Below the pieces are notes generated by a model. The model did not search any database. It saw nothing but the letters and a program-made list of their open reading frames with translations, and had not been told where the DNA came from. A stretch of 64,000 bases of DNA, taken from NCBI GenBank assembly GCA_030549795.1, contig JAUQQO010000047.1:1-64000 (forward strand), in the 5' to 3' direction. Position 1 is the stretch's first letter, and each line of letters begins with the position of its first letter. Origin of the DNA: Pseudomonadota bacterium. Lineage in GTDB: Bacteria; Pseudomonadota; Alphaproteobacteria; Geminicoccales; Geminicoccaceae. Positions 1 to 64,000 of this stretch are shown here, piece by piece. The translations under genes and the position numbers were made by a program.

Positions 1-9
1 AGAGCATCG

Positions 10-1842
10 ATGATCGGATCGGAGATGGAACAGCCTGCATCGCATAGGCCCGGGCCTTCGCAACGCAAAGCAGCTGCACGGTTGATTCGGCTCGTCCTGC
101 CGCATCTGTGGCCAGCGGAGCCGCAGCTGCGGCTGCTTGTAGTTACCGCCGCGGTCTGCATGATCGCTGGCAAGCTCGTCACGGTTGCCACTCCGTTCGC
201 GCTCAAGGGCGTTGTCGACGCCCTTGCTCCGCCTGAGGCACTGCGTCCGGAGGCCCTTCCGCTCGCGCTGTTGCTGGCCTACGGCGCGGCGCGGCTCTCT
301 TCCACGCTCTTCAACGAGCTCCGAGACACGCTGTTTGCGCGCGTCGCCGAACGCGGCGGTCGCATCGTCGCGCGCCGCACCTTCGAACATCTCTTCGCCC
401 TTTCCTTGCGCTGGCATCTCGAGCGGCGCACCGGCGAAGTCGCGCGCGTGATCAGCCGTGGTCTGCAGGCGGTCGGCTTCATGCTGCACACGGCCCTCTT
501 CACCATGGGCCCGGTGGTCTTGGAGCTCCTGCTCGTCACCATCGTCTTGGTGTGGAAGTATCCACCGAGCTTCGCCTTGGTGACGCTCGCAACGGTTGCC
601 GTTTATGCGGTGTTCACGATCGTGACCACCGACTGGCGCAACCGCTTTCGTCGGGCGATGAACGAGAAGGACAACGAAGTCTCGGCGCGCGCCGTCGACG
701 GCCTCATCAATTACGAAATCGTCAAAGCGTTCGGCAACGAATCGTACGAGACCCGGCGTCTCGACCGCGCGCTCGCTGCTTACGAAGATGCGGCGGTGAA
801 AGCGCAGGCCTCGCTTTCCTTCTTGAATGCCGGACAAGCGGCGATCATCGCTGTTGGCGTGACGATCGTGATGGCGCTCGCCGCTCGCGGGGTGGTCGCT
901 GGTGAACTCACGGTGGGTGATGTGGTGCTCGTCAATGCGTTTTTGCTCCAGCTCTATTTACCCTTGAATTTCTTGGGCGTGCTCTACCGGGAGCTGAGGC
1001 AGTCGCTGACCGATCTCGAACACGTGGGCGAGATTTTGGATCTGCGCCCGGAAATCGAGGACGCACCCGACGCTGAGCCGCTGCGCCTTTCGAAAGGAAC
1101 GGTGGAATTCGACCGTGTGCGGTTTGCCTACGATCCGCGACGTCCGATCCTCAAAGAGGTCTCGTTCACCATTCCCGCTGGGCGCAAGGTCGCGATCGTC
1201 GGCGCCTCCGGAGCCGGCAAATCGACGATCGTGCGGTTGCTCTTTCGCTTTTTCGACGTCACCGGCGGTGCGATCCGCATCGACGGCCAAGACATCCGCA
1301 GCGTCACCCAAGCGAGCCTGCGCGCGGCGATCGGCCTCGTCCCGCAAGACACGGTTCTCTTCAACGATACGATCGCTGCCAACATCGCCTACGGTCGGCC
1401 CGGCGCGACGCGCGCCGAAATCGAAAAGGCGGCGAAAGTCGCCCAAATCCACGATTTCATCATGAGCTTGCCCGATGGCTACGACACGCTGGTTGGCGAG
1501 CGCGGGCTCAAGCTCAGCGGCGGCGAAAAGCAGCGGGTCGCGATCGCGCGCGTGGTGCTTAAGGATCCGCCCATTCTCGTCCTCGATGAAGCGACCTCGG
1601 CCCTCGATACGCTCACCGAGCGCTCGCTGCAGTCGGCCCTCGCGGAAGCAGCGCGTGGTCGCACCACCCTCGTCATCGCGCATCGCCTTTCGACCGTGGT
1701 CGACGCGGATGAGATCCTCGTCCTCGACGGTGGGCGCATCGTCGAACGCGGCAGCCACGAACAGCTGCTCGCGCGCCGCGGTCTCTATGCGGCCTTGTGG
1801 ACGCGCCAGCACGAGCGGGCGTTGGCCGAAGCCCAGCCCTGA
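10..1842 (+). CDS. Atm1-type ABC exporter, fused permease and ATPase
   Basis: Half-transporter of about 610 residues that should work as an inner-membrane homodimer. An N-terminal membrane domain of about six helices (roughly residues 35-330) is followed by an ATPase domain with Walker A GASGAGKS near residue 398, signature LSGGE near 503 and Walker B ILVLDEAT. Length, domain order and the LFNDTIAANI/PDGYDT stretches resemble the mitochondrial Atm1/ABCB7 and bacterial Atm1 group, which export glutathione-linked sulfur or metal species; the substrate here is inferred from family only. ATG at 10 and at 25 are both possible starts and neither has a clear ribosome site; upstream sequence lies outside the window. 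It converges with the acyl-CoA dehydrogenase gene. Confidence 0.85.
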   Translation: MIGSEMEQPASHRPGPSQRKAAARLIRLVLPHLWPAEPQLRLLVVTAAVCMIAGKLVTVATPFALKGVVDALAPPEALRPEALPLALLLAYGAARLSSTLFNELRDTLFARVAERGGRIVARRTFEHLFALSLRWHLERRTGEVARVISRGLQAVGFMLHTALFTMGPVVLELLLVTIVLVWKYPPSFALVTLATVAVYAVFTIVTTDWRNRFRRAMNEKDNEVSARAVDGLINYEIVKAFGNESYETRRLDRALAAYEDAAVKAQASLSFLNAGQAAIIAVGVTIVMALAARGVVAGELTVGDVVLVNAFLLQLYLPLNFLGVLYRELRQSLTDLEHVGEILDLRPEIEDAPDAEPLRLSKGTVEFDRVRFAYDPRRPILKEVSFTIPAGRKVAIVGASGAGKSTIVRLLFRFFDVTGGAIRIDGQDIRSVTQASLRAAIGLVPQDTVLFNDTIAANIAYGRPGATRAEIEKAAKVAQIHDFIMSLPDGYDTLVGERGLKLSGGEKQRVAIARVVLKDPPILVLDEATSALDTLTERSLQSALAEAARGRTTLVIAHRLSTVVDADEILVLDGGRIVERGSHEQLLARRGLYAALWTRQHERALAEAQP

Positions 1843-1885
1843 GTTGCGAGTCGGCTGGCCCTTCGCTTCGCTTTTCGCGCCACAC

Positions 1886-3052
1886 TCAATAAGAGCGTGG
1901 CATGCCTAACACGTGTTCCCCGAGGTAGGCTAAGATGAGATTGGTCGAGATCGGCGCCACCTGATAGAGACGGTTTTCTCTGTACTTGCGCTCCACATCG
2001 TATTCTTCGGCGAAACCGAAGCCGCCGAAGGTCTGAAGACAGGCTTCGGCCGCCGCCCACGAAGCATCTGCTGCCAAGAGCTTGGCCATGTTGGCTTCCG
2101 CTCCGCAGGGTTTGCTCTGATCGAACAGCCGCGCTGCCTCGCGTACCATGAGTGCCGCTGCGCGCAACTGCGCGTAGGCGCGGGCAAGGGGGAACTGGAT
2201 GCCCTGATTTTGACCGATCGGCCGCCCGAACACGATCCGCTCGTTGGCATAAGCGGTCGCCTTCTCGAGGAACCAGCGGCCATCGCCGATGCACTCGGCG
2301 GCAATGAGAATGCGTTCCGCGTTCATGCCGGAAAGGATGTAGCGGAAGCCTTGGCCCTCCTCGCCTATAAGCGCATCTTCGGGCAGAACCAGCCCATCGA
2401 TGAAGATTTCCGTCGTTGCGTGGTTCATCATCGTGCGGATCGGCCGGATCTCCAGCCCCTTGCCGCGCGCTTCACGCAGGTCGACAAGAAATACCGAGAG
2501 GCCTTCGGTCCGTTTTTTGACCTCCTCTTTGGGTGTCGTGCGTGCGAGCAAGAGCATGAGATCGGAATACTCGGCACGCGAGGTCCAGATCTTCTGACCG
2601 TGGACGATCCAGCCGCCTTGGGGAAGGCGTCGTGCCGTGGTCCGCAACGCGGTGGTATCGGTGCCGGAGGTTGGCTCGGTCACCCCAAAGGCCTGTAAGC
2701 GCAGGCGTCCAGCCGCGATCTCGGGCAACCAACGACGCTTCTGCTCGTCGCTGCCGTGCCGCAAGAGCGTGCCCATCGTGTACATCTGGGCGTGGCAGGC
2801 GGCGGCGTTGCAACCCGAGGCATGGATCTCTTCGAGGATCGCGCACGCCGCCTCGAGGTTCAGCCCTGCCCCGCCATACTCTTCGGGAATGAGCGCGGCG
2901 AGCCAGCCGGCCTCGATAAGCGCCCGCACGAACGCCTCCGGATAGGCGCGCTCGCGGTCCAGAGCCCGCCAATAAGCGCCCGGAAAATCCGCGCACAGTC
3001 GGCGTATCGCCTCTCGAATCTCGAGGTGGTCCTGCTCACCCATGGGCACCAT
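1886..3052 (-). CDS. Acyl-CoA dehydrogenase family protein
   Basis: A flavin enzyme of about 388 residues expected to oxidise an acyl-CoA at the alpha-beta bond and pass electrons to ETF. It has the helical N-terminal domain (EEYGGAGLN), the middle FAD strand segment (TEPTSGTDTT, KIWTSRAEYSD) and the C-terminal helical domain (GFGFAEEYDVERKYRE). At the place where most family members carry the catalytic Glu (YEGT), this protein reads LYQVAPIS, as in a separate ACAD subgroup, so substrate class and even activity are open. ATG 3052 is chosen because GGGGGAG lies 7 nt upstream; an alternative ATG at 3043 lacks a good site. Divergent from the MFS gene across about 115 bp. Confidence 0.85.
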   Translation of the reverse strand: MVPMGEQDHLEIREAIRRLCADFPGAYWRALDRERAYPEAFVRALIEAGWLAALIPEEYGGAGLNLEAACAILEEIHASGCNAAACHAQMYTMGTLLRHGSDEQKRRWLPEIAAGRLRLQAFGVTEPTSGTDTTALRTTARRLPQGGWIVHGQKIWTSRAEYSDLMLLLARTTPKEEVKKRTEGLSVFLVDLREARGKGLEIRPIRTMMNHATTEIFIDGLVLPEDALIGEEGQGFRYILSGMNAERILIAAECIGDGRWFLEKATAYANERIVFGRPIGQNQGIQFPLARAYAQLRAAALMVREAARLFDQSKPCGAEANMAKLLAADASWAAAEACLQTFGGFGFAEEYDVERKYRENRLYQVAPISTNLILAYLGEHVLGMPRSY

Positions 3053-3167
3053 CGCCGATCTCCCCCCTCGATCCCCGCATCGCGTGCGCAACGATCATGC
3101 CGCAGCCGCCCTTGCCGCGATTGGGTTGCAGCGGCAAGGGTTGCGCTGCACAAAGGAGCTCCGGTCA

Positions 3168-4385
3168 ATGGCGGTAACAGGCCTGTCGCGCGCCAATCGC
3201 ACGATTAGCGGCAGCATCCCGATCCTCTTGGCGATCAGCGCAGCTCACCTCGTCAACGACACCCTCCAGTCGGTTCTGCTCTCTGTCTATCCCCTCATCA
3301 AGGACCCGCTCGGCCTCACCTTCGCGCAGATCGGCCTTATCACGTTCGTCTTCCAGGTGACAGCCTCGGTCTTGCAACCCTTCGTGGGCGCCTTCACGGA
3401 TCGCAGACCGTTGCCCTTTTCCCTCCTCTTCGGCATGGCCGTTTCGGCTCTGGGGATCCTCGTCCTCGCGCGCGCCCAAGGCTTCATCACCTTGCTCTTC
3501 GCCGCGGCCGCGATTGGCATCGGCTCCTCGATCTTCCATCCCGAAGCCGCGCGCGTGGCGCGCCTCGCCTCGGGCGGCCGTTTCGGCTTCGCCCAGTCGC
3601 TCTTCCAGCTCGGCGGCAATTCCGGTCAGGCGCTCGGCCCCTTGCTCGTTGCGGTGTTCGTCGCACCTTTGGGCCAAGCGCACGTCCTTTGGTTCTTCAC
3701 GTTGGCAGCGCTCGGCGGCCTGCTCTTGTTTGCGGTCGGGCGTTGGTACGCCTCCCATCTCGTTGAACAGCGGCAACGACCTTCTCCCGCAAGACATACA
3801 CCTTCGCCGCTGGCCCGGCCGGCGCTATTCATCGCATTTCTCGTCTTGTGCGCTCTCACCTTGTCGAAAAATGTCTACACTGCTTTTTTCCAGAGTTATT
3901 ACCCCTTCTATCTCATCCATCGCTTCGGGCTCGGGGTGAGCGCTGCCCAGCTTCAGCTGTTCGCCTTCCTCGCGGCTACGGCTGCGGGTACCTTTTTCGG
4001 GGGGCCCTTGGGCGATCGTTTCGGCCGCAAGACGGTCCTGTGGCTGTCGATCGCCGGGGTTCTGCCCTTGACGCTTATGATGCCCTTCGTGGGCCTTTGG
4101 GCGACGAGCCTGCTAGCGCTGCTCGCAGGCTTTCTTATGGCCTCTTCCTTCCCGGCGATCGTCGTCTATGCGCAAGAACTCTTGCCCGGTCGGGTGGGTC
4201 TTATCGCCGGCTTCTTCTTCGGCTTCGCCTTCGGTATCGGTGGCATCGCCGCTGCCGTGCTCGGCTGGCTCGCCGACCTCTTCTCGATCGAATCCGTGTT
4301 CTTAGGCGTCGCGCTCGTTCCGGCGCTGGGCTTGCTCGTCTGGTTCTTACCCGACCTCGAACCGCAGGCGGCACGATCGCACTGA
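3168..4385 (+). CDS. MFS transporter, fosmidomycin-resistance (Fsr) type
   Basis: A 405-residue twelve-helix major facilitator protein of the inner membrane. The N-terminal helix segment AHLVNDTLQSVLLSVYPLIK and the YAQELLPGRVGLIAGFFFG stretch are typical of the Fsr subfamily, proton-driven drug efflux proteins related to the E. coli fosmidomycin exporter. Substrate is not predictable. The ATG at 3168 is preceded by AAGGAG (3152-3157), while the open frame before it reads as non-conserved sequence, so the longer start at 3042 is rejected. Transcribed away from the acyl-CoA dehydrogenase; the shared region must hold both promoters. Confidence 0.88.
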   Translation: MAVTGLSRANRTISGSIPILLAISAAHLVNDTLQSVLLSVYPLIKDPLGLTFAQIGLITFVFQVTASVLQPFVGAFTDRRPLPFSLLFGMAVSALGILVLARAQGFITLLFAAAAIGIGSSIFHPEAARVARLASGGRFGFAQSLFQLGGNSGQALGPLLVAVFVAPLGQAHVLWFFTLAALGGLLLFAVGRWYASHLVEQRQRPSPARHTPSPLARPALFIAFLVLCALTLSKNVYTAFFQSYYPFYLIHRFGLGVSAAQLQLFAFLAATAAGTFFGGPLGDRFGRKTVLWLSIAGVLPLTLMMPFVGLWATSLLALLAGFLMASSFPAIVVYAQELLPGRVGLIAGFFFGFAFGIGGIAAAVLGWLADLFSIESVFLGVALVPALGLLVWFLPDLEPQAARSH

Positions 4386-4698
4386 CGCATCCGCCAGGGG
4401 GATCCTCAAACGCGTGCGGAGGGGTGATCGCGATCACCGCTGCGCGCGGGAGTTCGTGCGAGCTTTACGCACGGGTGCCCAGACGGTGCGGGAGCGCCGA
4501 GGATGCCGGAAGAGCGCGTCGATCAGAGCTGGGATCGGATCCGAAGCGTCTTGTGCCGCCTGCGCGCGCTCGACGTCGATGCGGTGGCGGAGGCTCTGGG
4601 GCGAAGCGGTTCGCCTTCTGCGCGCGCGATCACACAGCTGATCACCGCTTTTCCTACGATGCGCGCCGCCGCGCACGAGCCGGGAGGGCAGGTCGTGT
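4386..4698. other. Gap with no recognised gene; holds a 16-bp palindrome
   Basis: The 313 bp between the stops of the MFS gene and the adenosine kinase gene are convergent flank. A perfect 16-bp palindrome (GGTGATCG then CGATCACC) sits at 4423-4438. A plus-strand frame from ATG 4503 could encode an 86-residue polypeptide beginning MPEERVDQSW, but it overlaps the kinase 3' end, has no clear ribosome site and matches nothing I recognise, so it is not called as a gene. Confidence 0.5.
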
Positions 4699-5706
4699 TC
4701 AGCGAACCCGATCGAGGAGCGGAGCCAAAGGCCGCTCTGCCCGCGCCCCGAACTGTTGAATGATCTCGGCTGCGCACAGAGAACCGAGGCGACCACAGGC
4801 GCCGAGATCGAGCCCGAGCGAAAGACCGCGCAGAAAGCCTGCGGCATAGAGATCGCCGGCCCCGGTGGTATCCACGAGCCGGTGTACGGGTGCGGCGTCG
4901 ATCACATGCACTTCGTCGCCGCGTACCACCACCGAGCCTTTGGGCCCTCGGGTCAAGGCAGCGCAGGCGACCTGCCGGCGTACCTGTTGGAGTGCGTCGT
5001 CGAAGCTTGCGGCCTCGTAAAGCGCCATGATCTCGGCCTCGTTGGCGAACAGGATGTCGACCTCGCGCGCAATGAGCTCGCGGAATTCCTCGCGCCAGCG
5101 AGCGACACAGAAGGGGTCGGAGAGGGAGAGCGCCACCTGGCGGCCGTGGGCATGCGCGATCGCCGCCGCCTTGCGACAGGCCGCCTTGGCTTCGGGCCGA
5201 TCCCACAAGTAACCTTCGAGATAGGTGACTGCGGCGGCCGCCACGAGCTCCTCGTCGACGTCGTCGGGGCCCAGTTCCACGCAGGCGCCGAGATAGGTCT
5301 GCATGGTGCGCTGGGCATCGGGCGTCACAAAAACGAGACAGCGCGCGGTTGCCGGTCCGTCGCTGGCCGGTCGCGAGCGGAAGAGCACGCCGGCGTTGCA
5401 GATGTCGTGGGCGAACACGCGGCCCATCGCGTCGTCTTTGACCCGCCCGATGAAGGCCGCTCGACCGCCCAAGGCGGCGAAGGCAGCGATGGTGTTGGCA
5501 CACGATCCGCCGGAGACCTCGCGCGCTGGTCCCATCCGCCGGTACAGGGCTTCGATGCGCTCTTCGTCGACGAGCGTCATCGCCCCTTTGATGAGACCGA
5601 GCTCGACCAAGAGGCTGTCCTCGGCATAGGCGAGCACATCCACGATGGCGTTGCCGATGCCGAGCAGATCGAGGCTCGCGACAGAATGGCTCGCAGAAGG
5701 CAGCAC
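4699..5706 (-). CDS. Adenosine kinase-type PfkB family kinase
   Basis: A ribokinase/PfkB-fold cytoplasmic kinase of 335 residues. Landmarks are LLGIGNAIVDVLA at the N-terminus, SGGSCANTIAA (sugar-binding GG), RTMQTYLGAC, and the C-terminal anion hole and catalytic Asp in VDTTGAGDLYAAGF. This combination is that of the alphaproteobacterial proteins annotated as adenosine kinase, which phosphorylate adenosine or a close nucleoside with ATP; the exact substrate is inferred. GTG at 5706 is taken as the start because AGGGAG lies 7 nt upstream and homologues begin just before LLGIGNAI; upstream ATGs give a non-conserved extension. Confidence 0.85.
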   Translation of the reverse strand: MLPSASHSVASLDLLGIGNAIVDVLAYAEDSLLVELGLIKGAMTLVDEERIEALYRRMGPAREVSGGSCANTIAAFAALGGRAAFIGRVKDDAMGRVFAHDICNAGVLFRSRPASDGPATARCLVFVTPDAQRTMQTYLGACVELGPDDVDEELVAAAAVTYLEGYLWDRPEAKAACRKAAAIAHAHGRQVALSLSDPFCVARWREEFRELIAREVDILFANEAEIMALYEAASFDDALQQVRRQVACAALTRGPKGSVVVRGDEVHVIDAAPVHRLVDTTGAGDLYAAGFLRGLSLGLDLGACGRLGSLCAAEIIQQFGARAERPLAPLLDRVR

Positions 5707-5901
5707 CGATCCGCTCCCTCGATGGCAGCGTTCGTGACGAGGCGATAGAGAGCGCGGCGCGCGCCGACAAGCGCTTCCTGCCACCATTCGGGCTTGCCAT
5801 AGGGGCGGCCGAGCATTAATCCTCGCCCAGCATCGTCCGCGTCTGGCGGCCTGCGGTGAGGGCCGCCGGATTGGTCTCCGCGAGGAAAAGGGGAGCGCGT
5901 C

Positions 5902-6429
5902 ATGTTCCGCAGGAAGGACACCGAGCCTGCCCGACCGTTGGCTGGCGAGCGGGTTCCCGAACAGCCGTTCGCGCGCCCCGCTAGCGAGCCTGCACCCATC
6001 CCTTCCGAGCTGCCGAGGCGAACCGTGGACCTTCCAACCAGCGCCACACCGTCGAGCCTGACCACGAGTAGCGAGAGCGCCAAGTCGGCCTCCTCCGCGC
6101 AGAACGAGGGTAAACGGCTGATCGTCGGGCAGGGGATCAGCCTCTCAGGCGAGATTACCGCCTGTGATCGGCTCGTGGTCGAGGGCAGCGTCCAGGTCAC
6201 GCTCAACGAGACCCGGGCGATCGAGATCACCGAGACGGGCCGCTTCACGAACGGTAAGGCCGAGGTCGAGGAGGCCGAGATCAGCGGCGTCTACGAGGGC
6301 GATCTGACGGTTCGCAAACGGCTGTTGATCCGCTCCACCGGAAGGGTTCAGGGCACGGTTCGGTACGGCGAGCTCGAGATCGAGCGCGGTGGGCGCCTCT
6401 CGGGCAGCGTCTCGATGCTCGAGAGCTGA
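5902..6429 (+). CDS. Bactofilin (polymer-forming cytoskeletal protein)
   Basis: A 175-residue protein with a Pro/Ser-rich unstructured N-terminal tail (about residues 1-68) and a right-handed beta-helix core (GQGISLSGEITACDRLVVEG through RGGRLSGSVSML). The regular short repeats with Gly turns and alternating hydrophobics are the bactofilin (DUF583) pattern. Bactofilins polymerise without nucleotide at the inner face of the membrane and position cell-wall or polar-growth enzymes. ATG 5902 has GGGGAG 6 nt upstream. It is divergent from the adenosine kinase gene and is followed after 71 bp by a small lipoprotein gene with an intervening hairpin. Confidence 0.9.
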   Translation: MFRRKDTEPARPLAGERVPEQPFARPASEPAPIPSELPRRTVDLPTSATPSSLTTSSESAKSASSAQNEGKRLIVGQGISLSGEITACDRLVVEGSVQVTLNETRAIEITETGRFTNGKAEVEEAEISGVYEGDLTVRKRLLIRSTGRVQGTVRYGELEIERGGRLSGSVSMLES

Positions 6430-6461
6430 TCGCCCCTTCGGGATTAGCGCATTCTCTGATA

Positions 6462-6490
6462 CCATCCGATCGCTCGCGGTGATCGGATGG
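6462..6490 (+). promoter_or_regulatory. Perfect 10-bp inverted repeat before the lipoprotein gene
   Basis: CCATCCGATC (6462-6471) and GATCGGATGG (6481-6490) pair perfectly around a 9-nt loop. The right arm ends 10 nt before ATG 6501 and includes the only purine-rich GGATGG stretch that could act as ribosome site. It could hinder translation of the lipoprotein or serve as a bactofilin-side attenuator; no U-tract follows, so a classical terminator is unlikely. Confidence 0.5.
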
Positions 6491-6500
6491 GTTGTTGGTG

Positions 6501-6932
6501 ATGCGTGCGTGCCGGCTGCTGCTGGTCAGGAGCTTGTTGCCTTTGACCCTCGCCGCAGCTGGTTGTTCGATTGTTTCTGAACCGGGTCCGACCGAGCCCT
6601 CGGGCTCGGCGATTGCAGCGCGTTTGCGCAACCGCACAGACCCCATCCAACTGGTCGGCATGCGCGGCGATGCGGTCGATGCCGTGTTCGGCAAGCCCGA
6701 TCTGCAGCGCCAAGAACGGGCCGGGGTCTACCAGCGTCACGATATCGACGGTTGCGCCCTCGATCTCTACCTCTACCCCGGCCCCAAAGGCGGCGTACCC
6801 GAAGTGGTCTGGTTCGAGGTGCGGCCCATCGATCCGTCTCTGGTCCTCGACCCCGACGCCTGCGCCTGGCTCGAAGAGCGTCTTGAGCGGCAACGCAACG
6901 ACGAGCGCCGCGCCGAGCTCAAATCCTCGTGA
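6501..6932 (+). CDS. Small predicted outer-membrane lipoprotein
   Basis: A 143-residue protein with a short basic start, a hydrophobic stretch and a lipobox LAAAGC, so it should be lipidated and anchored facing the periplasm. The mature part contains QLVGMRGDAVDAVFGKPDLQ, which has the feel of SmpA/OmlA-like folds (a GM...V...G.P turn), then LDLYLYPGPKGG and a charged C-terminus. I do not recognise a named family. TTG 6492 is an alternative start; ATG 6501 gives a cleaner signal peptide. It ends 3 bp from the convergent methyltransferase stop. Confidence 0.7.
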   Translation: MRACRLLLVRSLLPLTLAAAGCSIVSEPGPTEPSGSAIAARLRNRTDPIQLVGMRGDAVDAVFGKPDLQRQERAGVYQRHDIDGCALDLYLYPGPKGGVPEVVWFEVRPIDPSLVLDPDACAWLEERLERQRNDERRAELKSS

Positions 6933-6935
6933 CGT

Positions 6936-7751
6936 TCATGCCGTCCCGCGGCCCGGAGGCTCTGCCCATCCCGCAAGGAACAGGAGTTCGAGTGTGGCCG
7001 TAAACGTTCCGTCGGCGCGACAAAAGCGTTGCCGGTAGAGCTCTATGGCGCGAAGCAGCACCGAACGCTGCAAGGGTCGCCGAAGCTCAGGTGCGAATGC
7101 CACGGTCTCGCGCGTGGCACGCAGGTCGGCCAGCAAGCGCAAGGGATCGCGATAGGCGAGCTCGACACGCTCGCGATCGGCGACGGGAGAGGCGAAGCCC
7201 GCCCGCTGGAGTAAAGCGGCCGCGACATCGAGGGCGATCGTCGGGGCAACGCGCGGGCTCGCGCCGCCTGTGAGCTCGAGCTCCGCTTCGACAAGACAGG
7301 TGCGGAGCTCGACGAGCGTGTCGGCGCCGGGAAAGCCGGCCAAGAACAGCCCGTCGCGTGCGAGCGTGGAGCGGATCTGCACGAGCGCCCCGGGCAAATC
7401 GTTGCACCAGTGAAGCTCACCTATGGCGAGTACGAGATCGAAGCGAGCAGGTGCGAAGGGCAAGAACTCGATATCGCCGACCACGCACCCGCCCGGTTCA
7501 CGAGCGGGCGGCGGCACGAGCGCACACTTGATGTGAACTGGAAAGGGCGGAAGGCCAGCTTCCTGCATCGCGCGCTCGAGTGAATCGTCGACTGCCGCGA
7601 GCTCGAGCACACGCGTGAATCGGCGTCGCATCGAGCCCAAGCGATCGACCAGGCGGTTTGCGATCTCCCACCGTAACAGGGGCTCGAACGGCGGGTGGCG
7701 CCGCTGCAAGCGCCGGCGCAGAAGCCGTCGATCGAAGGGGGCCACGGTCAT
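6936..7751 (-). CDS. SAM-dependent methyltransferase, BioC/NDUFAF5-like
   Basis: A 271-residue methyltransferase. The start MTVAPFDRRLLRRRLQRR is the conserved N-terminus of the alphaproteobacterial BioC-like/NDUFAF5 group. The core follows: VLELAAVDDSLE in the SAM-site region (the usual GxGxG is degenerate), GDIEFLPFAPARFDLVLAIGELHWCNDLPGAL (acidic loop and motif IV region, split here only by position), and GLFLAGFPGADTLVELR. Members methylate malonyl-ACP in biotin synthesis or act in complex I assembly; no bio genes are nearby, so the role is unassigned. ATG 7751 is used because everything upstream in frame is low-complexity Arg/Ala sequence. Confidence 0.75.
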   Translation of the reverse strand: MTVAPFDRRLLRRRLQRRHPPFEPLLRWEIANRLVDRLGSMRRRFTRVLELAAVDDSLERAMQEAGLPPFPVHIKCALVPPPAREPGGCVVGDIEFLPFAPARFDLVLAIGELHWCNDLPGALVQIRSTLARDGLFLAGFPGADTLVELRTCLVEAELELTGGASPRVAPTIALDVAAALLQRAGFASPVADRERVELAYRDPLRLLADLRATRETVAFAPELRRPLQRSVLLRAIELYRQRFCRADGTFTATLELLFLAGWAEPPGRGTA

Positions 7752-7857
7752 CGCGTCTCGCGCAATCGACGTTTGATGCCCGCCGAAGGGGCCGGTTGGA
7801 GGGGCCGCCGAGGCTGTTCTCGCGCACCCGCGCGCACAAAACCCGATGCCGGTCTTT

Positions 7858-9162
7858 TCAGCCGCTTGCCCGCATCGTCGCCGGCAACCAGGTCGCAAGG
7901 CCGGGGAACACCACGAGCATGCCCACCATCACGACCATCAAGAAGAAAAATGGTGCGGAATGGCGCGCGATCCACGTGATTTGCTTGCCGGTCATCCCCT
8001 GCAACACGAAAAGGTTGAACCCCACCGGCGGCGTGATCTGGGCCATCTCGACCACCACGACCACGAAGATACCGAACCAGATCAGGTCGATTCCCGCAGC
8101 GCGGATCATCGGCTCGATCACCGCCATGGTCAGAAGGATGGTCGAGATACCATCGAGAAAACAGCCGAGTATGATGTAAAAGACGGTCAATGCGGCAATC
8201 AGGGCGAGAGGCGAGAGTTCCAGTTTCGCGATCACCTCCGCAAGCGTGCGCGGGATCCCGGTAAACCCCATCGCGAGCGAGAGAAAGGCCGCCCCCATGA
8301 GGATGAGCGCGATCATGCAGGAGGTGCGCACGGCACCCATAAGGCTCTCCAAGAAACTTTCGCGCGTGAGCGCCCCTTGCGCCGCGGCGATGGCAAGCGC
8401 ACCGACCACTCCCAGCGCTGCTGCCTCGGTGGCGGTCGCAACGCCGGTGTAGATCGAACCCAAGACGGCCAAGATCAGCCCCAGCACCGGGAGCAGCGAG
8501 CGGGCAGCAGCGATGCGCTCGCGCACACTCACGATCGGCTCTGCGGGCAGCGCCTCTTTGCGCACCATCGACCAAATCACGACATAGCCCATGAACAGAC
8601 CGGCCAAGACGAGCCCAGGCAGGACTCCAGCCATGAAAAGTTGCGCAATCGATTCGTTGACTGCCACGCCATAGACGATCATGGTAAGGGATGGCGGAAT
8701 CATGAGCCCGAGCGTGCCGGCACCGGCGAGCGACCCGACGGTGATTCCCTCGGGATAGCCGCGCTTGGAGAGCTCGGGGATGGTCATTTTGCCGATGGTG
8801 GCACAGGTGGCAGCCGAGGATCCGGACACGGCGGCAAAGATCGTGCAGCCGACGATGTTCGTGTGCAAAAGCCGCCCCGGCAGTCCGGCCACCCACGGTG
8901 CGAGACCGCGGAACATGTCCTCAGAAAGACGGGTGCGGAAAAGGATCTCGCCCATCCAGATGAAAAGCGGCAGCGCGGTGAGCGTCCAAGAGGAAGAGAC
9001 CGTCCAGATCGTGGTGATCATGGCATCGCCCGCCGGCCGTGAGGTGAACAACCACATGGCAACCAGCGCGACACCCAGAAGGGCGAGGCCGATCCACACC
9101 CCTGAGCCCAAGAGCAGGAACAACACCACGAGCAGGATTGCGGTCTCAATGAGCTGTTCCAC
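7858..9162 (-). CDS. dctM: TRAP transporter large permease (DctM family)
   Basis: A 434-residue, very hydrophobic protein of about twelve helices. GSSAATCATIGKMTIPEL, GTLGLMIPPSLTMIVYG and TPPVGFNLFVLQGM are family hallmarks of the DctM/SiaM subunit, which moves organic acids with sodium or protons. A TRAP system also needs a small permease and a binding protein; neither is beside this gene, and the only TRAP-type binding protein here is a TAXI protein 52 kb away. GTG 9162 has AGGGAG 6 nt upstream. A 336-bp gap separates it from the molybdopterin subunit gene on the same strand. Confidence 0.88.
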   Translation of the reverse strand: MEQLIETAILLVVLFLLLGSGVWIGLALLGVALVAMWLFTSRPAGDAMITTIWTVSSSWTLTALPLFIWMGEILFRTRLSEDMFRGLAPWVAGLPGRLLHTNIVGCTIFAAVSGSSAATCATIGKMTIPELSKRGYPEGITVGSLAGAGTLGLMIPPSLTMIVYGVAVNESIAQLFMAGVLPGLVLAGLFMGYVVIWSMVRKEALPAEPIVSVRERIAAARSLLPVLGLILAVLGSIYTGVATATEAAALGVVGALAIAAAQGALTRESFLESLMGAVRTSCMIALILMGAAFLSLAMGFTGIPRTLAEVIAKLELSPLALIAALTVFYIILGCFLDGISTILLTMAVIEPMIRAAGIDLIWFGIFVVVVVEMAQITPPVGFNLFVLQGMTGKQITWIARHSAPFFFLMVVMVGMLVVFPGLATWLPATMRASG

Positions 9163-9498
9163 GGGGCGCTCCCTTTCTCCAGCAGGCCTCGCAGAAATGC
9201 TAAAAGGCCGCTTAGGTCCACAAAAGGGCAGGCGCCCAGCCCCCCGCCGTACGGCGCCAATGGGCGATCTTAGGCCACGAGGACGCACCGCTCGTTCGGC
9301 CCCGTGGCCTTTTGGTGCCTAGGCTATTGTTCGACGGCCCGTGCTCGCGCGGTTGGCTGCGCGCTTGCGCGCTGCGCGTGCCTCGGCGGTGGCGCTTCTT
9401 TTCTCTTTTAGGCTCCTATCGCCTTGCGAGGAGGGTGCGAAAAGCCGGGTGGGAAAGCGCCGGTCTTTCGGGCCTTCCCACCGAGGCTCGCGCGCAGA
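9163..9498. other. 336-bp gap with an inverted repeat, no gene seen
   Basis: This stretch lies between the molybdopterin subunit stop and the dctM start on the same strand. It holds a perfect 8-bp inverted repeat, AGGCCACG (9272-9279) and CGTGGCCT (9303-9310), followed on the plus strand by TTTT, and a pyrimidine-rich run near 9400. It probably carries the dctM promoter and perhaps a terminator for the upstream oxidoreductase genes, but I cannot point to a convincing -35/-10 pair. Confidence 0.4.
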
Positions 9499-11856
9499 TC
9501 ACGCCTCGCGCAACAGCTGCGTATCGATCGGCAGCTCGCGGATCCGCTTACCCGTTGCGGCGAAGATGGCGTTGGCGATCGCCGGTGCGATCGGCGGCAC
9601 CCCCGGCTCGCCCACGCCCGCAGACGGTGTGGTGTAGCGGTGCGGTACGATATGGACCCGTACCTCGCGCGGGAAATTCGTCATGCGGACCATTTCGTAA
9701 TCGTGGAAGTTCGACTGTTCCGCTCTGCCGTTCTTGAACGTGACAGCGGAGTGGAAGCACAAGGTCATGCCCATGACCGCGGCACCTTCGAACTGCGCTG
9801 CGATCCGCTCGGGATTGACGGGGAAACCGCAGTCGACTGCCGTATCGATGCGCGGGATGCGCACCGTGCCGTCCTTCTCGACCACCACCTCGGCAACACT
9901 CGCCACATAGGTCAAGAAGCTCCGGTGCACCGCGAGCCCGAGCCCCGAGCGCGGGGGCATCGCGCGCCCCCAACCGGCCTTCTCGCAGGCGAGCTCGACC
10001 ACCGCCCGCAACCGTCCGGTGTCGATCGGGAAGACCTCGTACGGATCGCCATAATTCCAGAGCTCGCCTATGATCCCCATAGCGGTCGGGTCGAGTCTGC
10101 GCGGTGGGCCGATCAGTTCGAGCAAGAACTCCTTGTGGTCGCGTCCCAAGGCGTGCGCGAGTTCGGCCACAAAACACTGCACCGCGAAGGCACGCGGGAT
10201 GTTCGAAACCGAACGGAACCATCCGATCCGTACGTGATTCTTGATAGGGCCGTTCTCGCAGCGGATGTTCGGGATGTCGAAGGGATTGTCGACGAGTCCC
10301 ATGCCGAGCTCGATCGCGAACTGATACTCGGCGGGGGCGAAGGTGGAGAGGATCGTGGGCGCGACACTCCGGTGGCGCCAGGCTATGACCTTGCCGTTGG
10401 TGTCGATGCCCGCCTCAATCCGCTCGACCGAGGTCGTATGGTAATAAGAATTGCGGATATCGTCTTCACGTGTCCACATCATCTGGACCGGTACGCCGCC
10501 CATAACTTTAGATAGATAAGCAGCCTCGATCGCGAAATCTCCTTTGGACTTGCGCCCGAAGCCGCCTCCGAGCAGCGTGACGTTAACGGTGACGTCTCGA
10601 ATGTCGAGCCCTAAAAACTTGGCGAGGTCCTTGCGCACCGCATAAGGCGACTGGGCAGGGGCCCAACACTCGCAACGGCCATCCTTGACCACGGCAGTAG
10701 CGTTGGGGACCTCCATGGTCGCGTGCGCCATGTGCGGCTGATAGTATTCGGCTGCGATTACCTTCGCTGCCGATTGGAGCGCTTTTTCGACATCGCCCTG
10801 ATTGCGCACGACCTTGCCCTCTTGGGCGGCGATCGTGCTCATCGTCTTGCGGTAGACGTCGCTGTCGTAAGTCGCGTTGGGCCCATCCTCCCACTCGATC
10901 TTCAGTTTCTCCCGGCCCTGCAACGCCGCCCACGTGTTGGTGGCGACCACCGCCACACCGCCCATCGGCATGAAGGCCGCGGGCTCGGGCGTGCCGGGGA
11001 TCTCGATGACTGCGACCACGCCGGGCACGGCTTTGGCGTCGCGCGCATCGAAGGACTTGACCTTCCCCCCGTAAACCGGAGGCCGCACAGCCACCGCGTA
11101 GAGCATCCCGGGAAGCCGCACATCGGTCCCGTAAATCGCCTTGCCGGTGATGATCGCCTTCATGTCGTAGAGCGGCACGTTGCCCTTGCCGATGTAGCGG
11201 AATGCGCTTTCCGGCTTGAGCAGGATGTCCTTGATCGCTGGAACCGGTAGGTCCATCGCCGCCTTGGCGAGCTCGCCGTAACCGGCGCGTCGGGTGCCGT
11301 CCTTTTCGACCACCTCGTGCACCCGTGCCTCGACTTGCGCGACCGGCACCCCCCAGCGCTCCGCCGCGGCCCGCTCGAGCATCATCCGCACGGCAGCCCC
11401 CATAAGGCGCATCGACTGGATGTGATGGCGCATGCTGCGGGAGCCGTCGGTGTCCTGGTTGCCATAAGTCGGTTCGTCGCCCGGGGCCTGGATGATCTTC
11501 ACCCGACTCCAATCGGCGCCCATCTCGTCTGCGAGGACCATAGGCAGGCTCGTGCGCACGCCCGTGCCCATTTCCGAGCGGTGGGCGGTGATCGTCACCG
11601 TACCGTCGGGGGAAATGGCGACGAACACCTTGGGATCGATCACGAGCCCGTGGGGCATCGTCTCGCCGCCCGTCGGCCAGGTCTCCGCCGCGCGCAGGGC
11701 ACCCGGGGTAGCCAAGACGAATGCACCGGCGAGGCCGAGCGCTTCGAGGAACGAGCGCCGGCTGACGTTGATGAACGCCCCATCTGCCGACGACGCCACC
11801 GCGGCTGATGCGGTCGCCCACGGCTCGCGCAAAGACACGAAGCTCTGGAGCTGCAT
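9499..11856 (-). CDS. Tat-exported molybdopterin subunit, IorB-like xanthine oxidase family
   Basis: A 785-residue large subunit of a molybdenum hydroxylase. A twin-arginine signal ([20 protein letters not shown]) near residues 33-55 predicts export as a folded protein. Molybdopterin-binding segments typical of isoquinoline 1-oxidoreductase-like proteins follow: [42 protein letters not shown]-type sequence, and [18 protein letters not shown] containing the catalytic Glu. It forms a two-subunit periplasmic enzyme with the adjacent [2Fe-2S] protein (4-bp spacing), hydroxylating an N-heterocycle or oxidising an aldehyde with water as oxygen source; the substrate is unknown. Such enzymes usually hand electrons to a cytochrome c, which is missing from this cluster. 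Confidence 0.88.
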
Positions 11857-11860
11857 GGCC

Positions 11861-12316
11861 TCACACTCCCGTGGCGGCTAGGCGAATCGCGGCGTGGATG
11901 CGCTGGTAGCACCCGCAGCGGCAAATATTCCCGGCCATCGCCTGGTCGATCTCGGCATCCGTGGGGTTCTTCTTTTCGGCTAAGAGCGCGGCAGCGCGCA
12001 TGATCTGTCCGGGCTGACAATAGCCGCATTGCGGCACACCCAGCTGAGCCCAAGCGCGCTGAACCGGATGATTGCCGTCCGGATCGAGTCCCTCGATCGT
12101 CGTCACCGCGCGTCCGGCCACCTCCTCGAGCCGCACGACGCAGGCGAGCACGGCTTTGCCGTCGAGGTGGATGGTGCAGGCGCCGCAGGCTCCGATCCCG
12201 CAGCCATATTTGGTTCCGGTCAGGTTCAAGAGATCGCGCAGCGCCCACAGCACCGGCATCTCCGGCGGCGCTTCAAGACTTACCGGTCGGCCGTTCACGT
12301 TGAAACTGATCGCCAT
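11861..12316 (-). CDS. [2Fe-2S] small subunit of molybdenum hydroxylase, IorA-like
   Basis: A 151-residue protein carrying two [2Fe-2S] clusters. The N-terminal plant-ferredoxin-type domain has GCGIGACGACTIH plus a later Cys (AVLACVV); the C-terminal four-helix domain has PQCGYCQPGQI and NICRCGCYQRI. It relays electrons from the molybdenum centre of the partner encoded 4 bp downstream. It has no signal of its own, as usual for a subunit co-exported with a Tat partner. ATG 12316 is preceded by GGGGAGG at 5 nt; the longer frame from TTG 12391 adds non-conserved sequence. The AT-rich 12317-12482 upstream may hold a promoter. Confidence 0.9.
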   Translation of the reverse strand: MAISFNVNGRPVSLEAPPEMPVLWALRDLLNLTGTKYGCGIGACGACTIHLDGKAVLACVVRLEEVAGRAVTTIEGLDPDGNHPVQRAWAQLGVPQCGYCQPGQIMRAAALLAEKKNPTDAEIDQAMAGNICRCGCYQRIHAAIRLAATGV

Positions 12317-12482
12317 GGAGGCCTCCCCTACTGTTGATGGTTCGGTGCGCGATGCAACGCGCGCATCACTGTCTGGATTTTGTTCACACAATTTCGCTTT
12401 TTTTGCTCGCTATCTCACCTCCGATTTCCTGTTTGTCGCGAACACCTCGATCGAGAGTAGGACACGGCCTCGCCCTCTTGCC

Positions 12483-12917
12483 TCATTCGGTTCCTACGAC
12501 CGTGGCGATGAGCGGCAGCGAGACATGCCGCAAATGCCAGGAATCTCCCTGATCGGTGACGTAGCTTACGCGGATGACGCCGTTGATCGGATGCGGACCC
12601 GGTTTGGTCGGCGTGAGCTCGAGCCGAAAGACGACTGATCCGCCCTCAAGACGCCCGCGAACGACGCGCCGAGCGAAGCTGACCCCGCCATCGGCCGAGG
12701 ATAGCTCGATGACGCGATTGCCGCGTGGTTGGGGTTCGATGAAGCGATACCCCTCCTTGATCGAGAGCCGCGCGATGAGCTCGGTCGGGCGACCGACCGG
12801 AGCTCTGACCTCGCTCACGCTCACCGCAATCGGTCCGCTCTCCTGTGACACCGCAACGTTCGAAACGAGGGTGGCGATTGCCGTCACGGCCGCTGCGAGC
12901 ACCGCGGATGAGCGCAT
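12483..12917 (-). CDS. Small exported protein of unknown function in PQQ cluster
   Basis: A 144-residue protein with a clear signal peptide (MRSSAVLAAAVTAIATLVSNVAVS) and a single beta-rich domain. The pattern VGRPTELIARLSIKEGYRF, then VSFARRVVRGRLEGG and GVIRVSYVTDQGDSWHLRHV, recalls the immunoglobulin-like N-terminal domain of DsbD, but the redox cysteines of that domain are absent and the mature part has no Cys at all. I do not assign a family. It lies 64 bp downstream of the PQQ dehydrogenase on the same strand, so it is probably cotranscribed and periplasmic with it. Confidence 0.65.
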   Translation of the reverse strand: MRSSAVLAAAVTAIATLVSNVAVSQESGPIAVSVSEVRAPVGRPTELIARLSIKEGYRFIEPQPRGNRVIELSSADGGVSFARRVVRGRLEGGSVVFRLELTPTKPGPHPINGVIRVSYVTDQGDSWHLRHVSLPLIATVVGTE

Positions 12918-12981
12918 GTTCCGGACCCCCCAACACGCGTGCGCGCGGGGCGGCAAAAACGCCGCCCCGCTTCTTCCCGTT

Positions 12982-14688
12982 TCAACGCTGCAGGGCGAAG
13001 ACCCACAGCACGCCGCCCTCGGTCGTGGCCTTCGGCCAACCGGGAATGAGGTTGGAAAGCAGGCCTTGCTGGAACTGAGGATCGACGCCCCAGCCCGCTT
13101 GCACGGCGACGTATTGGATGCCGTCGATCATGTAGGTGGCGGGAGGCGCGATGATCCCCGAGCTCGTCTTGAACTGCCAGAGCAGATCGCCCGTGACGGC
13201 GTCATAGGCGCGGAACATCCGGTCCTGCGTGCCGCCGCTGAACACGAGGCCACCAGCCGTGGTGAGGATCGACCCCCAATTCATCGACTTGGGATAGAGA
13301 ACCGTCCAGACTTTCTCGCCCGTGTCGATGTTCCACGCCTGGATCTCGCCGAACGACTTGGCGTCTTTTTTGACGGTGAAGCCGATGTCGGGAATGTCGA
13401 CACCCGTCCACCACTTTCCCGCCACATATTCTTGGACCTTACCCTCCAAGAACCCGCAGTGATTGTCGTTGGCGGGGATGTAGACCATGCGGGTATGCGG
13501 GTTGAACGCCTCGAACGGCCAGTCCTTGCCGCCCCACAGCGAGGGGCAGAATTCAGCCTTCTTGCCGGTTCCCGGCACCTTGTCGGGATGATAGGTCGGG
13601 CGCCCGGTCTTGGGATCGATCGACGCGAAGACGTCCTGATAGACGTATGGTTTGGCGTGCACGAAACCGATGCCGCCGTTCTGTAGCCGCTCGAGCCAAT
13701 AGAGATAACCGTTGCGCGAGACTTTGAACAAACCCTTAACCGGTCGACCGTTCCAGGTGTAGTCGACCAGCATGGGAGCGTTCATCTCGTCCCAGTCCCA
13801 ACTGTCGTTCCAGTGGTACTGGAAGTAACCCTTGATCCGGCCCGTGTCGCCGTCGAGTGCGAGGGTCGACGCGGTGTAGAGATTGTCGCCCGGGCGCTGA
13901 TCGCCGAACCAGGGCGAAGCGTTGCCGGTTCCCCAATAGATTGTGTTGGTTTCCGGATCGTAGTTGCCGGTCATCCAGGCAGCGGCACCGCCACGCTTCC
14001 AGTCGTCACCGCGCCAGGTCTCGCTGCCCGGCTCACCGGGAGCCGGGATCGTATAGGTCTTCCACACCTCCTTACCGGTCTTGGCATCATAGGCCGCGAT
14101 GAAGCCGCGCACCCCGAACTCGCCGCCCGAAATGCCCACGACGATCTTGCCCTTGACCGTCAAGGGCGCCATTGTCATGTACTCGCCCACCTTCCAGTTG
14201 GCGACGCGGGTTGTCCAAGCGACCTTGCCGGTCTTGGCCTCGAGGGCCACGAGATCGCCATAGAGCATCGCGACGTAGACTTTGTCTTCGTAGAGCGACA
14301 CGCCGCGATTGGTGTTGTGCAGGGCGCTGAACTCTTCCGGCCCTTCGCCTTGGAACCGCCACAGCTCTTCGCCTGTGCGGGCGTCGAGCGCGATCACTTG
14401 GTTGTCAGGCTGCGTGATGAACATGTAGCCGTCGTTGACGATCGGCGGCGACTGGTGTCCGGAGCGCTTGCCGGTGGCGAAGGCCCACACCGGTACGAGG
14501 TTCTTAACGTTGTTGCGGTTGATCTGATCGAGCGGGCTGTAACTCCAGCCCTTGTAGCTGCCGCGCGTCATGAGCCAGTTGTGCGGCTCGGGGTTGCGCA
14601 GCCGCTCATCGGTCACGAGCGTATAGGCTTGTGCTGTGCCCGCAGTCAGCGTCATGATCGCAGCGAGCCACCATCGACGGCTTTTCAT
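12982..14688 (-). CDS. PQQ-dependent alcohol dehydrogenase, lanthanide-type Asp pair
   Basis: A 568-residue periplasmic quinoprotein with signal peptide MKSRRWWLAAIMTLTAGTAQA and an eight-bladed propeller of tryptophan-docking repeats (VIALDARTGEELWRF, LVALEAKTGKVAW, FIAAYDAKTGKEVW, RAYDAVTGDLLWQF). Metal-site residues can be placed: Glu190 (GGEFG), Asn256 (GTGN) and Asp298, plus Asp300 two residues on (SWDWDE). The second Asp is the mark of lanthanide-using XoxF/ExaF/PedH enzymes. The vicinal Cys-Cys that precedes NRG in methanol dehydrogenases is absent (ALHNTNRG). It oxidises an alcohol or aldehyde; the substrate is unknown. A start SD AGGGGGGAAAGAGA precedes ATG. It lies between the Rieske gene and the small exported protein gene. 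Confidence 0.9.
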   Translation of the reverse strand: MKSRRWWLAAIMTLTAGTAQAYTLVTDERLRNPEPHNWLMTRGSYKGWSYSPLDQINRNNVKNLVPVWAFATGKRSGHQSPPIVNDGYMFITQPDNQVIALDARTGEELWRFQGEGPEEFSALHNTNRGVSLYEDKVYVAMLYGDLVALEAKTGKVAWTTRVANWKVGEYMTMAPLTVKGKIVVGISGGEFGVRGFIAAYDAKTGKEVWKTYTIPAPGEPGSETWRGDDWKRGGAAAWMTGNYDPETNTIYWGTGNASPWFGDQRPGDNLYTASTLALDGDTGRIKGYFQYHWNDSWDWDEMNAPMLVDYTWNGRPVKGLFKVSRNGYLYWLERLQNGGIGFVHAKPYVYQDVFASIDPKTGRPTYHPDKVPGTGKKAEFCPSLWGGKDWPFEAFNPHTRMVYIPANDNHCGFLEGKVQEYVAGKWWTGVDIPDIGFTVKKDAKSFGEIQAWNIDTGEKVWTVLYPKSMNWGSILTTAGGLVFSGGTQDRMFRAYDAVTGDLLWQFKTSSGIIAPPATYMIDGIQYVAVQAGWGVDPQFQQGLLSNLIPGWPKATTEGGVLWVFALQR

Positions 14689-14709
14689 TTTCTCTTTCCC
14701 CCCTGTTGC

Positions 14710-14745
14710 GCGGATCTTGTTGTCTCTTACAGTTAAACGATCCGC
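14710..14745 (-). promoter_or_regulatory. 7-bp inverted repeat in the PQQ dehydrogenase leader
   Basis: GCGGATC at 14710-14716 and GATCCGC at 14739-14745 are perfect inverted arms 22 nt apart, in the 91-bp gap between the Rieske stop and the dehydrogenase start. It could be an operator or an mRNA hairpin near the start site; arms this short may also occur by chance. Confidence 0.3.
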
Positions 14746-14779
14746 TGTTTTGGCAGCTCGGTGTTGGGATGAGTCGACG

Positions 14780-15367
14780 TCAACTCGCCCGTTGCGGGCC
14801 GAGCCTGCCCTGAAACGGGCCCGCCACGACGATCTTTCCCTCTTCGAGCCTGATCGGCAGCTGCGCGAGCCGGCGCTGTGCCGGGCCGAACACCACCTTC
14901 GCCCGCGCGCGCGGATCGAACATGCTGCCGTGACAGGAACAAACGAGCATCTTCTCGTAGTCGTTCCACATACTCACCGTGCAAGCTTCGTGCGTACAAA
15001 TGGCCGAATAGGCCACGATGCCGTCCGCAGCCCCGGCTCTCGCCTCCGGGTCCAACTGAGCCGGATCGACGCGCACGACGACCACTTCGTTGAACCGCAG
15101 GCCGTCGAGGATAAGACCGCTCGGATCCATGGGAAAAGCGAGCTGTGGCGGCCCGTCGAGAACGAGCTCGTCACTGCGAACCGGTTGCCCTTTCCGCGGC
15201 CCCATCGAGTGGACGAGGATGTCCCCGACCTGCGGTCGTCGCTCATTCAACTGCAGCGCGCGCGCAACAGATGTTCCTGCCCACGCCAACGCTCCGATCA
15301 CCATCAACTCGCGTCGACGCGCGCCAAGACAGTCGCATCTTCGCGGTCGGCGATCCTCCCGCGACAT
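14780..15367 (-). CDS. Exported Rieske [2Fe-2S] protein
   Basis: A 195-residue Rieske iron-sulfur protein. The cluster ligands are in CTH and CSCHGS, 16 residues apart, with the two extra cysteines (HEAC and CSC) that form the stabilising disulfide of bc1-type Rieske proteins. The N-terminus RRRELMVIGALAWAGTSVA is a twin-arginine-like signal anchor, so the domain should face the periplasm. No cytochrome b or c1 gene follows; instead the PQQ dehydrogenase does, at 91 bp, suggesting the Rieske protein accepts or relays electrons for that enzyme or the molybdenum hydroxylase. ATG 15367 is preceded by AGAGGGGG. Confidence 0.85.
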   Translation of the reverse strand: MSREDRRPRRCDCLGARRRELMVIGALAWAGTSVARALQLNERRPQVGDILVHSMGPRKGQPVRSDELVLDGPPQLAFPMDPSGLILDGLRFNEVVVVRVDPAQLDPEARAGAADGIVAYSAICTHEACTVSMWNDYEKMLVCSCHGSMFDPRARAKVVFGPAQRRLAQLPIRLEEGKIVVAGPFQGRLGPQRAS

Positions 15368-15403
15368 TAGCCCCCTCTGCCTCTGGATCTTTTTTGTCTC
15401 TAT

Positions 15404-15415
15404 TTTTGTACAAAA
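15404..15415. promoter_or_regulatory. Palindrome in AT-rich region upstream of the Rieske gene
   Basis: TTTTGTACAAAA is a perfect 12-bp palindrome 37 bp upstream of the Rieske start, in a strikingly AT-rich stretch (about 15385-15450) of an otherwise GC-rich window. This is the natural place for the promoter of the oxidoreductase cluster, and the palindrome could bind a dimeric regulator. No specific factor is inferred. Confidence 0.4.
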
Positions 15416-15585
15416 GTTTAGGTTGTTTCGTGCTTGCGTTTTTTGCAACTCAGACATCAATGCGCGGAGGGGATCCCCCGGCGGCCCGGAGCGAGGCGCG
15501 CACGCGGATCGAGCACCCCCAACTCAGAGCGGGGCACGCGCAAAGACGCGTTCGATGACGAAGCTACGCTGCGAGGCAACGGGAG

Positions 15586-15658
<73 letters not shown>

Positions 15659-15781
15659 ACACCGCCACGCGGATGTAGGCCCCGGTCCCGAACGCGTCAA
15701 GCCGGCCCGGCTTTGGCATTGCGATGGCCGCCACTCCCAGTTAAACAAAGCTCGTTGTCCAAGCGCGGAGATTGCGGCAGC

Positions 15782-17533
15782 GTGCCCTCGTTCGAAAGCG
15801 AGCGCACCGCCACTGTCTTGCATGCCGATCTCGAGAATTACACGGGCCGTATGGCTCGCGATCCCCACGCTACCGTAACCGCGCTCAGGCGCTGCCGCGA
15901 TCTCTTTCGAACCAAGGTTACCGCCGCGGGCGGACGCGTCGTCGATCTCGCCGCCGACAGCGTGCTCGCCGAGTTCCGCGATCCCAAAGCCGGCGTGTTG
16001 TGCGCGCTTGCGATCCAAAGCCAACTCTGTGAACCCTCAGAGCCCCGTTCCGAGGTCGAACCCCTGCGGTACCGGGTGGGGATGGACTTGGGCCAACTCA
16101 TCGTCGCCCGCGACGGTCTTTACGGTCTTGCCGTCAATCGCGCCGCCCGCATCCAAGAGATCGCCGAACCCGGCGAAGTCCTGGTCTCCGAGAGCGTACA
16201 AACGGCGATCGGCCCCACCGACGAAATCCTCTTCGTGGCGCAAGGGGTCCTGAGGCTGAAAAACCTGCCCGAGCCGGTCGCCGTCTATCGCGCCCGCCGG
16301 CCGGAGGAACCGAGCGATGCCGCTGGGCGCAGGCGGCCGCTCGGCTCCCTCGTCCCGCCCGGGCTGCCCTCGATCGTGGTGCTGCCCATCCGCGTCCTTG
16401 GATCCGATCCCCGCACTCTCGTACTCGCCGAGGGTCTCACCGAAGACCTCACCACCGATCTCTCGCGCTTTCGCGACCTCTTCGTCATCAGCCGGGCGAG
16501 CGCCTCGGCCTACCGCGACCTCGGCCTATCGGCGAGCGGCATTGGTCGCGAACTCGGCGTGCATTGGGTGCTCGATGCCAGCCTGCGGCTCGAGAACGAC
16601 CGCATCATTATTCACGCCCACCTCATCGATGCCACAACCAGCGCCATCGCTTGGAGCGAACGGCTCGAGCGCGATGGTGAAGATCTCTTCGCCCTCGAGC
16701 GCGAACTCGCCCACAGCCTCGCCGCCATCCTCGTCGGGCGGGTCGAGGACGAAGAACAACGGAGACTCCACTGCGGCTGCACGCCCCGCCTCGAGGCCTA
16801 TGGGCAGCTGTTGGCGGGGCTGCGCCACCTCTACCGCTACACAGCTTCCAGTAACGCCGCCGCGCGTGATGCCTTCGAGCGCGCGCTTAAGCTCGATCCC
16901 GGTTATGCGCGCGCGCTCGCTATGCTCTCGCGTACGCACAACTACGACTGGCGGTACCGCTGGAGCCGTGAGCCTGAACTGTCGCTGGCCCTCTCGCGCG
17001 AGCTCGCTTGCGAAGCGGTCGCGCGCGATCCTTGGGATGCGCGCGGTTATGCCGAGCTCGGTTTCGCGCGTCTTTATTCAAAAGACGTGGCTGGGGCGCT
17101 CGAAGCCTACGAACAAGCCCACCGGCTCAATCCCAACGACCCCGACGTGCTGGCCTTTATGGCCGATGCGCTGGTCTACGCCGGCCGTGCGCGCGAAGCG
17201 CTCGAGCTCGTGGCCAAAGCCAAACGTCTCAACCCGCACTATCCCGATGTCTATTTGTGGAGTGAAGCGGATGCCCTCTTCTCGCTCGGCCGCTACGATG
17301 AGGTGGTCGCGGTGATCGCCAAAATGCGCGACCCGACCGAAGGTTGCCGGCTGTTGGCAGCGAGCCACGCGCTCGCCGGCCGCTTGGCCGAAGCACAGCG
17401 CTACGCCGCCATCGTCTTGAGCCGTCAACCCGGCTTTACCGTCTCCGATTGGCTCGCCACCCAGCCCGATACCGATCCCGAAGAACGCGAGCGCTTCCGC
17501 CTTGGCCTTTTGCGCGCGGGCCTGCCGCCGTGA
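15782..17533 (+). CDS. Class III nucleotide cyclase fused to TolB-like and TPR domains
   Basis: A protein of about 583 residues with three parts. Residues 5-165 form a class III adenylate/guanylate cyclase domain with both metal-binding Asp positions (Asp16 in HADLENY, Asp59 in AADSVLAEF) and the VNRAARI motif that supplies the transition-state Asn/Arg, so it may be active. Residues about 190-320 are a TolB-N/FlgO-like domain (PSIVVLPI, LAEGLTEDLTTDLSRF, GRELGVHWVLDASLR). The remainder is TPR-like helix repeats (AYEQAHRLNPNDPDVLAFM). This architecture is common in alphaproteobacteria but functionally obscure. GTG 15782 has GGAG 11 nt upstream; the longer frame runs through the antisense of the tRNA and is rejected. 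Confidence 0.8.
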   Translation: MPSFESERTATVLHADLENYTGRMARDPHATVTALRRCRDLFRTKVTAAGGRVVDLAADSVLAEFRDPKAGVLCALAIQSQLCEPSEPRSEVEPLRYRVGMDLGQLIVARDGLYGLAVNRAARIQEIAEPGEVLVSESVQTAIGPTDEILFVAQGVLRLKNLPEPVAVYRARRPEEPSDAAGRRRPLGSLVPPGLPSIVVLPIRVLGSDPRTLVLAEGLTEDLTTDLSRFRDLFVISRASASAYRDLGLSASGIGRELGVHWVLDASLRLENDRIIIHAHLIDATTSAIAWSERLERDGEDLFALERELAHSLAAILVGRVEDEEQRRLHCGCTPRLEAYGQLLAGLRHLYRYTASSNAAARDAFERALKLDPGYARALAMLSRTHNYDWRYRWSREPELSLALSRELACEAVARDPWDARGYAELGFARLYSKDVAGALEAYEQAHRLNPNDPDVLAFMADALVYAGRAREALELVAKAKRLNPHYPDVYLWSEADALFSLGRYDEVVAVIAKMRDPTEGCRLLAASHALAGRLAEAQRYAAIVLSRQPGFTVSDWLATQPDTDPEERERFRLGLLRAGLPP

Positions 17534-17558
17534 TGCGCGTGTTTGGGAACCGAGGGAC

Positions 17559-18125
17559 GTGAGCGACGCCGATTGCGCGCGCTGGGAAGCGCGCTGGCAA
17601 GCGCGCACGGGCGATCCCGGATCGCCCGAGCCTTGGCTCGTCGCCCACGCGGGCGAGCTCCGCCTCGGCCCGGTGCTCGATGTGGCGAGCGGTGATGGCC
17701 GCAACGCGCTTTGGCTGGCAGCGCAGGGCTTTGCCGTGACCGCCCTTGACATCGCGCCCACCGCCATCGCCCGCCTGGAAGCTGTTGCCGCTGCGCGCGG
17801 TCTTAAGGTGACAACCCGAGTTGCCGATCTCGACGAGCCCCGAGCGCTCGAAGGCCTCGGGCCGTTCGCTTCGCTCGTGATCATCCGCTTCAAACCTTCA
17901 GCGGCCCAATGGCATCGCCTTCTCGATCTTTTGATCCCCGATGGCCGCGTGTTGCTCTGCACCTTCGGCCGGGAGCGCGCGAACTCGGGCTTCAATCCCG
18001 CTTTTTGCGTGTCGGAAGACGAGCTCCGCGCCTTACTCGAGCCGCGCTTGCGTTGCCTTCGCTATACGCGGTTGGGCGCGGCCGGCGACTGGCTTGAGGG
18101 TTCGATCTGGGAGAAGCGGTCCTAG
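17559..18125 (+). CDS. Class I SAM-dependent methyltransferase, TehB-like
   Basis: A 188-residue methyltransferase with the SAM-binding motif VLDVASGDGRNALWLA, acidic motif II VTALDIAPTAI and a post-motif LIPDGRVLLCTFGRE. The opening CARWEARWQAR is typical of small TehB/thiopurine-like enzymes. The acceptor is unknown. GTG 17559 is chosen because homologues begin shortly before the RWxxRW element; GAGGG is only 2 nt upstream, so the start is uncertain. It follows the cyclase gene by 25 bp and overlaps the convergent lactate dehydrogenase stop by 4 bp. Confidence 0.8.
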   Translation: MSDADCARWEARWQARTGDPGSPEPWLVAHAGELRLGPVLDVASGDGRNALWLAAQGFAVTALDIAPTAIARLEAVAAARGLKVTTRVADLDEPRALEGLGPFASLVIIRFKPSAAQWHRLLDLLIPDGRVLLCTFGRERANSGFNPAFCVSEDELRALLEPRLRCLRYTRLGAAGDWLEGSIWEKRS

Positions 18126-19321
18126 CGCACGAGCCGCAGCCGCACATCCGCCCTGTCGCTCTCGACGCCGGTGGCGAGCAGCCGGCGGTCCACCTCGGTA
18201 AGGCGGGCGCAACCGGCAAGGACCATCGCCCGCTCGAGTTCACGCCGGAAGATGTCGAGCACGAGCGCCACGCCCGCTTCTCCCGCCACGGCAAGGCCCC
18301 ACCAATGGGGCCTGCCGATCAACACTGCCCGCGCACCGAGCGCGAGCGCGCGCAAGACATCGACTCCCCGCCGAATGCCCCCGTCCACGAGGACGGTCAT
18401 CTTTTCGCCCACCGCATCGACCACCCGCGGCAGCGCGCGGATCGACGAGACGGCACCATCGAGCTGGCGGCCGCCGTGGTTGGAAACGATCACCCCATCC
18501 ACCCCCTCCTCCAGAGCGATGCGCGCGTCCTCGGGATGCAAAATGCCCTTGAGGATGAGTGGACCGCGCCAGAGCCCGCGCAGCCAGGCGACATCGCGCC
18601 AGGAAAGCTCGGGATCGAGCATGCGCGCGATATAGGCGGCAAGGGAAACGATGTCCTCGCTCTGCCCGGTGGTCCCGCGATAGTTGGCGAAGTTGATGTG
18701 CCGCGCAGCGCGCATGCGCACCATCCACGGCACGTGCAGCACCATGTCGAGCATACTGCTTATGCCCAACCGCGGTGGGATCGCAAAGCCGTTTTTAAGA
18801 TCTCGCTCGCGCTGCCCGAGCAGTTGGGTATCCACGGTGAGCACGAGTGCTGAGCAACCCGCACGTTCCGCCCGCTCGACGAGGCTTTGGGTGAGGCCGC
18901 GGTCGCGGTAGATGAAGACCTGAAACCAGCGCGGACCGGGGGCAGCCTGCGCGAGCTCTTCGATCGTACAGGTCGACCCGTGGCTCTGGCAAAAGATCGT
19001 GCCTGCGGCATGGGCTGCGCGCGCCGCGGCGATCTCGCCCTGTGGCCAGAGGATGCCGGAAAGGCCGGTAGGGGCGATCAGAACCGGAAGCCGCAACCGT
19101 TGACCGAAGAGCTCGGTCGACAGATCGGGCGTGCCCACACCTGTGCACATTCGCGGCACGAGTTCGAGAGCGTCGAAATCATCCTCGTTGCGGGCAAGGG
19201 TGATCTCGTCTTCGGCACCGCCGTCTGCGAAATCGAAGATAACTTTGGGAAGGACGCGCCGCGCGGTTCGGCGCAAGGTCTCGATGTTGTAGAAGCGACG
19301 GGCCAGCTTTTCGCGATCCAT
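18122..19321 (-). CDS. FMN-dependent alpha-hydroxy-acid dehydrogenase, LldD-like
   Basis: A 399-residue TIM-barrel flavoprotein of the L-lactate dehydrogenase/glycolate oxidase family. The signature SNHGGRQLDG carries the catalytic His and substrate Arg; the FMN phosphate site is DGGIRRGVDVLRALALGA followed by IGRP. The N-terminal VLPKVIFDFADGGAEDE and the insert with LHVPWMVRMRAARHINFANY suggest a membrane-associated, quinone-reducing LldD type rather than an oxidase. L-lactate is the likely but not proven substrate. ATG 19321 has GGGAG 6 nt upstream. Divergent from gnd. Confidence 0.87.
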   Translation of the reverse strand: MDREKLARRFYNIETLRRTARRVLPKVIFDFADGGAEDEITLARNEDDFDALELVPRMCTGVGTPDLSTELFGQRLRLPVLIAPTGLSGILWPQGEIAAARAAHAAGTIFCQSHGSTCTIEELAQAAPGPRWFQVFIYRDRGLTQSLVERAERAGCSALVLTVDTQLLGQRERDLKNGFAIPPRLGISSMLDMVLHVPWMVRMRAARHINFANYRGTTGQSEDIVSLAAYIARMLDPELSWRDVAWLRGLWRGPLILKGILHPEDARIALEEGVDGVIVSNHGGRQLDGAVSSIRALPRVVDAVGEKMTVLVDGGIRRGVDVLRALALGARAVLIGRPHWWGLAVAGEAGVALVLDIFRRELERAMVLAGCARLTEVDRRLLATGVESDRADVRLRLVR

Positions 19322-19431
19322 CGCCTGCTCCCGCACTTCCCCCAGCGCCGAAAGCGTGGCATGCGCAGTCTTCGCGAACAAGTGCGGGCGTGAAACCCGG
19401 CTTTGTCCGTTTCGAAGAGGGTTGGCGACCG

Positions 19432-20841
19432 ATGCACGCGGAGTGGACGATCGGCATCGTTGGTCTTGGGGTGATGGGGCGCAACCTCGCGCTCAACTTC
19501 CGCGATCGCGGTGTCCGAATCGTCGCCTTTGATCCCGATACGAACGCGCGCGCACGCGCCCAAGCCGAGGGAATCGCGCTCGCTGCGAGCATAGCCGAGC
19601 TTTTGGACCGTCTCCCCGCACCGCGCGTGCTGCTCCTTTCGGTCCCCGCCGGGCCGACCGTCGATGCTCTGCTCGATTCGCTTCTTCCCGGGCTCGCGCC
19701 CGAGGATGTCGTCCTCGACGGCGGCAACAGCCACTGGCGCGACACCGCTCGCCGCGCCGAACGGCTCTTCAAGCGCGGGATCGCGTTTGTAGGGCTCGGC
19801 GTTTCGGGAGGCGAAGAAGGGGCGCGCTCGGGCCCCTCCCTCATGGTCGGCGCCGCGCAGCGCGCGTGGCTGCACATCGGCCCGCTTTTGGAAGCGATCG
19901 CTGCCCGCGCCGAGGATGGCACGCCCTGCTGCGCCCAGCTCGGCCCGCCACCAGCGGGACATTTCGTCAAGACCGTGCACAACGGCATCGAATATGCGCT
20001 CATGCAGCTTTTGGCCGAGGCCTTCGATCTCGCCCGGCGCGCTTTCGCTCTCGACCAAGAAGAGATCGCCGACTTGTTCGAGAGTTGGCGCGGCGGCTTT
20101 TTGGACGGCTTTTTGCTTTCTGCGGCGGTGCGCGTGCTGCGCACGCTCGATGCCGAAACGGGACGTCCGCTGCTCGGCTTGGTGCGCGACGTTGCCGAGC
20201 ACAAGGGAACCGGCAGCTGGACAGCGCGCGAGGCGCTCGAGCGCGGGGTGAGCGCGCCTACGCTCTTAGCTGCGGTCGATGCCCGCTTTCTTTCCGCGGC
20301 ATGCGATCTGCGCCGTGAGCTCTCGGCTCTTGTCCCGCGCCCGACACATCGCCTTCACGCGCCCCCAGAAGCCTTGGGCCCGGCGGTTCTCACCGCTGCC
20401 ATTGCTGCTTTCGCTCAGGGCTTCGCTCTTATGCGCACCGTCTTCGCGGCTGAGGGATGGGCTTATTCGCCGCCCGCGATCGCGCGGACATGGCGCGCTG
20501 GATGCATCCTGCGCGGTCGCCTCCTCGAGCCGATCCTCCGTGCTTTGAGCCGCGATCCCGCTCTTTCTTCGCTTCTTCTCGACGAAGAACTGTGCGCGCT
20601 CGCCTTCTCGGGGCTTGAGGATCTGCGTGCCGTGGTGCGCGATGGGACCACAAGCGGCGTTCCGGTTCCCGCCTTGGCCGCGAGCCTTTCTTATCTCGAT
20701 GGACTGTCGAGCGCACGGCTGCCTGCTGATCTCATCCAAGCTATGCGCGATCTCTTCGGTGGCCACGGCTTTGCGCGGATCGACAGGCCCGGCCGCTTCC
20801 ACGACGATTGGCGCGGCCGGCCGGCGGGAGCCGTAGCGTGA
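19432..20841 (+). CDS. gnd: 6-phosphogluconate dehydrogenase (decarboxylating)
   Basis: Oxidises and decarboxylates 6-phosphogluconate to ribulose 5-phosphate in the cytoplasm, reducing NADP. It shows the Rossmann GLGVMGRNLA, DGGNSHWRDT, the substrate loop GVSGGEEGARSGPSLM and the catalytic KTVHNGIEYALMQ. With ATG 19432 it is 469 residues, matching the usual dimeric long form (about 468); the frame from 19390 gives a needless extension. Its last codon overlaps the gluconokinase start (GTGA), so the two steps from gluconate to ribulose 5-phosphate are translationally coupled. Confidence 0.95.
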   Translation: MHAEWTIGIVGLGVMGRNLALNFRDRGVRIVAFDPDTNARARAQAEGIALAASIAELLDRLPAPRVLLLSVPAGPTVDALLDSLLPGLAPEDVVLDGGNSHWRDTARRAERLFKRGIAFVGLGVSGGEEGARSGPSLMVGAAQRAWLHIGPLLEAIAARAEDGTPCCAQLGPPPAGHFVKTVHNGIEYALMQLLAEAFDLARRAFALDQEEIADLFESWRGGFLDGFLLSAAVRVLRTLDAETGRPLLGLVRDVAEHKGTGSWTAREALERGVSAPTLLAAVDARFLSAACDLRRELSALVPRPTHRLHAPPEALGPAVLTAAIAAFAQGFALMRTVFAAEGWAYSPPAIARTWRAGCILRGRLLEPILRALSRDPALSSLLLDEELCALAFSGLEDLRAVVRDGTTSGVPVPALAASLSYLDGLSSARLPADLIQAMRDLFGGHGFARIDRPGRFHDDWRGRPAGAVA

Positions 20842-21356
20842 GCGCGCGCGCTCTTGTGCTCATGGGTGTCACGGGCGCCGGCAAGACGACCATCGGTCGC
20901 CTTCTCGCCCAACGCTTAAACGTGCGCTTTCTCGAAGGCGATACCTATCACCCGCCCGAGAATGTCGCCAAAATGCGTGCCGGCATTCCGCTTACCGATG
21001 CCGATCGCTGGCCTTGGCTTGAGGCGATTCGCGCCGATATCGCAGCCGCGCTCGCGCGCGGTGAGCGGCTGGTGGTTGCGTGTTCGGCCCTTAAGCGTGC
21101 CTATCGCGATGTCCTGCGCGGCGCCGGAGCGGGTGTGGTGTTCATCCATCTCACCGGGCCCGAGCCGTTGATCGCAACGCGGCTCGCCCACCGTCGCCAC
21201 GAATACATGCCGGCTTCGCTCTTGCCCTCGCAGTTTGCCACGCTCGAAGATCCCTCAGGCGAGCCCGATGTGATCGCCGTCGCCATCGATGCTCCGCCGG
21301 AGGCGATCGTCGCCGAGATCCTCGCCCGGCTCGCGAGGCTAACGCGCATCGGCTGA
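20838..21356 (+). CDS. gntK: Gluconokinase
   Basis: A 172-residue P-loop kinase that phosphorylates gluconate to 6-phosphogluconate. It carries GVTGAGKTTIGRLLA (Walker A), FLEGDTYHPPENVAKM and GIPLTDADRWPWL, the GntK signatures, plus VVACSALKRAYRD. GTG 20838 overlaps the gnd stop by 4 nt. Coupling with gnd feeds external gluconate straight into the pentose phosphate path. Its 3' end overlaps the convergent amidase gene by 18 bp. Confidence 0.95.
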   Translation: MSARALVLMGVTGAGKTTIGRLLAQRLNVRFLEGDTYHPPENVAKMRAGIPLTDADRWPWLEAIRADIAAALARGERLVVACSALKRAYRDVLRGAGAGVVFIHLTGPEPLIATRLAHRRHEYMPASLLPSQFATLEDPSGEPDVIAVAIDAPPEAIVAEILARLARLTRIG

Positions 21357-22790
21357 GGTTCGATTAGGCCTCGGGTCGATCGGTAGCAACGGGGCGATAC
21401 CGAGGCAGCCCTCGAGCCAGGCTGCAGCGGCGAGCAGCTGGGCCTCCCCGCGCGGCCGGCCCACCATCTGCAAGCCCACGGGCAATCCCGCTTCGGTGAA
21501 GCCACAGGGCAGCGAAAGCGCCGGCAGTCCCGTAAGCGTGATGGCGTAGGTGATCGCGACCCAATCGATATAGCTCGGGAAGCGATGGCCGTTGAGCTCT
21601 TCGAGGTAGCGCTGCTCGACCGGGAAGGGCGGAACGATCGCTGCCGGACACAAGAGCAAATCGAATCTCTCCATGAACGCGGCGGCCGAGCGCTGCATTT
21701 CGGCGCGCATTCGTTCCGCGCGACCGATCTCCTCCGCCGTGAGCCGCAAGCCGGCTTCGATGTTCCAGATCACTTCGGGCTTGAGCTTGTCGCGGTGCTG
21801 CTCGAGCAAGGGCGCCCGGGTGGTCACGAAATGGGCGGCGCGCAGCACGCGGAACACCTCGACCGCGGCCGAGAGATCCGGGCACGCGTCGACGACCACC
21901 TCGCAGCCGAGCGCGCCGAAACGCTCGGCGGCGGCACGGCAGATGCGTGCGACCTCGGGATCGACCGGCGTGATGCCACCGAGATCGGCAGAAAAGGCCA
22001 CCCGCCGCAGCGTTGGCTCGCGCTCGACGGCGAGCACGAAGGGCTCGGCGGGAGGATCGAAGGTCAAAGGATCGCGTGGATCGAATCCGGCCTGCGCGTC
22101 GAGCAGAAGGGCGAGGTCGCGCACGTCGCGCGCCATCGGACCTTCGACCGCGAGCGTCTGGAAGGGGGCCGCCGAGGGTCCGTGCGGAACCCGCCCGGGC
22201 GAAGGTCGCAGGCCTACGACCGCGCAGAAGGCGGCGGGCGTGCGCAGCGATCCGCCGAGATCGGAACCGTTGGCGAGCCAACACTCCCCGCTTGCGAGCG
22301 CCACCGCCGATCCGCCTGACGAGCCCCCGCACGTCAGCGCGGTGTTCCAAGGATTGCGGGTGACGCCGAACACTTCGTTGAAGGTCTGAGCGCCAGCTCC
22401 GAACTCGGGCGTGTTGGATTTGCCGAGGATCACGGCACCGTGCGCTTCCAGGCGCTCGACCTCGTAGCTTGAGCGTTGCGGCACGTGCTCGGCGAAGATC
22501 GGCGAGCCGTAGGTGGTGCGCACGCCGGCTACGTCGTTGAGATCCTTAACCACGATCGGCAGCCCCGCGAGCCAGCCGCGGCCGTCCGCGGGCGGTGCGA
22601 TTTCGCCCTTCATGATGCGCCGCGCCTGCTCGCGGGCACGCTCTGGGCACAAGGTGGGAACGGCGTTGAGCGTCGGCTCGACTTCGGCGATGCGCGCAAG
22701 CGCCAGCTCGACGAGCTCGAGCGGGCTTATCTCTTCTGCGCGCAACAAGCGCACCACCTCGCGCGCGCTCGACCGCAACAGTTCGTGCAT
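21339..22790 (-). CDS. Amidase signature family hydrolase
   Basis: A 483-residue cytoplasmic amidase with the Ser-cisSer-Lys triad: Lys in PIVVKDLND, cis-Ser in TCGGSSGGSAVAL and nucleophile Ser in DLGGSLRTPAAFC. Length and N-terminus (SAREVVRLLRAEEISPLEL) fit the AtzE/GatA-like group. It is unlikely to be GatA because gatB and gatC are absent and the C-terminal part differs, so a small-molecule amide is more probable. The gene overlaps gntK by 18 bp tail to tail. A GGAG-type site (AGGAGAGCTCATC) precedes ATG 22790. Confidence 0.9.
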   Translation of the reverse strand: MHELLRSSAREVVRLLRAEEISPLELVELALARIAEVEPTLNAVPTLCPERAREQARRIMKGEIAPPADGRGWLAGLPIVVKDLNDVAGVRTTYGSPIFAEHVPQRSSYEVERLEAHGAVILGKSNTPEFGAGAQTFNEVFGVTRNPWNTALTCGGSSGGSAVALASGECWLANGSDLGGSLRTPAAFCAVVGLRPSPGRVPHGPSAAPFQTLAVEGPMARDVRDLALLLDAQAGFDPRDPLTFDPPAEPFVLAVEREPTLRRVAFSADLGGITPVDPEVARICRAAAERFGALGCEVVVDACPDLSAAVEVFRVLRAAHFVTTRAPLLEQHRDKLKPEVIWNIEAGLRLTAEEIGRAERMRAEMQRSAAAFMERFDLLLCPAAIVPPFPVEQRYLEELNGHRFPSYIDWVAITYAITLTGLPALSLPCGFTEAGLPVGLQMVGRPRGEAQLLAAAAWLEGCLGIAPLLPIDPRPNRTSADAR

Positions 22791-22956
22791 GATGAGCTCT
22801 CCTTACCGCCTCGCCTGGCTAACCCTTCGCCACCACACCCGTCCAGACGCGCGCCGGCCAAAAAGCCGCGCAAGACGCTTGACCCGCGCCCGTACGCACG
22901 GCACCTCGGCGGCACGCGTCGCGCGCGCGAACGCGCCCACTGGTAGGAGCCGCTCC

Positions 22957-23502
22957 ATGTTCGCCGCCTGTCGCGTTGGAAGCGCGCTCCTTCTCGTCAT
23001 GCTCGGCGGCGTTGCGGGCTGTAGTGGTCCAGATGCGGAGGAGCCTTCCACGAGCACGAGCGTAAGCCAGTTCGAGCCGAGCACCCAGCAGACCCACATC
23101 CTTCCCGCCGACGGCTATCTCGCGCGTTCCTGGAGCGAACAAACGCGGCAGTTCTTTATTCAACTGGACCGAAACCGCGACGGCCGTCTCGACTTTATGG
23201 AGATCCGCGCCGGCTTCGCGGTCTTCGACGTCGACGGTGACGGCTTCATTTCCGCTTTCGAGGCGCGCTCGCTGGTGGCGATTGGCGACCGTGACCGCGA
23301 CGGCAAGCTCTCGCGTTTTGAGCTCGAGCTTCTTCCGGAATTCGCGCTTGGCGCCGATCACGACGAGGACGGGGTTATAAGTGCGGTCGAGTTTGCGCTC
23401 GTGCGCATCCGCGAGTTCGTCCGTGCCGATCGCGACCGTGACGGGCAGCTGACCGCGGAAGAGGTCGCCGCCCTTCCCGACTTTACCCTTTTCCCCTTCT
23501 AG
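22957..23502 (+). CDS. Lipoprotein with five EF-hand-type calcium loops
   Basis: A 181-residue predicted lipoprotein (signal MFAACRVGSALLLVMLGG, lipobox VAGC), probably anchored at the periplasmic face. After a Ser/Thr-rich linker it has five DxDxDG-type loops in succession: DRNRDGRLDFME, DVDGDGFISAFE, DRDRDGKLSRFE, DHDEDGVISAVE and DRDRDGQLTAEE, each ending in Glu at position 12. It should bind calcium, perhaps as a buffer or sensor in the envelope. ATG 22957 has AGGAG 8 nt upstream. It is followed by dgcN on the same strand; relation to it is unclear. Confidence 0.85.
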   Translation: MFAACRVGSALLLVMLGGVAGCSGPDAEEPSTSTSVSQFEPSTQQTHILPADGYLARSWSEQTRQFFIQLDRNRDGRLDFMEIRAGFAVFDVDGDGFISAFEARSLVAIGDRDRDGKLSRFELELLPEFALGADHDEDGVISAVEFALVRIREFVRADRDRDGQLTAEEVAALPDFTLFPF

Positions 23503-23617
23503 GGTGCAAATCGGGTTCGAGGTTTGCGCGCACGCCTTCGTTGCTGCGCCGCGCCGAGCCAGCTACGATCCCGGCGCGCTCCCGCACTTTTTGAGGGACG
23601 TTGCGAGTCGGATCACC

Positions 23618-24616
23618 GTGATCATACACCCGCCCTATCTTCTGTTCCTGGGCGATGTCCAGGACCAGCTTGCCGCCAAGACCGCACATGGCCTTAAGGA
23701 CTGGCGCCCCGAGCGCTGTCTTGGCCAACTCAGGCTTCCCGGTTGCAAAGCCGATGTCGGGCTTCCCGACATGACGGTGGATGAGGCGGCGCGCGCCGGC
23801 GCGCGCACGATGATCGTCGCGGTCGCCAATTCCGGCGGATGGCTGGCCCCGCATTGGGTGCCGACGATCCTCGCCGCACTCGAGGCCGGCTTAGACGTCG
23901 CCTCGGGCCTGCACGAGCGGCTCGTGGATATCCCCGAGGTGGCGCAAACCGCGCAACGGCTCGGCCGCCGGCTGATCGACGTTCGTCACCCCACCCAGCG
24001 TTTTAAGACCGCAACCGGCATCAAGCGCAGCGGCAAGCGGCTTTTGACCGTCGGAACCGACTGTTCCTGCGGCAAGAAGTACACCGCACTGGCGATCGAG
24101 CGTGAACTGTTGGCGCGCGGGCGCAAGGCCACCTTCCGGGGCACGGGTCAAACAGGGATCATGATCGCGGGCAGTGGGGTGGCGATCGACGCCGTCGTCG
24201 CCGACTTCATCGCTGGTGCGGCGGAGTGGCTGAGCCCCGACAACGATCCCGACCATTGGGACGTGATCGAGGGTCAGGGCTCGCTGTTCCATCCCGCCTT
24301 CGCTGGGGTGACGCTCGGCCTCATCCACGGCAGCCAGCCGGATGCGATCGTGCTCTGTCACGAGCCCACGCGCACCCACATGCGCGGCTTGCCGCATCAG
24401 CCCGTACCCGATCTCAAAGCGTGCCTTGAAGCCAATCTCGCCGCCGCGCGGCTCACCAACCCGGCGGTCCGGGCGGTCGGCGTATCGATCGACACCCATC
24501 GGCTGGATCCGACCGCCCGCCGCGCCTACCTCGCGCGTATTGAGGATGAACTCGGCCTGCCGGCGGTCGACCCGCTCGTTGAAGGTGTCGGCCGCATCGT
24601 GGATGCCCTGCCTTGA
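23618..24616 (+). CDS. dgcN: DgcN, D-glutamate N-acetyltransferase (DUF1611 family)
   Basis: A 332-residue DUF1611 protein. PPYLLFLGDVQDQLAAKTA opens the conserved part, then a P-loop-like VGTDCSCGKKYTALA and VIEGQGSLFHPAF. DgcN proteins acetylate D-glutamate, and DgcA then racemises the product so it can enter L-glutamate metabolism; the adjacent gene is DgcA, which strongly supports this call over a generic DUF1611. GTG 23618 is chosen because homologues begin just before PYLLFLGD; GTG 23504 or TTG 23591 would add a non-conserved N-terminus. The 3' end overlaps dgcA (TTGA), implying coupled translation. Confidence 0.85.
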   Translation: MIIHPPYLLFLGDVQDQLAAKTAHGLKDWRPERCLGQLRLPGCKADVGLPDMTVDEAARAGARTMIVAVANSGGWLAPHWVPTILAALEAGLDVASGLHERLVDIPEVAQTAQRLGRRLIDVRHPTQRFKTATGIKRSGKRLLTVGTDCSCGKKYTALAIERELLARGRKATFRGTGQTGIMIAGSGVAIDAVVADFIAGAAEWLSPDNDPDHWDVIEGQGSLFHPAFAGVTLGLIHGSQPDAIVLCHEPTRTHMRGLPHQPVPDLKACLEANLAAARLTNPAVRAVGVSIDTHRLDPTARRAYLARIEDELGLPAVDPLVEGVGRIVDALP

Positions 24617-25599
24617 ACCGACGCCGACTGGAAGCGCGCCACGAGCGTTTCAGGCTCCGCGAGCCGTTCACGATCGCGCGTGGCTCGCGCACGCATGCGG
24701 ATGTGGTGCTGGTTGAGATCTTCGAGGGCGAGGTACGCGGCCGCGGCGAGGGCGTGCCCTATGCCCGCGGTGGCGAAACGCCCGAGAGTGTTCTCGCCCA
24801 GATCGAATCGCAGCGCGCGCTCATCGAGCAAGGATGTAGCCGCAGCGAACTCCTCAAGGCCCTTCCGCCCGGTGCGGCGCGCAACGCCCTCGACTGCGCG
24901 CTGTGGGACCTCGAGGCCAAGCTCGCCAAAAAGCCGGTCTGGCGGCTGGCTGGGATCCAGGCCCCCAAACCGCTCACCACAGCCTTTACGATCTCCTTGG
25001 GCACGCCGCAGGCGATGGCGGAAGCGGCGCGTCAGGCCGCCGACCGGCCGCTCTTGAAGATCAAGCTCGGCGGCGAGGGTGACCCGGCACGCATCCGCGC
25101 CGTCCGCGCAGCGGCGCCCAAAGCACGCTTGATCGTCGATGCCAACGAGTCCTGGCATCCGGACCGGGTGGCATCTTGGCTCGACGTGATGGCCGAATGC
25201 GGCGTCGAGCTGGTGGAACAGCCGCTGCCCGCGGGCCAAGACGCCATGCTCGCGGATATCCCGCATCCGGTACCGGTGAGCGCGGATGAGAGCGTGCTCG
25301 CTTCAGACAGCCTGGATCGCCTCGTCGGCCGCTACGAATTCGTCAACTTCAAGCTCGACAAAGCCGGCGGCTTCACCGAAGGCCTGGCCTTCGTGCGGCG
25401 GGCCCAAGAGCTCGGCTTTGGCCTTATGGTCGGGTGCATGCTCGGCACCTCGCTCGCCATGGCCCCGGCCGTGCTGCTCGCCCAGCGCGCCAGCTTCGTC
25501 GACCTCGACGGCCCGCTGCTTCTCGCCGAAGATCGTTCGCCCGCGCTCCGCTACCAGGGCAGCACGGTCTATCCGCCGACCCCCGAGCTGTGGGGCTGA
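24613..25599 (+). CDS. dgcA: DgcA, N-acetyl-D-glutamate racemase (enolase superfamily)
   Basis: A 328-residue enolase-superfamily enzyme of the dipeptide-epimerase/DgcA type. The barrel residues are present: KxK in LLKIKLGG, Asp in DANESW, Glu in EQPLP, Asp in SADES and Lys in VNFKLDKAGG. This two-lysine layout supports 1,1-proton transfer, i.e. epimerisation or racemisation. Beside dgcN, the likely role is N-acetyl-D-glutamate racemisation rather than L-Ala-D/L-Glu epimerisation, though the latter is a close relative. The start is TTG 24613, overlapping the dgcN stop. Confidence 0.87.
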   Translation: MNRRRLEARHERFRLREPFTIARGSRTHADVVLVEIFEGEVRGRGEGVPYARGGETPESVLAQIESQRALIEQGCSRSELLKALPPGAARNALDCALWDLEAKLAKKPVWRLAGIQAPKPLTTAFTISLGTPQAMAEAARQAADRPLLKIKLGGEGDPARIRAVRAAAPKARLIVDANESWHPDRVASWLDVMAECGVELVEQPLPAGQDAMLADIPHPVPVSADESVLASDSLDRLVGRYEFVNFKLDKAGGFTEGLAFVRRAQELGFGLMVGCMLGTSLAMAPAVLLAQRASFVDLDGPLLLAEDRSPALRYQGSTVYPPTPELWG

Positions 25600-25632
25600 A
25601 GGTGCTCCCCGGACGCGGCCCGCTAACCGCGC

Positions 25633-26274
25633 TTAGGGAATGGGGCAGCGGACCCCGGTTCCGGCGAGCCCGCAATAGCCGCCGGGGTGCTTGTGCAGAT
25701 ACTGCTGGTGGTACTCTTCAGCATAATAGAAAGGGCCGGCTTGGCGGATTTCGGTCGTAATCGGCCCGAAGCCCGCGCGGGCGAGCGCCTTACCATAAGC
25801 TTCCTTCATCTTTTGAGCGGTAATGTTCTGGATCTCCTCAGTCCAATAAATAGCACTTCTGTATTGCGTTCCGACGTCGTTGCCCTGGCGCATGCCCTGG
25901 GTCGGGTCGTGGGATTCGAAGAAAAGACGAAACAGAGCCGTCTCGTCGAGCAGCTTGGGATCGTAGACGACGAGCACGACTTCTGCGTGTCCGGTAAGTC
26001 CTGAACACACCTCGTCGTAGGTGGGATTGGGCGTGTAGCCGCCGGCATAGCCCACGGCTGTCACCCACACCCCGGGCTCGCGCCAAAACAGCCGCTCGGC
26101 CCCCCAAAAGCAGCCCATGCCCAAGAAGATCTGGCGAAACCCCTCGGGAAAGGGGGGAAAGATGGACCGCCCGTTCACCGCATGGCGTCCCGAAAGCGCG
26201 AAGGGCCGCTCGGCGCGGCCGACGAGTGCCTCTTCGGGGCGCGGGAGTGTGAGGTGTTTGCGCGTAAACCACAC
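25633..26274 (-). CDS. msrA: Peptide-methionine (S)-S-oxide reductase MsrA
   Basis: Repairs S-oxidised methionine in proteins using thioredoxin. Active-site [13 protein letters not shown], then [26 protein letters not shown] and the [18 protein letters not shown] tail with the resolving Cys. GTG 26274 is favoured: GGGAGG lies 8 nt upstream, the resulting start [19 protein letters not shown] matches MsrA N-termini, and the 213-residue product equals the E. coli size (212). The long upstream frame is spurious. Convergent with dgcA across 33 bp. Confidence 0.95.
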
Positions 26275-26422
26275 GGGTTTTGCCTCCCGTCGAAAGACGA
26301 TGGCGCATTCGGTGCCTCGGCCTCTCGTTGCGCCGCAACGCGCAGGGTCGAGACCCTCGGCCGGTGCGCACAAGCGACGATCTGGAGCCGCACCGACTCG
26401 GGTCAACAGCTGCGCTGAGATC

Positions 26423-27616
26423 CTATTGGAACAGCCGTGCGATGAGCTCGCTGCCGAGCGAGCCTGCTTGCGGCACTTCCATACGGGGTACGTAGTCGGG
26501 ATCGAACAGCCGCTTGACCGCAGCCACCGCCCGCTCGAGGTCGCGCAAGGGACCGGGCGGGCGCACGGGCGGTGGCCAGGGGTCACCCAGCCACACGGCG
26601 CGCCCGGCGGCCACCTGCTGGCGATGGATGATGCCGACATCGCGGGTAAGCCGCTTGGGCCCTACGAGCATGCCCAAGCGGTAGACGATCGGCTGAAGCC
26701 TCAGATCCATCAGCCGCTCGAGAAGCGAGCGGCGTGCGATGTGGGGCGGCAAAGGCGGGCGATGCGAGCCCGCACCGCGCGCGAGATCAAAGATGAACAC
26801 CGGTTTGCCCGTGGCGATGGCTTCGGCGAGCATCGACATGCTGTCGCAGGTGACGATCAGCCGGTCGGCGGAAGCCAGGATCTCGAAATAGGGATTGTCG
26901 GGATCGTCGCGGCGGAAGCGGTAGAGGAAGGCGGGGGCGGCGAGTTCGGCTTCGAAGGCCTCGATCGCTTTTTGGGGCGTGCGCGCGCTCGAGGTCGCGA
27001 GCACCGAGCCGCCGAGCTCGCGCGCCATCTGGCTCGCGCAATAGGCCAAAAGAGCCCCGTTCTCGCGATCGAAACTATAAGGACCGGCGTTTCCGCCCAT
27101 GATCACGGCGATGTGCGGGCGGGGCAGATGGCCGAACCGACGCGCCGCACGCTCTTGAGCGCGCGCGAGGCGCTCTGAGGTGACGCGGTGCAGCGGCGCC
27201 TCATTGTGCAGGATGTTGGGTTTTTGCGGCAGTCGGTACTGCGGCGTCGTGATGATGAGATCGAAGCACTCATGTCGCGCCCAAGGGCGACCGACGTGGA
27301 CGAGGCGCACTTTTGCTGGCCCCCCGGCCTCGCGCTGGATCCAGCGCACGAGCGGCTCGTTGCGCCGGCCGGCAGAGATCACGAGCTCGGGCCAAGGTGG
27401 CTCTAAGGGGCTCGAGCGCTCGCGCACGAGCCCCTTGAGGGTGGGACCGGCGAGCAGATTGGTGATGAGCTCGGTCTTGCGGTAGACGAGATGCTTGACC
27501 TCGTAAGGCCAGCCGAGCGCCTCGGCGAGCGCCAGGATCTGGCCGTTGTCGCCCACCTTGTGGCCGAGCATGAGCCAGGTGCGCGGCGGCCGGTCGATGC
27601 CCGGGCGATCGCTCAC
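26423..27616 (-). CDS. ELM1/GtrOC1-family protein (DUF1022)
   Basis: A 397-residue protein of the ELM1 family, a glycosyltransferase-like fold first linked to mitochondrial fission in plants; the bacterial role is unproven but it is often near lipid A genes. Seen here: [67 protein letters not shown] and [25 protein letters not shown] 27616 overlaps the acyltransferase stop (GTGA) and has GGAG 9 nt upstream, so both proteins are probably made together. No signal peptide; likely cytoplasmic or peripheral. Confidence 0.85.
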
Positions 27617-28572
27617 GAGCGCAGCTCCTCTCCGGTGCCGCCCGCTCGTGCCGCTCGGGGCCAGCGGCGTTTGGCGCACAGCCACTGCTCGGGATACTCA
27701 CGGATCCACTGCTCGAAGAGCTGGTTGAGCCGAACGGTGAGATCGAAGGCGCGCGCCCGCAGATCAGCGATCCCGTGATCCGGCTCGAGCGGCGGATGGA
27801 TCTCGATGCGGAACCGACAGCCGTCTTCGCGCACCACGCGGCCGGGCACGAAGGGCAAGCCGAGTTTGAGCGCGATACGCGCCGGGGCGATCGGTGTCGG
27901 CGCCGGTCGACCGAAAAAGGGCACGAGCTCACCGTCTTCGAAGCGCTGATCGGGCAAAAGACCAACGCTGCGACCCCGTTCGAGTTCGCGCAGAAGACCG
28001 CGCGCCGCCTCCTCGACCTCGAGATGCCGCCAGGGCAGTCCGCGGCGGGCGCGCACGAAGAAGGCTTCGAGCCGGGGGTTGGTCTGCTTGCGGTAGATGA
28101 CGGTGAGCGGCACTCCGAGCCGTGTCGGTGCTACGGGCGCGAGATTCCAGTTGCCGACATGCGCGGTCACGAAAATCGCTGGTCGATCGCGCAAAAGCTC
28201 GCTGATCCCGGCTCGATCTTCGATCCACACCCGCTTTGGGTCGTGGGCGAGCGCGGCGAGATGCGGAAGCTCGGCGATCATCCTGCCCAAATTGGCCCAG
28301 CTCGCGCGTGCGATCGCCTCGCGCTCGTCTTCCGATTTGTCGGCGAAAGCCACGGCGAGATTGGCGCGCACGTGCTTGTGCTTGCGCAGCTTGGGGCCGA
28401 GCGCGCAGCCGAGCCGCGCGCCCATCTCGGAAGCGCGCTCGACCGGAAGGGCTGCGGTCATGCGCCAGATGAAGGCTGCAAGACCGCCCTCGACCGCCCA
28501 CAGCGCCCGCTCGACGGTCTGCGAAGGCGCGATCCGCTCGGCAAGACCTCCGAACAGAAAATGCCGTGCCAC
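27613..28572 (-). CDS. Lipid A-type acyltransferase (LpxL/HtrB family), acidic catalytic residue replaced
   Basis: A 319-residue member of the lysophospholipid/lipid A late acyltransferase family, which adds secondary acyl chains to lipid A at the inner membrane. GARLGCALGPKLRKHKHVRANLAVAF, VIYRKQTNPRLEAFFVRAR, GLLPDQRF and PEQWLCAKRRWP are family segments. The usual HX4E catalytic motif reads H138-V-G-N-W-N143: the acidic residue is Asn (codon AAT, 28144-28146). It may be impaired, or use another acid. Coupled to the ELM1-family gene by a GTGA overlap, and on the other side separated by 179 bp from the next gene. Confidence 0.85.
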   Translation of the reverse strand: MARHFLFGGLAERIAPSQTVERALWAVEGGLAAFIWRMTAALPVERASEMGARLGCALGPKLRKHKHVRANLAVAFADKSEDEREAIARASWANLGRMIAELPHLAALAHDPKRVWIEDRAGISELLRDRPAIFVTAHVGNWNLAPVAPTRLGVPLTVIYRKQTNPRLEAFFVRARRGLPWRHLEVEEAARGLLRELERGRSVGLLPDQRFEDGELVPFFGRPAPTPIAPARIALKLGLPFVPGRVVREDGCRFRIEIHPPLEPDHGIADLRARAFDLTVRLNQLFEQWIREYPEQWLCAKRRWPRAARAGGTGEELRS

Positions 28573-28751
28573 GAATGTTCATCCCCGATGCGGCGGGCTC
28601 TTTAACCCCAGCCCTCGCAAACCGCCAGAGCGCGCACAGCGTGCAGCGAAGCGAGATGCTCAGCCGCACACCCGCGTCCTTCGAGACGATGCGGCGGCGC
28701 CGAAGCGCGCCTGAACGCCTGCGGGTGCGGGGCTCTGCGTGTTCGCCCGCC

Positions 28752-29924
28752 CTAGTGCTTCGGGGGATGGCGACGGATCGCCGCCTCGTCGACCGTGCAG
28801 CCCCAGCCCGGCGCGTCGGGCAGCAGGAGATGGCCGTTTTCGATGCGCGGCGGGCTCACCACCTCGTCCTTCCACGGCACGTCGTCGATGTCGATCTCCA
28901 TGATGCGGAAGTTCGCAATCGCAGCACAAAAGTGCGCGCTCATCATGGTCGACAGGTTACCGTAGAAATTGTGTGGTGCGCAATTGATCTCGAACGCTTC
29001 GCACATGCTCGCGATCTTGACAGCCTCCAAAATACCGTTCCAGGGCACGTCGACGATCGCCACGTCCACAGCGTTGTGCTCGAGAAACGGGCGGAACTGC
29101 CGGCGATGGAACAAGGATTCGCAAGAGGCGATGGGAGTGCGGGCCTGGCGGCGGATCCACGCGAGGGCTTTGGGATCGAAGCTGTCGATCTCGAGCCACA
29201 TGAGATCGAAGGGTTCGACGACGCGCAGGACCTCGAGATAGCCTTCGGTTTTGAAGTTGAAGTTGAGATCGAGCATGAGATCGACCGCTTCGCCTGCGCC
29301 GTCGCGGAACGCCGCCAGCTGGCGCTCGATGGTGCGCAAGATCGTGCGATCGACGTTGAGTTCTGGCCAGCCGGCTTGATGGGCGAACCCGGGTTGCCAC
29401 ATCGCCGGCGGATCGCGGTCGAAGAGAAAAATGTTGGTCTTAAGCGCGGTAAAACCGCGCGCGCGGATCTCGGCCGCAAGGGCTCGACAGCCGTCGAGAT
29501 CGCGCAAAGCCGGAGTACCCATGAGCTCGTGCCAGCGCAAACGATAAGAGCCGGCATGGCTCCAATAAAGGCGCAGACGATCGCGGATCGGCCCACCGAG
29601 CAGCGCCGCAACCGGCACCCCGAGCGCCTTCGCCTTGAGGTCCACAAGCGCATTCTCGATCGCCGCGATCGCCATCTGGGCAAGACCACCGGGATTGGCG
29701 CGGGTGAGCGCGTGCAGATAGGCGGTAATACGCTCAACGGGACGCGGATCGAGGCCGAGGATGCGCTCGCCGAGCGCGCGGATGACGGCACTCAATCCTT
29801 TGGCGCCGTAGCTTTCGTTGTATTCCGACCATCCTTGGGTACCGTCATCGGCTGTGATCTTGAGAAAGGACCACACGCGCCAGCCGGCATCGCAGTGCAG
29901 GTCCTCGATCTTGACGATCTTCAC
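28752..29924 (-). CDS. Mandelate racemase/muconate lactonizing family enzyme
   Basis: A 390-residue enolase-superfamily enzyme. A capping domain (VKIVKIEDLHCDAGWRVW, NALVDLKAKALGVPVAALLGG) precedes the barrel: ALKTNIF where many relatives have KxK, DLNFNF, LEIDSFDP, ASCESLFHRRQF and a His in APHNFYGN. It probably dehydrates or isomerises a sugar acid, with Lys and His as bases; the substrate cannot be named. GTG 29924 is the better start, since GGGAGG lies 7 nt before it; the GTG five codons upstream lacks such a site. Neighbours give no pathway clue. Confidence 0.85.
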   Translation of the reverse strand: MKIVKIEDLHCDAGWRVWSFLKITADDGTQGWSEYNESYGAKGLSAVIRALGERILGLDPRPVERITAYLHALTRANPGGLAQMAIAAIENALVDLKAKALGVPVAALLGGPIRDRLRLYWSHAGSYRLRWHELMGTPALRDLDGCRALAAEIRARGFTALKTNIFLFDRDPPAMWQPGFAHQAGWPELNVDRTILRTIERQLAAFRDGAGEAVDLMLDLNFNFKTEGYLEVLRVVEPFDLMWLEIDSFDPKALAWIRRQARTPIASCESLFHRRQFRPFLEHNAVDVAIVDVPWNGILEAVKIASMCEAFEINCAPHNFYGNLSTMMSAHFCAAIANFRIMEIDIDDVPWKDEVVSPPRIENGHLLLPDAPGWGCTVDEAAIRRHPPKH

Positions 29925-30037
29925 CGCCGCGCCTCCCACCCTATTCGGGCCGCACGATGCGAGGCGGCGCGTGTGCGCGGAAGGGCGAGCCGCGCACGCC
30001 CGCTATGAGCGCGTGCGGCCGTTGGCGGGGCCCCGGC

Positions 30038-30493
30038 TCAGGTCTCGCGCGCCTTGACCCAGCGACCGCGCTCGTCCTGCTGCCAATAAACGAGGCGGTG
30101 GCCGGCTGCGCGCCAACGCCGCCAGCGCTCGCGGGCGCGCGCAAGCGCAGCTTCGTCGTCGCCCGCGAAGGGAACGATCACCCGTTCGTATGCTTCGAGT
30201 CCGTCTTCGGCCGCATCACCCACCAACACCAGCACCTGCGCTCCGTTCGGGCACTCGGTTCCGGTGGTCAGCCAAATCGGTTGCTCTTCGGCGAAGCCGT
30301 CGGCCGCGGTGCCGTGGGGAAGGAAGCTTCCCTGCTCGTAGGTCCAAAGCGCGCGGTCGAGCGCTTCAAGGCGCGCTTCGTCGGCGACCCGCACCACCGC
30401 CCGCCGCCCGCTTTCCAGCACTTTCTCGAGGAGCTTGGCGAGCGCCTGCTCGAGGCTGGTGCGGCTCAAGTGATAAAAGCCGATCTCGCTCAA
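30038..30493 (-). CDS. holC: DNA polymerase III subunit chi
   Basis: A 151-residue chi subunit that links the clamp-loader complex to single-strand-binding protein. It shows EIGFYHLSRTSLEQALAKLLEKVLESG at the start, the LDRALWTYEQGSFLPHG segment and PIWLTTG, all HolC landmarks. Its ATG overlaps the pepA stop by 4 nt, the pepA-holC pair being common in proteobacteria. Confidence 0.93.
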   Translation of the reverse strand: MSEIGFYHLSRTSLEQALAKLLEKVLESGRRAVVRVADEARLEALDRALWTYEQGSFLPHGTAADGFAEEQPIWLTTGTECPNGAQVLVLVGDAAEDGLEAYERVIVPFAGDDEAALARARERWRRWRAAGHRLVYWQQDERGRWVKARET

Positions 30494-31998
30494 CGCCCCT
30501 GCCCGCTTCCCTCGTAATATTCGCGCACGAACCAGTCGAGCAGGCGTACCCCGAAGCCCGTGGCGCCCTTGGCGGCAAGCGCGGTATCGCGGTTCGTCCA
30601 GGCGGTGCCGGCGATATCCAGATGCGCCCAGGGAACGCCGCCCGTGAACTGCTGGATGAACACGGCACCGGCGATGGCACCCGCCTCGCGATTGCGGCCG
30701 ACGTTCTTGATGTCGGCGACCTCGGATTTGATGTGCTGCTCATAGGCCTTGCCGAGAGGCAACCGCCAGAGGAGATCGCCCGTCGCTTCGCCGGCTGCGA
30801 GCAAGCGCTGCGCGAGCGTGTCGTCGCTCGCGAAAAGACCCGCGCGCTCGCGCCCTAACGCGACGATGCAGGCGCCGGTAAGGGTGGCGAGATCGATCAT
30901 CACCTGGGGCTTGAAGCGCTCCTGCGCGTACCAGCAACAGTCGGCGAGCACGAGGCGCCCCTCGGCGTCGGTATTGACGATTTCGATCGTCTTGCCGGAC
31001 ATCGCGCGCACCACATCGCCGGGCCTTTGCGCGGTACCTGAGGGCATGTTCTCGACGAGCCCCACCACTCCCACCGCGTCGATCGGTGCCTTGCGGCTCG
31101 CAAGCGCCTGCAGCGTGCCGAAGACGGCGGCGGCACCGGCCATGTCGAACTTCATCTCCTCCATGCCCTGCGCCGGCTTGATCGAGATGCCGCCGGTATC
31201 GAAGCACACGCCCTTGCCGACGAACGCCAAGGGCTTTTCCTGCTCCGCTCCGCACCAACGCATGACAACCACGAAGGGCGGCCGGGCACTGCCCTGGGCG
31301 ACGCCCAAGAGCGCGCGCATCCCAAGCGCTTCCAAGCGTTCCTTGTCGAGCACTTCGACGGTCACGCCGAAGCGCTCGAGTTGGCGGCAGGCCTGGGCGA
31401 ACTCGGCCGGTCCCAATACGTTGGCGGGCTCGCTTACGAGCTCGCGCGCTTTGAGCACGCCCGCGACCACCGCTTCTTCGCGCGCGAGCTGGGCGCGTGT
31501 CGCCTCGAGCTCGCGCGCATCGAGATAGAGCACGAGTTCGTCGATCTTCGGCTGCGGCTCGTCCGGCCGCTCGTGTTGGTACTTGGTGAATCGCCAGGCG
31601 CGCAGCCGGCAACCGACGGCGAGCGCCGCCATCGCCTCGCTCGGCGGGATCCCAAGAGCAAGACCTTCGGGAGAAGCTAGGCTCGCCCTGCTCACGCGCA
31701 GGCTCGCGAGCTTGACCGCGAGCCGACCACCCGCCTCCTCGAGGTCGAGCCGACGGGTGCCTTCGGGTCGGCCGAGCACGAGCAAGAGGAGTCGTTCGTG
31801 GGGCAGCCCCGCCGGCAGCAACAGCTCGATCGTCCGGCCGTGTTCGAGACGGCCGCCCGCCGCCATGGCGCGGGTTAAAAGGCCGTTGGCGCGCGCATCC
31901 AAAGCGCGCGCCGCTGTCGAGAGTGTGCCGTCGTGCCCGATCGGCACCACGAGCGTGCCGCTCTCGGGAAGCGGCTCGGAAGTCACGGTCGTGCGCAT
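30490..31998 (-). CDS. pepA: Leucyl aminopeptidase (M17 family)
   Basis: A 502-residue cytoplasmic di-metal aminopeptidase releasing N-terminal residues from peptides. The catalytic domain has GKGVCFDTGGISIKPAQGMEEMKFDMAGAAAV-type sequence (read here in two parts), NTDAEGRLVLADCCWY with the metal ligands and catalytic Arg, and LTGACIVALG. ATG 31998 gives the usual length (E. coli 503); the open frame beyond it to 32682 lies antisense to lptD and is rejected. A perfect 9-bp hairpin sits 10 nt upstream of the ATG. E. coli PepA also binds DNA as a regulator, which makes that leader worth testing. Confidence 0.95.
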   Translation of the reverse strand: MRTTVTSEPLPESGTLVVPIGHDGTLSTAARALDARANGLLTRAMAAGGRLEHGRTIELLLPAGLPHERLLLLVLGRPEGTRRLDLEEAGGRLAVKLASLRVSRASLASPEGLALGIPPSEAMAALAVGCRLRAWRFTKYQHERPDEPQPKIDELVLYLDARELEATRAQLAREEAVVAGVLKARELVSEPANVLGPAEFAQACRQLERFGVTVEVLDKERLEALGMRALLGVAQGSARPPFVVVMRWCGAEQEKPLAFVGKGVCFDTGGISIKPAQGMEEMKFDMAGAAAVFGTLQALASRKAPIDAVGVVGLVENMPSGTAQRPGDVVRAMSGKTIEIVNTDAEGRLVLADCCWYAQERFKPQVMIDLATLTGACIVALGRERAGLFASDDTLAQRLLAAGEATGDLLWRLPLGKAYEQHIKSEVADIKNVGRNREAGAIAGAVFIQQFTGGVPWAHLDIAGTAWTNRDTALAAKGATGFGVRLLDWFVREYYEGSGQGR

Positions 31999-32008
31999 AT
32001 GGGCCCCC

Positions 32009-32030
32009 GCGCGGTGATCCCTCACCGCGC
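32009..32030 (-). promoter_or_regulatory. Hairpin in pepA leader
   Basis: GCGCGGTGA (32009-32017) and TCACCGCGC (32022-32030) form a perfect 9-bp stem closed by 4 nt. It lies 10 nt upstream of the pepA ATG, between it and the divergent lptD gene 104 bp further. It may limit pepA translation, or as DNA be an operator for either gene. The stem is GC-rich and would be stable. Confidence 0.55.
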
Positions 32031-32133
32031 CAGCTGCCGAGGACAGCCTGCGCTTGTCAACCGCACGGCGTGGACGCCCGCGCGGCGGGCGGCTAGAAGG
32101 CGGCGGACCGGAGCCGGGAAACGAGCTCGCGAG

Positions 32134-34338
32134 ATGCGCACGCCCGCCCCGCCCCCGGCCCTGCGTCGGCATCGGGGCCGGACCGTCTACCGCCTCTTCC
32201 TTTCCGCCGCTGCTGCGGTGGTCAGCCTCTTCGCCGCCCAAGCGGCCGAACCCAGCGGGCGCGAGGCCGAGGAGCCCTTCGTGCTCACCGCGCGCGAGCT
32301 GATTTGGGACCCCGGTGCGCGGGTCGCCACCGCGCGCGGAGAGGTCGAGATCAGCCGCGGCGGGCGCCTGTTGCTGGCCGATGAGGTGAGCTGGAGCGAG
32401 GCCGAGGGCAAGCTGCGCGCGCGCGGCAACGTCGTCCTGCTCGAGCCCACAGGCGACGCGTTCTTTGGCGAGTTCCTTGAGGTCACGGGCGATCTCGCGA
32501 CCGGCGTGGTCGAGCGCTTTCGCGTTCTCTTGCGCGGCGGGGCACGGATCGCCGCCGCGCGCGGCACCCGCCAAGACGGAACGGTGAGCGTCCTCGAAGA
32601 TGCCGTCTACAGCCCCTGTCCGCTCTGTGCCGACGGGAAGAGCCCGCCGCTCTGGCAGATCCGGGCGAGCCGGGTCAGCCACGACCGGCGTACGCGCGAC
32701 GTCACGTACGAGAACGCTCGCCTAGAGGTGGGCGGAGTGCCCATTTTTTGGGTGCCCTGGTTCCGCCACCCCGACCCGACCGTCGAGCGCCGCAGCGGGT
32801 TCCTCATCCCCTCGGTAGGATCGAGCTCGAGTCTCGGGCTCACGCTTGAGGTCCCCTACCATTGGGTGTTGGGGCCCGACCGCGATTTCACCTTCGCCCC
32901 CATCTTCACCACCCGCGAAGGTGTTGTGCTCTCGGGCGAGTACCGCGAACTGCGGGAAGTCGGCGAGAGCCGGATCGCAGCCAGCTTCACCTACACGGAT
33001 GCCTACGCGCGTGCTGGTCGCGAACCCGAGGGCAAGGCCCTGCGCGGCCATATCGATGCGCGCGGGCGCTACCGTCCGTTCGCGGATTGGGCAGCGGGCT
33101 TCGATCTTTCCCTCTCTTCGGACAACACCTACCGCAAGCGCTACGGCTTCGGCTCCGAAGACGTTCTCGAGAACCGTGTTTTTCTCGAAAAGATCGTCGG
33201 TCGCGATCGGCTGGCACTCGAGGCCTGGGCCTTTCAGGGCCTGCGGGAAGACGACGAACAGGGCAAGATCCCCATCGTGTTCCCGCTGGCCGAGGCGCGC
33301 CTTGTGAGCTCTCCGCTCGTCTTCGGCTCTTATTTGACGCTCGATACCAATCTCGTTGCACTTACCCGCACCGACGGGCTCGATACCCGGCGTTTGTCGA
33401 CAACCCTCGGCGTGGAATTTCCCTGGCTCGGGCCGATCGGCGATCTACGCCGGTTGCGCTTCGATATCAGAGGTGATCTCTATTACTATAATGGTGATCC
33501 GGAAACCTTTGCGGCCGACGGCAGCACAGAGTTCGAAAGCCGCTTCCTGCCGCGTCTTCTGGCCGATTGGAGTTGGCCGCTCATCGGCAAGACAGGCAGT
33601 TGGACCCACGTTCTTGAACCCGTCCTGGCTCTTAAAGCCATGCCCGATGTCGGACGCGAGCGGCGGATTCCCAATGAAGACAGCCGCGTCTTCGAGTTCG
33701 ACGAGACCAATCTCTTCGCACCGTCGCGGTTTCCGGGTCTCGACCGCGTCGATGGTGGAACGCGCCTTGCATACGGCCTGCGCTTCGATTCGCGCAGTGC
33801 AGGCGGCATCGAGTTGAGCGGGGTGGTGGGTCAGAGTTTCCAAGTCCACCGCAACGAAACCGTCCCTGCTGATTCCGGTGTGGACAAAAACCTGTCAGAT
33901 TATGTCGGCAGGATCGACTTTCGGCCGAGCGATCTTCTCGATCTGTCGTATCGTTTCCGTTTGGATCGCGAGGAGTTGGTGCTCCGCCGATCCGATCTCT
34001 TTTTGAGCTTCGGCCCCAAGCAGCTGCGCTTCGATCTCGGATGGCTCAGACTGTCGGATGAGCCCACCGGTCTTGCTCCGCGGCTGCGGGAGGAACTGCG
34101 GGCCGGGGTGCGCCTGCAGCTCTTCGACAATCTCGCTTTGGCTGCGCGCACGCGGCGCGACCTCAACGAGGATCGCCCGGTGTCCAACATGTTCGGTCTC
34201 CTTTATACCCATCCCTGCTTCGTGCTCGTCGCCGGGCTCGAGCAGCGCTTCACGCGGATCGGCGATCTCGACCGCGAGACGAGCTTTAAGATCCGCCTCG
34301 CGCTCGCCGACCTCGGCTGGGGCACGGATCGCGAGTGA
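32134..34338 (+). CDS. lptD: LPS-assembly protein LptD
   Basis: A 734-residue outer-membrane protein that, with LptE, inserts lipopolysaccharide into the outer leaflet. After a signal peptide (FLSAAAAVVSLFAAQAAEP) comes the N-terminal OstA jellyroll domain (VLTARELIWDPGARVATARGEVEI, SEAEGKLRARGNVVL) and then alternating beta-strand sequence (TFAPIFTTREGVVLSGEYREL onward). The pair CPLC in YSPCPLCADG and PCF near the end supply the cysteines for the inter-domain disulfides. ATG 32134 is the first start after an unlikely extension; surA follows 10 bp on. The divergent pepA leader contains its promoter. Confidence 0.93.
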   Translation: MRTPAPPPALRRHRGRTVYRLFLSAAAAVVSLFAAQAAEPSGREAEEPFVLTARELIWDPGARVATARGEVEISRGGRLLLADEVSWSEAEGKLRARGNVVLLEPTGDAFFGEFLEVTGDLATGVVERFRVLLRGGARIAAARGTRQDGTVSVLEDAVYSPCPLCADGKSPPLWQIRASRVSHDRRTRDVTYENARLEVGGVPIFWVPWFRHPDPTVERRSGFLIPSVGSSSSLGLTLEVPYHWVLGPDRDFTFAPIFTTREGVVLSGEYRELREVGESRIAASFTYTDAYARAGREPEGKALRGHIDARGRYRPFADWAAGFDLSLSSDNTYRKRYGFGSEDVLENRVFLEKIVGRDRLALEAWAFQGLREDDEQGKIPIVFPLAEARLVSSPLVFGSYLTLDTNLVALTRTDGLDTRRLSTTLGVEFPWLGPIGDLRRLRFDIRGDLYYYNGDPETFAADGSTEFESRFLPRLLADWSWPLIGKTGSWTHVLEPVLALKAMPDVGRERRIPNEDSRVFEFDETNLFAPSRFPGLDRVDGGTRLAYGLRFDSRSAGGIELSGVVGQSFQVHRNETVPADSGVDKNLSDYVGRIDFRPSDLLDLSYRFRLDREELVLRRSDLFLSFGPKQLRFDLGWLRLSDEPTGLAPRLREELRAGVRLQLFDNLALAARTRRDLNEDRPVSNMFGLLYTHPCFVLVAGLEQRFTRIGDLDRETSFKIRLALADLGWGTDRE

Positions 34339-34348
34339 GGAGGAACGG

Positions 34349-35308
34349 GTGTCGTCTGTGCTCTCGCCCCGCTTGTGGCTTGTGCTCGGGCCCCTGCTCC
34401 TTTTGCTCGTGACGCGCACAACACCCTTGCTCGCCGAAACGGCGAGCGAAGCGACCCGTATTGTGGCGGTGGTCAACAACGAACCGATCACGAGCCGCGA
34501 TCTCTTCGAGCGCATTCGGCTCTCGATCGTCGCCGCTGGGCTTGCCGACGATCCCGAGACCCGGCGCCGGCTCGCACCGCAGATCCTGCGCGGGCTCATC
34601 GACGAGCGGCTGCAGGTGCAGGAGGCGCGGCGGTTGCGCCTTGAGGTGAGCGAAGCCGAGATCGAGCGCGCCTTCGCTGCCGTCGCCCAGCGCAACGGTC
34701 TCAGCGCCGATGGACTCGCCCAGACCCTGCGCCGCATGGGCGTCGACCCGCAGACCTATCGCCAGCAGATCGCTGCGCAGATCGCCTGGGGTAAAGTCGT
34801 CGAGCGGGATCTTAGACCACGGGTGGTCGTCAGCCGCGAGCAGATCGAACAAGCCCTTGCCGAAACGAGCGATGAGGAACTGCTGTTGAGTGAGATCGTC
34901 TTGCCGGTCTACGTGGCCGATCAAGAGGCCGAAGTGATGGCAGAAGCGGAGGGCCTTGCGCGTTCTTTACAGCGGGAGGGCGATTTCGCGGCCTTGGCAC
35001 GGCAGATCTCGGCTGCTCCGAGCGCCGCCGAGGGCGGTGACCTCGGCTGGGTACGGCTCGACCTCCTGCGTCCCGAGTTCCGCGCCGCGGTCGCGAATTT
35101 GCCCAAAGGCGGCATCTCGAACCCGGTTCGCGGTCCGGAAGGGGTGCACTTGTTCTTGGTACGCGACCGCCGTCTGGCGACGTCGGTGAGCGCCGCCGAG
35201 CGCGAAGCGCAGATTCGCAACCGACTCGCCAGCGAACAACTGCAGCGGCTGGCCGATCGCCGGCTGCGCGAGCTGCGCCGAAGGGCCTACATCGATATCC
35301 GCGCCTGA
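34349..35308 (+). CDS. surA: SurA-like periplasmic peptidyl-prolyl isomerase
   Basis: A 319-residue periplasmic chaperone that helps outer-membrane proteins such as LptD fold. Signal peptide LWLVLGPLLLLLVTRTTPLLA is followed by the SurA N-domain (IVAVVNNEPITSRDLFERI, ILRGLIDERLQVQEARRL) and one parvulin domain (FAALARQISAAPSAAEGGDLGW-type segment, KGGISNPVRGPEGVHLF). E. coli SurA has two parvulin domains in 428 residues; the single-domain form is normal in alphaproteobacteria. GTG 34349 has AGGAGGA upstream and lies 10 bp after lptD. ksgA follows directly; the pdxA gene that sits between them in many genomes is missing. Confidence 0.9.
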   Translation: MSSVLSPRLWLVLGPLLLLLVTRTTPLLAETASEATRIVAVVNNEPITSRDLFERIRLSIVAAGLADDPETRRRLAPQILRGLIDERLQVQEARRLRLEVSEAEIERAFAAVAQRNGLSADGLAQTLRRMGVDPQTYRQQIAAQIAWGKVVERDLRPRVVVSREQIEQALAETSDEELLLSEIVLPVYVADQEAEVMAEAEGLARSLQREGDFAALARQISAAPSAAEGGDLGWVRLDLLRPEFRAAVANLPKGGISNPVRGPEGVHLFLVRDRRLATSVSAAEREAQIRNRLASEQLQRLADRRLRELRRRAYIDIRA

Positions 35309-35387
35309 ACGCGACGACAGTGCGCGCGAAGCGCCTGAGGGCGCGTTCGCGCAAGCCATAGCGGCGCTGCCCCCCTTACGCGAGGTC

Positions 35388-36245
35388 GTGCGCCGCTTCG
35401 GCCTCGCGCCGGACAAGCGGCTGGGCCAGCACTTTCTCTTCGATTCCCGGATCCTCGCGCGCATCGCCGCCGCCGCCGGGCCGCTTGCCGGGCGCACGGT
35501 GCTCGAAGTCGGCCCCGGCCCCGGCGGTCTCACCCGCGCGCTTCTGGCCGCAGGACCGGCCAAGGTCGTCGCCGTCGAGCGCGATCCCCGCTGCCTTGAG
35601 GCCCTAGCCGAACTCGCCGCAGTGGCCGGACCGCGCCTCGAGCTCGTAGCCCAAGATGCCCTCGAGTTCCCCCTCGCAGGTCTCGCTCCGCCCGGAGAGC
35701 TCGTGATCGTCTCCAACTTGCCCTACAACATCGGCACCCAATTGTTGCTGCGCTGGCTCGAGCAGGTCGATGCCATCGCCCTCATGGTGCTCCTGTTCCA
35801 AAAAGAAGTGGCCTTACGCCTTGTGGCTTCGCCCGGGACTCCCGACTATGGCCGACTTTCGGTGCTCGCCCAGCTGGTTTGCCGGATCGAGCGACTCTTC
35901 GATCTGCCGCCTTCGCTCTTCTCCCCGCCGCCGAAAGTGACCTCGTCTCTCGTGCGGCTGGTGCCGAGACCGGATCGCCCCTCCCAAGAGCTGCTCGCCC
36001 GCGTGAGCCGTGTGACCGCGGCGGCCTTCGGCCAGCGCCGCAAGATGTTGCGGCAGAGCCTGCGCGCGCTGTGCCCGCAACCCGAACCGCTCCTCGCCGC
36101 GCTCGCCATCCCTTCGACCGCGCGCGCCGAGACCTTGTCACCGCCTACCTTCCTCGCCCTCGCCGAGCGGCTCACTTCGCTTGTGGGATCGCAACCCGGA
36201 ACTGCTGGACGAACTCCGAGAGATAGGGCTGGCGGCGACGCTTGA
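35388..36245 (+). CDS. ksgA: 16S rRNA dimethyladenosine transferase
   Basis: About 285 residues; dimethylates two adjacent adenines of the 3' hairpin of 16S rRNA during small-subunit maturation. GQHFLFDSRI, SAM motif EVGPGPGGLTRAL, NLPYNIGTQLL (the NLPY catalytic motif) and FSPPPKVTSSLV are all present. The exact start is uncertain: homologues usually begin with a LPPLREV segment that lies in frame just upstream of GTG 35388, and no ATG, GTG or TTG precedes it; CTG 35367 would include that segment. The 3' end overlaps the convergent gmk gene by 74 bp. Confidence 0.93.
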   Translation: MRRFGLAPDKRLGQHFLFDSRILARIAAAAGPLAGRTVLEVGPGPGGLTRALLAAGPAKVVAVERDPRCLEALAELAAVAGPRLELVAQDALEFPLAGLAPPGELVIVSNLPYNIGTQLLLRWLEQVDAIALMVLLFQKEVALRLVASPGTPDYGRLSVLAQLVCRIERLFDLPPSLFSPPPKVTSSLVRLVPRPDRPSQELLARVSRVTAAAFGQRRKMLRQSLRALCPQPEPLLAALAIPSTARAETLSPPTFLALAERLTSLVGSQPGTAGRTPRDRAGGDA

Positions 36246-36843
36246 GCCGCTCCGCAGCGAGGATCGCGCGCACCGCGGCCACACTCGCCTCGAGGTCGGC
36301 GTTGACGATGACGTACTCGTATTCTGCCCAGTGGGTGACATCGGCGGCGACCTGGGCGAGCCGATAGCGCACCACCGCCTCGCTGTCCTGCGCGCGGCGG
36401 CGCAAGCGCTCTTCGAGGGCCGCAAGCGAGGGGGCGAGAATAAAGACGGTGACGACATCATCAGCTGCCGCTTCGCGCAGCTGTTGTGCGCCCTGCCAAT
36501 CGATGTCGAAGAGCACGTCGCGCCCGGCGGCGAGCGCCTCTTCGACCGCTCTGCGCGGCGTCCCGTAGCGATGACCGTAGACGAGGGCGTGCTCTAACAA
36601 TTCACCGTGTTCGACCATGCGGGTGAAGGTGGCATCATCGACGAAGAAGTAATCGACTCCGTCGATCTCGCCCGGACGCGGCGGTCGGGTGGTCACCGAT
36701 ACCGACATGACCACTTCGGGTTCGAGCGCGAGCAGACGGCGCGAGATCGTCGTCTTGCCGGCGCCGGAAGGCGAAGACAGGACGAGCATAAGACCGCGGC
36801 GCTGGAAGCGAACGCCGGATGGAACCGGGCTGACGAGCGGCAC
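36172..36843 (-). CDS. gmk: Guanylate kinase
   Basis: A 223-residue kinase converting GMP to GDP with ATP. Walker A SSPSGAGKTTISR, the GMP-binding SVSVTTRPPRPGEIDGVDYFF region (read in two halves), EHALVYGHRYGTPR and DIDWQGAQQL are diagnostic. It ends a minus-strand run of fatty-acid and cell-wall genes after mltG. The overlap of its last 74 bp with ksgA means the C-terminal tail VQQFRVAIPQAK is coded opposite the ksgA tail. Confidence 0.95.
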   Translation of the reverse strand: MPLVSPVPSGVRFQRRGLMLVLSSPSGAGKTTISRRLLALEPEVVMSVSVTTRPPRPGEIDGVDYFFVDDATFTRMVEHGELLEHALVYGHRYGTPRRAVEEALAAGRDVLFDIDWQGAQQLREAAADDVVTVFILAPSLAALEERLRRRAQDSEAVVRYRLAQVAADVTHWAEYEYVIVNADLEASVAAVRAILAAERLKRRRQPYLSEFVQQFRVAIPQAK

Positions 36844-36908
36844 GAGGGCGATCTCCCAGCAACGACACCCTTGCCAGTTAGCGCCGGATCGCCAGGCGAT
36901 GAAGTCGC

Positions 36909-37910
36909 TCAGCCGTCGTCACCGCGCATCCTTCCATCGCGGATCTGCCGCCAACGCGCGACGTTGCGGTTGTGCTCGGCGAGACTGCGGGCGAAGACGT
37001 GACCGCCTTGGCCGTCGGCGACAAAGTAGAGATAGTCGACGTCTGCCGGGTTGAGGGCAGCGGCGAGCGCACTGCGTCCCGGATTGGCGATGGGCTCGGG
37101 TGGTAATCCCGCGATTCGATAAGTGTTAAAGGGATGGTCGATTTCGAGATCCTTGCGCGTGAGCGGTCGCCCCAGATCATTACTGCCGCCCGTGAGCGCA
37201 AAGATCACGGTGGGATCGCTCTGCAAACGCATGCCGAGCTTCAAGCGGTTGACGAACACCGCCGCCACGAGCGGCTGTTCCTCTTTTTTGGGTGTCTCGC
37301 GTTCGACGAGCGAGGCCAAGATCACCGCCTCTTCCGCTCGGGTGTAGGGCAGGCCCGGGGCGCGATTCGCCCACAATTCCTCGAGGCTCGTGCGCATCGC
37401 CTCCTGCATCCGCTCGAGCAGCCGCGCCCGTGGTTCCCCCCGCGGCACAAGCCAGGTCTCAGGAAGAAGCGTGCCGTTGCGCCCGGGTGGTGGGAGGGGC
37501 CCTTCGAGCACGTCCGCCGCCTCGAGAAGGGCGTGCACTTCGCGGGTCGTCAGCCCCTCGGGGATGGTGATGCGGTGCAGCACGATCCGGCCGCTTTCGA
37601 GCAGGTCGAGCACCGCGCGCGGGGGCATGTGCGCCGCAAAGCGATATTCACCCGCCTTGAGCGTACGGTCGCGGCCCTGCAGGCGGGCAGCGAGCACGAA
37701 CGCCCAGGCCGGGGCGATCACCTCGTGTTCTTGCAAGAACGCCGCCAAGTCGGCGAGTCCGCCGCGCGGAACGATGAGAACGCGCTCTTCGGCGAGCGGT
37801 CCCGGCGCATCGAGCCAGCGGGAAAGCGCGCGCAAGCCCAGAAGTCCGGCGAGCGCCGCGAGCAACGCGAGGAAGACCGCCCCACCCGCGAGCCGGACGA
37901 GAAGCCGCAT
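36909..37910 (-). CDS. mltG: Endolytic murein transglycosylase MltG
   Basis: A 333-residue YceG-family protein that cleaves nascent glycan strands near the inner membrane and helps set glycan length. One N-terminal membrane helix (AVFLALLAALAGLLGLRAL) precedes the LysM-like subdomain and the catalytic domain with ILASLVERET, where the Glu is the catalytic acid, then VFVNRLKLGMRLQSDPTVIFAL. It lies 4 bp downstream of fabF, the standard alphaproteobacterial arrangement. Confidence 0.93.
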   Translation of the reverse strand: MRLLVRLAGGAVFLALLAALAGLLGLRALSRWLDAPGPLAEERVLIVPRGGLADLAAFLQEHEVIAPAWAFVLAARLQGRDRTLKAGEYRFAAHMPPRAVLDLLESGRIVLHRITIPEGLTTREVHALLEAADVLEGPLPPPGRNGTLLPETWLVPRGEPRARLLERMQEAMRTSLEELWANRAPGLPYTRAEEAVILASLVERETPKKEEQPLVAAVFVNRLKLGMRLQSDPTVIFALTGGSNDLGRPLTRKDLEIDHPFNTYRIAGLPPEPIANPGRSALAAALNPADVDYLYFVADGQGGHVFARSLAEHNRNVARWRQIRDGRMRGDDG

Positions 37911-37914
37911 GGGC

Positions 37915-39186
37915 TTACCCGAAATCGGGGCGGGTCATGATCAGCGTGGCGTTGGTGCCGCCAAAGCCGAAGGAATTGGAAAGCGCCGCCCGCACCTGAC
38001 GCCGTTTGGCGCGGTAGGGAACGAGATCCATGCCCTCGGCACCCTCGCACGGGTTATCGAGGTTGAGAGTGGGTGGCACGATCTGGTCGCGGATGGCGAG
38101 AATCGAGAAGATCGCCTCAACCGCCCCCGCAGCACCCAGAAGATGGCCGATGGCGGATTTGGTCGAGGACATGGACAGCCGATAAGCCGCCTCTCCGAAC
38201 AGCCGCTTGACCGCACCGAGTTCGATCTCATCGCCCAAGGGCGTGCTCGTCCCATGCGCGTTGATATAGTCGATGTCTTCGGGAGCGAGCCCGGCATTGG
38301 TGAGCGCCGCCCGCATCGAGCGATAACCGCCATCGCCGTCGGGCGACGGTGCGGTGACGTGATAGGCGTCACCCGAAAGGCCATAGCCCTTGATCTCGGC
38401 GTAGATCTTGGCACCGCGCCGTCGCGCGTGCTCGAGCTCTTCGAGCACCACGACACCCGCCCCTTCCGCCATCACGAAGCCGTCGCGGTCGCGGTCCCAC
38501 GGCCGCGAGGCCTTTTCGGGGGTGTCGTTGAAATTGGTCGACAGGGCCCGCGCGGCGGCAAAGCCGGCGATGCCGAGCCGGCACACGGCGGCTTCGGAGC
38601 CGCCCGCGACCATAAGATCCGCATCGCCCAAGGCGATCAGCCGGGCAGCGTCGCCGATCGCATGCGCGCCGGTCGAACAGGCGGTGACCACCGCATGGTT
38701 CGGCCCTTTAAGACCGAAGCGGATGGACACCTGACCCGAGAGCAGGTTGATGAGGGAAGCGGGAATGAAGAACGGGCTCACCCGCCGCGGGCCTTTGGTT
38801 TCGAGCTCGACCGCGGTTTCGGCGATGGTCTTGAGGCCACCGATGCCGGAGCCGATGAGCACGCCGGCACGCTCGCGCTCGGCTTCGCTTTGCGGCTGCC
38901 AGCCCGAGTCCAAAAGCGCCTCTTTGGCGGCAGCGATCCCGTAGACGATGAAGAGATCGTTTTTGCGCAGGTCTTTAGGTTCGAGGTAGTCGGTGGCCCG
39001 GAAGGCGCCGGGTCCGTCACCCGTGGGCACGAGCCCCGCGATCTTGGAGGGCAGATCCGAAGTGTCGAAATGTTCGATCCTGCGGATCCCGCTCTCGCCG
39101 GCGAGCAGCCGCCGCCAGCTGATCTCGACCCCGCAGCCTAAGGGTGTCACGAGGCCGAGGCCGGTGACCACAACCCTGCGCAGCAC
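37915..39186 (-). CDS. fabF: Beta-ketoacyl-ACP synthase II
   Basis: A 423-residue condensing enzyme that elongates acyl-ACP with malonyl-ACP. The Cys-His-His set is intact: VTACSTGAHAIGDA, NAHGTSTPLGD and KSAIGHLLGAAGAVEA. The N-terminus RRVVVTGLGLVTPLG and the tail NSFGFGGTNATLI are typical. It is followed by mltG and preceded by acpP within 38 bp, so one transcript is expected for fabD-fabG-acpP-fabF-mltG-gmk. Confidence 0.96.
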   Translation of the reverse strand: MLRRVVVTGLGLVTPLGCGVEISWRRLLAGESGIRRIEHFDTSDLPSKIAGLVPTGDGPGAFRATDYLEPKDLRKNDLFIVYGIAAAKEALLDSGWQPQSEAERERAGVLIGSGIGGLKTIAETAVELETKGPRRVSPFFIPASLINLLSGQVSIRFGLKGPNHAVVTACSTGAHAIGDAARLIALGDADLMVAGGSEAAVCRLGIAGFAAARALSTNFNDTPEKASRPWDRDRDGFVMAEGAGVVVLEELEHARRRGAKIYAEIKGYGLSGDAYHVTAPSPDGDGGYRSMRAALTNAGLAPEDIDYINAHGTSTPLGDEIELGAVKRLFGEAAYRLSMSSTKSAIGHLLGAAGAVEAIFSILAIRDQIVPPTLNLDNPCEGAEGMDLVPYRAKRRQVRAALSNSFGFGGTNATLIMTRPDFG

Positions 39187-39223
39187 GCTGTTCTTCCCCT
39201 TGGGCGCGCGCGATCGGACCCGA

Positions 39224-39460
39224 TCAGGCGCTGTGCTGTTGAATGTAGGTGATGGCGTCCTTCACCGTCTGGATTTTTTCGGCTGCATCGTCGGGAATCT
39301 CGATGTTGAACTCTTCTTCGAAGGCCATCACGAGCTCGACGGTATCGAGGCTGTCGGCGCCGAGATCGTCGACGAAGCGGGCGTTCTCCGTCACCTTGGC
39401 CTCATCGACACCCAGGTGCTCGACGACGATTTTTTTCACGCGTTCGGCGATGTCACTCAT
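39224..39460 (-). CDS. acpP: Acyl carrier protein
   Basis: A 78-residue acidic carrier protein; Ser37 in [19 protein letters not shown] receives the phosphopantetheine arm. [18 protein letters not shown] is the usual first helix. ATG 39460 is used because the frame upstream of it is unlike any carrier protein. It sits between fabG and fabF. Confidence 0.97.
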
Positions 39461-39571
39461 GGGATCCAGCACTCCGTCCAGAGCGTTTCCGCATTCCTTA
39501 ACGGCCCGCCCGCGGTCGAGACCGGCGGGCTTGTACACGAGGGTCGAAGCCTTGGCCAGCGCGCGCCGGCC

Positions 39572-40306
39572 TCAGAACATGGCCATGCCGCCGTTGACGT
39601 GCAGGGTCTGCCCGGTCACCCAACCGGCTTCCTCGGAAGCCAGGTAGAGCACCGCGAAGGCGACATCGTCCGGCGTTCCGAGCCGGCCGAGCGGGATCCG
39701 TTGCACGAGCGCTTGGCGCTGTTTGTCATCGAGGGCGTCGGTCATCGCCGTCACGATGAAGCCGGGCGCCACACAATTGACGGTGATGCCGCGGCTTGCG
39801 ACTTCGGCTGCGAGGGCCTTCGTCAACCCCACAAGACCGGCTTTGGCAGCGGCGTAGTTGACCTGACCGGGGTTGCCGGTGGCCCCGACGATCGAGCCGA
39901 TGTTGACGATCCGGCCGTACCGCCGCCGCATCATCCCTTTTAGAGCGGCGCGCGCGAGGCGAAAGCAAGCGGTCAAGTTGGTGTCGATCACCGCCTGCCA
40001 GTCTTCGTCCTTCATCCGCACCGCGAGCTGATCGCGGGTGATGCCGGCATTGTTGATGAGGATATCGAGCGAACCTTCTGATTCGGCAGCTGCCACGAGC
40101 TGTTCTGCGGCACCCGCCTGGGTGACATCCGCTACCGCCACCTTCGCCCGCTCACCGAGCTCGCAAGCGAGCGCTTCGAGCGCCTCGCGCCGCCGACCGG
40201 CGAGCACCACCTGCGCCCCGGCGCGGTGCAGCGCGCGCGCAACCGCGCTGCCGATGCCGCCGGAGGCGCCGGTGATCAGAGCCGTGCGGCCGGTGAGCGC
40301 GAACAT
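39572..40306 (-). CDS. fabG: 3-oxoacyl-ACP reductase
   Basis: A 244-residue short-chain dehydrogenase that reduces beta-ketoacyl-ACP with NADPH. It has TGASGGIGSAVA, NNAGITRDQLAVRM, the catalytic Ser (NIGSIVG), Tyr and Lys (VNYAAAKAGL), and the C-terminal GQTLHVNGGMAMF. ATG 40306 follows the fabD stop by 8 bp, and this start gives the standard length; the longer frame runs antisense-free but through fabD and is rejected. Confidence 0.96.
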   Translation of the reverse strand: MFALTGRTALITGASGGIGSAVARALHRAGAQVVLAGRRREALEALACELGERAKVAVADVTQAGAAEQLVAAAESEGSLDILINNAGITRDQLAVRMKDEDWQAVIDTNLTACFRLARAALKGMMRRRYGRIVNIGSIVGATGNPGQVNYAAAKAGLVGLTKALAAEVASRGITVNCVAPGFIVTAMTDALDDKQRQALVQRIPLGRLGTPDDVAFAVLYLASEEAGWVTGQTLHVNGGMAMF

Positions 40307-40314
40307 CGAAGCCG

Positions 40315-41265
40315 TCAACCCGCCAGTGCCGCCGCAGCGGCGTCCAACTCGCTCGGTTCGCCGAGCGCGAGGATCCGTGCTCCCGGGACCCCACGCTTGG
40401 CAAGACCGGAGAGCACCTTGCCCGGTCCGAGTTCGAGCACGAGGTCGACGCCCAAGCGCGCCATCGTCGCCATGCTCTCGCGCCAGCGCACGCGCCCAGT
40501 GACCTGACGGTACAGCAGCTCGGAAAAGAGCACGGGATCTCGTACCGGTTCGGCGGTCACATTGGCGATGAGCGGCACCGCAGGCGCGCTGAACCGGGTC
40601 CGGGCGAGCAAGGGCGCGAGCTCCTCGGCAGCGGGGGCCATGAGCGAACAGTGGAAAGGAGCCGAGACCTGCAACATGACCGCCCGCTTGGCTCCGTGCG
40701 CTTTGGCGTGCGCCACCGCTCGCTCGACCGCCTCTTTGTGGCCGCTCACCACCGCTTGGCCTTCGGCGTTGTCGTTGGCGAGCTCGCACACTTGGCCTTG
40801 CGCCGCCTCGGCCGCGATCGCCACCACGATGGCGGCGTCCAGCCCGAGGATGGCCGCCATCGCGCCCACACCGGGCGGCACGGCGCGTTGCATGGCCGCC
40901 CCGCGCCGGCGCACGAGGCGCGCCGCTTCGCCGAGCGCGAGGGCGCCAGCGGCCACGAGCGCCGAATATTCGCCCAAAGAGTGGCCGGCTACGCAGAACA
41001 AGAGCTCGCCCAGCGGGCGGCCGAGCCGCTCTTCGAGCGCCCGCTGCGCCGCGATCGAGGTCGCAAGCAGAGCCGGCTGGGCGTTCTCGGTAGCGGTCAA
41101 CAGATCCGCCGGTCCCTCGAAGATCAGGCGCGAGAGGGGCTCACCGAGCGCTTCGTCGACCTCTTCGAAGACCGCGCGCGCAGCCGGCGAGGCCGAGGCG
41201 AGCGCTCGCCCCATGCCGACCATTTGCGAACCCTGGCCGGGGAAGACGGCAGCGGCTCTGCTCAC
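40315..41265 (-). CDS. fabD: Malonyl-CoA:ACP acyltransferase
   Basis: A 316-residue enzyme loading malonate onto ACP. FPGQGSQMVGMG, the nucleophile in AGHSLGEYSALVAAG and the His in SAPFHCSLMAPAA are all present, with ELGPGKVLSGL near the end. The start is GTG 41265 with only a weak ribosome site. It is the first gene of the fatty-acid operon and is divergent from rpsF over 229 bp. Confidence 0.95.
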   Translation of the reverse strand: MSRAAAVFPGQGSQMVGMGRALASASPAARAVFEEVDEALGEPLSRLIFEGPADLLTATENAQPALLATSIAAQRALEERLGRPLGELLFCVAGHSLGEYSALVAAGALALGEAARLVRRRGAAMQRAVPPGVGAMAAILGLDAAIVVAIAAEAAQGQVCELANDNAEGQAVVSGHKEAVERAVAHAKAHGAKRAVMLQVSAPFHCSLMAPAAEELAPLLARTRFSAPAVPLIANVTAEPVRDPVLFSELLYRQVTGRVRWRESMATMARLGVDLVLELGPGKVLSGLAKRGVPGARILALGEPSELDAAAAALAG

Positions 41266-41345
41266 ACGATAGTCCAGATGCAGCGGAAACGCGACCGCTC
41301 ATACGAGACGGCACCGCACTGTCAAGCGTCGCCTGCCGCGACGCC

Positions 41346-41373
41346 TTGCGCCTGTGCACGACACCTATATAGT
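41346..41373 (+). promoter_or_regulatory. Candidate sigma-70-type promoter for rpsF operon
   Basis: TTGCGC (41346-41351) and TATAGT (41368-41373) are separated by 16 bp in the fabD-rpsF divergent gap, pointing toward rpsF. The TATATAGT run stands out in GC-rich surroundings. It would give a leader of about 115 nt before the S6 start. Confidence 0.5.
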
Positions 41374-41494
41374 GCGTCGGCCACCGCGCGGGGCGGGACG
41401 ACCTGCCACGGCCTCGAGGCGCGGTGCTTCGATCGAACGGGGCGGCGGTCACCGCAGCGCTCCGTTCGTGCCTTTCGAGACCACAGGAGCTTCC

Positions 41495-41902
41495 ATGCCG
41501 TTTTACGAACACACGCTGATCGCGCGACCGGATCTCACGGCCCAACAAGCACAAACTCTGGGTGAAACACTCGCACAATTGATCGCCGAACACGGCGGCA
41601 AGGTCACCAAGACCGAATATTGGGGTCTGCGCAACCTGGCCTATCGGATCAAGAAAAACCGTAAGGGACATTATCTGCACTTCAACATCGATGCGCCGCC
41701 GGCGGCGATCGCAGAACTCGAGCGGAACGAGCGCATCAACGAGGACGTGCTCCGCTACCTCACGGTGCGGGTCGACAAGCTCGACCCCAATCCCTCGCCG
41801 ATCATGCTCGCCAAAGCGAGCCGCGATGAGCGTGCCAAGCGCGAGCGCGAGCTGCGCGGCGAGGTGCGGCCCGAGCGCGAGGAGACAGGCGAGCCCGTGT
41901 GA
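41495..41902 (+). CDS. rpsF: 30S ribosomal protein S6
   Basis: A 135-residue S6 protein, binding 16S rRNA with S18 on the platform of the small subunit. MPFYEHTLIARPDLT, GKVTKTEYWGLRNLAYRIKK and GHYLHFNIDAPP are S6 hallmarks, with the charged alphaproteobacterial tail (DERAKRERELRGEVRPERE). AGGAG lies 5 nt before ATG 41495; the frame upstream of it is rejected. First gene of rpsF-rpsR-rplI. Confidence 0.97.
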   Translation: MPFYEHTLIARPDLTAQQAQTLGETLAQLIAEHGGKVTKTEYWGLRNLAYRIKKNRKGHYLHFNIDAPPAAIAELERNERINEDVLRYLTVRVDKLDPNPSPIMLAKASRDERAKRERELRGEVRPEREETGEPV

Positions 41903-41950
41903 GGATCGGCGTTGAGACAAATTCAGCGGAGCAACAAGAGGTCTTAAGCG

Positions 41951-42232
41951 ATGAGCGAGATCAACGAGAGCGCCGAACAGCGACCGGTGGAGCCCCCCAC
42001 CATCACCATTCGTCGGCCGTTCTTCCGCCGCAAGAAGGCGAGCCCCTTCGCGCACCCGGATGCGCCCAAGATCGACTACAAGGACGTCAAGCTCCTGCAG
42101 CGGTTCATCTCGGAATCCGGCAAGATCGTGCCGCGCCGGATCACCGCCGTCACCGCGAAGGAGCAACGGGCGCTCGCGCTCGCCATCAAGCGTGCGCGCG
42201 TGCTCGCGCTTTTGCCTTTCGTGGCGCGTTGA
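41951..42232 (+). CDS. rpsR: 30S ribosomal protein S18
   Basis: A 93-residue S18 protein, partner of S6. [25 protein letters not shown] and [20 protein letters not shown] are diagnostic (each seen in full here, quoted in part), followed by [26 protein letters not shown] lies 9 nt before the ATG. Beyond it comes a 380-bp stretch before rplI, where many relatives carry a DUF2232 membrane protein. Confidence 0.96.
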
Positions 42233-42612
42233 GGCCAACCGCGACGCTCGGGCGGCGCATGGCCGAGGCGATGGGAAGCGGCGCGACGAGCGCGGGCCGG
42301 TGGGCAGCGATGGTCCCGCAGCCGGCGATGGCATGTGTCGCTCGCGCGGCGCCCGCCGGCGCGCGGCCCCGTTCGCGCCGCTGCGGCGGCAGGCGGACCG
42401 GCACCGCAGCCCGGTGCGACGCCCGCACGCTTCCTCCTTCCCGTCGTTTGGCGATGGCGGCCCGAGCTGCGGTTTTGATCTGCGGCCCAGCGCCGCATGC
42501 CCCTGTTCGGCGCGCCGTTCGGTTCACAAGCGTGCGCGCGATGGCCTTCGGTGCCGCCGCTGCGCGCGCGGTTGCGCCGCGGCGCCGCGCTTGAAGCGGA
42601 GAAACGCAACCC
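42233..42612 (+). other. 380-bp stretch between rpsR and rplI, no recognised gene
   Basis: In Rhodospirillales-type genomes a DUF2232 membrane protein gene of about 900 bp often lies here. This stretch is much shorter and very GC-rich. A plus-strand frame from ATG 42259 to 42594 (111 codons, starting MAEAMGSGAT) is rich in Ala/Arg, has no ribosome site and no membrane helices; a minus-strand frame is equally open. Both look like GC-driven open frames, so no gene is called. The stretch ends at the GAAACGCAACCC leader of rplI. Confidence 0.5.
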
Positions 42613-43128
42613 ATGGAGATCATCCTTCTCGAGCGCGTCCCCAAGCTCGGCCAAATGGGCGACGTGGTGAAAGTCAAAGACGGCTACGCCCGCAACTATC
42701 TCATCCCGCGCGGCAAGGCGCTGCGCGCGACCAAAGAGGCGCTCGCGGAATTCGCCAAGCGGCGCCAGGAGCTCGAGGCGCGCAACCTCGAGCGCAAGCA
42801 GGAGGCGCAAGCGCTCGCGGTCAAAGTCGACGGACAGAGCGTGACCGTGCTGCGCCAGGCGAGTGAGGGCGGACAGCTCTACGGCTCGGTGAGCGCCCGT
42901 GACATCGTGGAAGCCTTGGGCACAAGCGGCATTCGCATCGACCGCAGCCAGGTCCGTCTCGACCATCCGATCAAGACCCTGGGTCTGCACAAGGTGACCG
43001 TGGCCCTTCATCCCGAGGTCGAGGTCACGATCACGGTCAATGTCGCCCGCTCGGAGGAAGAAGCCGACATCCAAGCGGGCAAGCTCGCGCCGGCGCCGAC
43101 CGAGGCGGTCGAGGAAGCTCAGGGCTGA
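42613..43128 (+). CDS. rplI: 50S ribosomal protein L9
   Basis: A 171-residue L9 protein. [19 protein letters not shown] and the Gly-rich [20 protein letters not shown] loop bind 23S rRNA; a long helix follows, then the C-terminal domain with [17 protein letters not shown]. It is a little longer than the E. coli form because of an acidic tail. It ends 21 bp before phaR. Confidence 0.97.
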
Positions 43129-43149
43129 TCCACCCGGCAGAGGAGAGCG

Positions 43150-43788
43150 ATGGCGAAAGCGCGGCCCGCCGAGGACGAAACGACCAAACCAGTCGCGGTT
43201 GTCAAGAAATACGCCAACCGGCGCCTCTACAACACCGCGACGAGCTCCTACGTCACGCTCGAAGAACTGGCGCAGATGATCCGCTCGGGCCGCGACTTCG
43301 TCGTCTATGACGCGAAGACCGGCGAGGACATCACGCGATCGGTTTTAACGCAGATCATTTTGGAAGAAGACGCAAGAGGAAGAAATCTTCTCCCAATCAG
43401 TTTCTTACGCCAGCTTATAAGCTTCTATGACGATCAGATGCGGGCGATCTTGCCGCGATATCTCGAGTTGAGCATGGAAAACTTCGCGCGGCATCAAGAC
43501 CAGATCCGCGCCTATGTCGAGCAGACGTTCGGGCGCTTCTTCCCGCTCGGGCAATTCGAGGAGATGGCGCGTCAAAACCTCGCTATGCTGCAACGCGCCG
43601 CCTCGGTCTTCAATCCCTTTTCCGCCGGCACCGAGAGCGGCAAGGCGGAGGGAGCGGAACCTCCGGCCGCCAAAGCGGATGCGGCAGCGGAGAAAATGCG
43701 CGAACTGGAAGCGAAACTCGAAGCCGTGCAGCGCCAGCTCGAGCAGCTGGTAAAGGCGACCGCAGCGAAAGACCAAGAGCGGCGCTGA
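43150..43788 (+). CDS. phaR: Polyhydroxyalkanoate synthesis repressor PhaR
   Basis: A 212-residue cytoplasmic DNA- and polymer-granule-binding protein that controls phasin expression. The N-terminal domain VVKKYANRRLYNTATSSYVTLEEL is the PHB/PHA-accumulation DNA-binding domain, then FLRQLISFYDDQMRAILPRYLE and FNPF, and a coiled C-terminus (LEAKLEAVQRQLEQLVK). GAGGAG precedes ATG 43150. No PHA synthase or phasin gene is in the window, so its targets lie elsewhere. Convergent with the LdtR-like gene. Confidence 0.92.
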   Translation: MAKARPAEDETTKPVAVVKKYANRRLYNTATSSYVTLEELAQMIRSGRDFVVYDAKTGEDITRSVLTQIILEEDARGRNLLPISFLRQLISFYDDQMRAILPRYLELSMENFARHQDQIRAYVEQTFGRFFPLGQFEEMARQNLAMLQRAASVFNPFSAGTESGKAEGAEPPAAKADAAAEKMRELEAKLEAVQRQLEQLVKATAAKDQERR

Positions 43789-43830
43789 GCCGTATCCGAA
43801 CCGTCGCCCTCCGTTCGCAGATGGTGAAGG

Positions 43831-44283
43831 TTAGGGCGGGAAGCTCACCAGGCTCGACCAATAGCGCTCGAGCGCCATGAGCGTCTGGTTGATCTGCTTG
43901 AGCTGCTCGGCGGTCGCCACTTTGCCTTCGATCTCGCTCGCGTTGCGGGCGTAGAGCTGATCGATCTTGGCGGTGAGCTCGAGCCCCTTGGGTGAAAGAC
44001 GAACGCGGGTCATGCGACGGTCATGGGTCGACCGTTCCTGCAAGAGATAACCGTTTTCGACCAACTTCTTGACGTTGTATGAGACGTTCGAGCCCAGATA
44101 GTAGCCACGGGCGGTGAGCTCGCCGACCGTTAATTGGTCGACGTTTATGTTGAACAAGATCAACGTCTGGACGTTGTTGATGTCCTGCACGCCGAGCCGA
44201 TCCAACTCGGCCTTGATCACGTCCAGAAAGCGTCGATGCAGGCGTTCGATAAGACGCGTCGTCAGGATGTAATGCTCTTTCAC
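43831..44283 (-). CDS. MarR-like winged-helix regulator, LdtR type
   Basis: A 150-residue winged-helix regulator. The wHTH segment QLTVGELTARGYYLGSNVSY, then VKKLVENGYLLQERSTHDRR and RLSPKGLELTAKI are the LdtR subgroup pattern known from alphaproteobacteria, where LdtR controls an L,D-transpeptidase gene and stress tolerance. No transpeptidase gene is close. It lies 69 bp downstream of the valine-catabolic genes on the same strand and could be read with them, but there is no evidence it regulates them. Confidence 0.8.
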   Translation of the reverse strand: MKEHYILTTRLIERLHRRFLDVIKAELDRLGVQDINNVQTLILFNINVDQLTVGELTARGYYLGSNVSYNVKKLVENGYLLQERSTHDRRMTRVRLSPKGLELTAKIDQLYARNASEIEGKVATAEQLKQINQTLMALERYWSSLVSFPP

Positions 44284-44352
44284 CGTGTCCTCGAAGCTGG
44301 GTGCGGCCGGCCCACCGGCGCACGCCGCGGGCAGCCGGCGTGACGTTCTGGT

Positions 44353-45246
44353 TTAATGACCCTTGGCAGAGATCATCGTCATAATTGCAGAAAAATCCAG
44401 TCCCTCGGTCGCTTCTGAGGCGAACAAGTTGTAGAGCTGATACGCTTGCGCCCCGAGCGGCGTGCGCGCGCCGGTGGCCAGAGCCGCCTCGAGCGCGAGT
44501 TTGAGATCCTTGCGCATCATCGCCACCGTGAACCCGGGCTGATAGCCGCGGTTGGCGGGGGAGCTCGGTACCGGTCCGGGTACCGGACAGTAGTTGGTCA
44601 ACGACCAACACTGACCCGAGCTCTTCGAGCTGATGTCGAACAGGGTCTGATGCGAGAGGCCGAGGCGTTCGGCCAGCGCCATCGCCTCGCACACCGAGAT
44701 CATTTGGATCCCGAGCATGAGATTGTTGCAGATCTTGGCGGCCTGGCCGTTGCCCGAAGGGCCGGCGTGGATCACCGCCTTGCCCATCGCCTTGAGGATC
44801 GGCTCGGCGCGGGCGAAGGCCTCTTCGTCTCCGCCCACCATGAAGGTGAGGGTGCCGGCCGTGGCTCCCGCCACCCCGCCCGAGACCGGTGCGTCCACCA
44901 TCGCGAGACCACGCTCTTTGGCCGCCTGCGCCACCGCGCGGGCGGTCGCGACGTCGATCGTCGAGCAGTCGATCAACAGCGTGCCGGGGGCGGCGCACTC
45001 CACCACGCCGCCCGGGTCGAGGTAAGCCGCGCGCACGTGCCGCCCTTCGGGCAGCATGGAGATCACCACTTCCGCCCCGCGCACCGCTTCCGCAGCAGTC
45101 TCGACCGCGGTGCCGCCGGCCGCCGCGAGCCGCGCGCGCGCCGCCGGCACGGGATCGAAGCCAACGACCGTGTGGCCGGCTTTGACGAGGTTGGCGGCCA
45201 TCGGTCCGCCCATGTTGCCGAGACCTAAAAACCCGATGCGGGCCAT
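44353..45246 (-). CDS. mmsB: 3-hydroxyisobutyrate dehydrogenase
   Basis: A 297-residue NAD-dependent dehydrogenase of valine breakdown, making methylmalonate semialdehyde. IGFLGLGNMGGPMAANLVKAGH binds NAD (quoted in part), DAPVSGGVAGATAGTL is the substrate loop and GNGQAAKICNNLMLGI holds the catalytic Lys. AAAGGAG lies 7 nt before ATG 45246. It is the third gene of the operon; the next enzyme, methylmalonate-semialdehyde dehydrogenase (mmsA), is absent from the window. Confidence 0.93.
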   Translation of the reverse strand: MARIGFLGLGNMGGPMAANLVKAGHTVVGFDPVPAARARLAAAGGTAVETAAEAVRGAEVVISMLPEGRHVRAAYLDPGGVVECAAPGTLLIDCSTIDVATARAVAQAAKERGLAMVDAPVSGGVAGATAGTLTFMVGGDEEAFARAEPILKAMGKAVIHAGPSGNGQAAKICNNLMLGIQMISVCEAMALAERLGLSHQTLFDISSKSSGQCWSLTNYCPVPGPVPSSPANRGYQPGFTVAMMRKDLKLALEAALATGARTPLGAQAYQLYNLFASEATEGLDFSAIMTMISAKGH

Positions 45247-45258
45247 CGCCGGTCTCCT

Positions 45259-46332
45259 TTAGATACCCTCCCAGTCGAGCGGCAACTCGCCTTCGGGAAT
45301 GGGTGCGAAGAACCGCTCGACTTCAGCCTCGGTGACCTCCTCGAAACTGCGATGTTTCCAACGCGGGTTGCGATCTTTGTCGATGAGCAGCGCGCGCACA
45401 CCTTCCGCGAACTCGCCCGCTTCGAGAGCATGGCGCACCATGCGGTACTCGAGGCGCAGGCAATCTTCGAGACTGGCATCGGCGGTACGGCGCAGTTGCG
45501 CGAAGGTGAGCCGCAGGGCAAGCGGCGATTTTTCCGCGAGCTGCGCGAGCTGGCTGCGTCCCCAGCCGGTCGGTTCGGCTTCGAGGCCGGCGATCAGGGC
45601 GGGGAACGACTCCGCCGAAAAGCACGCGCGGATCTTGGGCAGTTCGGAGGCGAGCCGTGCGGGAGGCGCCGGGGCGGCGAACTCGCGCAGCGCCGCCTCG
45701 AGCGTGGCGGCGACCGCGCCCTTCTCGGCGGCAATCAGGCGAACCTCGAGCTCGAGCAGGCGCGCTGCGGGCACGAAATGGGTGGCAAGTCCGGTCAAGA
45801 GCGCATCACCCGCCTCGAGCCGAGCGCCGGTCAGGCCGAGATAGAGGCCGACCGCATCGGGGCAGCGATTTAAGAAGAAGGACGCGCCGATGTCGGGAAA
45901 GAAGCCGATGCCCGTCTCCGGCATGGCCAAAAGCGCATGTTCGGTCACGATGCGGTGGCTGCCGTGGATCGAGATCCCGCACCCGCCGCCCATGGTGATG
46001 CCGTTTAAGAGTGCGATGTAGGGCTTCGGGAAGCGGGCGATGCGCCAGTTCATCCGATACTCGTCGCGGAAGAAGGGCAGCGCCGCCGCCACTCCCTCGG
46101 CTCTGACCGTCTCCACCACCGCCCGCACGTCGCCCCCGGCGCAAAAGGCTCGGCCCGGCGCAGCCTTGACCAGTACCGCCTCGACCTCGGGGTCGTCCTT
46201 CCAGCGCCGCAGATGGTCGGAGAGGGCGCGCACCATAGCGCGGGTCAGCGCATTGAGCGCCTGCTGGCGGTCGAGGACGACCACGCCGAGGTGCCCTTCG
46301 CGCAAAAAACGGATCGGCTCGCTCGTGCTCAC
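45259..46332 (-). CDS. 3-hydroxyisobutyryl-CoA hydrolase
   Basis: A 357-residue crotonase-fold hydrolase that frees 3-hydroxyisobutyrate from CoA in valine degradation. The oxyanion-hole segments [13 protein letters not shown] and [17 protein letters not shown], then [21 protein letters not shown], and the C-terminal [14 protein letters not shown] mark the HIBCH group rather than a plain enoyl-CoA hydratase. GTG 46332 overlaps the upstream dehydrogenase stop (GTGA). The product feeds mmsB 12 bp downstream. Confidence 0.9.
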
Positions 46333-47477
46333 GACCCCTCCGCGAGCAGTCTGCGGGCGATGATCAGCCGCATGATCTCGTTGGTACCTTCGAGGATGCG
46401 GTGCACGCGCAGATCGCGCAGATAGCGCTCGATCGCGTATTCTCGAATGTAGCCGTAGCCACCGTGGAGCTGCAGCGCGCGATCCACGATCGCAAAGCCA
46501 ATGTCGGTGGCAAAGCGCTTGGCCATGGCCGCTGCAGCGGTGGCATCCGCGGCACCGTGATCGAGCTTCCAGGCGGCGCGCCAAACGAGGGCACGCGCCG
46601 CTTCGAGTTCGGTCGCCATATCGGCGAGGGTGAATTGGGTGTTCTGGAACTCGGCGATCGCGCGGCCGAACTGCTGGCGCTGTTTGGTGTAGGCGATCGC
46701 CCGCTCGAGGCACTCCGCCGCCGCCCCGAGCGAGCAGGCGGCGATGTTGATGCGGCCACCATCGAGCCCGCGCATGGCGATCTTGAACCCCTCGCCCTCG
46801 GCACCGATGCGGTTGCGCACCGGCACGCGGCAATCCTCGAAGATCACCATGGCGGTGGGCTGACTGTGCCAGCCGAGTTTTTCTTCCTGCTTGCCGAAAG
46901 AAAGACCTTTCGTCCCCTTTTCTACGAGGATGGCGCTGATGCCCGCCGCGCCCGGACCACCGGTGCGGCACATGACGAGATAGACATCGCTCGCCCCAGC
47001 GCCGCTGATGAACGCCTTGGCGCCGTTGAGCACATAGTCGTCGCCGTCGCGCCGGGCAGTCGTGCGCAAGGATGCGGCATCCGAGCCGCTGCCCGGCTCG
47101 GTCAGACAATAAGAGCCGAAGCGCGCCATGCTGCACAGATCGGGAAGGAAGTTGCGGCGCTGCTCGCGGTCACCATGGGCGTCGATCATCCAGGCGACCA
47201 TGTTGTGAATGGAAAGATAGGCCGCTGTTGACGGACATCCGCGCGCCAGCTCCTCGAAGACGAGCGCCGCTTCGAGGCGTCCAAGGCCCGAGCCTCCGAC
47301 CTCTTCGCTCACATAGATCCCAGCGAAGCCGAGCGCCGCCGCTTTGCGCAGCGTTTCCACCGGAAAGATGTGATCACGGTCCCAGAGATCAGCCGCCGGT
47401 GCCAGCTCCTCGCGCGCAAAGTCGCGCGCCAGTTCGGCGATGGCACGCTGTTCTTCGCTTGGTTCGAACCCGATCAC
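46329..47477 (-). CDS. Isobutyryl-CoA dehydrogenase-like acyl-CoA dehydrogenase
   Basis: A 382-residue acyl-CoA dehydrogenase with [49 protein letters not shown] and [18 protein letters not shown], where the Glu is the catalytic base. First gene of a three-gene run followed by the hydrolase and mmsB, so isobutyryl-CoA to methacrylyl-CoA is the likely reaction; the enoyl-CoA hydratase for the intermediate step is not seen here. No strong ribosome site is obvious before ATG 47477. Confidence 0.88.
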
Positions 47478-47575
47478 CGGCCTCCTCGCACCCTACACAC
47501 CAAGCGACCTACCGATGCCGGCGCGAGGGGTCAACCGCGCGCACGGCGATTGCATCGGCTTCGAACGCGTCTTAG

Positions 47576-48649
<1,074 letters not shown>

Positions 48650-48669
48650 GCGTAGGGCACGCAGGGGCG

Positions 48670-48981
48670 CTAGCGCACCCCTTCCACCGCCTCGAAGGTC
48701 TCGAGCTGCGGGGGACCGAGGTAGAGATCGCGGGTGGCCCCTGCATCCCGGTGCGCGGCCCGAAACGCCTCCGAGCGCGTCCAGGCTTCGAACGCCGCGC
48801 GCGACTGCCATACCGAATGCGACGCGTAAAGAGTGTAGTCCTCGAAGGTCGGACCGCGCAGGAGATGGAAGGCCACGAAACCCGGTACGCGCTCGAGATG
48901 GCTCTCGCGCTGCCGCCAGATGTCTTCGAACGCCGCCTCGCAGCCGCGCCGGATCTTGAACCGGTTCATCGCCACGAACAT
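48670..48981 (-). CDS. Heme-degrading/antibiotic-biosynthesis monooxygenase (ABM) domain protein
   Basis: A 103-residue single ABM-domain protein, a dimeric alpha/beta barrel. The IsdG-type catalytic trio can be matched: Asn6 in MNRFKI, Trp in EAWTRS and His in FRAAHRD. That, and the location tail-to-tail with hemB, suggests heme degradation, but many ABM proteins have other roles. ATG 48981 has GGGAG 9 nt upstream; the long in-frame extension is GC-driven. Confidence 0.8.
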   Translation of the reverse strand: MFVAMNRFKIRRGCEAAFEDIWRQRESHLERVPGFVAFHLLRGPTFEDYTLYASHSVWQSRAAFEAWTRSEAFRAAHRDAGATRDLYLGPPQLETFEAVEGVR

Positions 48982-49125
48982 GGCTCGCTGCTCCCGTGCG
49001 AAGATCGCGCGCAGCCCATCTAGGGCGCTTGCGCGACCGCGACCAGCGCCCGCGCGGCTCCTTGTGCGCCGCTGCGCGCGTGCGCGCGAAGGCGCGCGGT
49101 CTTGCCGGCCTTTGGAGCGATCGCC

Positions 49126-49968
49126 TTGAGCCTTGGCGTCTTTCTCGTCGTTCTCGCGGCAGCCGTTCTGCACGCCAGCTGGAACGCGCTCATCAAACGG
49201 GGGCGCGATCCGTTCCTGCGCCTTGCCGTTGTCGTTCTCACCGGCTCGCTCCTTTGCGTGCCGCTTTTGCCTTGGATCGAACCGCCGCGCGAGGAGGCTT
49301 GGCCGTGGCTTTTGGGGTCGGTTGCGATTCATATCGCCTACAACAGCTTTTTGTGCCTTGCCTACGCGCACGGAGATCTGAGCCTCGCCTATCCGCTGGC
49401 GCGCGGCCTCGCCCCACCGCTTGTCGCCGTGCTCGGTGCTTTGTTCGCCGATGAGCTCCTCGCGCTGCCCGAGCTCGCGGCGATCGTGGTGGTTTCCGCC
49501 GGCATTGTGGCGCTCATCGGGCTCGGGCGAATCGCCCATGCCCAGCGCCGCAGCCTCATCTGGGCAACGCTGTGCGGGGTGACGATCGCCCTTTATACGC
49601 TGTGTGACGGACGCGGGGTGCGCGCAGCCGGCGAGCCCTGGGGCTACATCCTTTGGCTGTTCGCGCTCGATGGGTTGCTCTTCGGGGGCGCGGTGCTCTG
49701 GTTCGCCCGCCGTCGCCTTGCGAGCTTTCTCGGCAGCGGCCTCGTGCCCGCCTTAGCCGGCGGCCTTCTCTCGTTTTTGGCCTATGCGATCGTGATCTGG
49801 GCGATGGCGCGCGCGCCCTTGGCGCTTGTGTCCGCGCTTCGCGAGAGCTCGGTGGTCCTCGCCGCCTGGATCGGCACGCGCCTTTTGGGCGAGCCGTTCG
49901 GCCGAGAGCGCACCGCGGCCGCAGCACTCGTTCTTGTGGGCGTTGTGCTCTTGAAGCTCGCGGGGTGA
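49126..49968 (+). CDS. EamA/DMT-family transporter
   Basis: A 280-residue inner-membrane protein with ten predicted helices in two EamA halves (LHASWNALIKRGRDPFLRL, YPLARGLAPPLVAVLGALFA, then YAIVIWAMARAPLALVSALRESSVVLAA and RTAAAALVLVGVVLLKLAG). Substrate unknown; relatives export amino acids or metabolites. TTG 49126 is favoured since GGAG lies 8 nt upstream; TTG 49102 is the alternative. Confidence 0.85.
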   Translation: MSLGVFLVVLAAAVLHASWNALIKRGRDPFLRLAVVVLTGSLLCVPLLPWIEPPREEAWPWLLGSVAIHIAYNSFLCLAYAHGDLSLAYPLARGLAPPLVAVLGALFADELLALPELAAIVVVSAGIVALIGLGRIAHAQRRSLIWATLCGVTIALYTLCDGRGVRAAGEPWGYILWLFALDGLLFGGAVLWFARRRLASFLGSGLVPALAGGLLSFLAYAIVIWAMARAPLALVSALRESSVVLAAWIGTRLLGEPFGRERTAAAALVLVGVVLLKLAG

Positions 49969-50022
49969 GCGCTTCTCTTAAAAAAACCGAGAAGCATCGC
50001 GCCTAGGGCGGAGTTCTGCGAG

Positions 50023-50790
50023 GTGTCCGAGCCGCTTCTCTGGCCGCCGCGGGTGGACCCCGAGGCATTGGGGTTGCCGCCGGCTCTTTGGCCCGAGCCG
50101 CTCGAGCTCGAGCGCCGCGTGCTCCATCGCGACGGCCTCGTCCTCGTCATCGACAAGCCGGCTGGCCTTCCGGTGCACGCCGGGCCCAAGGGGGGCCCGA
50201 ACCTCGAACAGTTCCTCGACGCCTTGCGCTACGGATATCCGCGCAAGCCCGCACTCGCCCACCGGCTCGACCGCGACACCTCGGGCTGTCTCGTCCTCGG
50301 CCGCCATCCGGCGGCGCTGCGCCGGCTCGGGCGCCTGTTCGCCGAGGGCAAGGTGGAGAAGACCTATTGGGCGGTGGTCGTGGGTGGTCCCGAGAGCGAG
50401 GAGGGGCGCATCGACCTTCCGCTCAAGAAGCGCTCGGAGCTGCGCGGCTGGTGGATGAAGGTCGATCCGAGCGGCCAGCCCGCCTCCACGCTCTGGCGCG
50501 TGCGCGGCCGCGGACCCGGGATCTGTTGGATCGAGTTCCGCCCGCTTACCGGCCGCACCCATCAGCTGCGCGTCCACGCCGAAGCCATGGGCTGGCCGAT
50601 CTTGGGTGATCCCATCTATGGCCGCGACCGGCAACCACGCCCCTTGCCGCCCTTGCATCTGCACGCGCGCGCCATCGTTCTGCCGTTGCGCGAGAACAAA
50701 CCGGCCTTGAAAGTCGAAGCCCCACCACCACCGCACATGCTCGAAGCCCTGCGCGCTTGCGGCTTCCGCCCGGATGCGACGACCAGCTGA
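50023..50790 (+). CDS. RluA-family pseudouridine synthase
   Basis: A 255-residue enzyme isomerising uridine in rRNA or tRNA. The catalytic Asp is in AHRLDRDTSGCLVLG; VIDKPAGLPVHAGP and RPLTGRTHQLRVHAEAMGWPILGD are the other family motifs. There is no S4 domain, so it is a short RluA-type of unknown position specificity. ATG 50023 begins MSEPLLWPPR and lies 54 bp after the EamA gene; no clear ribosome site. Confidence 0.9.
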   Translation: MSEPLLWPPRVDPEALGLPPALWPEPLELERRVLHRDGLVLVIDKPAGLPVHAGPKGGPNLEQFLDALRYGYPRKPALAHRLDRDTSGCLVLGRHPAALRRLGRLFAEGKVEKTYWAVVVGGPESEEGRIDLPLKKRSELRGWWMKVDPSGQPASTLWRVRGRGPGICWIEFRPLTGRTHQLRVHAEAMGWPILGDPIYGRDRQPRPLPPLHLHARAIVLPLRENKPALKVEAPPPPHMLEALRACGFRPDATTS

Positions 50791-50813
50791 TCGATTGCGA
50801 GCGCTTGTGTGGC

Positions 50814-51566
50814 TCAGCCGCGCCCGACGAAGGGCATCTTGGTCGCCATGATGGTCATAAAGAGCACGTTGCAGTCGAGCGGTAGGCTCGCCATGAAGGC
50901 GATCGCGCGTCCCACCTGCTCGACCGGCATCAAGGGCTCGGGGCGGATCGATCCGTCTGCTTGCAAGACCCCGTCCTTCATGCGCGCCGCCATCGGCGTT
51001 TCGGCATTGCCGATGTCGATCTGACCCACCGCGATGTCGTACTTGCGGCCATCGAGCGCCGCTTGCCGGGTAAGCCCGGTAACGCTGTGCTTGGTGGCGG
51101 TATAGGCGATCGCATTGGGGCGCGGCGCATAGGCCGAGATCGACCCGTTGTTGATGATCCGTCCGCCGCGCGGATCCTGGTCCTTCATGATCCGGAAGGC
51201 CTGTTGTAGGCACAGGAACATGCCGGTGAGGTTGGTGTCGACCACCCGTTTCCACTCGGCAAAGGGCAGATCCTCGAGCGGAACCGCAGGAGCCCCCACC
51301 CCGGCATTGTTGAAGAGGAGATCGAGGCGCCCGAAGCGGTCTTTGATCGCCGCGAACAGCGCCTCCACCTGGGCGGGATCGGTAACGTCGGTCGGATGGA
51401 CGAGCGCCGTGCTGCCCCGGGGCAACAGCGCCTGTGTCTCTTCGAGCTGTTCGCGGCGCCGTCCGGCGAGCACGACCGTCCAGCCTTCCTGCGCCAGGGC
51501 GCATGCGGCTGCACGCCCGATTCCGCTTCCCGCACCGGTGATAAGCGCGATCTTCGGCTTCGACAC
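50814..51566 (-). CDS. Short-chain dehydrogenase/reductase
   Basis: A 250-residue NAD(P)-dependent SDR with [27 protein letters not shown], catalytic Ser in [12 protein letters not shown] and Tyr/Lys in YTATKHSV. The substrate is unknown; acoABC lies about 750 bp from its start, on the other strand, so a diacetyl/acetoin-type reductase is one guess. GTG 51566 has GGGAGGA upstream. Convergent with the RluA gene. Confidence 0.88.
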
Positions 51567-51778
51567 CCCGTTCCTCCCTGCCCTGAGTGCGACCTTGCGC
51601 CTTCTCTAGCGGCATCGGTGGCCCCAGCCCAAGATCCCATCCTCGCATGGGCGATGCGCGAACGGCAGGACGGGGACCGCGGCCGGTTGCCGCGGTGCCT
51701 TTCCGCGGTTGGCGAGTGGACAAGCGGACGCTAATTGGCCTGCATCGGGAGCGAGGATCCCGCATGGAGGCTGCACGG

Positions 51779-52174
51779 ATGAATAAGTTTGTCCTAGCCG
51801 CCGCAGTGCTCTTTGTAGGCGGCATCATAACGGGCGCAGAGGCTCAAGAACGCGGCAAGGGTGGCGATCCGGAAGCTGGCAAGACTGTGGCTCGCCAATG
51901 CGTCGCCTGCCACAACCTCGACAAGCCTGATGCCAAGCCCACTGGGCCGAGCCTTTTGGGCGTGTGGGGTCGCCCTGCGGGAACCGACCCGCAATACGCA
52001 GCCAAATACGGCCCCGGGATCAAGGAATCGGGCGTCGTTTGGGACAACGAGGAAATCCTCGACCGCTACCTCGAGAACCCGCAGAGCGTGATCAAGGGCT
52101 CGCGCATGGCCTTCCGCCTCGCCGATCCCAAAAAGCGCGCCGACGTCATCGCCTATCTCAAGACACTGAAGTAA
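51779..52174 (+). CDS. Class I cytochrome c
   Basis: A 131-residue periplasmic cytochrome c (signal MNKFVLAAAVLFVGGIITGAEA). One heme site CVACH and a Met ligand in GSRMAFRLAD; the fold segments GPSLLGVWGRPAG and ADVIAYLKTL resemble cytochrome c2-type electron carriers. ATG 51779 has GGAGG 8 nt upstream; ATG 51764 would add five residues before the signal. A strong terminator follows, so it is a single-gene unit. Confidence 0.93.
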   Translation: MNKFVLAAAVLFVGGIITGAEAQERGKGGDPEAGKTVARQCVACHNLDKPDAKPTGPSLLGVWGRPAGTDPQYAAKYGPGIKESGVVWDNEEILDRYLENPQSVIKGSRMAFRLADPKKRADVIAYLKTLK

Positions 52175-52199
52175 TCCCTCGCACATCGCTTCGCAAAGC

Positions 52200-52236
52200 A
52201 AGCGGCCGCGGGCCAAGACGCCCTCGGCCGCTTTTC
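52200..52236 (+). terminator. Rho-independent terminator after cytochrome c
   Basis: AAGCGGCCG pairs with CGGCCGCTT (52225-52233); inside, GGGC pairs with GCCC around a CAAGAC loop, and TTTTC closes the right side. It lies 26 bp after the cytochrome c stop and is the clearest intrinsic terminator in the window. Confidence 0.85.
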
Positions 52237-52310
52237 GTTGCGCCGCGCTTGCCGGCTGAGCGAGGCGCGTTAGAAAGTGTAATACAAACTCCAGGGCAGG
52301 GAGGCCGCCC

Positions 52311-53279
52311 ATGCAACTCAGCCGGGACGAATTGTTGCACGCCTATCGGCTCATGCGGACCATCCGCGCCTTCGAGGATCGCGTCCACGAAGAGTTCCAG
52401 GCCGGCAATATTCCCGGCTTCGTCCATCTCTATGCCGGCGAAGAAGCCTCGGCTGTCGGTTTCTGCATGCATCTTAAGGAAGGCGATTACATAGCCTCCA
52501 CGCATCGCGGACATGGCCATTGCATCGCCAAGGGCTGCGATGTGCGCGCCATGATGGCCGAGATCTTCGGCAAAAAAGACGGCCTGTGCGGTGGCAAAGG
52601 CGGTTCGATGCACATCGCCGATCTCGAGAAGGGCATGATGGGCGCCAACGGCATCGTCGGCGGCGGGCCGCCGCTTGTGTGCGGCGCCGCGCTCACCGCC
52701 AAGACGCTCAAGACCGGCGGCGTGGCGATCGCCTTTGTGGGCGATGGCGGCTCCAACCAGGGCACCACGCTCGAATCCTACAATCTCGCCAAAGTGTGGA
52801 ACCTGCCGGCGATCTTCGTGATCGAGGACAATGGCTATGCCGAATCGACCGCCTCCTCTTGGGCGGTAGCAGGCAGTCAAGTGGGCCGTGCCGCCGGCTT
52901 CGGCATTCCCGGCTACGAGGTCGACGGCCACGACTTTTTTGCTGTGTGGGACGTCGCGCGCGAAGTGATCGAGCGCGCCCGCATGGGCGGCGGTCCTTCG
53001 CTCGTCCACGTCCGCTTCTCGCGGTACTACGGCCATTTCGAAGGCGATGCGATGACCTATCGCGGCAAGGACGAGGTGCCGCGGCTGATGGCCGAGCGCG
53101 ACTGCTTGAAACTGTTCCGCAACCGCGTGCTCGAGGCGGCGCTTTTGGATGCCGCTGAACTCGACCGCATCGACCGCGAGGTCGCCGAACTCATCGACCG
53201 CGCCACCGCCGAAGCCAAGGCGGCGCCGATGCCGAGCGAGGCCGATCTGCTTACCGACGTCTACGTCTCCTATCACTGA
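52311..53279 (+). CDS. acoA: Acetoin dehydrogenase E1 alpha subunit
   Basis: A 322-residue thiamine-diphosphate enzyme subunit. GDGGSNQGTTLESYNLAKVWNLPAIF-type sequence holds the ThDP motif (GDG...N), with HRGHGHCIAKG and GGKGGSMHIADLEKGMMGANG, and the conserved YYGHFEGD loop. With AcoB it decarboxylates acetoin and passes the acetyl unit to AcoC; other 2-oxo substrates are possible. AGGGAGG precedes the ATG. Genes run acoA-acoB-acoC with 47 and 20 bp gaps. Confidence 0.87.
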   Translation: MQLSRDELLHAYRLMRTIRAFEDRVHEEFQAGNIPGFVHLYAGEEASAVGFCMHLKEGDYIASTHRGHGHCIAKGCDVRAMMAEIFGKKDGLCGGKGGSMHIADLEKGMMGANGIVGGGPPLVCGAALTAKTLKTGGVAIAFVGDGGSNQGTTLESYNLAKVWNLPAIFVIEDNGYAESTASSWAVAGSQVGRAAGFGIPGYEVDGHDFFAVWDVAREVIERARMGGGPSLVHVRFSRYYGHFEGDAMTYRGKDEVPRLMAERDCLKLFRNRVLEAALLDAAELDRIDREVAELIDRATAEAKAAPMPSEADLLTDVYVSYH

Positions 53280-53326
53280 CCAACGGCTCGCAGCATTGCG
53301 ACACGCGCGCTTAAGGGGAGGCTCCG

Positions 53327-54346
53327 ATGCCCAAGAAGACCTATCGCCAGGCTATCAACGAGGCGTTGCGGCAGGAGATGGAGCGCGATCCGCGCGTCAT
53401 TCTCATGGGTGAAGACGTCGCAGGCGGCATGGGCTCTCCGGGTGAGGACGACGCCTGGGGCGGACCTTTGGGGGTCACCAAGGGGCTCATGCCGCGCTTC
53501 GGGCGCGAGCGCGTGCTCGACACACCGATAACCGAGAGTGCGTTTATCGGTGCCGCAGTGGGTGCCGCGGTCACCGGCCTGCGCCCGGTGGCCGAGCTCA
53601 TGTTCGTCGATTTCTTCGGCGTCTGCTTCGATCAGATTTTCAATCAGGCCGCCAAGTTCCGCTACATGTTCGGCGGCAAAGCCAAAACACCGCTCGTCAT
53701 TCGCACCATGTACGGCGCCGGCTTTCGTGCCGCAAGCCAACACAGTCAATGTCTCTATTCGATCTTCACACACATTCCCGGGCTCAAGGTCGCCTTGCCG
53801 TCCAACGCTTACGATGCCAAAGGCCTGCTGATTCAGGCAATCCGCGACGACGATCCCGTCATCTTTTTCGAGCACAAAGCGATGTACGATGAGGAAGCCG
53901 AGGTGCCGGACGAGCCCTATACTATCCCCTTCGGCGAGGCCGCCGTCACCCGCGAGGGCGATGACGTGACGATTATCGCCATGGGCCGCATGGTCAATTT
54001 CGCCAATCAGGTTGCCGACAAACTCGCCAAAGAAAAAATCGGGGTGACGGTTGTCGACATCCGCACCACTTCACCCCTCGACACGGAGACCATCTTGGAT
54101 ACCGCCGCGGAGACCGGCCGTGTCGTCGTCGTGGACGAGTCGCATCCGCGCTGCAGCGTGGCTTCCGACATCGCCGCGCTCATCGCCCAAGAGGCGTTCG
54201 AACATCTCAAAGCGCCGGTGAAGATGGTCACCGCACCGCACGCGCCGGTTCCGTTCTCGCCGGCGCTCGAAGACCTCTACATCCCCTCCCCGCAGAAGAT
54301 CGAAGCCGCGGTGCGCGAGGTCTTGGCGTTCAGCGCTCGCGCCTGA
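53327..54346 (+). CDS. acoB: Acetoin dehydrogenase E1 beta subunit
   Basis: A 339-residue transketolase-like beta subunit completing the E1 active site. MPKKTYRQAINEALRQEMERD, LMGEDVAGGMGSPGEDDAWGG, TPITESAFIGAAVGAAVTG and VVVDESHPRCSVASDIAAL are the family landmarks. Second gene of the aco run. Confidence 0.9.
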   Translation: MPKKTYRQAINEALRQEMERDPRVILMGEDVAGGMGSPGEDDAWGGPLGVTKGLMPRFGRERVLDTPITESAFIGAAVGAAVTGLRPVAELMFVDFFGVCFDQIFNQAAKFRYMFGGKAKTPLVIRTMYGAGFRAASQHSQCLYSIFTHIPGLKVALPSNAYDAKGLLIQAIRDDDPVIFFEHKAMYDEEAEVPDEPYTIPFGEAAVTREGDDVTIIAMGRMVNFANQVADKLAKEKIGVTVVDIRTTSPLDTETILDTAAETGRVVVVDESHPRCSVASDIAALIAQEAFEHLKAPVKMVTAPHAPVPFSPALEDLYIPSPQKIEAAVREVLAFSARA

Positions 54347-54366
54347 AGCGTTCGAAAGGACGCCCC

Positions 54367-55488
54367 ATGACCGCGATCACCGCCGTTGTCATGCCCAAAT
54401 GGGGCCTCTCCATGCAGGAGGGGCTCGTTTCCGCCTGGCACGTCGCGATCGGCGAGCCGGTCGAGCAAGGCCGCGAACTGTGTGAGATCGAGACCTCCAA
54501 GATCGCGAATGTGCTCGAGAGCCCGGCTTCGGGCATCGTTCGCCGCATCCTGGTCGAACCCGGGACGACCGCGCCGGTGGGCGCGCTTCTCGCCGTGATC
54601 GCCCCGGCTGAGGTCGAAGAGGCGGCGATCGACGCCTTTATTACCGGCTTCGCCTCACAACGCGCCGCCGCATCCTCGGAACCGGGCGGTGAAGCGCCTG
54701 CGCCCCGGCTCGTCCGGCTCGGGGACAAATCGATCCGCATCCTCGAAGAGGGTGAAGGCGAGCCTCCGCTTCTCTTCGTGCACGGCTTTGGGGGCGATCT
54801 CGAGAACTGGATGTTCAACATGCCCGAGCTCGGGCGTGAGCGCCGCGCGATCGCGCTCGATCTTCCAGGGCACGGCGGCTCGAGCAAGGTCGTCACGGAC
54901 GGCTCCATCCCCGGGCTCGCGCTGGAAGTGGCGGCGACGATGCAGGCACTCGGGGTCGCGCGCGCCCATCTTGTGGGCCATTCGCTCGGTGGGGGGATCG
55001 CCTTGGCGCTTGCGCTCGATCGGCCCGAATGTGTCGCCTCGCTCACCTTGCTCGCGCCTTTAGGGCTCGGCAGCGAGATCGCGGGCAGCTTCATTGCGGG
55101 CGTGTTGAGTGCGAACCGCGCGCGCCGGCTGCGCCCGGTGCTCGAGATGCTCGTCCACGATCCCAAGCTCGTGACCGCCGAGATGGTCGAAAACGTCCTG
55201 CGCGCCAAACGGCTGGATGGGGCGCAGACGGCGCTGGAGACGATCGCCGCGGCCTGTTTCGAGGGCGACCGTCAACGCTGGCAGGCGCGGGCGCGGCTTG
55301 TGGAGCTGCGCTGTCCCGTGCAGGTCATCTGGGGAGAAGACGACCGCATCCTACCGGTGGCGCACAGCCGTGATCTGCCGCAGGCGATCGCGGTGCATCG
55401 GCTCGCCGGGGCCGGCCATCTCGTCCACATGGAAAAGGCGGCCGAGGTCAACGCGCTTATCGCGCGCTTCATTTTAGCGTGCGCGTGA
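54367..55488 (+). CDS. acoC: Acetoin dehydrogenase E2, lipoyl domain with alpha/beta hydrolase
   Basis: A 373-residue dihydrolipoamide acetyltransferase of the AcoC kind. An N-terminal lipoyl domain (Lys45 in CEIETSKIANV is the attachment site) is joined not to a usual E2 core but to an alpha/beta hydrolase fold with nucleophile elbow GHSLGGG and a late His in GAGHLVHM. This fused form is diagnostic of acetoin dehydrogenase. There is no E3, AcoX or AcoR gene in the window. Confidence 0.92.
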   Translation: MTAITAVVMPKWGLSMQEGLVSAWHVAIGEPVEQGRELCEIETSKIANVLESPASGIVRRILVEPGTTAPVGALLAVIAPAEVEEAAIDAFITGFASQRAAASSEPGGEAPAPRLVRLGDKSIRILEEGEGEPPLLFVHGFGGDLENWMFNMPELGRERRAIALDLPGHGGSSKVVTDGSIPGLALEVAATMQALGVARAHLVGHSLGGGIALALALDRPECVASLTLLAPLGLGSEIAGSFIAGVLSANRARRLRPVLEMLVHDPKLVTAEMVENVLRAKRLDGAQTALETIAAACFEGDRQRWQARARLVELRCPVQVIWGEDDRILPVAHSRDLPQAIAVHRLAGAGHLVHMEKAAEVNALIARFILACA

Positions 55489-55517
55489 GCCGGAAGCGAC
55501 GCGGTGGCGCCGAACGG

Positions 55518-56378
55518 CTAGCGCACCGGCGCGGCGCGGCCGAGACCGGCGAGCTCGGCAGCCGGCAAGGCGCTCACGACCGCGTAAGAGAATTCGCGGT
55601 CGTGCCAGGCAAGACGCGCGCTGCCATCGAGGCGGCGCAAGAGATCGTTGCCCGGATCGTCGCTCTGGGCGTGGTGACGCGGCAAGAGATAGAGAAAGGC
55701 CGTTTCGCTTCCCCGTCGGTAGGAGAGCACCCCTACGGTCTGGTCGTCGAGCGTTTCCACGCGCGCACCTAAGAGCTCGAACCCGGACGGTGCGAGGAGC
55801 TCGGGAACCGGTACACCGAGCTGCGAAGTGAGCCAGGAACGCACTTCGCCGCGATCATTGCTGCGGATTTCGCGCGTTGCTTCGCCCGGAGATCCGCGTG
55901 CTGCGGCAAGCGGAGCAGGTGGACCGTTGGAACGCTCGAAGAGCCAGAAGCCGAGTTGGAAGGTGAAGCCGGCGCTGGCCGCGAAGAGCGCGAGCCCGAT
56001 GAGACGGCTGGTCAACCGCTGGCGAGGGGTCGGGACGTCGCTCGGCCGCGGCACCGCGGTGCGCGCCGCTGCGGGTGGTGGCGGCGAAGGCGTCGGCGGG
56101 GACGGCGGTGGGAGGGCGCGCACGGATGCGAGCGGATCCGGCAGCGCCGCTTCGCCGCTTCGAACCAGATCGAGTTCGAGTGCGGCCCACACCGATTCGC
56201 AGCGTTCGAGGGTGCGCAGCCTGAGTGCGAGCTCGCGCTCGAACTGGCGCAGCCGTTCAAAGCGCGCGCGGCAAGCGAGGCAACCCGCGAGGTGCCGGCG
56301 AAGGATCGCGGTGCGGCTGCGCCCGAGCCTTCCGTCCAAAAAGGCCTCGAGATAGCGTTCGAGGTCCGAGCACTGCAT
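55518..56378 (-). CDS. Anti-sigma-like zinc-finger membrane protein
   Basis: A 286-residue protein with an N-terminal zinc-type domain (RRHLAGCLACRARFERL, H-x3-C-x2-C), a long Pro/Ala/Ser linker (about residues 80-125), one membrane helix (LIGLALFAASAGFTFQLGFWLF) and a C-terminal domain likely in the periplasm. This fits ZAS anti-sigma factors that hold a sigma factor at the membrane until a signal triggers release. No sigma-70-family gene is adjacent. GGGGG precedes ATG 56378. Upstream is the divergent EF-G-like gene. Confidence 0.8.
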   Translation of the reverse strand: MQCSDLERYLEAFLDGRLGRSRTAILRRHLAGCLACRARFERLRQFERELALRLRTLERCESVWAALELDLVRSGEAALPDPLASVRALPPPSPPTPSPPPPAAARTAVPRPSDVPTPRQRLTSRLIGLALFAASAGFTFQLGFWLFERSNGPPAPLAAARGSPGEATREIRSNDRGEVRSWLTSQLGVPVPELLAPSGFELLGARVETLDDQTVGVLSYRRGSETAFLYLLPRHHAQSDDPGNDLLRRLDGSARLAWHDREFSYAVVSALPAAELAGLGRAAPVR

Positions 56379-56655
56379 GTTCGACCCCCTGCGCCCGGTC
56401 GACGCGTGCCGATACGAACCGACTCGGTTTGGCTGCGCGCGCGTCCATTGAAGCGGGCGACCTCCCAAACCTAGTGTCTCGCAATTCGTCCTTGGGTGCA
56501 ATCGCTCGCATGCGCCTTGCGTGCTCCTTCCGCGCAAGCCGGTCTTCCCGATGGACAAGGAGGCGGGTGCGCACGAACATGTCATCGATCGGTCGGCGAG
56601 CCGTCACGCCGCGGCGTGCGCAGGCTCGGACGACGAGAGCAGCGGAGGCGAGCGC

Positions 56656-58686
56656 ATGGAAGCGGGCGAAAATAAACGGAACATAGCCCTGGTCGGTCCC
56701 AATGGGGCCGGCAAGACGACCCTACTCGAAAGCCTGCTGTTCGTAAGTGGAACCATCCCGCGCAAGGGCCGGGTGATGGACCGCAACACGATCGGCGATG
56801 CGAGTCCCGAAGCGCGCGAGCGGCAGATGAGCACCGAAGTCACAGCTGCTACGCTCGTCAGCCGCGGCATCGAGATCACGCTTCTCGATTGCCCGGGTTC
56901 GGTGGAGTTCGCACAAGAGACGCGTGCTGCGCTCATGGGTGTGGACCTTGCGCTCGTCGTGGTCGAGCCTTTACTCGAGCGGATGATCGCGCTCGCCCCC
57001 CTCCTGCATTTCTTGGACAGCCATGCGATCCCGCACATGGTCTTTATCAACAAGATGGATCGCTCGGAGGTTCGCTTCCGCGACCTTTTGGATGCGCTGC
57101 GTAAAGTGAGTGCGCGCCCGATCGTGCCGCACCAATACGCCATCGGCCGCGGCGAGTCGCTCGTGGGCTATATCGATCTCGTCACCGAACAGGCCTACGC
57201 TTACAAAAAGGGTGGTCCTTCAGACCGCATCCCGTTGCCCGAAGAGTATCGCGAGCGCGAACAAGCCGCGCGCCGAGCGATGCTCGAGACGCTCGCCGAT
57301 TTCGACGACGATCTTCTTGAAAAACTCTTGGAAGATAGCGAGCCGCCCACAGAACAGATCATGGAAGATTTGCGCAAGACGCTCAAGGCCGACCAAGTCG
57401 TGCCCGTGTTCATGGGCGTTGCGGAGCAGGACATGGGCTCGCGCCGCCTGCTCGAAGCGCTGCTCGCCGAAACACCGCCGCCTTCCGCGCGCGCCGCGGC
57501 GCTCGGCATTGCTCCCGACGGCCCGCCGCTCGTGCAGGTGCTCAAGAATTGGTACTTGCCGCACACCGGCAAGCTGTCGCTCGTGCGCGTCTGGCGGGGC
57601 ACGGTGGAAGAGGGCATGCAGCTTGGCGGGATGCGCGTAGGCGGCGTCTACAAGCTGCTCGGCCAACAGATGGAGCCGCTCGGCCGCGCCGGCGCGGGCA
57701 GCGTCGTCGCGCTTGCACGCATGGAGGAGGCGCGCACCGGCCAGGTGCTCACCAACGGCGCGCACAGCGCGCCCACACTGCCCACCGCGGCTCCCTTACC
57801 GCCGCTTTTCGCCTATGCCATCACGGCCGCCAATCGCAACGACGAGGTCAAGCTCTCATCAGCCCTTTTCAAGCTCACCGACGAGGATCCCTCGCTTCGG
57901 GTCGAACAAGACCCGGAAATGCATCAGACACTCTTGTGGGGCCAAGGGGAGATGCACCTCAAGGTCGCCCTCGACCGCATGCGCAACAAGTACAAGATCG
58001 ACGTCGAGGCCCGGCCGCCGCGCACCCCCTATCGCGAAACCATCCGCAAGTCGGCCCATGCGCACGGGCGCCACAAGAAACAGACCGGCGGCCACGGCCA
58101 GTTCGGCGACGTCAAGATCCACATCGAACCCTTACCGCGCGGTGCCGGCTTCCGCTTCGAGAACAAGGTCGTCGGTGGTGCCGTGCCCAAGCAGTTCATT
58201 CCCGCCGTGGAGGAGGGAGCCAAAGAGTATCTCCAAAAAGGCCCGCTCGGCTTTCCGGTGGTCGACATCGCCATCACGCTCTACGATGGCCAGTACCACA
58301 GCGTCGACAGCAATGAGTTGAGCTTTAAGCTCGCTACCGCCCTCGCCTTGAAAGACGGCCTGCCCAAGTGTCAGCCGATCTTGCTCGAGCCGATCCTCGC
58401 GGTGACGATCTCGGTCCCCTCCGAGTACACTTCCAAAGCCCTCCAGCTCGTCACCCAAAAGCGCGGTCAGATCCTCGGCTATGAGGGCAAGGAGGGCTGG
58501 CCGGGTTGGGATGCCATCCGCGCCCACATCCCACAGGGCGAGATGCACGATCTCATCGTCCAGCTGCGCTCGCTCTCGCAGGGAACCGGTTTCTTCGAGT
58601 GGACCTTCGATCACCTGCAGGAGGTCCCCGATCGGCTCGCCCAGGCGATCGTCGAGAAGCATCGTGAGGAGGCGGCGGCGCACTGA
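56656..58686 (+). CDS. Elongation factor G-like GTPase with degenerate catalytic motifs
   Basis: A 676-residue EF-G homologue with domains I-V. The P-loop is GPNGAGKTT (Gly14 on) instead of the usual HIDAGKTT context, G3 is DCPGSVEF with Ser82 at the place of the catalytic His in DTPGH, and G4 is NKMD. Domain IV (GRHKKQTGGHGQFGDV) and V (SVPSEYTSKAL) are EF-G-like. It belongs to a divergent alphaproteobacterial FusA-like group; it may be a ribosome-associated factor other than the housekeeping translocase. ATG 56656 has GGAGG 7 nt upstream; the 45-codon extension is not conserved. Confidence 0.85.
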   Translation: MEAGENKRNIALVGPNGAGKTTLLESLLFVSGTIPRKGRVMDRNTIGDASPEARERQMSTEVTAATLVSRGIEITLLDCPGSVEFAQETRAALMGVDLALVVVEPLLERMIALAPLLHFLDSHAIPHMVFINKMDRSEVRFRDLLDALRKVSARPIVPHQYAIGRGESLVGYIDLVTEQAYAYKKGGPSDRIPLPEEYREREQAARRAMLETLADFDDDLLEKLLEDSEPPTEQIMEDLRKTLKADQVVPVFMGVAEQDMGSRRLLEALLAETPPPSARAAALGIAPDGPPLVQVLKNWYLPHTGKLSLVRVWRGTVEEGMQLGGMRVGGVYKLLGQQMEPLGRAGAGSVVALARMEEARTGQVLTNGAHSAPTLPTAAPLPPLFAYAITAANRNDEVKLSSALFKLTDEDPSLRVEQDPEMHQTLLWGQGEMHLKVALDRMRNKYKIDVEARPPRTPYRETIRKSAHAHGRHKKQTGGHGQFGDVKIHIEPLPRGAGFRFENKVVGGAVPKQFIPAVEEGAKEYLQKGPLGFPVVDIAITLYDGQYHSVDSNELSFKLATALALKDGLPKCQPILLEPILAVTISVPSEYTSKALQLVTQKRGQILGYEGKEGWPGWDAIRAHIPQGEMHDLIVQLRSLSQGTGFFEWTFDHLQEVPDRLAQAIVEKHREEAAAH

Positions 58687-58688
58687 GC

Positions 58689-58723
58689 GCCGCTGCCCCT
58701 TTTTCGTCTTACCGCGCAGCGGC
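58689..58723. terminator. Inverted repeat between convergent EF-G-like and ald genes
   Basis: GCCGCTGC (58689-58696) and GCAGCGGC (58716-58723) are perfect arms, 19 nt apart, 3 bp after the EF-G-like stop. No U-run follows the arm, so it may act as an imperfect terminator for either gene. Confidence 0.4.
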
Positions 58724-58760
58724 TCTCGCCCTTGCTCAAGCGCCCGCGCCTGCGGCCGCT

Positions 58761-59876
58761 TCAGGCGAGGAAGCGGTCACGCGGGCTCAAGGGAAGGCCG
58801 AGATCGCGGGCGACCGCCTCATAGACGAGATGGCCGTGGATCAGGTTGAGCCCGTCTGCCAGGTGGGGGTCGTCCTGGCAGGCGCGTTTCCAACCCTTCT
58901 CGGCGAGCGCGAGGACGAAGGGAAGGGTGGCGTTGTTGAGGGCGAAGGTGGAGGTGCGCGGCACCGCACCGGGCATGTTGGTCACACAATAGTGGATCAC
59001 GCCTTCTTCGATGTAAACCGGATCGGCATGTGTGGTCGGCCGCGATGTCTCGCAGCAGCCGCCCTGGTCGATTGAGATGTCGACGAGCACCGAGCCTTTG
59101 CGCATGCCGCGCACCATCGCTCGGGTGATGAGCTTGGGCGCAGCCGAGCCGGGAATGAGGACCGCGCCGATGACGAGATCTGCAGTTGTCACGTGGCGCT
59201 CGATCGCATCGACTGTGGCATATTCGGTGTTGAGCATGGGCCCGAACTGCAGATCGAGCTCGTAGAGCCGATCGAGCGAGCGCTCAATCACATAGACTTG
59301 CGCTTCGAGCCCCATGGCCATGCGGATGGCGTTGGTTCCCGCCACCCCGCCGCCCAGCACCACCACTTTGGCGGCATGCACGCCGGGCACACCGCCTAAG
59401 AGGATGCCCGCGCCACCCTGCATCTTCTCGAGATAGTGGGCGCCTACCTGCACGCTCATGCGCCCGGCCACCTCCGACATGGGAGCGAGGAGCGGCAGCC
59501 GCCCGCGCCGGTCGGTCACCGTCTCATAGGCGATCGCCACGCAACCGGTCGCCAACAGCGCTTCGGTGAGCTTTTTGTCGGCGGCGAGGTGGAGGTAGGT
59601 GAAGAGAACCTGACCAGCGCGCAACAGCTTCCACTCCTGCGGCTGCGGCTCCTTCACTTTGACGATCAGCTCAGCCCGCCCATAGACTTCCTCAGCCGTC
59701 GCCACGACCTCCGCGCCGGCCGCGCGGTAGGCCGCGTCGTCACATCCCACTCCCTCACCCGCTCCGCTCTCCACGAGTACCCGGTGGCCGTGGTGGACGA
59801 GTTCGCGCACGCTCGACGGCACGAGCCCGACCCGGTACTCGTGCGTCTTGATCTCTTTAGGAACCCCTACGAGCAT
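58761..59876 (-). CDS. ald: Alanine dehydrogenase
   Basis: A 371-residue NAD-dependent enzyme converting L-alanine and pyruvate. [20 protein letters not shown] opens the catalytic domain, [20 protein letters not shown] binds [22 protein letters not shown] and [20 protein letters not shown] are signature stretches (each quoted within the length limit). Convergent with the EF-G-like gene; divergent from the exported-protein gene. Confidence 0.95.
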
Positions 59877-60021
59877 CTCATCCTCGCCGGCGACCGACCC
59901 CGCACAAGAGGCTAGTTGTGCACAGCTGCTGCGACCAGAGCCGTGATCGCGGTTGCCGTATCGCCCTTACGAGCCCTATCTTCCAACCCTGATGCCGCCC
60001 TAGGTCGCTTGCGGAAGGTCG

Positions 60022-60525
60022 ATGTTCGCGGCTCGGCTCGCCTGCTCCTTGCCGCTCCTCTTCGCCCATTCGGCAGCCGTCGCTCCCGCCGCGGCGGCGG
60101 TTACGGATGTGCTCGGACACTATTCGGGAACCGCCGCGGATGGCGAGCGCTGGGAGGTGGAGGCAACAGCTGCCGATCAGGGCTTCGCGGTGAGCGTGCG
60201 GCGCGGCGGACAGGCGTATTTTTCCGGGCGCTTCGTTCCCACTGCCCGGCCAGGGGTCTTCGAAGCCGCCGCGACCGGCCTTTTTGCTGCGCTTGGCCGC
60301 AAGCGTGCACCGATGAACCCCCTTGAAGGGGAAGAGCTCGTGTGGGCCCGCGAGGTCGCGGGCGGTCTTGTCCTCGGTCGATTGAGTATCGAGAACGACC
60401 GTCCTTTGGTGCGCACGCTCAGCCTCGAACGCGAAGGCGATCGGCTTCGGCTGCGCCTCGAGCGGCTCGAAGGCGAGCGCCTTCTGGGCGATGCCGAGCT
60501 CGCACTCGAGCCCACAGGGCGCTGA
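60022..60525 (+). CDS. Small exported protein, cassette gene 1
   Basis: A 167-residue protein with a signal peptide (MFAARLACSLPLLFAHSAAVAPAAAA split here) and a beta-rich mature part starting TDVLGHYSGTAADGERWEVEA, with RTLSLEREGDRLRLRLERLEG. No cysteine is seen. I recognise no family; a lipocalin- or barrel-like fold is a guess. GGAAGG precedes ATG 60022. It ends 1 bp before the next gene and starts a plus-strand cassette. Confidence 0.65.
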   Translation: MFAARLACSLPLLFAHSAAVAPAAAAVTDVLGHYSGTAADGERWEVEATAADQGFAVSVRRGGQAYFSGRFVPTARPGVFEAAATGLFAALGRKRAPMNPLEGEELVWAREVAGGLVLGRLSIENDRPLVRTLSLEREGDRLRLRLERLEGERLLGDAELALEPTGR

Positions 60526-60526
60526 G

Positions 60527-61087
60527 GTGAAACGCCGCCATTGCCTTACCCTTTTGGCCGCTTTGGGAGTATTGGCGCGCCCGGCTTCGGCGCGATCGCT
60601 TGCGCTTGCGCGCTTTTTCGGCGCCTATGTGGGGACGGCCACGCTCGTCGATGAGGAGAGCGGTCGCCTCGAAGAGCGCGATCTCGACCTTTTGATCGCA
60701 CCGTTCCGCCGCTTCGGCTTTCGGCTGCGCACGATCAGCGTGACGCTCGTAGAAGGACGGCGCGATCGGCCGGGTGTGGTGCGCCGCGAGAGCGAGGCCG
60801 CGTTCGTACCCGCGCAGGGGCGTCCCTATTTCGTCGAAGAGCGCTCCTTTAGCCCGTTCCGCGCGCGCGAAGAGCTGCAGCCGATGGCCGGCGATCCGGT
60901 GCGGTGGGCAACCGTGGATGAAACGGGATTGCATCTTTGGGCCTTCGTCCTGCTCGAAGACGGGCGCTACGAGCTGCAGGCGACACACCGCTATCTGGTC
61001 CCGGACGGTCTCGAGCTCGCCTTTGCGCGCTTTGTTGAAGGCCGACGCGTCCGCCACGGCCGCGGTCGCCTCGTGCGGGTCGGCTGA
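60527..61087 (+). CDS. Small exported protein, cassette gene 2
   Basis: A 186-residue protein with signal peptide KRRHCLTLLAALGVLARPASA and a mature part beginning RSLALARFFGAYVGTATLVDEES, with RRESEAAFVPAQGRPYFVEE and ATVDETGLHLWAFVL. Its opening (FFGAYVGTA) echoes the GHYSGTA start of the previous product, hinting at related folds. No known family. GTG 60527 starts 1 bp after the previous stop, and its stop overlaps the TAXI start (TGATG), implying coupled translation. Confidence 0.65.
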   Translation: MKRRHCLTLLAALGVLARPASARSLALARFFGAYVGTATLVDEESGRLEERDLDLLIAPFRRFGFRLRTISVTLVEGRRDRPGVVRRESEAAFVPAQGRPYFVEERSFSPFRAREELQPMAGDPVRWATVDETGLHLWAFVLLEDGRYELQATHRYLVPDGLELAFARFVEGRRVRHGRGRLVRVG

Positions 61088-62115
61088 TGGCGCGCTTTAC
61101 CCATTCCACCCGGCGGCGCTTCGCCTTAAGAGGCATCGGTGCGTTCCTCGCCGCCCGAGCAGCCGCCAGCTGCGCTCAAGACGCGCGCTTCTTCCGCATC
61201 GCTACCGGCCCGGTCGGCTCGAGCACCTTCGCGCTCGGTACGCTCATCGCCGAGGCGATTTCGGGACCACCTGGTGCCCCGCCCTGCGCGCTCGGTGGTC
61301 CCTGCGGGGTGCCTGGGCTCGTTGCGCTCGCTCAGTCCTCGCCCGGCTCGCTCGCCAATCTCGAGCTTCTCGCCGGCGGTCGGGTAGAGAGCGCGCTCGT
61401 TCTCACCTTCCAGGCGCAGAGCGCCTATCTCGGCGTCTTCGACGACCTCATGCCGATGTTGCGCGGGCGCTTGCGGGCGCTCGCGGCTCTTCTTCCCGCC
61501 GCGGTACACCTGCTTGTGCGCGCGGATCTCGCGATCGACGACCTCTCCGGGCTCATCGGGCGGCGGCTGGGGCTCGAAGAGACCGGTGCCGGCACGCTCG
61601 CGCTCGCCCGCCTTCTCTTCGACGCCCGCGGCGTCGATCTGGACCGCGTCGCGCTCGCCTTCCTCCCGCGCACGTCCGCGGTCGAGAGTATGGCGGGCGG
61701 CGCGCTCGATGCCCTTCTTCTGGTCGGCCCCTGGCCGGTGCCGTCGGTTGAGGAACTCACCGCGAACGGAAATGTCCGACTTTTGCCGCTCGCGGGAGAC
61801 TGGACAGAGCGGCTCGTGCGGCGCCACCCTTGGCTTTTGCGCCAAAAGATACCGGCTGAGACCTATCTCGCTCAGCCAGCGATCGACACGGTGGCCGTGC
61901 CTTTGCTCTGGATCGTCCTCGACGAACTGGAAGAGGAGCTCGCGCACGCCCTAAATGTCGCGCTCTGGCGGCGCGAGAACCTCGAGCGGCTGCGCGCGTC
62001 GTTGCGCCAGGGTGCGGGGCTCGGGCCGGAGCAGGCGCTCTTCGGGCTCACCGTCCCCCTCCACAGCGGTGCCGAGCGCTGGTACCGCGAACAGGGTCTG
62101 ATCCGTGATCCCTGA
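61087..62115 (+). CDS. TAXI-family TRAP-type solute-binding protein
   Basis: A 342-residue periplasmic binding protein. The twin-arginine-like lead STRRRFALRGIGAFLA precedes RIATGPVGSSTFALGTLIAEAIS and the paired cysteines in PPCALGGPCGVPGLVALAQSS, the TAXI hallmark, then VLTFQAQSAYLG. TAXI proteins serve TRAP transporters with a fused permease, but none is here; the only TRAP permease lies 52 kb away. Its last 11 bp overlap the ABC ATPase start. Confidence 0.85.
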   Translation: MARFTHSTRRRFALRGIGAFLAARAAASCAQDARFFRIATGPVGSSTFALGTLIAEAISGPPGAPPCALGGPCGVPGLVALAQSSPGSLANLELLAGGRVESALVLTFQAQSAYLGVFDDLMPMLRGRLRALAALLPAAVHLLVRADLAIDDLSGLIGRRLGLEETGAGTLALARLLFDARGVDLDRVALAFLPRTSAVESMAGGALDALLLVGPWPVPSVEELTANGNVRLLPLAGDWTERLVRRHPWLLRQKIPAETYLAQPAIDTVAVPLLWIVLDELEEELAHALNVALWRRENLERLRASLRQGAGLGPEQALFGLTVPLHSGAERWYREQGLIRDP

Positions 62116-62887
62116 TCTCGCCCGACCTGCGCTGCGCCCTTCGAAGGGGGTGATCGCCCCAGCGATCGAAGTTTCGGGACTCGAGAAGCGCTTCGGTGCG
62201 GTGGTGGCGGTGGCGGGCCTCGACTTCGTCGTGCCGCGCGATCGCACGGTAGCGCTTTTGGGTCCCAACGGAGCGGGCAAGACGACCACGATCGCCATGC
62301 TGTTGGGCCTGCTCGAGCCCGACCGCGGCACTATCCGTCTTTTGGGCCACGAGATGCCCAAATCTCGCTACAGCGTTTTGCCGCGCGTCAATTTCTCGAG
62401 CCCCTATCTCGATCTTCCGTTGCGGCTTACCGTCCGCCAGAACCTTCGCGTCTACGCCGATCTCTATGGGCTCGAGGAACCCGCGCAGCGCATCAAACAA
62501 CTCGCGGCGATGTTGGATCTCGACGATCTCCTCGACCGCCCGGTCGGCAAGCTCTCGGCCGGACAGAAGACGCGGGTGCATCTCGCCAAGGCCTTGATCA
62601 ACGATCCCGAGCTCCTCTTCCTCGACGAACCCACCGCCTCCCTCGACCCCGACAGTGCCGACCGCCTGCGCGGGCATCTCGAGCGCTGGCGCGCTGCCCG
62701 TGGGGCTACGATCTTCCTCGCCTCGCACAATATGGCGGAGGTCGAACGGCTGGCCGATGAGGTGTTGCTCATGAAACAGGGCCGCTTGATCGATCGCGGT
62801 TCGCCGCACGAGCTCCTCGCCCGCTACGGCCGGCGAACGCTCGAGGAAGTGTTCCTCGACGTCGCTCGCAACCGCCGGCAGTGGTAG
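62105..62887 (+). CDS. ABC transporter ATPase without adjacent permease
   Basis: A 260-residue ATPase subunit with Walker A GPNGAGKTTTIAMLLG, Q-loop region VNFSSPYLD, signature LSAGQKTRVHLAKAL, Walker B LLFLDEPTASLD and switch His in ASHNMAEVE. It resembles the CcmA/NodI exporter-type ATPases that pair with an ABC-2 permease. GTG 62105 lies inside the TAXI gene (11-bp overlap). The next gene is an RND adaptor and no permease is within the window. Confidence 0.88.
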   Translation: MIPDLARPALRPSKGVIAPAIEVSGLEKRFGAVVAVAGLDFVVPRDRTVALLGPNGAGKTTTIAMLLGLLEPDRGTIRLLGHEMPKSRYSVLPRVNFSSPYLDLPLRLTVRQNLRVYADLYGLEEPAQRIKQLAAMLDLDDLLDRPVGKLSAGQKTRVHLAKALINDPELLFLDEPTASLDPDSADRLRGHLERWRAARGATIFLASHNMAEVERLADEVLLMKQGRLIDRGSPHELLARYGRRTLEEVFLDVARNRRQW

Positions 62888-62958
62888 GCTCCGTTCGATC
62901 CTGTGATCGGGACCGCCGCCGTTCGCGTATCATTGTGAGCCAGTGACCCGTCGAGGCA

Positions 62959-64000
62959 ATGCGCCGCTCCGTTCTCGCTGCCCTGTTGCTTTCTCTTGGG
63001 CTCACGCTCTGGCTCGCCTCGCGCCCGATCGAGCGCTGGCTCGGGCTGTCCCGACATGATTCCGCCCCCATCGATGCCCGAAGCGACGCCGAGCCGGCGC
63101 ATCCTCCCTTCACGGTTGCCGTGCGCATCAGCCGCGCGCAGACGGTTGCGCCCGAACTCGTGCTGTCGGGGGTCACCGAGCCGGCGCGCGCGGTGGTGTT
63201 GCGCGCTGAGGTCGCGGGTCGGGTGGTCGAAACGCCCAAGCCGCAAGGCGCCTTCGCCGAAGAAGGTGAAGCGCTCCTGCGGCTCGATCCGCGTGAACGG
63301 CCGGAGCGCGTGCGCGAGCTTGAAGCGCGTCTTGCCCAGCGCGAGCTCGAATATGAAGCGGCGCGCCGGCTGGGTGCCCGCGGCTTTCAGGCCGAAACGC
63401 GCGTTGCTGAGGCGCGCGCCGCGCTCGAAGAGGTGCGCGCGCGGCTTGCGGAAGCGCGCGCCGAACTCGAACGAACCGTGATCCGCGCCCCCTTCCCCGG
63501 CCGCCTCGAGCGCCGCACGGTGGAAGTGGGCGATTTCCTCGAGGTCGGACGCGAGATCGGGGTGTTCGTGGCAACCCGCCCGATGCTTGTCGTCGCGCGC
63601 GTCCCAGAGACCCGGATCGGTGCGCTCGCACCGGGCATGGTCGGTAGCGCCCGGCTCGCCGACGGCCGCGTGGTCGAGGGTGTGGTGCGCTTCGTGGCGC
63701 GCCGCAGTGAGGACCAGACGCGCACCTTTCGGGTGGAATTCGAGGTCACCGAGCCGAGCGAGGATATTCCCGCCGGTGTTACCGCCCGGCTCGTCATTCA
63801 GCTGCCGCCCGTTGCCGCCCATCGGCTGCCGGCGAGCGTACTCATCCTCGACGACGCCGGGCGGATCGGCGTGCGGTTCGTCGACGAGCGTGATCGCGTG
63901 CGCTTCGCTGCGGTCACGATCGTGCGCGCGCAAGGCGGAACTGTTTGGCTCGCCGGCCTTCCCGAGGTCGCGCGCGTGATCACCCTCGGCCAAGGTTTTG
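62959..64000 (+). CDS. RND efflux periplasmic adaptor (partial, cut by window end)
   Basis: The 5' part (347 codons) of a membrane-fusion protein. An N-terminal membrane segment (VLAALLLSLGLTLWLAS) is followed by a lipoyl-like domain (VLRAEVAGRVVETPKPQGAF), a coiled-coil hairpin (LEARLAQRELEYEAARRLG through ARLAEARAELERTV), the returning lipoyl half (IRAPFPGRLERRTVEVGDF) and a beta-barrel region. It links an RND pump to an outer-membrane channel; the pump gene should follow beyond the window. Reading frame stays open to base 64000. Confidence 0.85.
   Translation, partial: MRRSVLAALLLSLGLTLWLASRPIERWLGLSRHDSAPIDARSDAEPAHPPFTVAVRISRAQTVAPELVLSGVTEPARAVVLRAEVAGRVVETPKPQGAFAEEGEALLRLDPRERPERVRELEARLAQRELEYEAARRLGARGFQAETRVAEARAALEEVRARLAEARAELERTVIRAPFPGRLERRTVEVGDFLEVGREIGVFVATRPMLVVARVPETRIGALAPGMVGSARLADGRVVEGVVRFVARRSEDQTRTFRVEFEVTEPSEDIPAGVTARLVIQLPPVAAHRLPASVLILDDAGRIGVRFVDERDRVRFAAVTIVRAQGGTVWLAGLPEVARVITLGQGF

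Follow-up and report, generated by a model that had tools for sequence, protein, structure and literature searches.

A TAXI-family binding protein and two predicted calycin-type barrels encoded directly in front of an ABC-2 transporter in Geminicoccaceae

TAXI-family solute-binding proteins are poorly understood. TAXI-TRAP transporters are described as found with a fused DctQM membrane protein, elsewhere in the same source with the word 'usually' (PMC5812351). For the TAXI-TRAP system VcGluP, whose solute-binding protein shares family TIGR02122 with the protein studied here, Tyr45 and Gln93 are given as key glutamate-binding residues (PMC11574862). The nearest published parallel that we found is TAXI-GltS, represented by BP0403 of Bordetella pertussis, where, according to a 2025 report, the TAXI gene overlaps gltS; the association was seen in several organisms (PMC12344293). 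Like the system as described there, the unit analysed here has a TAXI gene that lacks adjoining TRAP membrane genes and overlaps a gene of another transporter class; it differs in having an ATPase and permease of the ABC-2 type as partner rather than a sodium/glutamate symporter, in having been seen in a single family and in carrying two calycin-type barrels (predicted), and whereas BP0403 is multi-domain and binds glutamate (PMC12344293), the TAXI proteins of the present genus are changed at key glutamate-residue positions. A search of an open-access collection of papers found none on a TAXI protein with an ABC-2 transporter. The PQQ-linked ABC-2 system has its own periplasmic binding protein, of another family, and may by analogy offer a precedent for such a partner of an ABC-2 transporter; its ATPase (TIGR03864) is similar to the one found here, but the match (E 2e-51, 174.7 bits) does not reach the curated cut-off of 302.25. 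A recurring TAXI-ABC-2 arrangement is of interest both as a testable candidate role for some orphan TAXI proteins and for the question of whether a periplasmic binding protein can serve an ABC-2 transporter.

The window, that is, the whole 64,000-nucleotide stretch analysed, contains four plus-strand genes at 60022-62887 (Table 1), which an earlier, sequence-only reading had described as one unit with spacings of +1 (S1/S2), -1 (S2/TAXI) and -11 nt (TAXI/ATPase), followed by an RND adaptor gene. The open reading frames bear out both the unit and the spacings, and a model match agrees on the adaptor. The proposed identities also stand, with TIGR02122 at 163.9 bits (cut-off 84.35) and Pfam NMT1_3 at E 2.4e-38 for the TAXI protein, whose start looks twin-arginine-like by eye, and ABC_tran at E 1.3e-29 (Pfam) for the ATPase. 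The same reading had noted that the window has no ABC permease, and had named a permease gene shortly after the RND system as a finding that would refute its proposal. An ABC-2 permease gene lies at exactly that place, just past the window end, so that the permease only seemed to be lacking because the window stops short of it, and an ABC ATPase without a permease is ruled out. Counting the window's own unit and those of relatives, a possible ATPase start lies between -47 and +25 bases around the TAXI stop in 14 of 15 units, where locus L120, holding only the 3' end of the TAXI gene, is the unit without a start codon found; the four-gene unit is thus more than chance.

Table 1 Features of the unit and of the genes that follow it (contig positions)
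Feature	Positions	Strand	Remarks
S1, exported 167-aa protein, predicted calycin (lipocalin/FABP/nitrobindin-like) barrel	60022-60525	+	
S2, exported 186-aa protein, predicted calycin barrel	60527-61087	+	GTG start
TAXI-family solute-binding protein, 342 aa	61087-62115	+	TIGR02122, NMT1_3
ABC ATPase of ABC-2 transporter	62105-62887	+	GTG start; ABC_tran
RND periplasmic adaptor	62959-64065	+	window holds part to 64000
RND permease	64062-67238		beyond window, same contig
ABC-2 permease	67235-68053		beyond window, same contig, directly after RND permease; PF01061

The ATPase carries Walker A, an LSAGQ signature, Walker B and an H-loop (motifs read by eye). Its best NCBIfam models are drrA, RbbA and NodI, all below their cut-offs, and among solved chains it is closest to the ABCA lipid transporters, with ABCA7 best and ABCA3 also matching. 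The permease reaches 29.2 bits against PF01061 (cut-off 26.9), and its Pfam matches at E up to 0.01 comprise two ABC-2 families only, with no importer-type permease domain (BPD_transp and similar). The pair is in these respects like the ABC-2 (type V) exporters of the DrrA/NodI type and the ABCA lipid transporters, from which the unit differs by its additional periplasmic binding-type proteins and by a Pro at the position of the Q-loop Gln. This Pro, placed in the window ATPase by a spacing rule of our own with a single sequence as in-set control, agrees with the ABCA7 alignment and recurs, by the same rule, in 126 of 132 ATPases adjoining this permease.

The association of a TAXI gene with an ABC ATPase, which had been called unusual, recurs: in 14 of the 16 Geminicoccaceae genomes with the permease, from seven genera, the TAXI gene lies directly 5' of the ATPase gene, a count that includes G003 through L120, matched to it by coordinates, and whose exceptions are G002, where the contig ends (kept in the denominator), and G008, where the genes are apart. 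Geminicoccus harenae shows the same adjacency in addition to these, and with seven genera involved, chance neighbours of one genome are ruled out. What did not stand is the picture of an ATPase in want of a permease, as ATPase and permease adjoin in other Geminicoccaceae genera and an ABC-2 ATPase lies beside the permease in 59 of 60 loci sampled elsewhere in the class, where each locus stands for a different family (60 of the 64 other families with a match). No TAXI, S1 or S2 gene was found in the stretches fetched around these 60 permease loci, and at the 11 loci outside the family that we inspected by eye the genes upstream of the ABC pair look ordinary and unrelated. The core of the unit is, judged by sequence, a widespread ABC-2 ATPase and permease, with S1, S2 and TAXI placed directly in front in Geminicoccaceae. 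On the TAXI side, no same-strand ABC ATPase was found within roughly 1.5 kb on either side of the 29 TAXI loci that scored best in a sample of the phylum (chosen by score, not drawn at random), and nine of the 29 lack every partner tested for over a distance of about 1.5 kb. Some TAXI genes had neither a TRAP nor an ABC gene found alongside.

The RND pair separates ATPase and permease in five of the six genomes of the window's genus, those whose contigs show it, and in the sixth (G002) an adaptor-RND-permease series stands on a contig without the ATPase. In other genera of the family the order is S1-S2-TAXI-ATPase-permease, the RND pair being absent, and none of the 10 units outside the window's genus has that pair between ATPase and permease, for which reason we do not count it among the basic components.

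Functionally unrelated genes on either side are kept about as widely as the unit itself, AlaDH upstream in 11 and YfiH downstream in 12 of the 14 ABC-bearing family loci examined, so that synteny alone is no proof of joint function. One could indeed imagine that S1-S2, an orphan TAXI protein and an ABC-2 exporter are inherited together in the family at one locus, each working independently, which we regard as possible, while distinctly short of probable. Besides the flanks, this agrees with the permease loci of the 60 other families, with the TAXI genes that have neither partner alongside, and with three genomes (G016, G021, G028; incomplete, at 82-86%) in which S1-S2-TAXI is followed by YfiH with no ABC pair at the locus; the permease has no match in G016 and G028 and only one short, weak match in G021 (E 6.5e-4, 82 residues), scored as absent. 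It sits less well with reading frames that overlap or nearly do so across seven genera, with a permease beside the TAXI gene in 14 of 16 family genomes, and with the TAXI-ATPase-permease order being intact in G011, G017 and G018, where one or both of AlaDH and YfiH were not found. Speaking against tight coupling as well, S1-S2 stands apart from TAXI in G007, G008 and G009; G007 and G009 gave no permease match, and G008 has its permease elsewhere in the genome.

By hhalign, S1 and S2 are paralogous to each other (probability 99.5, E 4.1e-23), which rules out two unrelated small proteins and implies that the similar mature starts noticed earlier reflect homology. The view that they lack known sequence relatives held: S1 has no NCBIfam match and a Pfam match only below cut-off (E 0.07), the best Pfam match among 21 S1/S2-type members is no better than that, and a sequence comparison with the PDB gave nothing at E of 1 or below. 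Matches to S2 occur in 26 of 96 genomes. The AlphaFold predictions, which share alignment rows, have pLDDT 85.7 for S1 and 89.6 for S2 (pTM 0.79), and both come out as lipocalin/FABP/nitrobindin-like barrels, that is, as a predicted calycin-type single antiparallel beta-barrel of 8-10 strands. For S2 plain Foldseek was weak (three matches at E 0.001 or lower, query TM 0.45-0.55), and the fold call comes from a second look with VIA-align, with Z of 16.2 to BFA1, 15.5 to DUF3598, 14.0 to nitrobindin and 13.3 to palmitate-bound FABP7; S1, for which VIA-align alone was used, gave 12.4 to DUF3598, 11.4 to nitrobindin and 11.0 to FABP7. The arrangement also points to a family of exported barrels of predicted calycin type that occur in pairs and have not been described before.

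The reading that we prefer, tentatively and a little short of calling it probable, is a Geminicoccaceae-specific envelope cluster in which an ABC-2 transporter has recruited the TAXI protein and the barrels; its ligand, direction and physical coupling are what we infer. In its favour we count the permease after the RND genes, the adjacency and (near-)overlap of TAXI and ATPase genes in the family and the lack of TAXI, S1 and S2 at the permease loci outside it, the grouping of the ABC-linked TAXI proteins in the tree, the lack of a DctM match in Arboricoccus pini, the predicted calycin folds and the closeness of the ATPase to ABCA lipid transporters. The cargo of the ABC-2 pair would be a small molecule, hydrophobic or amphiphilic, that is moved across the inner membrane or out of it. 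In the periplasm the TAXI protein and the two barrels would bind this cargo, or else a modulator, and carry it onward, in the window's genus perhaps towards the RND pump; as an alternative within the same proposal, they might deliver the molecule to the permease. The sensing or uptake role suggested in the earlier reading may also apply. The ligand handled is probably small and hydrophobic. We favour the outward or carrier version because most ABC-2 and RND transporters export and both barrels are of a lipid-binding fold type. One could also speculate that the locus represents a new class of binding-protein-dependent transporter, in which a TAXI protein has left TRAP behind and docks onto the permease of an ABC-2 system, the lipid-type barrels acting as co-carriers and the RND pair joining later in one genus, so that all parts form one relay that links the inner membrane with the outside and could run in either direction; we consider this unlikely.

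Plain import, with the TAXI protein delivering its ligand to an ABC-2 permease acting as importer, would fit the role of TAXI proteins as import receptors and the use of another permease class reported for TAXI-GltS (PMC12344293), and also Arboricoccus pini (G018), which has the unit and no match to DctM, the TRAP large permease, in a search positive in 25 of 32 genomes. It would fit, too, the pocket, since the equivalents of Tyr45 and Gln93 of VcGluP (Tyr45 mapped by inference from a VYY motif, Gln93 through the 1us4 alignment) are present together in all 10 of the 10 ABC-linked TAXI proteins compared from outside the window's genus. We nevertheless hold it to be quite unlikely, as the permease matches ABC-2 families only, no TAXI or S gene adjoins its relatives in the 60 other families sampled, and an efflux pump sits inside the unit in the window's genus. 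There, the Tyr equivalent is T, A or V and the Gln equivalent L, H or R in all six genomes. As an argument for coupling this change is weak, because just three of 11 TRAP-labelled TAXI proteins keep the Gln (nine keep the Tyr, and two lack both). The two residues are not universal in the TAXI-TRAP family.

The earlier statement that the window holds no TRAP permease proved wrong, as a DctM gene lies at 7858-9288 on the minus strand (TIGR00786, 384.1 bits, cut-off 268.45), about 52 kb from the TAXI unit. With 21 DctM matches in the genome, one of them this gene (by NCBIfam), the TAXI protein might serve a distant TRAP permease, the ABC-2 and RND genes being an unrelated efflux system. This appears very unlikely to us: the window DctM is unfused, whereas TAXI-TRAPs are described with the fused protein, or 'usually' so (PMC5812351), and A. 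pini has the unit without any DctM match. No DctQ or DctP was seen among those translated frames near the window DctM that were read by eye; in contrast to VcGluP, the annotated stretch around the TAXI gene, which takes in all seven genes of the unit, the upstream AlaDH gene and three genes downstream, has no fused DctQM gene and no other TRAP gene, and no GltS gene occurs among the annotated unit or flank genes.

In a midpoint-rooted tree of TAXI proteins, for which 95 redundant rows were reduced to 46, and whose TRAP-linked branches are long and whose backbone outside the family groups is unresolved, 13 of the 14 ABC-linked proteins fall into a 19-row group (support 97/97) and the 14th (G011) into a wider 23-row group (support 82/89), both without TRAP-linked rows. 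The clade of the window's own TAXI protein includes no TRAP-linked one. The TRAP and ABC labels come from tblastn in flanks of often 0.5-1.5 kb, and one unlabelled row (L113) groups with a TRAP-linked row, so that a label may be missed.

The sequence-only reading placed a TAXI-family solute-binding protein and an ABC ATPase behind two small exported proteins (S1 and S2), and these four plus-strand genes are present as claimed, with spacings of +1, -1 and -11 nt for S1/S2, S2/TAXI and TAXI/ATPase, followed, again as described, by an RND adaptor. It also held that the window (C45:1-64000 within a 3.16-Mb genome) contains no ABC permease; an ABC-2 permease lies just past the end, directly after the RND system, where that reading had itself said a permease would count against its proposal. 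This gene overlaps the RND permease and scores above the PF01061 cut-off, so the ATPase does have a permease. In the window ATPase and those adjoining the same permease in loci L115 and L118-L257, a conserved NFSSPY(V/L)DLP stretch places Pro at the usual Q-loop Gln position (126/132). The accompanying claim that no TRAP permease is present fails, as an unfused large permease (DctM) is encoded about 52 kb from the unit; a reading of the neighbouring ORFs showed neither DctQ nor DctP, so this large subunit may stand alone.

Features of the unit, its surroundings and related barrel pairs (numbering continues past 64,000)
Feature	Coordinates	Strand	Remarks
TRAP large permease (DctM)	7858-9288	-	TIGR00786, unfused type
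S1	60022-60525	+
S2	60527-61087	+
TAXI	61087-62115	+	TIGR02122, 163.9 bits vs cut-off 84.35
ABC ATPase	62105-62887	+	ABC_tran, E 1.3e-29
RND adaptor			directly after ATPase
RND permease	to 67238		beyond window end
ABC-2 permease	67235-68053		overlaps RND permease
YfiH (laccase domain), Methyltransf_28 (NDUFAF7-like) protein, Lgt		opposite	downstream of ABC-2 permease
Tandem S1/S2-like barrels, locus L098	4497-5646		other Alphaproteobacteria, away from TAXI/ABC
Tandem S1/S2-like barrels, locus L101	3647-4809		other Alphaproteobacteria, away from TAXI/ABC

Across Geminicoccaceae the permease was matched in 17 of 31 genomes, or 16 once a short, weak match in G021 is discounted, and in 14 of these 16, from seven genera, TAXI lies directly 5' of the ATPase; the exceptions are G002, where a contig end cuts, and G008, where the genes are apart. 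A candidate ATPase start falls between -47 and +25 bases of the TAXI stop in 14 of 15 units, none being found in L120. Within the window's genus the order S1-S2-TAXI-ATPase-adaptor-RND permease-ABC-2 permease is complete in three genomes (G001, G004, G005), and is the same in G003 and G002 with the 5' part lost at contig ends. Other genera lack the RND pair and carry either S1-S2-TAXI-ATPase-permease or, in Arboricoccus pini, Geminicoccus harenae and G022, TAXI-ATPase-permease without S1-S2 (G025 is cut at TAXI). In three genomes of 82-86% completeness (G016, G021, G028) the locus of the unit holds S1-S2-TAXI, YfiH comes directly next and the ABC genes are absent there; L090, L094 and L096 are loci of this kind, without the ABC pair between TAXI and YfiH.

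Of the 385 genomes from the class, 140 match the permease at E up to 1e-40. When a single genome was taken per family for 60 of 64 families other than Geminicoccaceae (our own count), the ATPase adjoined the permease in 59 of 60 loci, and no match to TAXI, S1 or S2 was found in the stretch fetched around it, which covered at least 2 kb upstream in 58 of 60. Among the 80 top named loci out of 251 confirmed for the permease, TAXI is present in 13, all Geminicoccaceae, and absent from 66 (among them L185, where an S2-like gene lies on the opposite strand); L119, also from this family, ends before the TAXI position. The TAXI-ABC association is therefore confined to Geminicoccaceae, as far as sampled.

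When 46 TAXI proteins were placed in a midpoint-rooted tree, 13 of the 14 ABC-linked rows and all five S2-only rows (labels that for G002 and G003 reflect contig ends) came to lie within a group of 19 rows (support 97/97). The remaining ABC-linked row (G011) falls inside a wider 23-row group (82/89); neither group contains a TRAP-linked row, and the tree does not resolve the backbone beyond them. A DctM search was positive in 25 of 32 genomes, with no match in Arboricoccus pini (G018), which carries the unit. Related TAXIs stand alone in the gene lists of G007, G008 and G009. Among the 29 best-scoring TAXI loci in a phylum sample, a TRAP permease lies alongside TAXI in 19 and an ABC ATPase is encoded on the opposite strand in one. 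For the other nine (L262, L264, L266, L268, L272, L274, L276, L280, L285), a search of about 1.5 kb around TAXI matched neither a TRAP or ABC-2 permease nor an ABC ATPase or S2.

S1 and S2 are paralogues. A Pfam search gave their members no convincing match, and both are single beta-barrels in predicted structures, which draw on common alignment rows and are not independent. With a second-look aligner the nearest solved folds were those of a DUF3598 protein, of nitrobindins and of fatty-acid-binding proteins, with BFA1 as a further one for S2 alone; plain Foldseek gave S2 weak matches. Other genomes also carry tandem pairs of this type at sites separate from TAXI and ABC genes, and these paired exported barrels apparently constitute an undescribed family. 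By eye, the pairs in L098 and L101 adjoin putative CCA-adding enzyme genes.

From the established gene content, order, conservation with its limits within the samples, and predicted folds, we tentatively propose, at somewhat below even probability, a joint mechanism in which the ABC-2 pair would move a small hydrophobic molecule, TAXI and the S1/S2 barrels would bind it in the periplasm, and the RND pump would carry the path onward in the window's genus. Somewhat less probable, but credible, is that the genes are simply co-inherited and function independently; the chief objection to joint action is the positional conservation of unrelated flanking genes (AlaDH is present in 11, and YfiH in 12, of the 14 ABC-bearing Geminicoccaceae loci examined), together with the occurrence of every module apart from the others. 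The nearest published parallel that we found is TAXI-GltS, in which, according to PMC12344293, the TAXI gene likewise overlaps that of a non-TRAP transporter, whereas here the transporter is of another class (ABC-2) and the barrels are added; in the open-access literature searched we found no report of TAXI paired with an ABC-2 transporter.

Tyr45 and Gln93 are the residues on which the TAXI-TRAP transporter VcGluP relies most, according to PMC11574862. Outside the window's genus, all 10 ABC-linked TAXIs compared retain both, and each is kept in 15 of 16 TAXIs without a label; all six genomes of the window's genus have T, A or V and L, H or R at the respective positions. Such loss is not peculiar to this unit, since TRAP-labelled TAXIs in the same comparison keep Gln in 3 of 11 and lack both in 2 of 11 (Tyr is kept in 9 of 11). 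In the window's genus the altered residues and the inserted RND pair occur together, and a link between the two would be a guess.
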